A stretch of DNA of 41,830 bases from Pseudofulvimonas gallinarii (GTDB taxonomy: Bacteria; Pseudomonadota; Gammaproteobacteria; Xanthomonadales; UBA2363): NCBI RefSeq assembly GCF_004343305.1, contig NZ_SMAF01000026.1:1-41830 (forward strand). Reading direction: 5' to 3'. Shown one piece after another: positions 1 through 41,830 of the stretch. Below the pieces are notes generated by a model that had not been told where the DNA came from, ran no database searches, and was given only the letters and a program-made list of their open reading frames with translations. The first letter of the stretch is position 1. Each line of letters begins with the position of its first letter. Position numbers and translations under genes: made by a program.

Positions 1-2928
1 GCCGGTGGTGGTGAAGGCGCCCAGGCCGCCACTGAAGTCCTCGCCCAGCAGGCTGACAGCCACCTGGTCGACGCCGCAGTCGCCGGGCGCCGCGACCGTG
101 CGGAACGTGTACACGGCGGAGACCGTGCCGGTACCGCAGGCATTGCTGCCGGTCACGCGCCAGTAGTAACTGGTGGACGTCGACAGCGGCGCGGCGACCG
201 CATGGCTTGTCGTCGCGACCACCTGGTCGATCACCACATTGCCGAAGGCGGCATCGGTGGCGACTTCGACCCGGTATGAATCCGCCCCCGCGATCGCGTT
301 CCAGGTCAGCGTCGGCTGTGTGGCCACGTTGCTGGCGTTGTTTGCCGGCGAGACCAGCGTGCCTGCAGCCGGTGCCGCGTCGGCGACAACCAGTGTGACC
401 TCGGTGTTGCGGGCGGTAGCCGGGAAGCCGGGACCACCGGAATTGCCGTCGATGGTGAGCGGATAGCTGCCTGCGGCCACGGACGCGGTGTTGCCGATGC
501 CCAGGGTGCTGGTCGCGGCCGGCAGGGCCGGAACCACGGGGTTGCTGCTGAAGCTGCTCGAGGCGCTGGCCGGAAGGCCGGTCACGGAGAGTGTCACCGG
601 ATCATCGAAGCCACCCAGTCCCAGCGCGCCGATGCTGTAGCTGGCCGTTTCCCCGGCGCAGATCGCCGCGGAGGCCGGCGTGGCGGTCAGCATGTAGTCG
701 GCCTCGACGCTGACGTTGAGGTTGCCGGTGGCCGCCAGTGCGTACGGCTGCGCGCCGCCCTGCGCCACCTGGATGCCACGGACACGCACCTGGTAGGCGC
801 CGGCGACCGGGGTCGGCAGCACGATGCGGTGGACGTTGTTGATGTCGTCGTAGTTGGAGGTGGTGGTGTCCTGGAACGGATTCGGGCTGGTCAGGCCACC
901 ACCGGCGGGCAGCTTCTGGGTCCAGACGTCACCGTTGGGCGCGACCACTTCCAGGCGCAGCTGGTTCACCCAGGCCGGGTTGGCGTTCACCAGCGCCGGG
1001 AAGTCGTGCCAGGTCAGGGTCACTGTCAGCGGCGCCGTGCCCGTCACGGTCAGGTTGTGGGTGTGCAGGCCACCGGTCGTGAGCCCGGCTGTGCTGTCGT
1101 GCAGCCACAGGTTGCGGCTGTCACCGTCGAAATACAGCACGTTGTCGAGATTGATCCGGCCCCAGCCCTGCGCGGTGCTCGGCGCGGTCACGCCGGTGCC
1201 GGAGCCGGTGATGGTCTCCGCGCCGGTGACCAGGATCGCCTTCAGCAGCGCCGAGGACGGCGTCGGCATGGCATGGCCTGCATTGGCCATGCCGGTCGGA
1301 TAGAAGCCGCGGTTGAGGTATTCCCGGACCAGCGCCGTCAGGCCGGCAGCGGTCGGCGTGGCCATCGAGGTGCCGCTCATCGACGTGGTGCCGCAGGCGG
1401 AGCGCGAAGCGGAAATGATGGAGCCGCCCTGGGCGGTCATGTCCGGCTTGGTGCGGCGGTCCTGGGTCGGGCCGCGGGACGAGAAGGTCGACATCGCGTT
1501 GCCGGAGGCGCCGCGGTTGTTGCTGCCGATGGAGAAGACATTCTTCGCATTGCCGGCCGCACCGGTGTCCGCACCCGGACCGCAGCCCGCGGAGCCCGCG
1601 GACGTGCCGCTGCCGCCGCCACTGTTGCCAGCGGCGAACAGCACCGCCAGGTCAGGGTTTTCCCAGACCACGAGGTCGGCGTCGCGCGAGGTGGAGCGGT
1701 ATTCGACCTGGCAGTTGGCAATACAGGAGCCCAGGGCATTGCGGCAGCTGGATCCCCACGAGTTGGAATGGATGCGCGCGCCGCCGGCGTAGGCGATGGT
1801 ACCGGCGTGGTACGGGTTGCCGCCGAGGCTGTTCAGGTACTGCAGACTGGCGCCCATTTCCTGGGAAATGAGCTTGGCGCCCGGCGCGGTGCCGTCGAGA
1901 TCGGTGGTGCCGCCCGGCGACGAGAAGGTCGTGCAGTCCACGGCGACAGCCGGATTGTTGCCGGCGATCGAGCCCATCACGTGGGTGCCGTGGCCATGGC
2001 CGTCGGCCGGTGCGGTGCCGGCGTCGCCGGACCACTTGTAGTGGATGCCGATCTTGCGATGGGCGAAGTCGGGCGTGCCCGCGGCACAGGTCGAACCGGA
2101 GGCACAGACCGAGGTGACCGGCTGGCCGTAGGCCGTGTCGCTGAAGGAACAGTGCGTGGCCTGCAGGCCGGAGTCGGCGGCGCCGATGATCTGGCCGCAG
2201 CCGAACAGGCCCTGCTCGAAGACCGGCAACTGGTTGTTGGTGCCGCTCTGGTGCAGCCAGCCGGCCTGCGAGTTCATGAACTCGGCCGGCCATCGCAGCG
2301 TCACGGTGACGACGTCATCGAGGCGCGCGATCTGTTCGACCGCGTCGGCGAGGCTGCTGTAGTCGAAGCCATAGATCAGGCGGTCGTGGTCGACGCCGGA
2401 TTCATGGAAGCGGAAATCGAGGCCGGCGATGCCGGACAGGAGATCCTGCGCGGCCGCGCGCTGGCTGCCCGGGCGCAGGGCGATGTTGAGCTGATCAATC
2501 CCGCCGGCTTCGACGATTTCCATGCCGCCGATGTCATTGGCCAGGTTGATGTCCACTTTCCAGATCGGCAGGTACGGGCCCGTCCAGCTGACGCCGGGGA
2601 CCGCACGCGCCGCCGTATCCAGGGCTGGCGACATGCGCACCAGGTACGCGTGGTAGGGCGCGTAGCCGATGATCTCCGCGCCGGTGGCGAGCAGCGCACG
2701 GCGCTGTTCGTCGCGGATCGGTCCGTCGAACTTGACGACGCGCAGCGTCGAATCCTTGAAGGCGTCGAGGTCGGCCAGGGCCGGCAGCCCCTTGGTGTTG
2801 GCGTGGACCTCGTTGGCGCAGGTGTCGAGCTTCGCACTGTCGAACGACACCACGCAGCGGTAGTCGTCCGTCTGTGCCAGTGCCAGCGCGGGCACCATCA
2901 GTAACGGGGTGAACAGGAAACGACGCAT
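1..2928 (-). CDS. Secreted subtilisin-like (S8) serine peptidase, C-terminus beyond the window
   Basis: An open frame of 976 codons runs from ATG at 2928 off the left edge with no stop. The product begins with a signal peptide (MRRFLFTPLLMVPALALAQ). The S8 triad is visible: Asp252 in AADSGL, His313 in GHGTHV and Ser521 in SGTSMATP. After the protease domain comes a jelly-roll-like region (about 590-720), then a fibronectin type III-like repeat (about 849-943) with the YYWRV core typical of these domains. Residues 20-230 look like an inhibitory or propeptide-like segment. A strong Shine-Dalgarno (GGGAGGG, 2931-2940 on the minus strand) lies 5 nt before the ATG. It probably degrades extracellular protein; the substrate is unknown. 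It is divergent from gmk. Family assignment is sure; the C-terminal end is not visible. Confidence 0.93.
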   Translation of the reverse strand, partial: MRRFLFTPLLMVPALALAQTDDYRCVVSFDSAKLDTCANEVHANTKGLPALADLDAFKDSTLRVVKFDGPIRDEQRRALLATGAEIIGYAPYHAYLVRMSPALDTAARAVPGVSWTGPYLPIWKVDINLANDIGGMEIVEAGGIDQLNIALRPGSQRAAAQDLLSGIAGLDFRFHESGVDHDRLIYGFDYSSLADAVEQIARLDDVVTVTLRWPAEFMNSQAGWLHQSGTNNQLPVFEQGLFGCGQIIGAADSGLQATHCSFSDTAYGQPVTSVCASGSTCAAGTPDFAHRKIGIHYKWSGDAGTAPADGHGHGTHVMGSIAGNNPAVAVDCTTFSSPGGTTDLDGTAPGAKLISQEMGASLQYLNSLGGNPYHAGTIAYAGGARIHSNSWGSSCRNALGSCIANCQVEYRSTSRDADLVVWENPDLAVLFAAGNSGGGSGTSAGSAGCGPGADTGAAGNAKNVFSIGSNNRGASGNAMSTFSSRGPTQDRRTKPDMTAQGGSIISASRSACGTTSMSGTSMATPTAAGLTALVREYLNRGFYPTGMANAGHAMPTPSSALLKAILVTGAETITGSGTGVTAPSTAQGWGRINLDNVLYFDGDSRNLWLHDSTAGLTTGGLHTHNLTVTGTAPLTVTLTWHDFPALVNANPAWVNQLRLEVVAPNGDVWTQKLPAGGGLTSPNPFQDTTTSNYDDINNVHRIVLPTPVAGAYQVRVRGIQVAQGGAQPYALAATGNLNVSVEADYMLTATPASAAICAGETASYSIGALGLGGFDDPVTLSVTGLPASASSSFSSNPVVPALPAATSTLGIGNTASVAAGSYPLTIDGNSGGPGFPATARNTEVTLVVADAAPAAGTLVSPANNASNVATQPTLTWNAIAGADSYRVEVATDAAFGNVVIDQVVATTSHAVAAPLSTSTSYYWRVTGSNACGTGTVSAVYTFRTVAAPGDCGVDQVAVSLLGEDFSGGLGAFTTTG

Positions 2929-3083
2929 TGAACCCTCCCTCGTGCGGACAGTACCGGTGCGGCACTGGTAACCGGCATCGGCCTGGGGCCGACGGACTCC
3001 GCTCCTCCCTGAGCTGTTCTGGAGACATCGCTGCGCGGGGCGCAGCCAGTGCCGCCAGGCCCGCTCCTCTTCCGGGCAGGGCG

Positions 3084-3089
3084 ACTATA
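3084..3089 (-). promoter_or_regulatory. Possible -10 box of the S8 peptidase gene
   Basis: TATAGT on the minus strand. It would give a leader of about 150 nt ahead of the ATG at 2928. No convincing -35 is seen at 17 nt. Confidence 0.3.
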
Positions 3090-3111
3090 GCGCGCGCCGA
3101 ACCGAGGGGCC

Positions 3112-3117
3112 TACACT
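3112..3117 (+). promoter_or_regulatory. Possible -10 box of gmk
   Basis: TACACT, the same hexamer found before metN. It would place the gmk transcript start near 3124, with a leader of about 85 nt that contains the inverted repeat at 3138-3167. Confidence 0.35.
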
Positions 3118-3137
3118 TGTGAAGAACGCCCGCGTAC

Positions 3138-3167
3138 GCAACGGCTTGCCACAGGGCCTGCCGTTGC
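3138..3167 (+). repeat. Inverted repeat in the gmk leader
   Basis: GCAACGGC (3138-3145) and GCCGTTGC (3160-3167) are perfect 8-bp arms around a 14-nt loop. It would form a hairpin in the gmk leader RNA. It has no T-tract, so it is not a standard terminator. Confidence 0.5.
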
Positions 3168-3207
3168 AGGCAAGATGGGCGGCCGTGCTGCCCTGCGATC
3201 CTCGTCC

Positions 3208-3837
3208 ATGACCGAAACCGGAACCCTGTTCATCGTTGCCGCGCCTTCCGGGGCCGGCAAGACGTCGCTGGTACGCGCCCTGATCGAGGACGATCCGTCG
3301 CTGGCCCTGTCGGTGTCCTACACCTCCAGGCCGCCGCGCCCGGCCGAAACCGACGGCGTGCATTACCACTTCGTCGACCGGCAGGTCTTCCTGGCCATGG
3401 CCGCCGCCGGCGACTTCTACGAGTACGCCGAGGTCCATGGCGACCTCAAGGGCACAGCGCGCTCGGCAGTGCAGCCCTTCCTGGACGCCGGTCGCGACGT
3501 GCTGCTGGAGATCGACTGGCAGGGTGCGCGTCAGGTACGGGCGCAGCAGGCCGATTGCCGCAGCATTTTCGTCCTGCCGCCGTCGTCGGCCGAACTGGAG
3601 CGCCGGCTGCGCAGCCGCGCCCAGGACAGCGAGGCGGTGATCGCCCGCAGGCTGGCCAATTCACGCGAGGAAATCGCCCACGCGCACGAATTCGACTATA
3701 TCGTCGTGAATGACGATTTCCAGACCGCGCTGGCCGACATCAAGGCCGTCATCCGTGCCCAGCGCCTGCGCCAGGGCCTGCAGGCCGACCGCCATGCCGG
3801 GCTGATCGCCGAGCTGCTGGGCGACCCGGCGGTCTGA
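3208..3837 (+). CDS. gmk: Guanylate kinase
   Basis: A cytoplasmic kinase that converts GMP to GDP with ATP. The 209-residue protein has the usual family length. The P-loop APSGAGKTS is near residues 11-19, the GMP-binding [11 protein letters not shown] near 39-49, and the [11 protein letters not shown] motif follows. The nucleotide-contact segment reads [10 protein letters not shown] rather than the enterobacterial FGNYYGTSR; I recall a similar version in Xanthomonas. The start at 3208 gives the family N-terminus ([15 protein letters not shown]). An in-frame ATG at 3175 would add 11 unrelated residues, although it has a slightly better upstream purine run. It heads a gmk-rpoZ-spoT order linked to ppGpp control; guanylate kinase is a known ppGpp target in some bacteria. 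Confidence 0.95.
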
Positions 3838-3885
3838 CGCGATCCGCCGGTGGCGCAAGGTCCGGGCCGGGCTGCATCGTGCCCA

Positions 3886-3915
3886 TTGCGCAGTGCGGCA
3901 TGATTTGGATAGAAT
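3886..3915 (+). promoter_or_regulatory. Candidate sigma-70 promoter of rpoZ
   Basis: TTGCGC (3886-3891) and TAGAAT (3910-3915) are separated by 18 nt and lie in the gap between gmk and rpoZ. Transcription would start near 3922, about 30 nt before the rpoZ ATG. This suggests rpoZ-spoT can be expressed independently of gmk. Confidence 0.5.
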
Positions 3916-3953
3916 CTGCGCAACTGTCTCTGTCGAAAAGGTTTCTTCCGGTC

Positions 3954-4241
3954 ATGGCGCGAATTACGGTTGAGGATTGTCTGAAGGTGGTCGATAACCG
4001 CTTCGAGCTGGTTCTGATGGCGTCCAAGCGCGCCCGCCAGCTGTCGAAGGGTATCGAGGCCACCGTCGACACCGAGAACGACAAACCCACCGTGCTCGCC
4101 CTGCGCGAGATCGCCGAACGTCGCATCAACATGCAGATGGTCGACGAGATCGATCGCGCCGAGCGCGAGCGCGCCGAGCGTGAAGCCCTTGAATGGGCCG
4201 CTGCCGAACTCGACGAGGACAAGGGCGGCGACGACATCTGA
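3954..4241 (+). CDS. rpoZ: RNA polymerase omega subunit
   Basis: This 95-residue subunit binds the beta-prime C-terminus and helps core RNA polymerase assemble; in E. coli it also forms part of a ppGpp site. The N-terminus [20 protein letters not shown] and the RARQL...[15 protein letters not shown] segment are diagnostic. The tail is a charged, Glu-rich helix ending in DEDKGGDDI. The start at 3954 matches the family, whereas an upstream in-frame ATG at 3879 would add 25 residues and overlap the promoter. AAAAGG at 3936-3941 is a possible though distant ribosome site. The 77-nt gap to spoT suggests co-transcription. Confidence 0.96.
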
Positions 4242-4318
4242 GGCCGCGCGCTTGAGCAGGGGAGACCGCCAGGCCGACTGTCCGGGCTTCACCCCGGGCG
4301 CCAGGGGCTGAGCCGGCC

Positions 4319-6484
4319 ATGGGCGCCCTGCTCAACGCCATGATGCCATCGTCCGGCGGCCTGCCGGACGATGTGCGAAGTCTTCTCAAGCGCCTCAAGC
4401 GCTACCTGCGCCGCGACCAGCTGCACAGGATACGGCGCGCCTATGAAGTGGGCGCCGCCGCGCACGAGGGCCAGACCCGCAAGAGCGGCGAGCCCTACAT
4501 CACCCATCCGGTTGCCGTCGCGCACATCCTCGCCGAGATCGGCCTGGATGGCGAAGCCATCGTCGCCGCCATCCTCCATGACACGCTGGAGGACACGCCG
4601 CTCAGCCGCGAGGAGATCGAGTCCGAATTCGGACGCGATGTCGTCGAGCTGGTCGATGGCGTCACCAAGCTCGACAAGGTCAATTTCCGCGACCGCCAGG
4701 AAGCGACCGCCGAAAGTTTCCGCAAGATGGTCATGGCGATGGCGCGCGACCTGCGCGTCATCCTGATCAAGCTGGCCGACCGCCTGCACAACATGCGCAC
4801 GCTGGGCAGCATGGCGCCGGAATCGCGCCGCCGAATCGCGCGGGAAACACTGGAGATCTACGCGCCGATCGCGCAGCGGCTGGGCATGAACCGCTTCAAG
4901 GCCGAGTTGCAGGACCTGGGTTTCTCGGCGCTCTATCCGATGCGCCATCGCGTGATCGCCGAGCACATCCGCCAGCTGCAGGGCAACCGCAAGCAGGCCA
5001 TCGAACGCATCGAGGAAGCGGTCTCCCGCCGCCTGAAGCAGGAAGGCATCCGCCACCGCGTCGTCAGCCGGGTCAAGTCGCCCTACAGCATCTACCAGAA
5101 GATGCTGAAGGACCGGAAGCCGCTGTCGCAGGTGATGGACGTCTATGGCGTGCGCGTGATCACCGACACCTCGATGCACTGCTACCAGGCGCTGGGCGCG
5201 GTGCACGGGCTCTACAAACCCGTCGACGGGCGCTTCCGCGACTTCGTCGCGATCCCCAAGGCGAACGGCTACCAGTCCCTGCACACGGTGCTGATCGGGC
5301 CCTTCGATGCGCCGATCGAAATACAGATCCGCACCGAGGACATGAACGTCGTCGCCGAACGTGGCGTCGCCGCGCACTGGTCGTACAAGACCAACGGCAC
5401 CGGCAGCAACGCGCAGAACCGCGCCCGCGACTGGCTCAGTGGCCTGGTCGAGGCGCAGGCGCGTACCGGCTCGTCGATCGAGTTCGTCGAGAACGTCAAG
5501 GTCGACCTGTTTCCGGACGAGGTCTATGTGTTCACGCCACGCGGAGACATCCTCAGCCTGCCGCGAGGCGCGACGGCGCTGGATTTCGCCTACGCCGTGC
5601 ACACGTCCGTCGGTGACCATGCCGTCACCGCGCGCGTGGACAGGAAACTCGCCGCGCTGCGCCGCAGGCTCGACAACGGCCAGACGGTCGAGATCGTCAC
5701 CGCGCCCAGCGCCCAGCCCCATCCGGGCTGGCTGGAATTCGTCGCCACCAGCCGCGCACGCACCGCGATCCGCAACCACCTCAAGCGCCTGCAGCACGAG
5801 GACGCCGTCGAGCTGGGACATCGCATGCTCGATCGCGCGCTGTCGGCGCGCGGTGGATCCATCGAGCTGGTGCCCGGGCCGCGGCTGGAGCAGTACCTCG
5901 CCGACCTGCGGTTCAAGCGCCTGGAAGACCTGCTGTCCGACATCGCGCTCGGCAACCGCGTCGCCGAACAGGTGGCGGCACAACTGCTCAGCGACGCGCC
6001 GCCGGCCGAGGACGCCGTCGCCCATCCCGTCGCTGTCGGCGAACGCATCCTGATCACCGGCCGCGAGCGTGGCGTCGTGAGTTTCGGCCAGTGCTGCCAT
6101 CCGGTGCCGGGCGACGACATCATCGGTTACCTGTCGGCCGGCAAGGGCGTGGTCGTGCACCAGACCGTGTGCCGGAACATGCCGGAATACCGCAAGGCGC
6201 CGGAACGACTGGTCGCGATCGCGTGGGACCGCCATGTCGAGGGCGACTTCCGCGTGCAGCTGCGCATCGTCGTCATGAACAAGCCTGGCGTGCTCGCCGG
6301 TGTCGCCGCCGCGATTGCCGCAGCCGGTTCCAACATCGCCCATGTCGAGTACACCGAGCGCGACCTCGAGGCGGCGGTGCTGCTGTTCACCATCGAAGTG
6401 CGTGATCGCCGCCATCTCGCCGCCGTGATCCGCAGCGTGCGGCACACCGAGGTGGTGCATTCCGTGCAGCGCGCCATCGGCTGA
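4319..6484 (+). CDS. spoT: Bifunctional (p)ppGpp synthetase/hydrolase
   Basis: A 721-residue RSH protein that makes and degrades the alarmone (p)ppGpp. The hydrolase HD motif is intact (His87-Asp88 and Glu91-Asp92 in ILHDTLEDT), so hydrolysis is expected. The synthetase domain follows (about 235-370), with the conserved GYQSLHT near 317-323 and the EIQIRTEDM block. A TGS domain starts near residue 402 (VYVFTPRGD) and an ACT domain covers about 645-720 (VMNKPGVLAGV). KANGYQSLHT and the RTEDMNVVAE segment resemble SpoT more than RelA. The start has no clear Shine-Dalgarno; ATGs at 4340 and 4343 are alternatives. It sits directly after rpoZ, the classic proteobacterial arrangement. Confidence 0.96.
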   Translation: MGALLNAMMPSSGGLPDDVRSLLKRLKRYLRRDQLHRIRRAYEVGAAAHEGQTRKSGEPYITHPVAVAHILAEIGLDGEAIVAAILHDTLEDTPLSREEIESEFGRDVVELVDGVTKLDKVNFRDRQEATAESFRKMVMAMARDLRVILIKLADRLHNMRTLGSMAPESRRRIARETLEIYAPIAQRLGMNRFKAELQDLGFSALYPMRHRVIAEHIRQLQGNRKQAIERIEEAVSRRLKQEGIRHRVVSRVKSPYSIYQKMLKDRKPLSQVMDVYGVRVITDTSMHCYQALGAVHGLYKPVDGRFRDFVAIPKANGYQSLHTVLIGPFDAPIEIQIRTEDMNVVAERGVAAHWSYKTNGTGSNAQNRARDWLSGLVEAQARTGSSIEFVENVKVDLFPDEVYVFTPRGDILSLPRGATALDFAYAVHTSVGDHAVTARVDRKLAALRRRLDNGQTVEIVTAPSAQPHPGWLEFVATSRARTAIRNHLKRLQHEDAVELGHRMLDRALSARGGSIELVPGPRLEQYLADLRFKRLEDLLSDIALGNRVAEQVAAQLLSDAPPAEDAVAHPVAVGERILITGRERGVVSFGQCCHPVPGDDIIGYLSAGKGVVVHQTVCRNMPEYRKAPERLVAIAWDRHVEGDFRVQLRIVVMNKPGVLAGVAAAIAAAGSNIAHVEYTERDLEAAVLLFTIEVRDRRHLAAVIRSVRHTEVVHSVQRAIG

Positions 6485-6568
6485 CAGCCGCGGCCCGGGG
6501 TTCGGGCTGACGCGCCACGCCGGCGCCGGCTATGCTCATCGGCACCGCTGTTCCCTCCAGGAGCTTCC

Positions 6569-6949
6569 ATGCGCGATGTGATCCATACCGATGCCGCGCC
6601 GCGCGCCATCGGCACCTATTCCCAGGCCGTGCGCACCGGCAATACCGTCTACCTGTCCGGCCAGATCGCGCTTGATCCGGCCACCGGCGAACTTTTCACC
6701 GGCGACATCGAGACCGAGATCGAACGCGGGTTCGCCAACCTGCGCGCCGTCTGCGAAGCGGCCGGCGGTTCGCTGGCCAAGCTGGCCAAGCTGAACATCT
6801 ACCTGACCGACCTGTCGCATTTCCCGTCGGTGAATGCCGTCATGGAACGCCTGTTCACGCAGCCCTATCCGGCGCGTGCGGCGATCGGCGTCGCGCAGCT
6901 GCCGCGTGGCGCACGCTTCGAAGTCGATGGCGTGCTCGTGCTCGACTGA
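6569..6949 (+). CDS. ridA: RidA-type reactive imine/enamine deaminase
   Basis: A 126-residue Rid (YjgF/YER057c/UK114) protein, which hydrolyses reactive 2-aminoacrylate-type imines formed by PLP enzymes. The family features are the start [32 protein letters not shown], the substrate-contacting Arg in [16 protein letters not shown], and a final EVDGVLVLD. Length is typical. AGGAG at 6559-6563 lies 5 nt before the ATG, and a TATGCT -10-like box is at 6531-6536. In the enterobacterial order trmH occupies this place between spoT and recG; here ridA does. Trimeric and cytosolic by family knowledge. Confidence 0.93.
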
Positions 6950-7050
6950 TCGCGAGCCTGGCGGCGTACGCGATGTAGCGCAGCGGTGCGATCGCGTTCA
7001 GGTCGGGCGCCAACAGCGGCCCGGCATCGCCGCGTGCTGAGGTCCTAACC

Positions 7051-9153
7051 ATGCCGGCGCCTGTACGGACGAAGACGCAACCGGTGTTGTCCGGCGAATC
7101 GCCGGTGCAATGGCTGCCCGGGGTCGGACCGCGGGGCGCCGAGCTGCTGGCGCGGCTCGGCATCGAACGGGTTGCCGACCTGTGGTTCCACCTGCCGCTG
7201 CGCTACGAGGACCGCACGCGCATTGAACCGATCGCCGCGCTCGATGCCGGCGTCAAGGCGCAGGTGCTGGGCCGTGTCCTGGCCGTCGAACGCGGTTTCC
7301 GTTTCCGGCCCTTCCTGCGTGTCGCCCTCGGCGACGACAGCGGCGCGACGCTGCTGCTGCGCTTCATCCATTTCAACCAGGCACAGGCGCGCGGCTTCGA
7401 AGTCGGCCAGCGGCTGCTGTGTTTTGGCGAGCCGCGGCGCGGGCAGCTCGGCTTCGAGATGGTCCATCCCAGCTATCGGCGCCTCGACGACGGGGCCGCT
7501 GTGCCGGTGGATGAATGCCTGCGTGCGGTCTATCCGGTGACCGAAGGCCTGGACAGCCGGCGCCTGGCCGCCTGGGTCGCCGCCGCCCTGCGCCTGCTTC
7601 CCGATGACGGGGCGCTTGAACTCGTCCCGGCGTCGATGTTGAAGCGGTTGAAACTGCCCGGCCTGGCCGCCGCCCTGCGCTACGTGCACGCGCCGCCACC
7701 ATCGGTGCGCATCGAGGACATCGAGGCCGGCCGCCATCCCTCGCAGCGGCGGCTGATCGTCGAGGAGTTGCTGGCCCATCACCTGGCACTGCGTCGACGT
7801 CGCCTCAGCCAGCAGGCGCAGCGCGCGCCGCAGCTCTCGGCAACGGGCGAACTGGCGGCGCGACTTCGTGCCGGCCTGCCGTTCGCACTGACCGGCGCGC
7901 AGCAGCGTGTCGTGGCCGAAGTGGGTGCCGACCTGGCGAAGCCGGCACCGATGCTGAGGCTGGTGCAGGGCGATGTCGGATCGGGCAAGACCATCGTCGC
8001 CGCGCTCGCCGCGGCGCAGGCGATCGAAGCCGGTTGCCAGGTCGCCGTCATGGCGCCGACCGAACTGCTCGCCGAGCAGCACCGCCGCAACTTCGCGCAC
8101 TGGTTCGCCTGCCTGGGCATCGAGCCGGTCTGGCTGGCCAGCAAGGTGAAGGGCCGGGCGCGCGCACAGGCGCTGGCGGCGATCGCCGACGGCGCGCCGC
8201 TGGTCGTTGGCACCCATGCGCTGATGCAGGAAGGCGTCGGGTTCGCGCGCCTGGGCCTGGCGATCATCGACGAGCAGCACCGCTTCGGCGTCCACCAGCG
8301 CCTGGCCTTGCGCGACAAGGGCGCCGGCCTGGTGCCGCACCAGTTGGTGATGACCGCCACGCCGATCCCGCGCACGCTGGCGATGGCCGCCTACGCGGAC
8401 CTGGATGTCTCGGTGATCGACGAGCTGCCGCCGGGTCGCACGCCGGTGACGACCGTCGCCGTGCCCGCGGCACGTCGCGACGAAGTGGTCACGCGCATCC
8501 ACGCCGCCTGTGCCGAAGGCCGGCAGGCCTATTGGGTCTGCACCCTCATCGAGGAATCCGAACTGCTGGCGGCCCAGGCGGCGGAGCAGGTCCATGCGCA
8601 GCTGACCGCGGCAGTGCCCGATCTTCGCGTCGGCCTGATCCACGGCCGCTTGAAGCCGGCTGAAAAGGAGACGGTGATGGCGGCGTTCAAGGACGGCCAC
8701 CTGCACGTGCTCGTCGCGACCACCGTGATTGAAGTCGGGGTCGATGTGCCCAATGCCAGCCTGATGGTGATCGAGAATGCCGAGCGCCTCGGCCTGGCGC
8801 AGCTGCACCAGCTTCGCGGCCGCGTCGGCCGCGGACGCGCCGAGTCCAGCTGCGTGCTGCTGTACGAGCCGCCGCTGTCCGGCCTGGCGCGCGAGCGCCT
8901 GGACGTGCTCCGGCACAGCAACGACGGATTCCGCATCGCCGAGAAGGACCTGGAACTGCGCGGGCCAGGCGAACTGCTGGGCACGCGGCAGACCGGCGTG
9001 CTCGGCTTCCGCATCGCCGACCTGTCGCGCGACGGCCATGAGCTGCCGGCTGTCGCCGCACTCGCGGACGAGATGCTGGCCGACTACCCCGATCATGCCG
9101 AGCGCCTGACACGGCGCTGGATCGGCCAGGCCGAGCGCTACGCCGGCGCCTGA
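7051..9153 (+). CDS. recG: ATP-dependent DNA helicase RecG
   Basis: A 700-residue branched-DNA helicase that reverses stalled forks and processes recombination intermediates. The N-terminal wedge/OB region (about 20-250) begins with the helix-hairpin motif LPGVGPRGAELLARLGI. Helicase motifs follow: Walker A GDVGSGKT near residues 307-314, the DEQH box in IIDEQHRFGV near 407-410, TATPIPRTL, and the C-terminal QLRGRVGRG. The end carries the RecG-typical ELRGPGELLGTRQTG segment. TGAGGT at 7038-7043 is a ribosome site 7 nt from the ATG. The length and motifs indicate an intact enzyme. Confidence 0.96.
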   Translation: MPAPVRTKTQPVLSGESPVQWLPGVGPRGAELLARLGIERVADLWFHLPLRYEDRTRIEPIAALDAGVKAQVLGRVLAVERGFRFRPFLRVALGDDSGATLLLRFIHFNQAQARGFEVGQRLLCFGEPRRGQLGFEMVHPSYRRLDDGAAVPVDECLRAVYPVTEGLDSRRLAAWVAAALRLLPDDGALELVPASMLKRLKLPGLAAALRYVHAPPPSVRIEDIEAGRHPSQRRLIVEELLAHHLALRRRRLSQQAQRAPQLSATGELAARLRAGLPFALTGAQQRVVAEVGADLAKPAPMLRLVQGDVGSGKTIVAALAAAQAIEAGCQVAVMAPTELLAEQHRRNFAHWFACLGIEPVWLASKVKGRARAQALAAIADGAPLVVGTHALMQEGVGFARLGLAIIDEQHRFGVHQRLALRDKGAGLVPHQLVMTATPIPRTLAMAAYADLDVSVIDELPPGRTPVTTVAVPAARRDEVVTRIHAACAEGRQAYWVCTLIEESELLAAQAAEQVHAQLTAAVPDLRVGLIHGRLKPAEKETVMAAFKDGHLHVLVATTVIEVGVDVPNASLMVIENAERLGLAQLHQLRGRVGRGRAESSCVLLYEPPLSGLARERLDVLRHSNDGFRIAEKDLELRGPGELLGTRQTGVLGFRIADLSRDGHELPAVAALADEMLADYPDHAERLTRRWIGQAERYAGA

Positions 9154-9189
9154 TCGCTGCCGCGAAACGCCCGGCTGGCCGGCGCATGC

Positions 9190-9195
9190 GACAAT
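9190..9195 (+). promoter_or_regulatory. -10 box abutting the nucleoside hydrolase start
   Basis: GACAAT ends 6 nt before the ATG at 9202 and no Shine-Dalgarno is present. The transcript would start at or next to the A of the ATG, so a leaderless mRNA is likely. Confidence 0.45.
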
Positions 9196-9201
9196 CGCGC
9201 C

Positions 9202-10137
9202 ATGAAACTCTGGATCGATACCGACCCGGGCGTCGACGACGCCCTCGCGCTCCTGATGGCCTTTGCGCATCCCGATGCCGATGTGCTCGGCCTGGGCATC
9301 GTCGGCGGCAATGTCGGCCTGGATGCCTGCACCGGCAACGCCCTGAAGCTGCTGGATGCGATCGGCCGCGACGGCGTGCCGGTGCATGTCGGCGCCGGCG
9401 ACCCGCTGCTGCCGCCGCTGGCCAATGATGCCGGGCATGTGCATGGCCGCGACGGCTTCGGCGATATCGGCAGCCGTCCCTCGCGGCGCACGCCCGCGGC
9501 CGGGCATGCCGCGCAGGCGCTGATCGATGCCACCCTGCGCCATCCCGGCGAAGTCCTGCTGGTGACGCTCGGACCGCTGACGAACTTCGCGCTGGCACTC
9601 AGCCTCGACCCGGGCCTTGCCGCTCGCCTGGCCGGGTGGGTGTGCATGGGCGGTGCCGTCACCGGCCACGGCAACACCGAATACCTGACCAGCGAGTTCA
9701 ACGTCGCCTTCGATCCGGAGGCCGCGGAAATCTGTTTCGCCCGCGGTCCGCGCGCGATCGTGGTGGACTGGGAACTGGTCTGCCGCCACGGCGTGCCCCT
9801 GGAGGAATTCGAGCAATGGCTGGACGCCGACACGCCGGCCGCGCGTTTCTACCGCGCGATCTCGCGCAAGACGCGCGCGTTCTACCGCGAGCACGAGCGC
9901 AACGAGTTCGCGCCCGCCGATGCGTTGGCCATGACCGTGGTGCTGGACGAAGCCGCCGCGCTGGAACGACAGTCGCGGCCGCTGAAGGTCGAACTCTCCG
10001 GCGCGCTGTCGCGCGGCCAGACCGTGGTGGACTGGAACCGTCGCAGCGGCCGTCCCGACAACGCCGACCTCGTCATGGCGGTCGATATCCAGCGGCATCG
10101 CGCGCTGCTGCGCATGGCGCTGGGCCTGCCGGCCTGA
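9202..10137 (+). CDS. Inosine-uridine preferring nucleoside hydrolase family protein
   Basis: This enzyme class cleaves the N-glycosidic bond of ribonucleosides to give ribose and a free base. The 311-residue protein starts with the calcium-binding signature DTDPGVDDALAL (residues 6-17). It also has the LGPLTNFALAL block and NVAFDPEAA, equivalent to the usual EFNxxxDPEAA. The usual GNxxPxAEFN is altered to GNTEYLTSEFN, which could change base preference. Substrate cannot be assigned. It lies 48 nt after recG with its own -10 box. The ribose it releases would be a substrate for the ribokinase at 16738. Confidence 0.9.
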   Translation: MKLWIDTDPGVDDALALLMAFAHPDADVLGLGIVGGNVGLDACTGNALKLLDAIGRDGVPVHVGAGDPLLPPLANDAGHVHGRDGFGDIGSRPSRRTPAAGHAAQALIDATLRHPGEVLLVTLGPLTNFALALSLDPGLAARLAGWVCMGGAVTGHGNTEYLTSEFNVAFDPEAAEICFARGPRAIVVDWELVCRHGVPLEEFEQWLDADTPAARFYRAISRKTRAFYREHERNEFAPADALAMTVVLDEAAALERQSRPLKVELSGALSRGQTVVDWNRRSGRPDNADLVMAVDIQRHRALLRMALGLPA

Positions 10138-10226
10138 TCGGCGCTCGACGCGGCGCCGGGCCCGGACCTGGCCGCGCGCCGTGGCGCCCGCAGGCCCCGG
10201 GTTTTCCCCCGGCCGACACGGACTGA

Positions 10227-10232
10227 TAAACT
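10227..10232 (+). promoter_or_regulatory. Candidate extended -10 of tRNA-Thr
   Basis: TAAACT preceded by TGA (TG-n-TAAACT), ending 10 nt before the mature tRNA 5' end. No strong -35 is seen. Confidence 0.4.
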
Positions 10233-10242
10233 GCGCGGCGTT

Positions 10243-10318
10243 GCCGCTTTAGCTCAGCTGGTAGAGCAACCGCCTTGTAAGCGGTAGGTCGTCCGTTCGA
10301 ATCGGACAAGCGGCACCA
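10243..10318 (+). tRNA. tRNA-Thr (anticodon TGT)
   Basis: A 76-nt cloverleaf. The acceptor stem is GCCGCTT/AAGCGGC, the D arm holds AGCTCAGCTGGTAGAGC, the anticodon stem is ACCGC/GCGGT with loop CTTGTAA, and the T loop is TTCGAAT. The discriminator is A and the CCA end is encoded (10316-10318). The anticodon TGT reads ACA, a rare codon in this GC-rich genome. Confidence 0.97.
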
Positions 10319-10325
10319 GCACTGT

Positions 10326-10345
10326 CCCTGCTTCCGGCAGGGCTT
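10326..10345 (+). terminator. Weak candidate terminator after tRNA-Thr
   Basis: CCCTGC (10326-10331), a 5-nt loop and GCAGGG (10337-10342), followed by CTTT. The stem is short and the T-run minimal, so this is tentative. Confidence 0.35.
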
Positions 10346-10384
10346 TCCGTCAGGCAGCACTCGGGCAACCGCAGGGAGCGAGCA

Positions 10385-10744
10385 ATGTCCTACGTCGACG
10401 GTTACGTGATGGCGGTGCCAACGGCCAACAAGGCGGCCTTCATCGAACACGCGCGCAAGGGCGACCCGGTGTTCCTGAAATACGGCGCGCTGCGCGTGGT
10501 CGAGTGCTGGGGCGACGAGGTGCCCGATGGCGTGCTCACCGATTTCCGCCGCGCCGTGCAGGCGACACCGGAGGAAACCGTGGTGTTTTCCTGGGTCGAG
10601 TGGCCGGACAAGGCCACCCGCGACAAGGGCATGGCGGCGATGATGGACGACCCGGCGATGTCGCCGGACCACAATCCCATGCCCTTCGACGGCAAGCGCC
10701 TGATCTACGGCGGCTTCGCGCCGGTGGTGACGCTGGCGCGGTAG
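10385..10744 (+). CDS. DUF1428 family protein (copy 1)
   Basis: A 119-residue cytosolic protein of the DUF1428 family, expected to form a ferredoxin-like dimeric alpha/beta barrel; no reaction is established. Family features are the start SYVDGYVMAVP, the central FSWVEWPDKATRD, and the end PFDGKRLIYGGFAPVV. A GGGAG-type ribosome site precedes the ATG. It lies 66 nt after tRNA-Thr and is convergent with ppa. A second, divergent member (24341-24700) sits beside an ECF42 sigma gene. This copy lacks the TGTCGA-type promoter found there, so the two are probably controlled differently. Confidence 0.85.
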   Translation: MSYVDGYVMAVPTANKAAFIEHARKGDPVFLKYGALRVVECWGDEVPDGVLTDFRRAVQATPEETVVFSWVEWPDKATRDKGMAAMMDDPAMSPDHNPMPFDGKRLIYGGFAPVVTLAR

Positions 10745-10766
10745 GCCCCGGCCAGCGTCGGCGCGG

Positions 10767-11315
10767 TCAGAACGCCGGCTTGTCCGGCTCCGCCTCGTAG
10801 CGGGCGACGGATTCCATGACGGTGCGCTTGGCTTCCGTCTCGTCGCGCCAGCCTTCGATCTTCACCCACTTGCCCTTCTCGAGATCCTTGTAGTGCGAGA
10901 AGAAGTGGGCGATGCGGTCCAGCGTCAGCTCCGGCAGGTCGCGCACGCTGGCGACATGGCGGTAGCCCGGGAACACCTTGCTGACCGGCACGGCGACCAG
11001 CTTCTCGTCCTCGCCGGCCTCGTCGGTCATCTTCAGCATCCCGACCGGGCGGCAGCGGATCACCGATCCGGGGATCAGCGGAACCGGCATCACGACCAGC
11101 ACGTCGAGCGGGTCGCCGTCGCCGCACAGCGTGTGCGGGACGTAGCCGTAGTTGCAGGGATAACGCATCGGCGTGGTCAGCACGCGGTCGACGAAGATCG
11201 CGCCGCTGGCCTTGTCGACCTCGTACTTGACCGGGTCGGAATCCTTGGGGATCTCGATGATGACGTTGATTTCGTGCGGCAGGTCGGCGCCGGACGGGAT
11301 GGCCTCAAGCGGCAT
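10767..11315 (-). CDS. ppa: Inorganic pyrophosphatase (family I)
   Basis: It hydrolyses pyrophosphate to phosphate and so drives biosynthetic reactions. The 182-residue protein contains the metal-binding signature DGDPLDVLV and the upstream NYGYVPHTL. The IEIPKDSDPVKYEVDK and KVFPGYRHVASVRDLPE blocks are also typical. The start MPLEAIPSG at 11315 gives the family N-terminus; in-frame codons upstream to 11444 encode unrelated residues. The end meets the convergent DUF1428 gene across 22 nt, with no terminator visible. Confidence 0.96.
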   Translation of the reverse strand: MPLEAIPSGADLPHEINVIIEIPKDSDPVKYEVDKASGAIFVDRVLTTPMRYPCNYGYVPHTLCGDGDPLDVLVVMPVPLIPGSVIRCRPVGMLKMTDEAGEDEKLVAVPVSKVFPGYRHVASVRDLPELTLDRIAHFFSHYKDLEKGKWVKIEGWRDETEAKRTVMESVARYEAEPDKPAF

Positions 11316-11357
11316 GGGAACTCCGTGCGATGATGCGTTGCAACAAATCGGGCGCGA

Positions 11358-11363
11358 AGCATA
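11358..11363 (-). promoter_or_regulatory. Candidate -10 box of ppa
   Basis: TATGCT on the minus strand, giving a leader of about 36 nt. The same hexamer precedes ridA. Confidence 0.4.
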
Positions 11364-11434
11364 GCAGAATGCGGCTTCCGGCCGGGCCGGGCGGCGAAGG
11401 GCGTTCAGCGCGTCGCGGCCCTGGCCTTGGGCCC

Positions 11435-11440
11435 TACACT
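11435..11440 (+). promoter_or_regulatory. Candidate -10 box of metNIQ
   Basis: TACACT, 26 nt before the GTG start of metN. The 150-nt gap to ppa shows no SAM-riboswitch-like fold or long paired element that I can recognise. Confidence 0.4.
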
Positions 11441-11466
11441 CCAAAGGCTGCCTGCAGGACCCCGCG

Positions 11467-12477
11467 GTGATCGAATTCCAGCAGATCGAAAAGCGTTACA
11501 GGACGGCCGCCGGCGATGTCGTGGCCTTGCATCCGCTTGACCTGGCCATTCCAGCCGGGCAGGTGTTCGGCATCATCGGCCAGTCCGGGGCCGGCAAGTC
11601 GACGCTGCTTCGCCTGATCAACGGCCTCGAGCGTCCGAGCAGTGGCCGCGTGCTGGTCGACGGGACCGATGTCGCCGCCCTCGATGGTGCCGGCCTGCGT
11701 GGACTGCGCCAGCGCATCGGCATGATCTTCCAGCACTTCAACCTGTTCAGCGCGCGCACCGTTGCCGGCAACATCGCCTTTCCGCTGGAACTGGCGGCAT
11801 TGCCGGCGGCGCGCATCCGCGCCCGCGTCGACGAGCTCCTCGAGCGCGTGGGGCTGACCGCGCAACGCGACAAGTACCCCGCCCAGCTGTCGGGCGGACA
11901 GAAGCAGCGCGTCGGCATCGCCCGCGCGCTGGCCACGGAGCCCGGCCTGCTGCTCTGCGACGAGGCGACCAGCGCCCTCGACCCGCAGACCACGGCCTCG
12001 GTGCTGGACCTGCTGTCCGGCATCAACCGCGACCTGGGCCTGAGCATCGTGCTGATCACGCACGAGATGGACGTGATCCGGCGCATCTGCGACGCCGTCG
12101 CCGTCCTCGACCAGGGTCGCCTTGTCGAAACCGGCCCGGTGACCGAAGTCTTCCTGCATCCGCGCCATCCGACGACACGCCGGTTCGTCGCCGAGGCCGA
12201 TCACGATGAAACGGGCGAGGCGACGCGGGTGCGGTATTCCGACATCAGGGGCCGCATCCTGCGCCTGACCTTCCTCGGCGAGAGCACCTTCCGTCCGGTC
12301 CTGGGCCGCGTCGCGCGCGACACCGGCATCGACTTCACCATCCTCTCCGGACGCATCGAACACATCCGTGAGACGCCCTATGGGCAGCTGACAGTCGCCC
12401 TGCAGGGCGGAAATGCCGACGCCGCGCAGGCGGCCTTTGCCGATGCCGGCGTGCATGTCGAGGAGATCCGTGCATGA
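11467..12477 (+). CDS. metN: D/L-methionine ABC transporter, ATP-binding subunit
   Basis: The ATPase of the MetNIQ methionine importer. The 336-residue protein has Walker [10 protein letters not shown] near residues 38-46, the ABC signature [15 protein letters not shown], and Walker [13 protein letters not shown]. The C-terminal ACT-like regulatory domain (about 255-335, from [10 protein letters not shown]) is the MetN hallmark and binds methionine to inhibit transport. The start is GTG at 11467, preceded by GCAGGA; no in-frame ATG gives the family N-terminus [10 protein letters not shown]. The stop overlaps metI by 4 nt, which implies translational coupling. EEIRA ends the protein. Confidence 0.95.
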
Positions 12478-13148
12478 GCGGCTGGTTCGAACACCTGGAT
12501 GCCGGCAAGTGGGCGGAAATCGGTACCGCCACCCTCGACACGCTGTTGATGCTGGGCGGATCGCTGCCGTTGACCATCCTGATCGGCCTGCCCTTGGGCA
12601 TCTGCCTGTTCCTCACCGGCCCGCGCGGCCTGCACGCGAAGCCGGCGCTGTACGGCGTGCTGGCGCTGCTCGTGAACCTCTTGCGCTCGGTACCGTTCAT
12701 CATCCTGATGATCGTGCTCATCCCGGTCACGCTGGCGGCCATGGGTACGTCGCTGGGCGTGCGTGGCGCGATCCTGCCGCTGGTGATCGGCGCCGCGCCG
12801 TTCTATGCGCGACTGGTCGAAACCGCGCTCCGCGAGGTCGATCGCGGAGTGATCGAGGCCAGCCTGGCGATGGGAGCGAGAACGCGGCAGATCGTCTGGC
12901 GCGTGCTGCTGCCCGAGGCGCGACCCGGCCTGATCGCTGGCGCCACGGTGACAACGGTGGCGCTGATCGGTTTCACCGCCATGGGTGGCGCGATCGGTTC
13001 AGGCGGACTGGGTGACCTGGCCTATCGCGATGGCTACCTGCGCTCGCACACCGACGTCGCCGTGGTCACCGTCGTCCTGCTGCTGGTGCTGGTCCAGGCC
13101 TTGCAGATGGTGGGCGACCGGCTGGTTGCGCGTTTCACCCGGCGTTGA
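12474..13148 (+). CDS. metI: Methionine ABC transporter, permease subunit
   Basis: The inner-membrane channel subunit of MetNIQ, 224 residues with about five hydrophobic segments. The EAA loop that contacts the ATPase is visible as [20 protein letters not shown]. The end carries the typical [12 protein letters not shown] segment. Its ATG lies in the ATGA overlap with the metN stop. MetI is followed after 32 nt by metQ, which has its own strong ribosome site. All three genes form one operon. Confidence 0.95.
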
Positions 13149-13180
13149 TTTCTTTCCGTTCCCGTTACCAAGGAGTGCCC

Positions 13181-13981
13181 ATGAACACACTGTTCCCGCG
13201 ACTGTCCGTGCTGCTGCTGGCCGCGGTGATGGGCGCCTGTTCCGGTGCTGGCCAGCCCGGCTCGTCGCGGTTGAGCATCGCCGCGACCGCCGTGCCGCAT
13301 GCGGAAATCCTCGAAGTGGTCAGGCCGATCCTGAAGGAGCAGGGCGTCGAGCTGCAGGTGCGACTCTTCAACGACTACGTGCAGCCGAACGACCAGGTCG
13401 CACAGGGCCTGATCGACGTCAACTACTTCCAGACCGAACCCTATCTGGATGCCTACAACCGCGACCGGGGCAGCAGGCTGACGACGTTCGCCGGCATCCA
13501 TGTCGAACCCTTCGGTGCCTATTCGCGCCGCCATGCCACGCTGGCCGAGGTGCCGGATGGGGCGCAGGTCGCGATTCCCAACGACCCCAGCAACAACAGC
13601 CGGGCGCTGATCCTGCTGCACGCCGCCGGTGCCATCCAGCTCGCCGATCCGGACAACGCGCTCAGTACCCTTCGCGACATCACCGCCAATCCACATAACT
13701 GGCAGTTCCGCGAACTCGATTCGGCGATGCTGCCACGCGTTCTCGACCAGGTTGACCTGGCGCTGATCAATACCAACTACGCGCTGGATGCCGGCCTGGA
13801 TCCAACGCGTGACGCGCTGGTGATCGAGAACGCCGATTCGCCGTACGTGAACTTCCTGGTCGGCCTGCCGGAAAAACGCGAGGACGAGCGCGTGCGTAAG
13901 CTCATCTCCGCGCTGCACAGCGATGCGGTGCGCACGTTCATCCAGGAACGCTACAAGGGCGCCGTGCTGCCGGCGTTCTGA
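13181..13981 (+). CDS. metQ: Methionine-binding lipoprotein (NlpA family)
   Basis: The periplasmic substrate-binding component of the importer. The 266-residue precursor has a signal peptide ending in the lipobox-like MGAC, so Cys20 is the probable lipidated residue. Family motifs include the ATAVPHAEILE start of the mature domain, the DYVQPN strand and NYFQTEPYLD. IPNDPSNNSRALILL matches the substrate-pocket stretch of MetQ. AAGGAG at 13170-13175 lies 5 nt before the ATG and fixes the start; the in-frame ATG at 13145 would put residues ahead of the signal sequence. Confidence 0.95.
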   Translation: MNTLFPRLSVLLLAAVMGACSGAGQPGSSRLSIAATAVPHAEILEVVRPILKEQGVELQVRLFNDYVQPNDQVAQGLIDVNYFQTEPYLDAYNRDRGSRLTTFAGIHVEPFGAYSRRHATLAEVPDGAQVAIPNDPSNNSRALILLHAAGAIQLADPDNALSTLRDITANPHNWQFRELDSAMLPRVLDQVDLALINTNYALDAGLDPTRDALVIENADSPYVNFLVGLPEKREDERVRKLISALHSDAVRTFIQERYKGAVLPAF

Positions 13982-14053
13982 GGCCGGGCTTGCCGCGCGA
14001 CGGCGATCGCCATTGATGTCCGGAAATGGCCAGTCCGGCCTCCATGGCGGTGC

Positions 14054-14059
14054 TAGCCT
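14054..14059 (+). promoter_or_regulatory. -10-like box abutting the ada-alkA start
   Basis: TAGCCT ends 6 nt before the ATG at 14066 and no Shine-Dalgarno is present, so a leaderless mRNA is possible. No E. coli-type Ada box (AAAGCGCA) is seen. Confidence 0.35.
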
Positions 14060-14065
14060 GCATGC

Positions 14066-15568
14066 ATGGACGCCGATGCCGTAGCCGCACAGAGGACGCT
14101 CGATCCGCAGGCCTGCGAGCAGGCGCGGCTGAGTCGAGACCCGCGTTTTGATGGCTTGTTCTTCACTGCGGTGAAGAGCACGGGCATCTACTGCCGGCCG
14201 GTCTGCCCGGCGCCGACGCCGAAGGCACGCAATGTCACCTACTACGTCACCGCGGCTGCCGCCGAAGCGGCGGGCTTCCGGCCCTGCCTGCGCTGCCGGC
14301 CGGAACTGTCGCCCGAGGATGGTACGTGGCGTCGCGGTGATGCCGTTGTGGCCCGGGCCCTCAAGCTGATCGAGCAGGGCGCCCTGGCAGGCCAGCCGCT
14401 GGCCGCGCTGGCGCAGCGGCTGCATGTCGGCGAACGTCATCTTCGGCGCCTTTTCGTCGAGCGGCTTGGCGCACCACCGATCGGTGTCCATGGCACGCGC
14501 CGCCTGCTGTTCGCCAAACAACTGCTGACCGAAACACGGCTGCCGGTGACGGAAGTCGCGCTGGCCGCCGGCTTTGGCAGCCTGCGCCGTTTCAACGACG
14601 CCTTCGTCCGTGCCTATGCGCTGGCACCGCGCGACCTGCGTCGCAGGATCAGTGCATCGACAGGCGGCGGTGACCTGCTCAGCCTGCGCATGGCGTACCG
14701 GCCGCCCTACGACTTTGCCGCCATGCTCGATTTCCTGCGCGGGCGGGCATTGCCCGGTATAGAGCAGGTTGATGCGCAGGGCTATACGCGCGTCATCGGG
14801 CCAGCGACGGCGCCGGCCTGGCTGCGCGTCGATCCCTGGCCGGGCGACGAGCACGCGCTGCGACTGAGCGTGCGCGGCGCACCGCCCAACCGGTTGCTGG
14901 ACATCGTCGCCCGCGTGCGGCGCATGTTCGACCTGGATGCCGATCCGCTGGCGATTTCCGCCGTGCTGTCACGCGATCCGCGACTGCGTCCGCTCCTGCG
15001 CCGCCGTCCCGGCCTGCGCATCCCCAGCGGATGGGATGGCTTCGAGATTGCCGTACGGGCCGTGCTCGGACAGCAGGTCAGCGTTGCGGCGGCGCGCACC
15101 TTCACCGCCCGATTGGCCCGGCAGTTCGGCAGTGCGCTGCCGGGCGATGCCGGTGACGGGTTCCAGCACCTGTTTCCAACGCCCGGGTCATTGGCCGATG
15201 CCGACGTCGAACGCATCGGCCTGCCGCGCAAGCGCGCCGACACCGTGCGCGCCGTTGCGCGCGCAGTGCTGGCCGGCGATGTCGATACCGGCGGCGAACG
15301 CACGCTTGACGACTTCGTCGCGCGCTGGTGCGAGCTCCCGGGCATCGGGCCATGGACGGCGCACTACATCGCATTGCGCGCACTGGGCCACCCGGACGCG
15401 TTTCCAGCCGGTGATCTCGTCCTGCAGAAGGCGGCCAGCGGCGACGGCGCCCGACTGGGTGCCGCTGCGCTGGCCACGCGCGCCGAGGCCTGGCGTCCCT
15501 GGCGTGCCTATGCGGTCATCCACCTCTGGCGGGATTCGATGCCTGCGCCCGCCGTACAACCGGAGTAA
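14066..15568 (+). CDS. Ada regulatory domain fused to AlkA-type 3-methyladenine DNA glycosylase
   Basis: This 500-residue fusion links alkylation sensing to base excision. Residues 25-80 are the Ada zinc domain, with Cys43 and Cys47 (YCRPVCPAP) and Cys74 and Cys77 (PCLRCRPE); in E. coli Ada one such Cys accepts methyl groups from phosphotriesters and turns the protein into an activator. Residues about 95-190 form an AraC-type helix-turn-helix. The rest is AlkA: an N-terminal domain (about 200-290) and a helix-hairpin-helix GPD domain with [11 protein letters not shown] and [18 protein letters not shown]. Asp450 in PAGD is the likely catalytic residue. The methyltransferase domain of E. coli Ada is absent and is supplied by the next gene, whose ATG overlaps this stop by 1 nt (TAATG). 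Confidence 0.92.
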
Positions 15569-16080
15569 TGAAGATGTCTGTGGTCTGGTGTGTGATCGAC
15601 AGCCCCATCGGCAGCCTGCGTGTGGCGACGGATACCCAGGGCCTTTACCGCATCGAGTTTCCGCCGCTGCGCCCACCGGCTCCACCGAGCGGCGAGTCCT
15701 GGCTCGAAGGGCGCAGCCCGATCCTCGATGCCGCCGCGGCGCAGTTGCGCGACTACTTCGAAGGGCGCCGCAATACCTTCGACCTGCCGTTGTCGCCGCG
15801 GGGCACGGCATTCCAGCGCCGCGTCTGGGACGAACTGCTGCGCATTCCCTACGGCCGGACGATCAGCTATGGAGAACTGGCACGGCGCGTAGGCAATCCC
15901 TCGGCTTCGCGCGCCGTCGGCGCCGCCAACGGACGCAATCCGCTGCCCATCGTCGTGCCCTGCCACCGCGTGATCGGTACCGGCGGCGCGCTCACCGGCT
16001 TCGCCGGTGGCCTGCCGATCAAGGCATTCCTGCTGCGCCTGGAGGGTGCGCTGCCACATACGGATCTGCGGCTGGTGTGA
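15568..16080 (+). CDS. ogt: Methylated-DNA-[protein]-cysteine S-methyltransferase
   Basis: A suicide enzyme that moves the methyl group of O6-methylguanine in DNA to its own cysteine. The 170-residue protein has the invariant PCHRVIG with acceptor Cys132. The upstream [33 protein letters not shown] is the helix-turn-helix and Arg-finger region. Length fits Ogt. It starts on the last base of the ada-alkA stop, so the two are translationally coupled and together cover both alkylation-repair routes. Unlike E. coli Ada, the acceptor domain is a separate protein. Confidence 0.95.
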
Positions 16081-16270
16081 CACCGTCGCGGTGGGCGTTT
16101 CGCTGGTCCGCTTGCCATGGCGATGGCCGTGGCCGGTCGGTTGCGATCATGCTGGCCTGGTACCTGCGCCGTGTGCCGGCCTGTCCGGCGGTCGGCGTCG
16201 GACAAGCGACGTCGGCGCTGCCGATGGTGCGTCGCCGGACCGGTACCCGCAGCGCGTGGTTCGATGGGCG

Positions 16271-16292
16271 CCTGGCAGAGCCCGCTGCCAGG
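16271..16292 (+). repeat. Inverted repeat downstream of ogt
   Basis: CCTGGCAG and CTGCCAGG are perfect 8-bp arms around a 6-nt loop, 190 nt after the ogt stop. It adjoins the minus-strand terminator at 16298-16323. No T-run follows on the plus strand. The rest of 16081-16270 shows no gene that I can support. Confidence 0.5.
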
Positions 16293-16297
16293 GTCGG

Positions 16298-16323
16298 AAA
16301 AGGGGCTGCCTCACGGCAGCCCC
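16298..16323 (-). terminator. Rho-independent terminator of the small Gly-rich gene
   Basis: On the minus strand GGGGCTGCC, loop GTGA and GGCAGCCCC form a 9-bp stem followed directly by TTTT. It lies 8 nt after the stop codon of the gene at 16332-16607. Confidence 0.85.
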
Positions 16324-16331
16324 GGTGTCGC

Positions 16332-16607
16332 TTACTTCTTCTTGAACAGGCTGCCCAGCAGCGGCAGGACCAGGCCACCGATCGCGCCCAGGCCGATGTC
16401 GGCGCCGGTGCCGCCCATGCTGCCCAGGCCGATGGCTTCAAGGATGCCTGCCGCCTGCGCACCCTGTGCTGCGCCGATGCCTCCCACCGCGCCCAGAATG
16501 CTGTTCAGGATCGGCCCCAGGCTCTTGGCCTTGGCCAGCAGGCCGGCGATGTTGCCGCCGACCAGGCCGGAAATGGCCTGGATGATGTAGGGAAGAAATT
16601 GTTCCAT
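16332..16607 (-). CDS. Small Gly/Ala/Leu-rich hydrophobic protein, function unknown
   Basis: A 91-residue protein starting MEQFLPYIIQAISGLVGGN and ending in the basic tail LLGSLFKKK. The middle is almost entirely Gly, Ala, Leu and Ile, with repeated small-residue motifs (GAVGGIGAAQGAQAAG, GLGSMGGTGADIGLG). Composition suggests membrane insertion or packing of glycine-zipper helices; there is no cleavable signal peptide. I recognise it as a type of short protein seen in other bacteria but know no function. It has a clear -10 (16651-16656), a palindrome in its leader and a strong terminator, so it is a real, independently transcribed gene. It is divergent from ribokinase. Upstream in-frame codons to 16655 are unlikely, because they would span the promoter. 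Confidence 0.75.
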   Translation of the reverse strand: MEQFLPYIIQAISGLVGGNIAGLLAKAKSLGPILNSILGAVGGIGAAQGAQAAGILEAIGLGSMGGTGADIGLGAIGGLVLPLLGSLFKKK

Positions 16608-16628
16608 TTTAGTTGTAATCCCTGGTGA

Positions 16629-16644
16629 CGCGGAACGTTCCGCG
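16629..16644. promoter_or_regulatory. 16-bp perfect palindrome, candidate operator
   Basis: CGCGGAACGTTCCGCG is self-complementary across all 16 bases. It lies between the -10 box (16651-16656) and the ATG (16607) of the small Gly-rich gene and overlaps its predicted start of transcription. It is also 39 bp from the ribokinase -35, so a dimeric regulator bound here could act on both divergent genes. Confidence 0.5.
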
Positions 16645-16650
16645 CTGGCG

Positions 16651-16656
16651 ATCATA
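16651..16656 (-). promoter_or_regulatory. -10 box of the small Gly-rich gene
   Basis: TATGAT, one base from consensus, giving a leader of about 37 nt. Confidence 0.5.
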
Positions 16657-16682
16657 GACGGCGGACGGGTGTCGTGGCGCTA

Positions 16683-16711
16683 TTGACAGCATCCGCCTGC
16701 ACCGCTGTCAT
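16683..16711 (+). promoter_or_regulatory. Candidate sigma-70 promoter of the ribokinase gene
   Basis: A consensus -35 TTGACA (16683-16688), a 17-nt spacer and TGTCAT (16706-16711). Transcription would start near 16718, about 20 nt before the ATG at 16738. Confidence 0.5.
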
Positions 16712-16737
16712 GGCGTGTTTCCAGAGGATGCGATGCG

Positions 16738-17706
16738 ATGGAATCCAAGTCAGGCCTGCTGGTGGTGGGCTCCTACGTCCAGGACCACGTCTGGCAGACC
16801 GAACGCCTGCCGATGGCGGGCGAAACGCGGCGCGCGCACGGATTCGCCACCGCACCCGGCGGAAAGGGTTTCAACCAGGCGATTGCCGCACACCGGCAGG
16901 GTGCACCGGTTCAGTTCGTCGGCGTGATCGGCGACGATCCGCTGGGCCGCTTCGCCCAGGCGTACGCGCGCGAGGCAGGCCTGCCCTGCCGCTGGCAGGT
17001 CTGCGCGGATGCACCGACCGCAGCCGCCGGGATCGTAGTTGACGACAGCGGCCGCAACCAGATCCTGGTGGCGCTCGGCGCGAACGAGCAGCTGGATCCC
17101 GAGCCCCTGCGTGAACTGGTTTCCGGTGCGTCATTGCTGCTGCTGCAGCTGGAGAACAACCTCGATGCCCTGCGCACGCTGGTGGCGCTGGCCGTGCAGG
17201 CGCAGGTGACGGTGCAGCTCAATCCGGCTCCGATGCACGCCGACCTCGATTCGACGCTGCTTGGCGGCGTCGACCTGCTGACGCCGAATGAAACCGAATT
17301 CGCGGCCCTGGTCTCCCAGATCGCCGGGACCCCGATCGATCCCTCTCAGGTCGCGGCGCTCAGCGACGACGCGCTGCACGCCTATTCGCGCAAGCTGGGC
17401 GTCGGTACTGTCGTCATCACGCTCGGCAGTCACGGCTGCTTCGTTTCGCATGGCGCCAACAGCCGCTGGGCCGGCACCGATGACGATCGTTACCGCGTGC
17501 CGGCGATGGCGATCAAGCCGGTCGACAGTACGGGCGCCGGTGACGCCTTCAACGGCGCTCTGGCGGCCGCGCTGCTGCGCGAGCCCGGTGCGCCGTTCCG
17601 CCAGGCCATCGACCACGCCAACCGCTGCGCGGCGCTGTCGGTGGAAGGGCTCGGCGCGGCCCCATCGATGCCTACGCTGATTGAAGTCCAATCCCGTTTC
17701 GGCTGA
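16738..17706 (+). CDS. rbsK: Ribokinase (PfkB family carbohydrate kinase)
   Basis: Phosphorylates a sugar, probably ribose to ribose 5-phosphate. The 322-residue protein has PfkB signature 1 around PGGKGFNQAIAA (ribokinase normally PGGKGANQA), the ribokinase NPAP motif in VQLNPAP, LLTPNETE, and signature 2 DSTGAGDAFNGALAAAL with catalytic Asp269. AGAGGA at 16723-16728 is the ribosome site; the ATGs at 16728 and 16733 are out of frame. No rbs transporter or regulator is nearby, so ribose may come from intracellular nucleoside cleavage (see 9202-10137). Specificity for ribose is inferred from motifs. Confidence 0.85.
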   Translation: MESKSGLLVVGSYVQDHVWQTERLPMAGETRRAHGFATAPGGKGFNQAIAAHRQGAPVQFVGVIGDDPLGRFAQAYAREAGLPCRWQVCADAPTAAAGIVVDDSGRNQILVALGANEQLDPEPLRELVSGASLLLLQLENNLDALRTLVALAVQAQVTVQLNPAPMHADLDSTLLGGVDLLTPNETEFAALVSQIAGTPIDPSQVAALSDDALHAYSRKLGVGTVVITLGSHGCFVSHGANSRWAGTDDDRYRVPAMAIKPVDSTGAGDAFNGALAAALLREPGAPFRQAIDHANRCAALSVEGLGAAPSMPTLIEVQSRFG

Positions 17707-17735
17707 ACGCTCGATGCGGGCCTCGCAAACGCCGC

Positions 17736-17741
17736 TAGAAT
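17736..17741 (+). promoter_or_regulatory. -10 box close to the dusB start
   Basis: TAGAAT ends 9 nt before the ATG at 17751. No Shine-Dalgarno is present, so the mRNA would have a leader of about 0-3 nt. Confidence 0.45.
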
Positions 17742-17750
17742 GGTGGCCTG

Positions 17751-18740
17751 ATGAAGATCGGGCCTTACGACATCGAGCCGGCGCTGGTGCTCGCGCCCAT
17801 GGCCGGCATCACCGACAAGCCGTTCCGGGTGCTGTGCAAGCGCCTGGGTGCAGGGCTGTGTGTGTCGGAGATGACCGCGTCCGATCCGTCGGTCTGGCAG
17901 ACGCGCAAGTCCAGGCTGCGCCGTGACCACGCCGGCGAGCCGGAGCCGGTCAGTGTGCAGATCGCCGGCTACGATCCGGAGATGCTCGCCGATGCCGCGC
18001 GCTTCAATGTCGACGAAGGCGCGCAGATCATCGACATCAACATGGGCTGCCCGGCCAAGAAGGTTTGCAAACGCGAGGCCGGCTCGGCGCTGCTGGCGGA
18101 CGAACCGCTGGTGGCGCGTATCCTGGATGCCGTCGTGCGCGCGGTCGATGTGCCGGTCACCCTGAAGATCCGGACGGGTCCGTCGCCGGACCGCCGCAAT
18201 GGCGAAACCATCGCCCGGATCGCCGAGGACTGCGGAATCGCCGCACTGGCGGTGCACGGGCGCACACGCGCCGATCGCTTTCTCGGCCAGGCGGAGTACG
18301 ACACCATCGCCCGCATCAAGTCGGCCGTGTCGATCCCGGTGATGGCCAACGGCGACGTCGCGACGCCGGAACAGGCCCGGCAGGTGCTCGCCGCGACCGG
18401 GGCCGATGCCGTGATGATTGGACGCGCCGCGCAGGGCCGGCCGTGGATCTTCCGCGAGATCGGGCACTTCCTGCGCACCGGCGAACGCCTTCCGCTGCCA
18501 ACACGTGCCGAGGCCGGCGCCATCCTGCTGGGTCATCTCGACGACCTGTACGCGTTCTATGGCGAACACATGGGCGTGCGCATCGCCCGCAAGCACATCG
18601 GCTGGTACACGCAGGCCCATGCCGACGCGCAGTCCTTCTGGAGCGCGGTGAGCCGCGTCGACACGGCCGCCATACAGCGCCGTATGGTGGCCGAATTCTT
18701 CACCCTTGCCGGGGTTGCCGCGCTGGCGCAGGCGGCCTGA
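17751..18740 (+). CDS. dusB: tRNA-dihydrouridine synthase B
   Basis: A flavoenzyme that reduces specific uridines in tRNA to dihydrouridine. The 329-residue protein begins MKIGPYDIEPALVLAPMAGITD. It carries VSEMTAS, the catalytic-loop INMGCPAKKVCKREAGSALL (active Cys near residue 100), the VHGRTR FMN-contact motif and ANGDVATPEQA. The block MIGRAAQGRPWIFREI and the end RIARKHIGWY point to DusB rather than DusA or DusC. In many gammaproteobacteria dusB is followed by fis; here no fis follows and the oxidoreductase gene starts 80 nt later with its own -10. Confidence 0.93.
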   Translation: MKIGPYDIEPALVLAPMAGITDKPFRVLCKRLGAGLCVSEMTASDPSVWQTRKSRLRRDHAGEPEPVSVQIAGYDPEMLADAARFNVDEGAQIIDINMGCPAKKVCKREAGSALLADEPLVARILDAVVRAVDVPVTLKIRTGPSPDRRNGETIARIAEDCGIAALAVHGRTRADRFLGQAEYDTIARIKSAVSIPVMANGDVATPEQARQVLAATGADAVMIGRAAQGRPWIFREIGHFLRTGERLPLPTRAEAGAILLGHLDDLYAFYGEHMGVRIARKHIGWYTQAHADAQSFWSAVSRVDTAAIQRRMVAEFFTLAGVAALAQAA

Positions 18741-18779
18741 CAGACGTATTGGCTGAACGGGCTGCCGGGGGCCGGCTGC

Positions 18780-18785
18780 TACAAT
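18780..18785 (+). promoter_or_regulatory. -10 box of the indolepyruvate oxidoreductase gene
   Basis: TACAAT, 35 nt before the ATG at 18821. No clear -35 at standard spacing. Confidence 0.4.
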
Positions 18786-18820
18786 GCGCGGCTGACTTCC
18801 GAACCGGATCCGCCGTCGCC

Positions 18821-21800
18821 ATGTCCGACATCGACCTTTCGCGCGCGCCATCGATCGACGCCGAATACACGCTTGACCACAAGTACACGCGCGAACAGGG
18901 GCGCATCTACCTGAGTGGCGTGCAGGCGCTGGTCCGCCTGCCGCTGATGCAGCAGATGCGCGACCGTGCCGCCGGGCTCAACACCGCCGGTTTCATTTCC
19001 GGCTACCGCGGCTCGCCGCTGGGTGGTTTCGACCTCGAGCTGTGGCGAGCCAAGAAACACCTGCAGGCGGCGGAGATCCAGTTCCAGCCCGGCCTCAACG
19101 AGGACCTCGGTGCGACGATGGTCTGGGGTTCGCAACAGGTCAACCTGTTCCCGGGGGCGCGCCACGATGGCGTGTTCGCCATGTGGTACGGCAAGGGCCC
19201 GGGCGTCGACCGCTGCGGCGACGTCTTCAAGCACGGCAATGCCGCCGGAACGTCGAAGCACGGTGGCGTGCTCGCCCTGGCCGCCGACGACCATGCCTGC
19301 CGCAGCTCGACGCTGCCGCACGGCTCCGAACACGAGTTCGTCTCCGCCCTGATGCCGATCCTGAACCCGGCCGGCGTGCAGGATATCCTCGACATGGGCC
19401 TGCTCGGCTGGGCCATGAGCCGTTTCACCGGCCGCTGGGTCGGCTTCAAGACCATTGCCGAAACCGTCGAGTCGTCAGCCAGCGTGGTCGTTGATCCGCA
19501 CCAGCTCGACATCGTGGTGCCGGCCGATTTCCCGATGCCGCCGGGTGGCCTCAACATCCGCTGGCCGGATCCGCCGCTGGACCAGGAAATGCGCCTGCAC
19601 CAGTACGCGGTCGATGCCGCCATCGCCTTCGCGCGCGCCAACGGCATCGATCGCACGGTGTTCGACTCGCCCCGGGCCCGCCTGGGCATCGTCACCACCG
19701 GCAAGAGCTACCTCGACGTGCTGCAGGCGCTCGAATACCTGGGCATTGACGCCGAGGCCTGTCGTGACATCGGTATCCGCGTCTACAAGGTCGGCATGAC
19801 CTGGCCACTGGAACCGCTGGGCATCCGTGAATTCGCCCGTGGCCTGGAGGACATCATCGTCGTCGAGGAAAAGCGTTCCTTCATCGAATCACAGATGAAG
19901 GAAGCGATGTACAACTGGGACCACGAGCGTCGCCCGAGCATCGTCGGCAAGTACGACGAGGCCGGCAACTGGATCCTGCCGAGCACGTCGGAACTGACGC
20001 CGGCGACCATCGCGCAGGTGATCGGCAGGCGCCTGCAGCGCTTCTTCACCAGCGAGGCCATCGAACAGCGCCTGCGCTGGATGCAGGAAAAGGAAGCCGA
20101 ACTGGCGTTGCCGCGCCCGGCCTTCCCGCGCGCGGCGCACTACTGCTCCGGCTGCCCGCACAACACCTCGACGGTGGTGCCGGAAGATTCTCGCGCCCTG
20201 GGTGGCATCGGCTGCCACTACATGGTGACCTGGATGGACCGTCGTACCGACACCTTCACGCAGATGGGCGGCGAAGGTGCCACCTGGTGCGGGCAGGCGC
20301 CATTCACCGATACGCCACACGTGTTCCAGAACCTCGGCGACGGCACCTATTTCCATTCCGGCTCGCTGGCCATCCGTCAGGCGATCGCCGCCAAGGTCAA
20401 CATCACCTACAAGATCCTGTACAACGACGCAGTGGCGATGACCGGCGGCCAGCCGGTGGATGGCACGCTGACCGTGCCGGATATCGCGCAGCAGATGCGC
20501 GCCGAGGGCGTGCAGACGATCATCGTGATGTCCGACGACATCGCCAAGTGGTCGAAGCCGGAGATCTTCCCGTCCGGCGTGGAGTTCATCGACCGCAGCC
20601 ACCTGGACGCCGTACAGAAGCGCCTGCGCGAAACGCCGGGCGTGACCGTGCTGATCTACGACCAGACCTGCGCCGCCGAAAAGCGCCGCCGCCGCAAGCG
20701 CAAGCTGATGGTCGATCCGGCCAAGCGCGTGATGATCAATTCCGCGGTCTGCGAAGGCTGCGGCGACTGCGGCGTGAAGTCGAACTGCGTGTCCGTACTG
20801 CCGCTGGAAACGGAATTCGGACGCAAGCGCAGCATCGACCAGAGCAACTGCAACAAGGATTTCTCCTGCGTCAACGGCTTCTGCCCGAGCTTCGTCACCG
20901 TGCATGGTGGCAGCGTGCGCAAGCCGAAGCCGGCCGCGGGCGAGGTCGACTTCACGGCATTGCCGATGCCGGCGACCCCGGCGCTGGATCAGCCCTGGAA
21001 CATCCTGATCACCGGTATCGGCGGTACCGGCGTCGTCACCATCGGCGCCCTGATCGGCATGGCCGCGCACCTGGAAGGCAAGGGCACCAGCGTGCTCGAC
21101 CAGACCGGCCTGGCCCAGAAGGGTGGTGCGGTGACCACGCACGTGCGCATCGCGCGTTCACCGGCCGACATCCACGCCGTGCGCATCGCGGCCGGCGAGG
21201 CCGACCTGGTCCTCGGCTGCGACATGGTCGTGGTCAACGACTACTGGGCCCTGTCGAAGGTGCGCGCCGAGCGCTCCAACGTGGTGCTCAATACCTATGA
21301 GGCGATGCCCGGCACTTTCACGCGGCAGCCGGACATGCAGTTCCCTTCGGCGCAGATCATCCAGGCGGTGAAACTGGCGCTGGGTGGTCGCGATCCCGAG
21401 TGCATCGATGGCACCGAACTGGCAACCCGCCTGCTGGGCGACGCCATCGCCACCAACCTGTTCATGCTCGGCTACGCGTGGCAGAAGGGCTGGGTGCCGG
21501 TCAGCCTCGACGCGCTGATGCGTGCGGTCGAGCTCAACGGCGCCGCCGTAGAGATGAACAAGAAGGCCTTCGCCTGGGGCCGCATGGCGGCGCATGACCC
21601 GTCGCGCGTGCGCGCCGCCGTGCAGGCGGCCAGCGAAGCCGTCATCGACCTGCCGATGGACGACCTGCGGCTGTCCGGTTCGCTGGATGAGCTGATCCAG
21701 CGTCGCGTCGTCCAGCTCACCGACTACCAGGATGCCGCCTACGCGGAACGCTACCGCAGCCTGGTGCAGCGCGTGCGTGATGCCGAAGCGCGCGTGCTGC

Positions 21801-22336
21801 CGGGCCAGCACGCGCTGGCCGAGGCGGTGGCGCGCTACGCCTACAAGCTGATGGCCTACAAGGACGAATACGAAGTCGCGCGCCTGTACACCAGCGGCGA
21901 GTTCAAGCGTCGCCTCGAGCAGACCTTCGAGGGGGATTACCAGCTGCGCTTCCACCTGGCGCCGCCGCTGCTGGCGCGCAAGGACGAAAACGGCCATCTG
22001 GTGAAGAAGGAATACGGCCCGTGGATGCTGCGCGCCTTCGGCGTGCTGGCGAAGATGCGCCGCCTGCGCGGTGGATTCTTCGATATCTTCGGCCGCACCG
22101 CCGAACGCCGCATGGAACGGCAGTTGATCGTCGACTACTTCGCCACCGTAGAGGAACTGCTCAAGGGCCTGGAGGCCGGCAACCACGCACTGGCCGTGGA
22201 ACTCGCCCGCATTCCCGAGCACATCCGTGGCTTCGGCCACGTGAAGGAGGCCCACTACGCCAAGGCCCGTGCGCGCTGGGACGAACTGCTCGTGCGCTGG
22301 CGCCAGCCGGCGCTGCCAGCCTCGCGCGCTGCGTGA
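18821..22336 (+). CDS. Fused indolepyruvate ferredoxin oxidoreductase (IorA-IorB type)
   Basis: This 1171-residue enzyme is expected to decarboxylate aryl-pyruvates such as indolepyruvate to aryl-acetyl-CoA, in aromatic amino acid catabolism. From the N-terminus it has a pyrimidine-binding domain (SGYRGSPLGGFD, where archaeal IorA has GYPGSP), a second domain, and a TPP-binding domain with LGDGTYFHSG near 506 and the NDAVAMTGGQP loop. A cysteine cluster follows from about residue 644 (CEGCGDCGVKSNC, then NCNKDFSC and FCPSF), consistent with iron-sulfur ligation. The gamma-type domain starts near 728 (ITGIGGTGVVTIG) and includes GLAQKGGAVTTHVRIA. The C-terminal 350 residues are an extension of unknown role. 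The archaeal enzyme is two proteins; the single-chain form is usual in Proteobacteria. The start MSDIDLSRAPSIDAEYTL is well placed after the -10. Confidence 0.9.
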   Translation: MSDIDLSRAPSIDAEYTLDHKYTREQGRIYLSGVQALVRLPLMQQMRDRAAGLNTAGFISGYRGSPLGGFDLELWRAKKHLQAAEIQFQPGLNEDLGATMVWGSQQVNLFPGARHDGVFAMWYGKGPGVDRCGDVFKHGNAAGTSKHGGVLALAADDHACRSSTLPHGSEHEFVSALMPILNPAGVQDILDMGLLGWAMSRFTGRWVGFKTIAETVESSASVVVDPHQLDIVVPADFPMPPGGLNIRWPDPPLDQEMRLHQYAVDAAIAFARANGIDRTVFDSPRARLGIVTTGKSYLDVLQALEYLGIDAEACRDIGIRVYKVGMTWPLEPLGIREFARGLEDIIVVEEKRSFIESQMKEAMYNWDHERRPSIVGKYDEAGNWILPSTSELTPATIAQVIGRRLQRFFTSEAIEQRLRWMQEKEAELALPRPAFPRAAHYCSGCPHNTSTVVPEDSRALGGIGCHYMVTWMDRRTDTFTQMGGEGATWCGQAPFTDTPHVFQNLGDGTYFHSGSLAIRQAIAAKVNITYKILYNDAVAMTGGQPVDGTLTVPDIAQQMRAEGVQTIIVMSDDIAKWSKPEIFPSGVEFIDRSHLDAVQKRLRETPGVTVLIYDQTCAAEKRRRRKRKLMVDPAKRVMINSAVCEGCGDCGVKSNCVSVLPLETEFGRKRSIDQSNCNKDFSCVNGFCPSFVTVHGGSVRKPKPAAGEVDFTALPMPATPALDQPWNILITGIGGTGVVTIGALIGMAAHLEGKGTSVLDQTGLAQKGGAVTTHVRIARSPADIHAVRIAAGEADLVLGCDMVVVNDYWALSKVRAERSNVVLNTYEAMPGTFTRQPDMQFPSAQIIQAVKLALGGRDPECIDGTELATRLLGDAIATNLFMLGYAWQKGWVPVSLDALMRAVELNGAAVEMNKKAFAWGRMAAHDPSRVRAAVQAASEAVIDLPMDDLRLSGSLDELIQRRVVQLTDYQDAAYAERYRSLVQRVRDAEARVLPGQHALAEAVARYAYKLMAYKDEYEVARLYTSGEFKRRLEQTFEGDYQLRFHLAPPLLARKDENGHLVKKEYGPWMLRAFGVLAKMRRLRGGFFDIFGRTAERRMERQLIVDYFATVEELLKGLEAGNHALAVELARIPEHIRGFGHVKEAHYAKARARWDELLVRWRQPALPASRAA

Positions 22337-22362
22337 CGCCCGGCGACCGGTGAAGCAGGACG

Positions 22363-22387
22363 AAAGGCCCGCGCAAGCGGGCCTTTT
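22363..22387 (+). terminator. Bidirectional rho-independent terminator
   Basis: AAAGGCCCGC, loop GCAA and GCGGGCCTTTT form a GC stem with A- and T-tracts on both sides. It ends the oxidoreductase gene on the plus strand and the convergent serine hydrolase gene on the minus strand. Confidence 0.9.
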
Positions 22388-22406
22388 CGTTGCCGAGGGG
22401 GGGCGG

Positions 22407-24095
22407 TCAATCCGGCTTGCGTCGCGCCTCGATACGCACCGCACCCTGTTCCAGCCTGCAGGTCTGCACGTCCCCGGTTTCCGGCCCGAATTCGAAGCGC
22501 GCATCCACCTCGGCAATCCGGAACAGCGTTGGCGACATCGGCAGCAGCGCGAATGCGGGCTGGCCCGGAACCTGCACGCGCAGCATGCCGGCATCATCGA
22601 AGAACACCCGCCAGCTGATGCCTTCGGCCTCGTACTGGCCGACCACGCGATCCAGCGCCTCGCGTGGCAACTCGACCGTCACCGGAGCGTCCGGCAGGGC
22701 TTCCTGGCTGCGCGTCCACAGTTCGCCTTCCCCCTCGCCACCGGAGATCAGACGCAGGCCGGTCGGCGCGCCAGATGCATCGCGGTCGATCTCCAGCAGG
22801 CTCAGTGAGCCGTCGCCAAAACCGAAGCGGTCGTTGCCCAGGGGCACCAGCGTGAACACCGGGCCGCCACTGCGCTGCGAGGTCAACGCCCCGTCCCTCA
22901 TACGCAGCACCCGGGCATTGTCGGCATCCTTGCGATACACGCCTTCCAGCGCCTTCAGTTCGGCCGGCGCCATCGCCACGGCGACCTGCTCCGGATAGGG
23001 ATCGCCGATGGCGACCGCGGCGAGCTTTCGCGCGATCAGGCCCACCGTCGCCCCGCCTTCGCCATCGGCGTTGCGCAGCACGGCAACGCTCACGCCACTG
23101 TCGGGGAGGTAGAACAGATCGGAAAGGAAGCCGTTGATGCCGCCGCCGTGCTCGAACGCGGTGCGGTTGCGGACCGTCGTGCGGAAAATGCCGTAACCGT
23201 AGTTGCGCCCGTTTTCCGCCGCCTTGCCTTCAGGCGTGGTCATGCGCATGTAACTGTCGGCCGACAGCACCTTGCCGCCATGCAGTGCGCGGTTCCAGCG
23301 CCACAGGTCGTCGACCGTGGACAGCAGTGCGCCGGCCGCGTGCGGCTGCGTCATGCTGATCGGGGTGGCTCGCGAAAAACCGTCGCTGCCGGTGCTGTAG
23401 CCGGATGCATGGCCGGCGACGATCGCCAGACCAGCGCCGTCGCGCGTATGGTCCAGCGACAGCGGCTTGAAAAGCACCTCGTCCAGGTACGCCGACCAGC
23501 CCTTGCCGCTGGCCTTTTCGATGACGGCGCCAACGAGCACGTAGCCGGAATTGTTGTAGTCCCAGTCGCTGCCCGGTGCAAACGGCGCCGGTTTGTCCTT
23601 GAACACCGCGATCAGCGCGTCGGTATCGACGTCGCGACGGATGTCCTGGTCCATGTAACTGGGAATGCTGGTGTAGCTCTGGATGCCGGAGGTGTGGTTG
23701 AGCAACTGCGCCACCGTGATGGCATCGCCGTTCGGATAGTCGGGCAGGAACCGGCTGAGCGGATCGTCCAGCGCGACCTTGCCCTCGTCGACCAGCTTCA
23801 GCAGGCCGGCGGCGGCGAACTGCTTGGTCACCGAACCGATGCGGAAGACGTGGTCGGGCGACAGCGGCACGCCCAGTTCGATGCTCGCCTTGCCGCGCGC
23901 GCCGCGATACAGGATCTCGTCGCCCCGCGCCACGAGGACCGCCATGCCGGGGCCATCGGCCGGGACATGCTGCTCGAGCAGGCGTGTGGCTTCGGCCGCC
24001 ACCGTTCGTGGGGATGGCGGCGTATCTGCGGAAACGGCCGTGGCCAGCAGCAAGGCCGGAAGGGTGGGCAAGAAATGGAAGGTTCGACGCATCAT
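22407..24095 (-). CDS. Secreted beta-lactamase-fold serine hydrolase (class C/PBP4*-like)
   Basis: A 562-residue exported protein with a signal peptide (MMRRTFHFLPTLPALLLATAVSA). The beta-lactamase-related fold shows SVTK (Ser88 nucleophile, Lys91), Y180-N-N in place of the common YSN/YAN, and the HGG motif in FEHGGGINGF near 318. After the catalytic domain (about 40-375) there are about 190 residues of beta-rich sequence, as in esterase and D-peptidase members with a lipocalin-like tail. Family members include esterases, D-aminopeptidases and peptidoglycan enzymes; there is no evidence that this one gives antibiotic resistance. Two adjacent ATGs (24095 and 24092) are possible starts. TACGCT (24123-24128 on the minus strand) is a possible -10. 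Confidence 0.88.
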   Translation of the reverse strand: MMRRTFHFLPTLPALLLATAVSADTPPSPRTVAAEATRLLEQHVPADGPGMAVLVARGDEILYRGARGKASIELGVPLSPDHVFRIGSVTKQFAAAGLLKLVDEGKVALDDPLSRFLPDYPNGDAITVAQLLNHTSGIQSYTSIPSYMDQDIRRDVDTDALIAVFKDKPAPFAPGSDWDYNNSGYVLVGAVIEKASGKGWSAYLDEVLFKPLSLDHTRDGAGLAIVAGHASGYSTGSDGFSRATPISMTQPHAAGALLSTVDDLWRWNRALHGGKVLSADSYMRMTTPEGKAAENGRNYGYGIFRTTVRNRTAFEHGGGINGFLSDLFYLPDSGVSVAVLRNADGEGGATVGLIARKLAAVAIGDPYPEQVAVAMAPAELKALEGVYRKDADNARVLRMRDGALTSQRSGGPVFTLVPLGNDRFGFGDGSLSLLEIDRDASGAPTGLRLISGGEGEGELWTRSQEALPDAPVTVELPREALDRVVGQYEAEGISWRVFFDDAGMLRVQVPGQPAFALLPMSPTLFRIAEVDARFEFGPETGDVQTCRLEQGAVRIEARRKPD

Positions 24096-24340
24096 CGTTT
24101 CCCGCGGTGATTGGGAATCCCCAGCGTAGCCGCGTTACGGCGGCCCCGTACCTGCCAGAAGACAGGGGCGCAGGCCGGGCCAGGGCCTACGCGACCAGGC
24201 GGTTCCCGACCGACCTGGGTGCATGGTGCCCTTCCCCGGCGCGGCTGCGGCGGCGGAGGCCCGGGTCCTGCATTCCTGTTCACGCCGGAGGGCCGGGTGG
24301 CCGGCATTCGGCTCATGACGCCGTCCGCCGCGGCCCGGCT

Positions 24341-24700
24341 TCAGCGCTGCACCAGTGTTTCGAAGCCGCCGTAGGCCATGCGCCTGCAGTCGAACGGCAC
24401 GTCGTCCGGACTCATCCCCGTCATCCGCGGGTCGTTCATCACCGCCGCGTTGATCCGGTCGCGATCGGCCCGGGACGCGAACTCGATCCAGGCGAAGACG
24501 ATGGTTTCATCCGCCTTGGCGTTCACCAGCACGGGAAACGGCGTCATGCCTTCGGCGGCCAGGTCCTCGGCCACGCATTCGCGATAGGACAGCGCCCCGT
24601 GCTCGCGCCACAGGCCGGCGGCCATGTTGGCGATGCGGCGATAGGCTTCGACCTGGTCCTTGCGGATCGGCAGGATGTAACCGTCGATGTAGCTGCTCAT
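24341..24700 (-). CDS. DUF1428 family protein (copy 2), divergent from the ECF42 unit
   Basis: A 119-residue DUF1428 protein: MSSYIDGYILPIRKDQVEAY at the start, FAWIEFASRADRDR in the centre and PFDCRRMAYGGFETLV at the end. The start at 24700 matches the family; in-frame codons upstream to 24823 would cross the control region. It shares 192 bp with the divergent DGPF gene. A TGTCGA-N17-CGAC element (24751-24777, minus strand) points at this gene with a leader of about 45 nt. It is therefore a likely target of the neighbouring ECF42 sigma factor. The catalytic role is unknown. The 245 bp between this gene and the serine hydrolase start (24096-24340) hold no gene I can support. Confidence 0.87.
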   Translation of the reverse strand: MSSYIDGYILPIRKDQVEAYRRIANMAAGLWREHGALSYRECVAEDLAAEGMTPFPVLVNAKADETIVFAWIEFASRADRDRINAAVMNDPRMTGMSPDDVPFDCRRMAYGGFETLVQR

Positions 24701-24750
24701 GATGGAGGTCTCCGTGGCAATGGCCGGGCCGATGTCGCGCCCATGACCTG

Positions 24751-24777
24751 GTCGAACACAGCGGAGCGGATTCGACA
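24751..24777 (-). promoter_or_regulatory. Candidate ECF42 promoter of the DUF1428 gene
   Basis: On the minus strand TGTCGA (24772-24777), exactly 17 nt, then CGAC (24751-24754). The flanks extend the match to the copy facing the other way: TGTCGAA-N14-TTCGACCAG. Confidence 0.6.
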
Positions 24778-24837
24778 GCGGTGGGCCGGAGGCCCGCCGG
24801 TTCGCGATGGCGGGCTCGAGCACCTATAGTCGGGCCC

Positions 24838-24864
24838 TGTCGAAACCGTCGGTCGCCGTTCGAC
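24838..24864 (+). promoter_or_regulatory. Candidate ECF42 promoter of the DGPF-sigma operon
   Basis: TGTCGA (24838-24843), exactly 17 nt, then CGAC (24861-24864), 28 nt before the ATG at 24893. It has the same extended form TGTCGAA-N14-TTCGACCAG as the opposite copy. A housekeeping-like TATAGT lies upstream at 24825-24830. Confidence 0.65.
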
Positions 24865-24892
24865 CAGCTGTCGCAACCCGCCAGGAGCGATC

Positions 24893-25246
24893 ATGAAATA
24901 CCTGCTGCTGATCTATAACGACCCCGACCGCCTCGGTGCCATGCGCAAGGAGGAATTCGACCGGGAACTGGCGCATTGCTACGAGCGCGCCCATGAACTG
25001 ATGGCGGAAGGGCGGCTGCTGTCGTCCGAGCGTCTGCAGCTGCCGGACACGGCGACGACCGTGCGCATCCGTGATGGCGCGATGTCGGTCACCGACGGCC
25101 CGTTCGCGGAAACCAAGGAATACCTCGCGGGTTTCAATGTCATCGAGGCCCGCGACCTGAACGAGGCGATCCGACTGGCGGCCGGATTCCCGTGGGCGAA
25201 GACCGGCAGTGTCGAAGTGCGGCCGATCGCGCAGTCGCTGCCCTGA
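24893..25246 (+). CDS. DGPF/YCII-related protein
   Basis: A 117-residue YCII-like protein with the eponymous DGPF motif in TDGPFAETKEYLAGF (DGPF near 68-71). The start MKYLLLIYNDPD is standard for the family. The fold is a dimeric alpha/beta barrel; its activity is not established. Such genes are regularly found beside ECF42 sigma factors. AGGAG at 24883-24887 is the ribosome site. The stop is 27 nt before the sigma gene, so the two are co-transcribed from the TGTCGA promoter. Confidence 0.9.
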   Translation: MKYLLLIYNDPDRLGAMRKEEFDRELAHCYERAHELMAEGRLLSSERLQLPDTATTVRIRDGAMSVTDGPFAETKEYLAGFNVIEARDLNEAIRLAAGFPWAKTGSVEVRPIAQSLP

Positions 25247-25273
25247 CGCACCCGCGTCGGCGCTGATGGAACG

Positions 25274-26533
25274 ATGGTCGCACTGAGTGCGCAGGCGGCG
25301 CTGAAGGCGCGGATCGATACGCTCTACCGGAGCGAGTCACGCCGTGTCCTGGCAACGCTGATCCGCCTGCTCGGCGATTTCGATGTCGCCGAGGAAGCGC
25401 TGCACGACGCCTTCCGTGCAGCCGTCGAGCAATGGTCGTCTACGGGCGTCCCGGACAATCCGCGTGCCTGGCTGGTTTCCGCCGGCCGGTTCAAGGCGAT
25501 CGACCGGCTGCGCCGCAATGCCCGTTTCCAGGGCGACTTCGAGTCGATCGTGCAGGGGCTGGCGGCCGCGGACGCCGACCCGGCCGACCGCGACTTCGAC
25601 CAGGTCGAAGACGACCGCCTGCGCCTGGTGTTCACCTGTTGCCATCCGGCTCTGGCGCCGGACGCGCAGATCGCGCTGACCCTGCGCGAAGTGTGTGACC
25701 TCACCACCGAGGAAATCGCCCGCGCCTTCCTCGTCCCGACTCCGACCGTGGCGCAGCGGATCGTGCGCGCCAAGCATCGCCTGCGCGATGCCGGCATTCC
25801 CTACGAAGTGCCGGGCCATGCCGAGTTGCCGCAGCGGCTGGACAGCGTGCTGCGGGTCATCTTTCTGGTCTTCAACGAAGGCTACAGCGCGACCGCAGGT
25901 GATTCCATCGAACGGCGGGACCTCACCGGCGAGGCGATCCGCCTGGCGCGGCTGCTGCTCACGCTGCTGCAGGATGCCGAGGTCATGGGCCTGCTGGCGC
26001 TGATGCTGCTTCATACCTCGCGGCGCGCAGCGCGGGTTGGCGCGGACGGCGACCTGGTGCTGTTGCCGGAACAGGATCGCAGGCTCTGGGACCGTGCGCT
26101 GATTGCCGAAGGCGAAGCGCTGGTACAGCGGGCGATGGCCACGCGACGCATCGGCGTTTACACGTTGCAGGCGGCCATCGCCGCCGAACACGCACGCGCA
26201 ACGACATCGGCAGATACCGACTGGTCGCGCATCATCGCCCTCTACGACATCCTGCGTCGCGCCGACCCGTCGCCGGTGATCGAACTGAATCGCGCGGTCG
26301 CCGTCTCGATGCGCGACGGCCCGCAGCCCGGACTGGACCTAATCGACGCACTGCTGGCACGCGGGGACCTGGCCGACTACCACCTCGCGCATGCGGCGCG
26401 TGCGGACCTGTGCGAGCGGCTGGGACGTTTCGGCGATGCGCGCTCGGCCTATCGCCGCGCATTGGCGCTGGTCCGGCAGACGCCTGAACGGCGCTATCTG
26501 GAACAGCGTCTTTCCGGATTGCCGTCCCGCTGA
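25274..26533 (+). CDS. ECF42-type RNA polymerase sigma factor with long C-terminal extension
   Basis: This 419-residue protein is about twice the size of a normal ECF sigma factor. Sigma-2 spans about 10-85 (LLGDFDVAEEALHDAF, then NPRAWLVSAGRFKAIDRLRR). Sigma-4 spans about 118-175 (LTLREVCDLTTEEIARAFLVPTPTVAQRIVRAKHRL). The rest is the ECF42 extension, with the family FNEGYSAT (Asn201-Tyr204), LARLLLTLL and the ending YRRALALVRQTPERRYLEQRL, which looks TPR-like. Known members lack a cognate anti-sigma factor and need the extension for activity; none is encoded here either. It is translated after the DGPF gene and probably activates its own operon and the divergent DUF1428 gene. The upstream ATG at 25266 is out of frame. 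Confidence 0.9.
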   Translation: MVALSAQAALKARIDTLYRSESRRVLATLIRLLGDFDVAEEALHDAFRAAVEQWSSTGVPDNPRAWLVSAGRFKAIDRLRRNARFQGDFESIVQGLAAADADPADRDFDQVEDDRLRLVFTCCHPALAPDAQIALTLREVCDLTTEEIARAFLVPTPTVAQRIVRAKHRLRDAGIPYEVPGHAELPQRLDSVLRVIFLVFNEGYSATAGDSIERRDLTGEAIRLARLLLTLLQDAEVMGLLALMLLHTSRRAARVGADGDLVLLPEQDRRLWDRALIAEGEALVQRAMATRRIGVYTLQAAIAAEHARATTSADTDWSRIIALYDILRRADPSPVIELNRAVAVSMRDGPQPGLDLIDALLARGDLADYHLAHAARADLCERLGRFGDARSAYRRALALVRQTPERRYLEQRLSGLPSR

Positions 26534-26673
26534 TGCTCGCCAGGCTGTGAAGCCCTTATCGCGGACCAATGCGCACGCGGGCGGCGGTTGCCCGTCGTGG
26601 CACGGTCGCGAAGGCGCAGCCTGTCGTACGGAGCCCATGTCACAATGGACGCCTGTCGCGTTGGGAGGACGCA

Positions 26674-27429
26674 ATGTCCACTCGTGTTTCCACCGGCCGG
26701 GTCGCCCGGATCCTTGCTGGCATTCTCATTGCCGGCGCCTCGATTGCGGTCCATGCACAACCCGGTGCGGTCGCCGACTACCGTTTCAATGGCTCGCTCG
26801 GGGACAGCCTTGGCAATGCACCGGCACTGACGCAACTGGTCCCCGGCGACGGGACTTTCATACCGGTATCGTTCGACGGCGCCGCCGGCTCCGCGCTGGC
26901 ATTCTCCGCGGGCGCGGGCCTGTCGCTGGCGCTGGACGGCCTCATCGACGGCCAGGACTACAGTTTCGCGGTGCTGGCGCGCTTCGCGGCGGTGGGCGGC
27001 TGGAACAAATTCATCGATACCACGGCACTGGCCCGCGATGAAGGGCTGTACGTCCACGCGGGATTCGTCGAGCTGTATCCCTCGGCCCTGTCCGGCGCGG
27101 AGCCGGTCGAGGCCGACCAGTGGTACCAGTTCGTGATGACGCGCGATCTGTCCGGACTCGTCACGGTCTACCTTGATGGCGTCGAGCAGTTTTCACTGGA
27201 TGACGATGTCGCTGGCTACGCGATGATTTCCGCCGAGCGCCTGCTGACGTTCTTCCGGGATGACGACTCCACGGGCAACTTCGAGACCTCGCCAGGCGCG
27301 GTCAAGCGGATCCGCCTGTTCAACCGCGCGCTGACGGCAGCGGAAGTCGCCCGCCTTGAGAATTACCGCGGCGGTGAGGTCATCTTCCGGAACGGCTTCG
27401 ACCCGGCTCCGGTGATGCGCGAGCGCTGA
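26674..27429 (+). CDS. Exported LamG/concanavalin-like protein with a C-terminal GFD motif
   Basis: A 251-residue protein with a signal peptide (MSTRVSTGRVARILAGILIAGASIAVHAQ). The mature part reads as a single jelly-roll domain of the LamG type: VADYRFNGSLGDSLGN, then the YVHAGFVELYPS strand, QWYQFVMTRDLSGLVTVYLDGVEQ and VKRIRLFNRALTAAEVARL, all typical of concanavalin-like glycan- or protein-binding domains. It ends EVIFRNGFDPAPVMRER. GGGAGGA at 26663-26669 fixes the start. No catalytic motif is seen; binding of an extracellular polymer is the likely role, but the ligand is unknown. Confidence 0.82.
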   Translation: MSTRVSTGRVARILAGILIAGASIAVHAQPGAVADYRFNGSLGDSLGNAPALTQLVPGDGTFIPVSFDGAAGSALAFSAGAGLSLALDGLIDGQDYSFAVLARFAAVGGWNKFIDTTALARDEGLYVHAGFVELYPSALSGAEPVEADQWYQFVMTRDLSGLVTVYLDGVEQFSLDDDVAGYAMISAERLLTFFRDDDSTGNFETSPGAVKRIRLFNRALTAAEVARLENYRGGEVIFRNGFDPAPVMRER

Positions 27430-27466
27430 TCCGGCAAACTTCGCCGGGAGAGGCCGGGCCGCGCCG

Positions 27467-28696
27467 ATGCTCAACGGATTGTGGGTGGGATTCTTCCTCG
27501 TGGCTGCCATCTCGGCGGCGGCGCGCTGGCTGTTCGGCGGCGAGCCGGAAGTCTTCGCCGCGATGGTCACCGCGCTGTTCGACATGGCGCGGGTGTCGGT
27601 CGAGATCATGGTGGTGCTGTTCGGCACGCTCACGCTCTGGCTGGGCCTGCTGCGGATCGCCGAACGCGCGGGCCTGGTCGATGCGCTGGCGCGACTGCTT
27701 GGACCGCTGTTCGCGCGCCTGATGCCGGAAGTGCCGCGCGGCCATCCGGCGATCGGACTGGTGACGCTGAACTTCGCCGCCAACGGCCTGGGCCTGGACA
27801 ATGCGGCAACGCCCATCGGCCTGCGCGCCATGCGCGAGCTGCAGACGCTCAATCCCACGCCGGACCGGGCCAGCAATGCGCAGATCCTCTTCCTGGTGCT
27901 GAATGCGTCGTCGCTGACCGTGTTGCCGGTCAGCATTTTCATGTACCGCCTCCAGCAGGGCGCCGACGATCCGACGCTGGTGTTTCTACCCATCCTGCTG
28001 GCGACCAGTGCATCGACGCTGGCCGGATTGCTGGCGGTGGCGCTGGCGCAGCGGTTGAAGCTGTGGGATCCGGTCGTGCTGGCCTGGCTGGGCAGCGCGG
28101 CGCTGGCGCTGGGCGGTTTCATGTTCGTGCTGGTGACGCTGACGAGCACGGCGCTGGCGGCGCTGTCGTCGCTGCTGGGCAATCTCGTGCTGTTCGGCGT
28201 GATCATCCTGTTCCTCGTCGCCGGCGTGGTCCGGCGCATTCCCGTCTACGAGACCTTCATCGAAGGCGCGCGCGGCGGCTTCGAGGTTGCGCGTGACCTG
28301 CTGCCATACCTGGTGGCGATGCTGTGCGCGATCGGCGTGCTGCGGGCTTCCGGCGCGCTCGACCTGCTGCTCGACGGCATCCGTTCACTGGTGCTGTGGT
28401 TTGGCTGCGACGGTCGTTTCGTCGATGCCCTGCCGACCGCGCTGGTGAAGCCCTTCTCCGGCAGCGCCGCTCGGGCGATGCTGATCGAGACCATGCAGAC
28501 GCATGGCGTCGACAGTTTCCCGGCGCTGGCGGCGGCGACCATCCAGGGCAGTACGGAGACGACGTTCTACGTACTGGCGGTGTACTTCGGCGCGGTTGGC
28601 ATCCGCCACGCCCGGCATGCGGTCGGTTGCGCGCTGGTCGCGGAAGCGGCCGGCGTTGTCGCGGCAATCGCGGTGACCTACGCCTTCTTCGGCTGA
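27467..28696 (+). CDS. Fused SpmA-SpmB-like (GATE domain) membrane protein
   Basis: A 409-residue inner-membrane protein with about ten hydrophobic segments. The N-terminal half matches spore maturation protein A (LNFAANGLGLDNAATPIGLRAM near 105-126). The C-terminal half matches SpmB (TALVKPFSGSAARAMLIE near 322-339, AAATIQGSTETTFYVLAVYFG near 350-370). Both halves belong to the nucleoside-recognition or GATE superfamily. It occurs widely in non-sporulating Proteobacteria, so the name is historical and the transported or sensed ligand is unknown. It starts 37 nt after the LamG gene and is followed by pilD. Confidence 0.87.
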   Translation: MLNGLWVGFFLVAAISAAARWLFGGEPEVFAAMVTALFDMARVSVEIMVVLFGTLTLWLGLLRIAERAGLVDALARLLGPLFARLMPEVPRGHPAIGLVTLNFAANGLGLDNAATPIGLRAMRELQTLNPTPDRASNAQILFLVLNASSLTVLPVSIFMYRLQQGADDPTLVFLPILLATSASTLAGLLAVALAQRLKLWDPVVLAWLGSAALALGGFMFVLVTLTSTALAALSSLLGNLVLFGVIILFLVAGVVRRIPVYETFIEGARGGFEVARDLLPYLVAMLCAIGVLRASGALDLLLDGIRSLVLWFGCDGRFVDALPTALVKPFSGSAARAMLIETMQTHGVDSFPALAAATIQGSTETTFYVLAVYFGAVGIRHARHAVGCALVAEAAGVVAAIAVTYAFFG

Positions 28697-28760
28697 GCCT
28701 GGCGCTGGCCGCGGCGACGTCGAGGCCGCACAATCACCGCCAAGGAAACGGGAGAGTTCG

Positions 28761-29639
28761 ATGTTCGAAGGGGTGTTCGCTCAGCTCAGTCCGCTGGAGC
28801 CGTGGTGGCCGTGGATCGCCGCCGCGCTGGGTGCGATCGTCGGCAGCTTCCTGAACGTGGTGATCCTGCGCCTGCCGCTGCGCCTGGAATGGTCGTGGCG
28901 GCAGCAGGCGCGGGAATTCCTCGGCGAGCCGGCGGAGGACATTGCGGCGGCACCGCCCGGACTGGTCATGGACCACTCGCGATGTCCGTCCTGCCAGGCG
29001 CCGATCCGCGCCTGGCAGAACATTCCGGTGATCAGCTGGCTGCTGCTTCGTGGCCGCTGCGCCTCCTGCCGGACAGCGATCTCCTGGCAGTATCCGCTGG
29101 TCGAGCTGCTGACCGCGCTGGCGTCGCTGGCGGTGGCCCTGAAGTTCGGTTTCACCTTCGAAGCGGTCGCTGCGCTCGGCTTCACCTGGACCCTGGTGGC
29201 ACTGTGCGGCATCGACTTCCGCACCCAGCTGCTGCCGGACCAGCTGACGCTGTGCCTGCTGTGGGCAGGGCTGCTGCTGGCCCTGCAGCCGCTGTTCGTC
29301 GGTCCTGCCCAGGCGATCCTTGGCGCCGCATTGGGCTATCTCAGCCTTTGGAGCGTGTTCTGGCTGTTCCGCCTGGCCACCGGCAAGGAAGGCATGGGCT
29401 ATGGCGACTTCAAGCTGCTGGCGGCACTGGGCGCCTGGCTGGGCCCGATGGCCCTGCTGCCGATCGTCCTGATCGCCAGCCTCAGCGGCGCAGTCATTGG
29501 TGGCATCTATCTGGCCGTGAAACACGGTGGCGAATCGAAGCCGTTCGCGTTCGGCCCGTATCTGGCAATCGCCGGCTGGATCCAGCTGATCGCGGGCGAC
29601 TGGCTGCTGGCGCGCTACTACGCCCTGCTGGGCATGTGA
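28761..29639 (+). CDS. pilD: Type IV prepilin leader peptidase/N-methyltransferase
   Basis: A 292-residue polytopic membrane enzyme that cleaves the leader of type IV pilins or type II secretion pseudopilins and N-methylates the new end. Four zinc-type cysteines in CPSCQ...CASCR (about 75-100) lie in the cytoplasmic loop, as in PilD. The two catalytic aspartates are in CGIDFRTQLLPD (about 150) and GMGYGDFKLLAALG (about 213). GGGAGA at 28750-28755 is the ribosome site. pilB and pilC, often adjacent to pilD, are not in the window. The stop overlaps coaE by one base (TGATG). Confidence 0.95.
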   Translation: MFEGVFAQLSPLEPWWPWIAAALGAIVGSFLNVVILRLPLRLEWSWRQQAREFLGEPAEDIAAAPPGLVMDHSRCPSCQAPIRAWQNIPVISWLLLRGRCASCRTAISWQYPLVELLTALASLAVALKFGFTFEAVAALGFTWTLVALCGIDFRTQLLPDQLTLCLLWAGLLLALQPLFVGPAQAILGAALGYLSLWSVFWLFRLATGKEGMGYGDFKLLAALGAWLGPMALLPIVLIASLSGAVIGGIYLAVKHGGESKPFAFGPYLAIAGWIQLIAGDWLLARYYALLGM

Positions 29640-30334
29640 TGGCGGCGGCGACGGACACAGGCCGGTCCACGCCGCTGGTCGTCGCGGTCACCGGCGGTAT
29701 CGCCAGCGGCAAGAGCGCGCTGACGGCCGCCTTCGGAGCCCTCGGCGTGCCGGTGGCGGACGCGGACATCGCAGCGCGCGAGGTCATCGCCGCCGGCAGC
29801 AGCGGGCTGGCCGAAGTCGTGGAAGCATTTGGACCGGATGTCCTGGCGGCCGACGGCGCACTGGATCGCCGCGCGATGCGCGCACGCGTCTTCGCCCATC
29901 CCGACGCGCGGCGACGGCTGGAGGCGATCATCCATCCGCGCGTGCGGCAATGGCTACGCGATGCGGTGGACAGCTGGACGACCATGTACGGCCTTCTGGC
30001 CATCCCGCTGCTGGTCGAATCCGGTGACGCCTACAGCTGGGTCGATCGCGTGCTGGTCGTCGATGTGCCCGCCCCGTTGCAGATCGAACGGCTGATGCGT
30101 CGCGACGGCATCGACCGCACGCTGGCCGAGTCCATGCTGGCGGCGCAGGCGACGCGCGAACAGCGGCTGGTCATTGCCGACGATGTCCACGATGCCGCCG
30201 CGCCCCTGGAAGCACTGCCGGAACGCGCCGCGCGGCTGCACCGGCATTATCTCGAACTGGCGGGTGCAAAGCAGGCGGGCGAACTGGCGCCATCGCGTTG
30301 GCAGCGCCTGCTCGCCGGACAGGACCAGGCGTAG
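29639..30334 (+). CDS. coaE: Dephospho-CoA kinase
   Basis: Catalyses the last step of coenzyme A synthesis, the ATP-dependent phosphorylation of dephospho-CoA. The 231-residue protein has Walker A TGGIASGKSAL near 19-29, VADADIAAREV, the IHPRVRQWL segment and the lid-type RLMRRDGIDR motif, followed by MLAAQATREQRL. The start ATG at 29639 uses the last base of the pilD stop, so the pair is coupled, as in many gammaproteobacteria. It ends 226 bp before the convergent mutT gene; that gap holds no clear terminator or gene. Confidence 0.94.
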   Translation: MAAATDTGRSTPLVVAVTGGIASGKSALTAAFGALGVPVADADIAAREVIAAGSSGLAEVVEAFGPDVLAADGALDRRAMRARVFAHPDARRRLEAIIHPRVRQWLRDAVDSWTTMYGLLAIPLLVESGDAYSWVDRVLVVDVPAPLQIERLMRRDGIDRTLAESMLAAQATREQRLVIADDVHDAAAPLEALPERAARLHRHYLELAGAKQAGELAPSRWQRLLAGQDQA

Positions 30335-30560
30335 GCATCCCGCGCCGAGGTGTCGATCACGGCCACGCTGCCCTTGGCAGCGGGAGTCAGCACCGCGGAC
30401 CCAGGGCCTGTTGCTCCTGGCACACCCGATCCGCTTGGCGGGCGCAGTTGCCGGTCAACGCGCTGACTGGACGGTGGCGCGATGCGGTGCTGGTGCGACC
30501 GGATGCATGGCCAGCGTGGCGGCATCGCAGTGCAGGCGGTGCAGGCGCCAAGCGCGCCGC

Positions 30561-31613
30561 TCAGTCCGGCCAGAACGCCCGGATCGCGGCCACGCCGAAG
30601 GCGCCCTGCGCCTGGGCCCGCGGGAGATCGTCGGCCCCCAGTCCGCCCAGGGCATAGACCGGCAGGCTGGCGTTGGCGAGCAGGGCGCCGGCACGCGCCC
30701 AGCCCAGTGGCGTCGCGCCCGGATGGCTGGCGGTCAATGCCACCGGCGCCAGCGTGGCGAAATCGCAGCCGATGCGGGCAGCCATGCGCAGTTCGTCGGC
30801 GTCGTGGCAGGACGCCGCCAGCCAGCCGCGCGCCTGTCGGCGCAGCCGGGCCGGCGCGGTGGCGCCTGCTTCCAGGGCGGCGCCCACGTCGATCCGGCCA
30901 TCCGATCCACGCGGCAGCCAGGCTTCCCGGCCATCTTGCGGGTCTCCCGCTCCCTGCGCCCAGTCGCGCAGGCGCGCCGAGGGCAGGTGCAGGCCCACGC
31001 CCAGCCGGGCGGCCAGGTGCGCGCGATCGTTGAGCAGCAGGTCGGCGCCGTGGCGCCGGGCGGCGAGTGCCGCGCGCGTGGCGACGGCGGCATGGGCGAC
31101 GTCGTCCAGGCTCCGGGTGCGCAGCTGCACGACCTGCCCGCCGTGGGCGAGCAGGCGGTCGAGGCGGCGCGCGAAGGCGTCGGGATCGGCGCCCGGTTCC
31201 GGTGTGATCGCGTAGCGCGGAGGCAGGCGCAGTGCGGCGGCGATCGGCCAGTCCGGCGCCGGCATCGGCTGGTTGTCGAGGGCGTGGACGCCGTGCCAGG
31301 CCAGTTCCTGGCCTTCGAGCGCCTGTGGTTCGCCGCTCCAGTCGTCGACCGTCCAGGCATGCAAGCGAAGCCGCCGGTCGCCCAGCTCATGGCTGCAGGT
31401 CAACAGCGGGCGGCCGGCGCGGGCGATGATGCCCAGTTCCTCGCGAAGTTCGCGGGCGAGGGCCGCGAACGCATCCTCGTGCTCGTCGAGCTTGCCGCCC
31501 GGGAATTCCCAGAGGCCGGCCAGCGGCTTGCCGGGCGGGCGACGTGCGAGCAGGACGCGTCCGCCGGCATCACGCAGGATGCCTGCGGCCACTTCCAGTG
31601 CCGGTCGGGCCAT
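30561..31613 (-). CDS. Nudix hydrolase (MutT-type) fused to a ThiE/TenI-like domain
   Basis: A 350-residue two-domain protein. The N-terminal Nudix domain holds a complete Nudix box at residues 40-62 (GKLDEHE, then RELREELGI), the MutT form that removes 8-oxo-dGTP. The C-terminal half (about 140-350) resembles thiamine phosphate synthase: VVQLRTR, LLLNDRAHLAARLGVGLHL, LAASCHDADEL, FATLAPVALTASHPG and YALGGLGADDL. In true ThiE the second motif continues HLGQED; here it is HLPSAR, so synthase activity is doubtful. The fusion is known in Pseudomonas and Xanthomonas. It is 37 nt after secA on the same strand, the usual secA-mutT neighbourhood. Confidence 0.9.
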   Translation of the reverse strand: MARPALEVAAGILRDAGGRVLLARRPPGKPLAGLWEFPGGKLDEHEDAFAALARELREELGIIARAGRPLLTCSHELGDRRLRLHAWTVDDWSGEPQALEGQELAWHGVHALDNQPMPAPDWPIAAALRLPPRYAITPEPGADPDAFARRLDRLLAHGGQVVQLRTRSLDDVAHAAVATRAALAARRHGADLLLNDRAHLAARLGVGLHLPSARLRDWAQGAGDPQDGREAWLPRGSDGRIDVGAALEAGATAPARLRRQARGWLAASCHDADELRMAARIGCDFATLAPVALTASHPGATPLGWARAGALLANASLPVYALGGLGADDLPRAQAQGAFGVAAIRAFWPD

Positions 31614-31650
31614 TCGACTGCAATGCGCGGCGGTGGCGACCGCCGCGCGC

Positions 31651-34377
<2,727 letters not shown>

Positions 34378-34421
34378 GGGCGTGCTTTACCGGGTGGTGG
34401 CGGGTCGGCCGTGGGGCCGAT

Positions 34422-34438
34422 GACGGCGAAAAGCCGTC
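34422..34438. repeat. Hairpin between M23 peptidase and secA
   Basis: GACGGC and GCCGTC arms around GAAAA. It lies 15 nt from the stronger hairpin at 34445-34474 and has no adjoining T-run. Confidence 0.4.
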
Positions 34439-34444
34439 GGTCTG

Positions 34445-34474
34445 AAAACGCGCGAGGCCGCAATGCGGCCTCGC
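34445..34474 (-). terminator. Terminator-like hairpin after the M23 peptidase gene
   Basis: On the minus strand GCGAGGCCGC, loop ATT and GCGGCCTCGC form a 10-bp stem, then GCGTTTTC. It lies between the M23 stop (34507) and secA. It may separate the two genes or only attenuate read-through. Confidence 0.7.
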
Positions 34475-34506
34475 CCTGACAACTCATGGGGTCGATCAGT
34501 GCCGGA

Positions 34507-35454
34507 TCAAGAGGCCTGCTGGCCCTCGCGGGTGGCCTTGACGAAGGTCAGGGGATTGACCGGTCGCTCATTGTGCCAGACTTCGAAGTGCAGATGGACG
34601 CCGGTGGCGCGGCCGGTGCGGCCCATTTCGCCGACTTTCTGGCCCGTTTTGACAACGTCGCCGACGCGGACGAGGTTCTTGCTGTGGTGGGCGTAGCGGG
34701 TGCGGTAGCCGTTGCCATGGTCGATCTCGACCATGTTCCCGTAGCCGAAGTGCATGCCGGAGAAGGCGACCACGCCGTCGGCAACGGCATAGACGTCGTC
34801 GCCGATGTTGCCCGGGAAGTCGATGCCGGTATGCAGGTCGCGGCCGCCGGTGAACGGATCGCTGCGGTAGCCGAAGCTCGAGGAGATGTAGCCCTGCTTG
34901 ATCGGCCAGCCGGCCGGGGTCAGGTCGCGCTCGACGTCCCGACCGAGCAGGAACTCCTCGATCAGCGACAGCTGCGAGCTCTGCTCGGCGAACTGGCGTT
35001 CGAGGTCACCCAGCGACTTCAGGAAGTCCTCCGGATCGATGCTGCCGACCTGGGGCAGGGTCTGCGGGCCACCGACAGCAGGCGCCTCGCGGAAATTGAA
35101 TTCACCCTGGTCCAGCTTGCCAACCGCCGTCAGGCGCTCGCCAAGGGCGTTCAGGCGGGTCGCTTCGGCCTTGAGCTCGCCAAGGCGGAGGGCCAGGGCA
35201 TTGATGTCGCGCTGGGATGCCTGGCGGACATCGACCAGACCCGATTCGTACTGGGCCAGCTGGTCGCGCAGCTTCTGCACTTCGGCACTGGCCGTCTGCT
35301 GCGACTGGCCCACCCGCGTTCCACCCACGAAAGCCAGGCCACTGACCGTGGCCATGGCGGTGATCGCGGCAACCGCGATCAGTGTCAGGCGTCGGCCGTT
35401 CAGGGCAATGCGCCGCGGCGCCGACAGTTTGTCAGACAGAATGATAATGTTCAT
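34507..35454 (-). CDS. M23 family metallopeptidase (LytM-type)
   Basis: A 315-residue protein with a short cytoplasmic start, one membrane helix (about 22-43), a coiled-coil (EVQKLRDQLAQYESGL onward, about 60-110) and a C-terminal LytM domain (about 190-310). The zinc-site HTGIDFPG and HLHFEV are both present, so it may be catalytically active on peptidoglycan cross-bridges. Domain order resembles NlpD/EnvC/MepM-type proteins. The start MNIIILSDKLSAPRR at 35454 is preferred over an upstream in-frame ATG at 35487. Its gene sits before secA, the usual order in Xanthomonadales. Only 19 bp separate its ATG from that of the divergent dciA. Confidence 0.92.
   Translation of the reverse strand: MNIIILSDKLSAPRRIALNGRRLTLIAVAAITAMATVSGLAFVGGTRVGQSQQTASAEVQKLRDQLAQYESGLVDVRQASQRDINALALRLGELKAEATRLNALGERLTAVGKLDQGEFNFREAPAVGGPQTLPQVGSIDPEDFLKSLGDLERQFAEQSSQLSLIEEFLLGRDVERDLTPAGWPIKQGYISSSFGYRSDPFTGGRDLHTGIDFPGNIGDDVYAVADGVVAFSGMHFGYGNMVEIDHGNGYRTRYAHHSKNLVRVGDVVKTGQKVGEMGRTGRATGVHLHFEVWHNERPVNPLTFVKATREGQQAS
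35421..35448 (+). promoter_or_regulatory. Candidate dciA promoter inside the M23 coding region
   Basis: CCGACA (35421-35426), 16 nt and GATAAT (35443-35448). Transcription would start near 35455, which favours the dciA start at 35474 over the in-frame ATGs at 35447 and 35453. Confidence 0.4.
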
Positions 35455-35473
35455 GGCAACCAACTCGTCCCTC

Positions 35474-35869
35474 ATGTCCCAGCACACGCCCCATCACACC
35501 TTCAAACCGGTCGCCGATATCGTCCTCTCCAACGATATCGCCGGTCTTGCGGCGCGGGCCGGCGCCTTGGCCGACCTTGGAGCGCGGCTGAGCCGCGTTC
35601 TACCGTCTGCTCTCTCTGCCCAGGTCCGTTTTGCCGACCTGCGCGAAGGAAGGCTCGTTTTTCTCGCCAGTTCCGCCGCGTGGGCCACGCGCCTGCGCTA
35701 TACGCAGGCCCTGGTCCTGGAAGCCGCCCGGCAGCTCGGCCTCGGCGCGTCGGAACTTGTGGTGAAAGTGGCTCCACCGGCGCCGGCCTCCCAGCCTCTG
35801 GCACCTGCAAGACCACTTTCCGAATCGGCTGCCCGTCACCTGGACCTGGCCGCCAAACTGTTGCGCTGA
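35474..35869 (+). CDS. dciA: DciA-like protein (DUF721), replicative helicase operator
   Basis: A 131-residue protein of the DUF721 family. DciA replaces DnaC/DnaI in most bacteria and loads the DnaB helicase. The N-terminal KH-like core is typical: VRFADLREGRLVFLASSAAWATRLRY, then QLGLGASELVVKV. The C-terminus is Ala/Pro-rich and disordered, ending SESAARHLDLAAKLLR. The start at 35474 fits the promoter; ATGs at 35453 and 35447 would add 7 or 9 residues, the first overlapping the M23 start codon in a CATG. It is convergent with lpxC, with 40 bp between. Assignment rests on family match and neighbourhood. Confidence 0.82.
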   Translation: MSQHTPHHTFKPVADIVLSNDIAGLAARAGALADLGARLSRVLPSALSAQVRFADLREGRLVFLASSAAWATRLRYTQALVLEAARQLGLGASELVVKVAPPAPASQPLAPARPLSESAARHLDLAAKLLR

Positions 35870-35909
35870 CCGTTGCCGCCGGTCCGTCGGATCTCCTCGG
35901 TTCTCCCCG

Positions 35910-36830
35910 TCAGCCCGCCGACACGACCGCTTCGCCGCCGGCGTAACTGGCCGGCGCCCTGGCCTCGTCTTCGAAACTGACCTTCTCCCAGGCCGTGGCA
36001 TCCGCCAGGACCGCACGCACCAGACGGTTGTTCAGCGCGTGGCCAGACTTATACCCCGAAAACGCGCCCAGGATGTTGCCGCCGATCAAATAAAGATCGC
36101 CAACTGCGTCAAGAATCTTGTGGCGGACGAACTCGTCCTCGTAGCGCAGGCCGTCCTCGTTGAGGACCCGGTAGTCGTCCAGCACGATGGCATTGTCCAT
36201 GCTGCCGCCCAGCGCAAGATTGCGGCTGCGCAGCGCCTCGATGTCGCGGACGAAGCCGAAGGTGCGGGCCCGGCTGACCTCCTTGACGAAGGAGGTGGCG
36301 TTGAAATCGATGACCGCCTCGGAGTGCCGGCGGTCGATGGCCGGGTGATCGAAATCGATCTGGAAACCGACCTTGAAGCCGTCATAGGGCTCGAACTGCG
36401 CCCACTTCTCGCCGTCCTCGACCCGGACCGGCCTGCGGATCCGGAAGAACCGCTTGGCCTTGGCCTGCTCCTCGACGCCGGCCGACTGCAGCAGGAAGAC
36501 GAACGGGCCGGCGGAGCCGTCCATGATCGGTACTTCCGGGGCCGACAGGTCGATATAGGCGTTGTCGATGCCGAGGCCGGCCAGCGCCGAGCACAGGTGC
36601 TCCACCGTGGCGACGCGCACGCCGTCCTTGACCAGTGTGGAAGACATCGTCGTCTCGCCGACATAGTCGGCCAAGGCGGGAATATCGACGGGTTCCGGCA
36701 GGTCGACGCGGCGGAACACCACGCCGGTATCCACGGGCGCAGGGCGCAGGGTCATATAGACCTTTTCCCCTGTGTGGATGCCGACGCCCGTGGCGCGGAT
36801 GATGTTCTTGAGCGTTTTCTGGCGCAGCAT
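35910..36830 (-). CDS. lpxC: UDP-3-O-acyl-N-acetylglucosamine deacetylase
   Basis: Zinc enzyme of the committed step of lipid A synthesis. The 306-residue protein begins [21 protein letters not shown], the family N-terminus. Zinc ligands and catalytic residues are present: Glu77-His78 in TVEHLCSAL, His237 and Asp241 in HKILDAVGD, and His264 in SGHALNN. The intact set indicates activity. In-frame codons upstream to 36935 would extend the protein past the likely -10. Its usual neighbour ftsZ lies outside the window. Confidence 0.97.
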
Positions 36831-36871
36831 CAGGGCGCGCTGGCTCCGGCGGCAAAGACAAAGACGGCCGG

Positions 36872-36877
36872 ATGCTA
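36872..36877 (-). promoter_or_regulatory. Candidate -10 box of lpxC
   Basis: TAGCAT on the minus strand, 42 bp upstream of the ATG at 36830. The -35 is unclear. Confidence 0.35.
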
Positions 36878-36952
36878 GCACAGGGATCCCTGAGCGGGAA
36901 GAAAATGCAACAGGCGTGTCGCTTTCCTGCAACACTTTCTTAACATCGCCGG

Positions 36953-36973
36953 GACGCCGTGCCGGACGGCGTC
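36953..36973. repeat. Hairpin between nadE and lpxC
   Basis: GACGCCGT, loop GCCGG and ACGGCGTC form an 8-bp stem. It could mark the end of nadE transcription but has no T-run on either side. The rest of 36831-36998 holds no gene I can support. Confidence 0.45.
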
Positions 36974-36998
36974 CAGATGCCGCGGAAGCGGGTCGCCT

Positions 36999-38624
36999 TC
37001 AGCGCCAGGCCGAAGTGATCGGGTAGCGGCGGTCGCGTCCGAACGCCTTGGCGGTGATCTTGGGACCGGGCGCCGCCTGCCGGCGCTTGTACTCGGCGCG
37101 GTACACCATGCCGATGACGCGGTTGACGGTGGCGGCATCGAAGCCCGCGGCGGCGATCTCTTCCAGCGACTGCTGCAGTTCGATGAAGCGGTGCAGGATG
37201 GCGTCCAGTTCCTCGTAGGGCGGCAGCGAGTCCTGGTCGAGCTGGCCATCACGCAACTCGGCGGTGGGCGGGCGCTCGATGACCCGCGCCGGGATCACCT
37301 CGCCGTCACCCTGGCGGTTGCGCCAGCGGGCCAGGGCGTAGACCTGCGTCTTGTAGCAGTCCTTGATCGGCGCGAAGCCGCCGCACATGTCGCCATACAG
37401 GGTGGAGTAGCCGACCGCGACCTCGCTCTTGTTGCCCGTGGTCAGCAGGAGATGGCCGAACTTGTTCGACAGTGCCATCAGTGCCACGCCGCGGCAGCGG
37501 GCCTGGATGTTCTCCTCGGCCAGGTCCGGTTCGCGGCCGGCAAAGCTGGGGGCGAGCATCGACAGGAAGGCCTCGTAGGCCGGTTCGATGGCGATCACGT
37601 CGTAGCGCACGCCCTGGGCCCGGGCCTGCCGGGTCGCCAGCTCGACGCTCTCGCTGCTGGTGTGGCGCGAGGGCAGCATCACGGCGTGGCAGCGTTCGGG
37701 ACCGATGGCATCGACGGCCAGCGCGAGGGTGACGGCCGAATCGATGCCGCCCGACAGCCCGAGCACGACCCCCGGGAAGCCGTTGCGTTCCACGTAGTCA
37801 CGCAGTCCCCGGACCAGTCCGCGCCAGACGATTTCGTCGGGCCCGGGGTGCTCCGCCGGCACCCAGGCCGGTGGCTGCCAGCTCCGGGTCGCCTGGTCGA
37901 AGTCGCACAGCAGCAGTTCGTCACTGAAGGCGGGCGCCGGACCATGGACGCGGCCGTCGGCATCGACGAGCAGGGCGCCGCCGTCGAAAACCAGGTCGTC
38001 CTGGCCGCCGACCACATTGATATAGGCCAGTGGCAGCCCATGGCCGGCGACGCGTGACTTCAGCAGCGCCTGGCGGGCGTCGGCCTTCTCGCTTTCGAAC
38101 GGCGAGGCGTTCACCGACAGCACCAGCTCGGCGCCGCCTTCGACGACGCGGGCGATCGGCCGCGCCGTCCACAGGTCCTCGCAGATCAGCAGGCCACAGC
38201 GCAGGCCGTTCCAGTCCACCAGGCAGGGCGCGTCGCCGGGTTCGAAGTAGCGTTTCTCGTCGAACACCGCGTAGTTAGGCAAGGCCTGCTTGCGGCAGGT
38301 GGTGAGGACGCGGCCGTCACGAAGCCAGCTGGCGGCGTTGTAGAGCACATCGCCGATCCGCAGCGGATGGCCGACGACTGCCTCGATGCCGACCGCGGCG
38401 GCGGCAATGCGGGCCAGCGCCTGCTCGCAGGCCGCCAGCAGGCTCTGGCGCTGCAGCTGGTCCTCCGGGAGATAGCCGCACAAGGCGAGCTCCGGGAACA
38501 GCACCAGCCCGGCGCCATGGCGGTCGCGGGCCTCCTGCATCAGCGAGATGATGCGGGCGGCATTGGTGTCGATGGCGCCAACGGGAAAGGCGAACTGGGC
38601 AAGCGCGAGTCGATGGTTCGTCAT
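36999..38624 (-). CDS. nadE: Glutamine-dependent NAD+ synthetase
   Basis: Final step of NAD synthesis, amidation of nicotinic acid adenine dinucleotide with glutamine as ammonia source. The 541-residue protein has an N-terminal nitrilase-type glutaminase domain with Glu45 (FPELALCG), Lys112 (CRKQALPNY) and Cys148 (LLICEDLW). The C-terminal synthetase has the P-loop LGLSGGIDSAV near 288-298 and the TTGNKSEVAVGYSTLYGD block. The start MTNHRLALAQF at 38624 is the family N-terminus; the in-frame codons to 38831 upstream encode unrelated residues and overlap the next gene. It is divergent from the YkgJ gene. Confidence 0.96.
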   Translation of the reverse strand: MTNHRLALAQFAFPVGAIDTNAARIISLMQEARDRHGAGLVLFPELALCGYLPEDQLQRQSLLAACEQALARIAAAAVGIEAVVGHPLRIGDVLYNAASWLRDGRVLTTCRKQALPNYAVFDEKRYFEPGDAPCLVDWNGLRCGLLICEDLWTARPIARVVEGGAELVLSVNASPFESEKADARQALLKSRVAGHGLPLAYINVVGGQDDLVFDGGALLVDADGRVHGPAPAFSDELLLCDFDQATRSWQPPAWVPAEHPGPDEIVWRGLVRGLRDYVERNGFPGVVLGLSGGIDSAVTLALAVDAIGPERCHAVMLPSRHTSSESVELATRQARAQGVRYDVIAIEPAYEAFLSMLAPSFAGREPDLAEENIQARCRGVALMALSNKFGHLLLTTGNKSEVAVGYSTLYGDMCGGFAPIKDCYKTQVYALARWRNRQGDGEVIPARVIERPPTAELRDGQLDQDSLPPYEELDAILHRFIELQQSLEEIAAAGFDAATVNRVIGMVYRAEYKRRQAAPGPKITAKAFGRDRRYPITSAWR

Positions 38625-38721
38625 GGCCGGCATGATGCCGCAACCAAGCGGCGAGGGGGACTGCCAAGGCGTGCGTGACATCGTTAAGATCCGCGCCCGG
38701 TTGAACGTCCAGACCGTACCG

Positions 38722-39084
38722 ATGGAGCATCCCTGTCTGCGTTGTGGCGCATGCTGCGCCTGCTTCCGCGTGGCTTTCCACTGGCTGGAAGCCGACAACT
38801 TCGCCGGCGGCGTCACGCCGCCCGAACTCACAGAACGGCTGGATGCCCACCGGCTGGTAATGCGCGGGACGCGGTCCTGTCCGACGCGCTGTGTGGCGCT
38901 CGTTGGAACGATCGGCGAAGCCGCGAGCTGCGGGATCTATGCTCAGCGCCCAAGTCCCTGCCGCGAACTGTTGCCGGCCTGGGAAAACGGCGAAGCCAGC
39001 GCGCAGTGTGATCGCGCCCGTGCCGCGCACGGTTTGCCGCCGCTGACGCCGGCCGACTGGCCGGCGCCTTCACGGGCAGCCTGA
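38722..39084 (+). CDS. YkgJ family cysteine cluster protein
   Basis: A 120-residue protein with the CxxCxxCC signature (CLRCGACCACF, residues about 5-15) and later cysteines in CPTRC, SCGIYAQRPSPCREL. Such proteins are thought to bind zinc or iron; no reaction is established. A length of about 120 and the ending LTPADWPAPSRAA fit the family. The ATG at 38722 gives the CxxC directly after MEHP. TAAGAT (38685-38690) may be its -10. It is convergent with the frameshifted gene at 39153. Confidence 0.87.
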   Translation: MEHPCLRCGACCACFRVAFHWLEADNFAGGVTPPELTERLDAHRLVMRGTRSCPTRCVALVGTIGEAASCGIYAQRPSPCRELLPAWENGEASAQCDRARAAHGLPPLTPADWPAPSRAA

Positions 39085-39117
39085 TTCCCTGGGTTGGGCG
39101 CAACCGCAGCCGTGTCG

Positions 39118-39133
39118 CGCCTGCCGGCAGGCG
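39118..39133. repeat. 16-bp perfect palindrome between convergent genes
   Basis: CGCCTGCCGGCAGGCG is fully self-complementary. It lies in the 68-bp gap between the YkgJ gene and the IPTL-CTERM gene and may act as a convergent transcription stop, although no T-run is present. Confidence 0.5.
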
Positions 39134-39152
39134 GTACGGTGAGGCGCGCGCG

Positions 39153-39738
39153 TCAGGCCTTGCGCGGCTTCCGCATCTGCACGAATGTGGCAAGGACCGA
39201 CAATGCAGCCAGCATCAGGAGTGCCCAGGTCGACAGGGTCGGCACTGCAGCCGATGCACCGCTGCCAAGCTGAACCTGCTCGATCTCGAAACGCGCGTAA
39301 TTCGAAAGGGTCGGGACCGATATTGATCCCTGAAGGCTGGTTCCGGGGCACCATCGCATACAGCGAGTAACTGCCGGCAGTCTCGCCGGCGGAGAACGGT
39401 GGCGCCGTCACCAGCCCTTGTGCATTGGTTACCAGCCGTATTGATGGCCCGGATTCGAACCGCCCATACACACTATGTGGCGGCGCCCCGCAGTTGGGCT
39501 GCATCGGCATGCACATGATGTAATTGATTTCCAGCATCACCTCGACGCCGCCCACGGGGGCGCCATTGTCCGTGCGCGAGACCTGGGCCACGAAGCGTTC
39601 TGGAAGGACCTCGTTCACCCGCACCACCTGGGGTGTGTCGCTGACCTCGGCGATTCGCACGGGAATACCGGATTGGGCTTGGGCGCCCGCTGCCAGGAGC
39701 GACAGAATCAGGATCCAGCGGCGAGGCGTCTTCATCAT
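39153..39738 (-). pseudogene. IPTL-CTERM surface protein with a frameshift before the sorting signal
   Basis: The first frame encodes a signal peptide (MMKTPRRWILILSLLAAGAQAQ) and a beta-rich domain (VRIAEVSDTPQVVRVNEVLP, then QVSRTDNGAPVGGVEVMLEI). It stays open to SLYAMVP. The reading then has to shift at a run of four C (GGGG at 39345-39348 on the plus strand). Removing one base joins it to the other frame: PGTSLQGSISVPTLSNYARF, ending in VPTLSTWALLMLAALSVLA and KPRKA. That end is the tripartite IPTL-CTERM signal: an IPTLSTW-like motif, a hydrophobic helix and a basic tail. Without the shift the product has no anchor and reads on to 39070. The cognate exosortase (XrtH type by family knowledge) is not in the window. 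The region looks less GC-rich than its neighbours. ATGs at 39738 and 39735 are both possible starts. Confidence 0.72.
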
Positions 39739-39790
39739 TGTCACCAGTAGTCGGGTTGCCTCGTTGCCGCCAGGCGGCCGCGGGTCCGTT

Positions 39791-39818
39791 GGCCGGGCCC
39801 GCGGGAGCGGGCCCGGCC
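39791..39818. repeat. 12-bp-stem GC hairpin upstream of the IPTL-CTERM gene
   Basis: GGCCGGGCCCGC, loop GGGA and GCGGGCCCGGCC pair perfectly. It lies between a possible -10 (TAGATT at 39825-39830, minus strand) and the start of the IPTL-CTERM gene, so it would fold in the leader mRNA. No T-run follows on either strand. Confidence 0.6.
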
Positions 39819-39906
39819 GAAGCGAATCTAGCGCAGTTCGACTTTTGACGTCGTTGATTCTTACCGCTTGTGATCGTGCTGCGTCCTGACGCGGGCGCGC
39901 TGAAAT

Positions 39907-40095
39907 TCACGCACCCCGGCCCACCTCGCTGTCCGCCAGCGCCATCAGCGACGTCGGCCCGGCGGAAGGGCCGCGGCGTGGAAGTCGGCGCGCGGCAGGA
40001 TCTTGCTGATGTAGAAGCGCGCCACTTCTCGCTGCACGCGCTTGAAGTCCGCGCTGGCCGACGGCGATTCCGCGGCCGCTAGCCGCTGCGCCCAG
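39907..40095 (-). pseudogene. C-terminal remnant of an acyl-CoA dehydrogenase, frameshifted
   Basis: The minus strand encodes RLAAAESPSASADFKRVQR, then EVARFYISKILPRADFHAAAL. This resembles the C-terminal helix region of long acyl-CoA dehydrogenases, which typically have a TARFYxxxILPR segment and end in xLMALAxx. The first frame then fails after HAAALPPGRRR. One missing base near CCTTCC would restore AGPTSLMALADSEVGRGA before a stop at 39907. The upstream part is cut where IS3-like sequence starts (about 40080-40110). The gene is a short, dead tail. The assignment is by pattern recognition from about 60 residues, so only moderately secure. Confidence 0.45.
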
Positions 40096-40837
40096 CGCCA
40101 TCGCCGCGTTGGCAGGGCTGGTCGAGAACCGTCCGGCGCGCGGCTTCTGGAAGTGCCGCAAGCTGTTGCGCAAGTCGCGGCCGGATTGGAACCACAAGCG
40201 GATCTACCGGGTGTACAAGGCGATGCAATTGAACCTGCGCCGAGCTGCGACGCGACGCCTGCCCAAGCGCGAGCGCGTGCCGCTGTACGTGCCAAAGCTG
40301 CCGGACCCCGTGTGGTCGGCGGACTTCATGTCCGACGCCCTGGCCTGTGGTCGCCGCTTCCGGACGTTCAACGTCGTCGACGACTTCAACCGCGAGGCGC
40401 TGCATATCGAGGTCGATACCTCGATCACCTCGGCTCGCCTGGTGCGGATCTTCGAGCAGCTGCGCCGCGATCAGGGCCTTCCGCAGGTCCTCCGCACGGA
40501 CAACGGCCCGGAGTTCCTTGGCGAAGTCTTCGTGGCGTGGGCGAAAGCCCATGGCATGGCTATCCGGTACATCCAGCCGGGCAAGCCCAACCAGAATGCC
40601 TACGTCGAACGCTTCAACCGCACCTTCAGGGATGAGGTACTGGACCTGCACCTGTTCCTGCGGATCCAGGACGCCCAGGAAGCCGCATGGACGTGGATGA
40701 CCGAGTACAACGAGGAGCGACCGCACGATTCCCTGGGCGACCTGACGCCCGCCGAGTTCCGCCAGAAAGCCGCCGGAGGTTCTACTTTTGAGGGTCTTCG
40801 CGGATCAGTGTGGGTCCAAACGGACGTTTTGGGGTAG
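40082..40837 (+). pseudogene. IS3-family transposase OrfB remnant, truncated at both ends
   Basis: The protein reads ENRPARGFWKCRKLLRKSRP, DWNHKRIYRVYKAMQLNLRR and on to VWSADFMSDAL, the DDE first Asp. LRTDNGPEF holds the second Asp and NAYVERFNRTFRDEVLD the Glu. This is the GFWKC/WNHKR subgroup of IS3 OrfB. The start is missing about 25 residues, as are OrfA and the left inverted repeat. The 3' end is replaced: after KAAGGSTF the frame runs into the ISL3 element and ends LRGSVWVQTDVLG. The DDE triad is intact but the element is not. Confidence 0.88.
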
Positions 40838-41830
40838 CGCTGGCAGGAAGCTGGCGATGACCTTGAGCTTGAGGTAGTCCTCGTCGCGATAGCCGTAGGC
40901 GCTGCGCTGGATGACACGGATCTTGTTGTTCAGTCCTTCCACCAGGCCAAGGCTGACCTTGTTGCCGGGTGTGCAGTAGGCGGCGATGCCATCCCAGTGC
41001 CGCTCGATCATTCGCGCGAACTTCTGGTACGGCACCAGCCGCTGCCAGCGCAGGCTCTGCTTCCAGCGCTCGAAGAACGCCCGTGCGCCACGCTCGGTGC
41101 GATAGCTCCATAACTGGCCGAAGGATTCCTTGAGCAGGTAAGCCGTGCTCAGGCGCTTGTTGGCCGCCAACAGCTTCTTGAGTGCTTTACGCCCATCCAG
41201 GCTGAGGTTCTCGCGGTTGGATAGCAGGGTGTAGCGCTGGCCCTTGATGTAGCTGCGATCCTGGCCCTGCAGACGCTTGCACTCGTCCCGTCGCACCTGG
41301 TCGAGCGCGTCGGACAGGTGGCGCATGATGTGGAACTTGTCGAACACGATGGCCGCGTTGGGCGCGTTCTTGCCCACCGAGGTGCGGAACGGGCGCCACA
41401 TGTCCATCACCGCCAAATCGATGCGAGCGCTCTTTTTCGGCCCAAGATCGGCGAAAAACTGGCCAATGTCCGCTTCCGTGCGGCCACTGCCGCCGAACCA
41501 GATCGGCCGTCTGCGCTCCAGGTCGCTGACCACGACGCGGTAGTCGTGCCCCTTGTGGATGGCGATCTCGTCGATGCCGAACGCCCGCGGCGCCGGCATC
41601 CCGGCCCGACGCACCTGCTCGGCCATGTACAGCTTGGACAGGTCCTTGACCGTGCTGTCGTGCAGCCGCTCCATCTCGGCCACTGCCTTGTTGGTCATGC
41701 TCCGGCACAGGTTGCCCACGTGCAGGGCGAAGCGACCGGTGTAGCGCGGGTTCTTCGCCAGCCAGTCCAGCCGCTCTACGTGCACGCCGCCGCAGCCCGG
41801 ACAGTTGACCCGCCAGCGCTCGAATTCCAC
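40793..41830 (-). mobile_element. ISL3-family insertion sequence, one end only
   Basis: The end appears to start near GGGTCTTCGCGGATC at 40793, within the IS3 orfB. The transposase gene fills the rest of the window and its other end lies beyond 41830. The exact boundary and target duplication cannot be set without the second end. Confidence 0.65.
40805..41830 (-). CDS. ISL3-family transposase, N-terminus beyond the window
   Basis: 341 residues are visible, up to LDPH and the stop at 40805. The frame is open at the right edge, where the first codon is GTG in VEFERWRVNCPGCGGVHVERLDW, an internal zinc-finger region rather than a true start. The catalytic region shows FGIDEIAIHKGHDY, LAVMDMWRPF and DKFHIMRHLSDALDQVRR, and near the end VEGLNNKIRVIQRSAYGYRDEDY, all typical of ISL3 transposases. 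The 3' end overlaps the IS3 orfB frame by 33 bp on the opposite strand. Confidence 0.93.
   Translation of the reverse strand: MEFERWRVNCPGCGGVHVERLDWLAKNPRYTGRFALHVGNLCRSMTNKAVAEMERLHDSTVKDLSKLYMAEQVRRAGMPAPRAFGIDEIAIHKGHDYRVVVSDLERRRPIWFGGSGRTEADIGQFFADLGPKKSARIDLAVMDMWRPFRTSVGKNAPNAAIVFDKFHIMRHLSDALDQVRRDECKRLQGQDRSYIKGQRYTLLSNRENLSLDGRKALKKLLAANKRLSTAYLLKESFGQLWSYRTERGARAFFERWKQSLRWQRLVPYQKFARMIERHWDGIAAYCTPGNKVSLGLVEGLNNKIRVIQRSAYGYRDEDYLKLKVIASFLPALPQNVRLDPH

Follow-up and report, generated by a model that had tools for sequence, protein, structure and literature searches.

Sigma factors of the ECF42 type are widespread, and their targets and the signal to which they respond are poorly known. 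In the window analyzed here (the whole 41,830-nucleotide stretch of Pseudofulvimonas gallinarii DNA), a gene for such a factor and the YCII-related (DGPF) gene ahead of it face away from a gene of the DUF1428 family, and the 192-base gap between them (24700–24893) holds two outward-facing copies of a promoter-like motif. Does the same sigma factor serve both sides of the gap? We consider it highly probable that it does, i.e., that RNA polymerase with the ECF42 sigma factor of 25274–26533 uses both elements as promoters, for YCII–sigma in one direction and for DUF1428 in the other. ECF42, its YCII neighbor, and its motif are already known. A paper linking DUF1428 to ECF42 was not found in the open-library literature, a weak negative as the main ECF42 papers lie outside its scope.

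The locus and its sigma factor

Pfam confirms the genes that the first-pass annotation had placed on the two sides of the gap, with DUF1428 on the left and DGPF plus sigma (24893–26533) on the right, and the sequences themselves bear out its claim of two TGTCGA/CGAC copies with identical 17-nt spacing (Table 1). Both copies read TGTCGAA-N14-TTCGACCAG, i.e., TGTCGA-N17-CGAC, on opposite strands (TGTCGAAACCGTCGGTCGCCGTTCGACCAG for the + copy, TGTCGAATCCGCTCCGCTGTGTTCGACCAG for the − copy). The start codon of the YCII gene begins 29 bases beyond the CGAC of its element, and that of DUF1428 begins 51 bases beyond the CGAC of its own.

Table 1. Genes and predicted promoter elements of the divergent locus, in window positions.
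Feature	Coordinates	Strand	Details
DUF1428 gene	24341..24700	−	119 aa; PF07237, E 1.1e-35
ECF42-type promoter element (predicted), toward DUF1428	24748..24777	−	−35 TGTCGA, 17-base spacer, −10 CGAC; 24.8 bits
ECF42-type promoter element (predicted), toward YCII–sigma	24838..24867	+	−35 TGTCGA, 17-base spacer, −10 CGAC; 29.9 bits
YCII-related (DGPF) gene	24893..25246	+	117 aa; PF03795, E 4.1e-22
ECF42-type sigma factor gene	25274..26533	+	419 aa; 27 bases past the YCII gene

The sigma factor has a recognizable core (Pfam Sigma70_r2, 9.6e-09; Sigma70_r4_2, 3.1e-10) and exceeds the NCBIfam sigma70-ECF cut-off. Region 4 ends near residue 171, which leaves a long C-terminal extension; this carries DUF6596 (residues 188–288, E 9e-36), which we take to be the marker domain of ECF42, and a weak TPR_2 stretch (371–399, E 3.8e-05, 23.9 bits against a curated cut-off of 27). 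At an E limit of 0.001, this protein is the one DUF6596 match in the 3.45 Mb genome; across the phylum, a DUF6596 gene is present in 91 of the 398 sampled genomes. A YCII match accompanies the sigma gene in 68 of the 80 related loci described below, some of which were available only in part. Judged by this make-up—regions 2 and 4, DUF6596, weak TPR, and a YCII neighbor—the factor is of ECF42 type.

For the YCII protein, the PDB counterpart is 1s7i (PA1349). A profile comparison of DUF1428 with YCII (6 and 7 sequences) gave no signal of kinship (probability 0.6%), and modeling the DUF1428 structure from one sequence gave a result of low quality (mean pLDDT 42.6). Other neighbors of the sigma locus, where ECF42 is expected to lack an anti-sigma gene, encode a Beta-lactamase-family protein (PF00144), a LamG protein, and a nucleoside-recognition (Gate) protein.

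Rarity and matrix scores

Could such a pair arise by chance? Loosely spaced matches (TGTCGA-N14..20-CGAC) number 12 in the window against 1.2 expected, and at spacings of 15–19 the genome holds 252 matches to the TGTCGA/CGAC pattern against 79 to the same pattern read backward. The exact form TGTCGAA-N14-TTCGAC occurs three times in 3.45 Mb, two of them inside the gap. A search of 369 genomes from the class matched the divergent twin pattern in one, namely the window's own; because the backward-read twin was likewise matched in one (G311), rarity of the twin is by itself weak evidence.

Matrix scores are stronger evidence for the element pair. The weight matrix spans 30 positions and was trained on 56 sites from sigma loci of other genomes; neither the window nor cyanobacterial loci contributed, and six reverse-read or chance-like sites were dropped; its training sites come from the same loci used for the other counts, and one is the DUF1428 site of L077, a Methylococcaceae locus. 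The third-ranking site in the whole window, after the two elements of Table 1, reaches 6.5 bits, and the background maximum was 12.9 bits over 163,416 positions, themselves taken from loci chosen partly for near-matches to the motif.

The motif at related sigma loci

Promoters of Streptomyces venezuelae ECF42 reportedly (Liu et al. 2018) carry TGTCGA at −35 and CG[AT]C at −10, and both window sites match this motif. To the best 80 of 470 relatives of the sigma factor, drawn from many phyla, we added 11 kb of the window and the two congeners treated below (83 loci, 705,573 bases). TGTCGA-N17-CG[AT]C occurred 110 times, in 64 of the 83 loci, against 2–18 occurrences at any one of the other spacings between 10 and 24. 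With cyanobacteria and one duplicate removed (54 loci), TGTCGA-N17-CGAC was found 60 times against 0–7 at any one of the other spacings between 8 and 28. Cyanobacterial loci gave 44 sites at spacing 17 (CG[AT]C) against 0–2 at others; they are numerous and closely related, so locus counts are not independent.

A strict site is present in 63 of the 80 related loci and a site of at least 18 bits in 71, a figure that includes matrix-training loci; eight of the 71 lack a strict site and hence gave no training site. Shuffled-column matrices (n = 20) reached 18 bits in 0 to 6 of the 80 loci and 14 bits in 0 to 15; the reversed matrix reached these levels in 0 and 3. Nine of the 80 had no site of at least 14 bits within the DNA scanned. 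The consensus of the non-cyanobacterial sites is TGTCGA[TA]-N11-CCGTTCGAC[TC]A.

Sites of at least 18 bits with an assigned downstream gene (window included) faced YCII in 77 cases—an upper figure, as the assignment favored YCII, sigma, and DUF1428 frames when several fitted—DUF1428 in two, sigma in two, and other genes in 20. One of the two DUF1428-facing sites is the window's own. Ten of the other targets were searched with Pfam and comprised four glyoxalase-like genes, one each of SnoaL-like, DUF899, MacB/FtsX permease, MFS transporter, and BNR-repeat type, and one without a match.

In 16 cyanobacterial loci (L089, L090, L092, L093, L095, L097, L098, L106, L110, L111, L115, L116, and L119–L122), a tandem TGTCGA-N17-CGAC pair, 82–97 bases from start to start, lies upstream of a YCII gene that is divergent from the sigma gene.

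DUF1428 genes in other genomes

Of 398 genomes sampled from the phylum, 109 have a PF07237 match. We scored 121 regions upstream of DUF1428, taken from 99 of the 108 PF07237-positive proteobacterial genomes other than the window's: 14 held an element at 10 bits, 11 at 14, and nine at 18. Already at 10 bits, the opposite strand and the reversed matrix each gave 0 of 121, and shuffled matrices gave 10 of 2420 (2 of 2420 at 14 bits). The other 110 regions fell below 14 bits, and the second DUF1428 gene of each of the three genus members lacked a site above 6.6 bits in its locus. The window's own second copy (10388–10693, 36% identical to the copy at 24341–24700) showed nothing above 2.2 bits across its 3.3 kb locus. 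Predicted membership is a property of a DUF1428 subset, not of the family.

Where the element is present, ECF42 tends to be present too. A DUF6596 gene is present in 57 of the 99 genomes and in ten of the 11 that are positive at 14 bits; among these genomes, which lack independence, the association is modest (Fisher p = 0.0034 at 10 bits, 0.022 at 14, and 0.074 at 18). The eleventh, G417, was entered in these counts as lacking ECF42; a direct search found in it part of a sigma gene, 70% identical to residues 13–96 of the window's factor, with the match running up to the edge of the available sequence.

Gene order links the same partners in several arrangements. The Methylococcaceae locus L077 holds a second twin, again between DUF1428 and YCII, with its copies 37 bases apart rather than 60 as in the window. 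In G477, an element heads a two-domain DUF1428 frame followed by YCII and sigma. Within the window's order, the congeneric genomes G167, G276, G653, and G744 have a weaker site (12.5–13.7 bits), then YCII, about 1 kb, DUF1428, and sigma. In the genomes G444, G492, and G665, a site of 18.7–27.7 bits lies after sigma and ahead of two YCII genes and then DUF1428. The DUF1428 gene of L103 (Acidobacteria) lacks its own element (2.5 bits) and comes after two YCII matches, which lie behind a 26.9-bit site.

Congeners and a candidate regulon

Two congeners, G001 and G002, are the sole other genomes of the family in the sample (the window's genome is G000). In both, a helicase gene separates DUF1428 from YCII–sigma, and a gene for a pseudouridine synthase comes after DUF1428 (names read from the sequence rather than from Pfam). 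GGTCGA-N17-CGACCA is present at all four promoter regions, i.e., at DUF1428 and YCII–sigma in each genome, with scores of 13.4–18.7 bits; the YCII elements have lost the T before CGAC and kept the 17-base spacing. Strict TGTCGA-N14..20-CGAC gave 0 matches in the 17 kb around each congener locus. The expectation that close relatives keep the twin motif therefore stands for spacing and position (4/4) but not for the strict TGTCGA, replaced by GGTCGA. That both elements are kept despite a differing gene order is good evidence for joint control of DUF1428 and YCII.

The GGTCGA forms lie at L123:6571–6600 and 8171–8200 and at L124:6628–6657 and 8232–8261. Congener elements unlinked to the sigma locus (at glyoxalase-like, GFA, and second YCII genes) retain TGTCGA. 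The altered form at the sigma loci of these two close genomes could reflect weakened feedback.

Genus-wide, TGTCGAW-N16-CGACYD gave 17 sites (G000, 9; G001, 2; G002, 6), against 0 for the reversed control. Nine of these 17 end in CGAC[CT]A, and two of the nine are the window twin. In G000, an element on contig C27 faces an AHSA1-like gene (C27:11638) with 33 bases between. Each congener has an element facing a glyoxalase-like gene (55 and 58 bases); in G001 another faces a GFA gene (165 bases), and in G002 one precedes a gene of GFA kind (judged from the translated sequence only) and one faces a second YCII gene (36 bases). The top-scoring element among those scored in the window's genome (C1:346478–346506, 32.1 bits) faces only a C-terminal fragment of a Schlafen group 3 helicase (profile 162–353 of 354), 21 bases away; a high score is therefore no guarantee of a sensible target, and this element is possibly an orphan promoter after gene loss or insertion. 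The remaining eight sites, with other end bases, had no recognizable small target; in such GC-rich DNA, the long open frames that cover them are weak evidence. A looser pattern, which adds GGTCGA sites, gave 6, 15, and 9 sites against 1, 1, and 3 for its reversed control.

A degenerate 15-bit site (L131:651–680, contig C5 of G000) lies close to a further YCII gene and is apparently downstream of it.

The pair in the gap seems to belong to a small regulon. The earlier proposal of DUF1428, DGPF, and sigma as one sigma unit draws support from the make-up of the sigma factor, the motif, the congeners, the L077 twin, and the DUF1428 elements or shared operons of some other genomes; "regulon" is the better word, because this genus has further elements directed at genes of the AHSA1, glyoxalase-like, and GFA kinds and at second YCII genes.

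Comparison with described ECF42 systems

Three ECF42 sigma factors of S. venezuelae (Sven_0747, Sven_4377, and Sven_7131) have a TPR extension and a YCII context; the C-terminal extension is essential for ECF42 activity, and the YCII protein has been suggested to join in regulation (PMC8999054, available part). The window's factor resembles these in its sigma2–sigma4 core, long C-terminal extension, and adjoining YCII gene, and differs from them, as described in that part of the paper, in that its unit is divergent and includes DUF1428.

In Sinorhizobium meliloti, three promoter sequences of the ECF42 factor RpoE10 read TGTCGG-N17-CGTC (the 17-base spacer being our own count); two precede operons induced by RpoE10 overexpression, and the SMc01151-rpoE10 operon, whose motif overlaps the mapped start, did not respond (PMC6180224, available part). 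The window shares with this system the 17-base spacer, the YCII–sigma gene order, and glyoxalase-like and hydrophobic-ligand-binding targets, as far as the same source describes them; the TGTCGG..CGTC motif and the uninduced own operon set RpoE10 apart. That text, in which the gene context of Pseudomonas putida ECF-10 is likened to that of rpoE10, contains 0 occurrences of DUF1428 (PMC6180224).

Escherichia coli YbaA (PDB 2okq) is a homologue of the leftward gene within the same DUF1428 family. Among 14 control genomes, E. coli included, DUF6596 was found in Caulobacter vibrioides only; YbaA must therefore be controlled otherwise.

Promoters or something else

Both elements are very probably ECF42-type promoters and not a symmetric operator. 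The first-pass annotation had cautioned that the motif, being also the inverted repeat GTCGAA-N14-TTCGAC, could be a regulator's operator, and the core GTCGA..TCGAC is indeed a 5-base inverted repeat at both window sites; of 64 sites from outside both the window and the cyanobacteria, 50 have T before CGAC, a near-palindrome that is class-wide. The symmetry breaks down, however, at the outer bases and on the −10 side, and the sites face genes. Outer bases are mostly T...T or T...C, not T...A (in a count that takes palindromic cores on both strands, so that only the T..T pairing and its reverse A..A are informative), and the conserved CCG ahead of the second half has no left-side counterpart. 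The 10-bit scan upstream of DUF1428 was entirely directional (14 forward, 0 on the opposite strand), the congener YCII elements drop the T before CGAC and keep the spacing, and S. meliloti TGTCGG-N17-CGTC has the same spacing and is non-palindromic (PMC6180224, available part). We regard it as quite improbable that a dimeric regulator binds these elements while other promoters transcribe the genes. That the pair is functionless, a product of chance or recent duplication in GC-rich DNA, is extremely improbable: loosely spaced TGTCGA..CGAC is common in this genome and the backward-read twin was matched once among the 369 genomes, but the spacing recurs at both genes in both congeners despite their rearranged gene order, L077 holds a second twin, and the matrix scores lie far above background.

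Several ECF sigma factors per genome are usual, and the direct pairing of sigma factor and promoter in this organism is drawn from comparison. Might the elements be promoters for a different ECF sigma factor in the cell, with ECF42 a mere passenger of the regulon? We hold this to be very improbable, as across phyla the motif accompanies related sigma loci (63 of 80 by strict site, and 71 of 80 at 18 bits or more with training loci included) as well as DUF6596-bearing genomes, and as S. meliloti targets rise upon RpoE10 overexpression (PMC6180224, available part).

Proposed mechanism

Motif, spacing, direction, conservation, and association with ECF42 all emerge from the comparison of genomes. 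On the promoter reading, we infer that this sigma factor transcribes both genes: the rightward element would drive the YCII–sigma operon, giving positive feedback, and the leftward element would drive DUF1428. The C-terminal DUF6596/TPR extension may keep the sigma factor idle until a signal or a partner protein alters its shape. On activation, YCII and DUF1428 would be made together with the products of several small genes elsewhere in the genome (here the AHSA1-like gene), perhaps in stress or detoxification.

DUF1428 could in addition be a second partner or sensor of ECF42, acting on the C-terminal extension as suggested for YCII. Its gene comes directly before sigma in G167, G276, G653, and G744 and heads the DUF1428–YCII–sigma run of G477; because those four genomes are one genus, the odds are lowered, and we consider this role unlikely.

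Predicted targets

YCII, DUF1428, glyoxalase-like, AHSA1-like, SnoaL-like, and GFA proteins are small and belong to families of ligand-binding or detoxification type; the ECF42 regulon may accordingly respond to reactive small molecules. The analysis yields a testable list of ECF42 targets and a sharper promoter definition, TGTCGA[TA]-N11-CCGTTCGAC[TC]A. It also ties an unexplained family to a known kind of regulator: DUF1428, whose function is unknown and whose E. coli member has a solved structure, gains a predicted regulatory context for a subset of its genes. An unexpected target class was seen in Acidobacteria, where elements face MacB/FtsX-type permease genes (L045:2878–2904, L053:3879–3905, and L068:490–516; identified by Pfam for L053 only).
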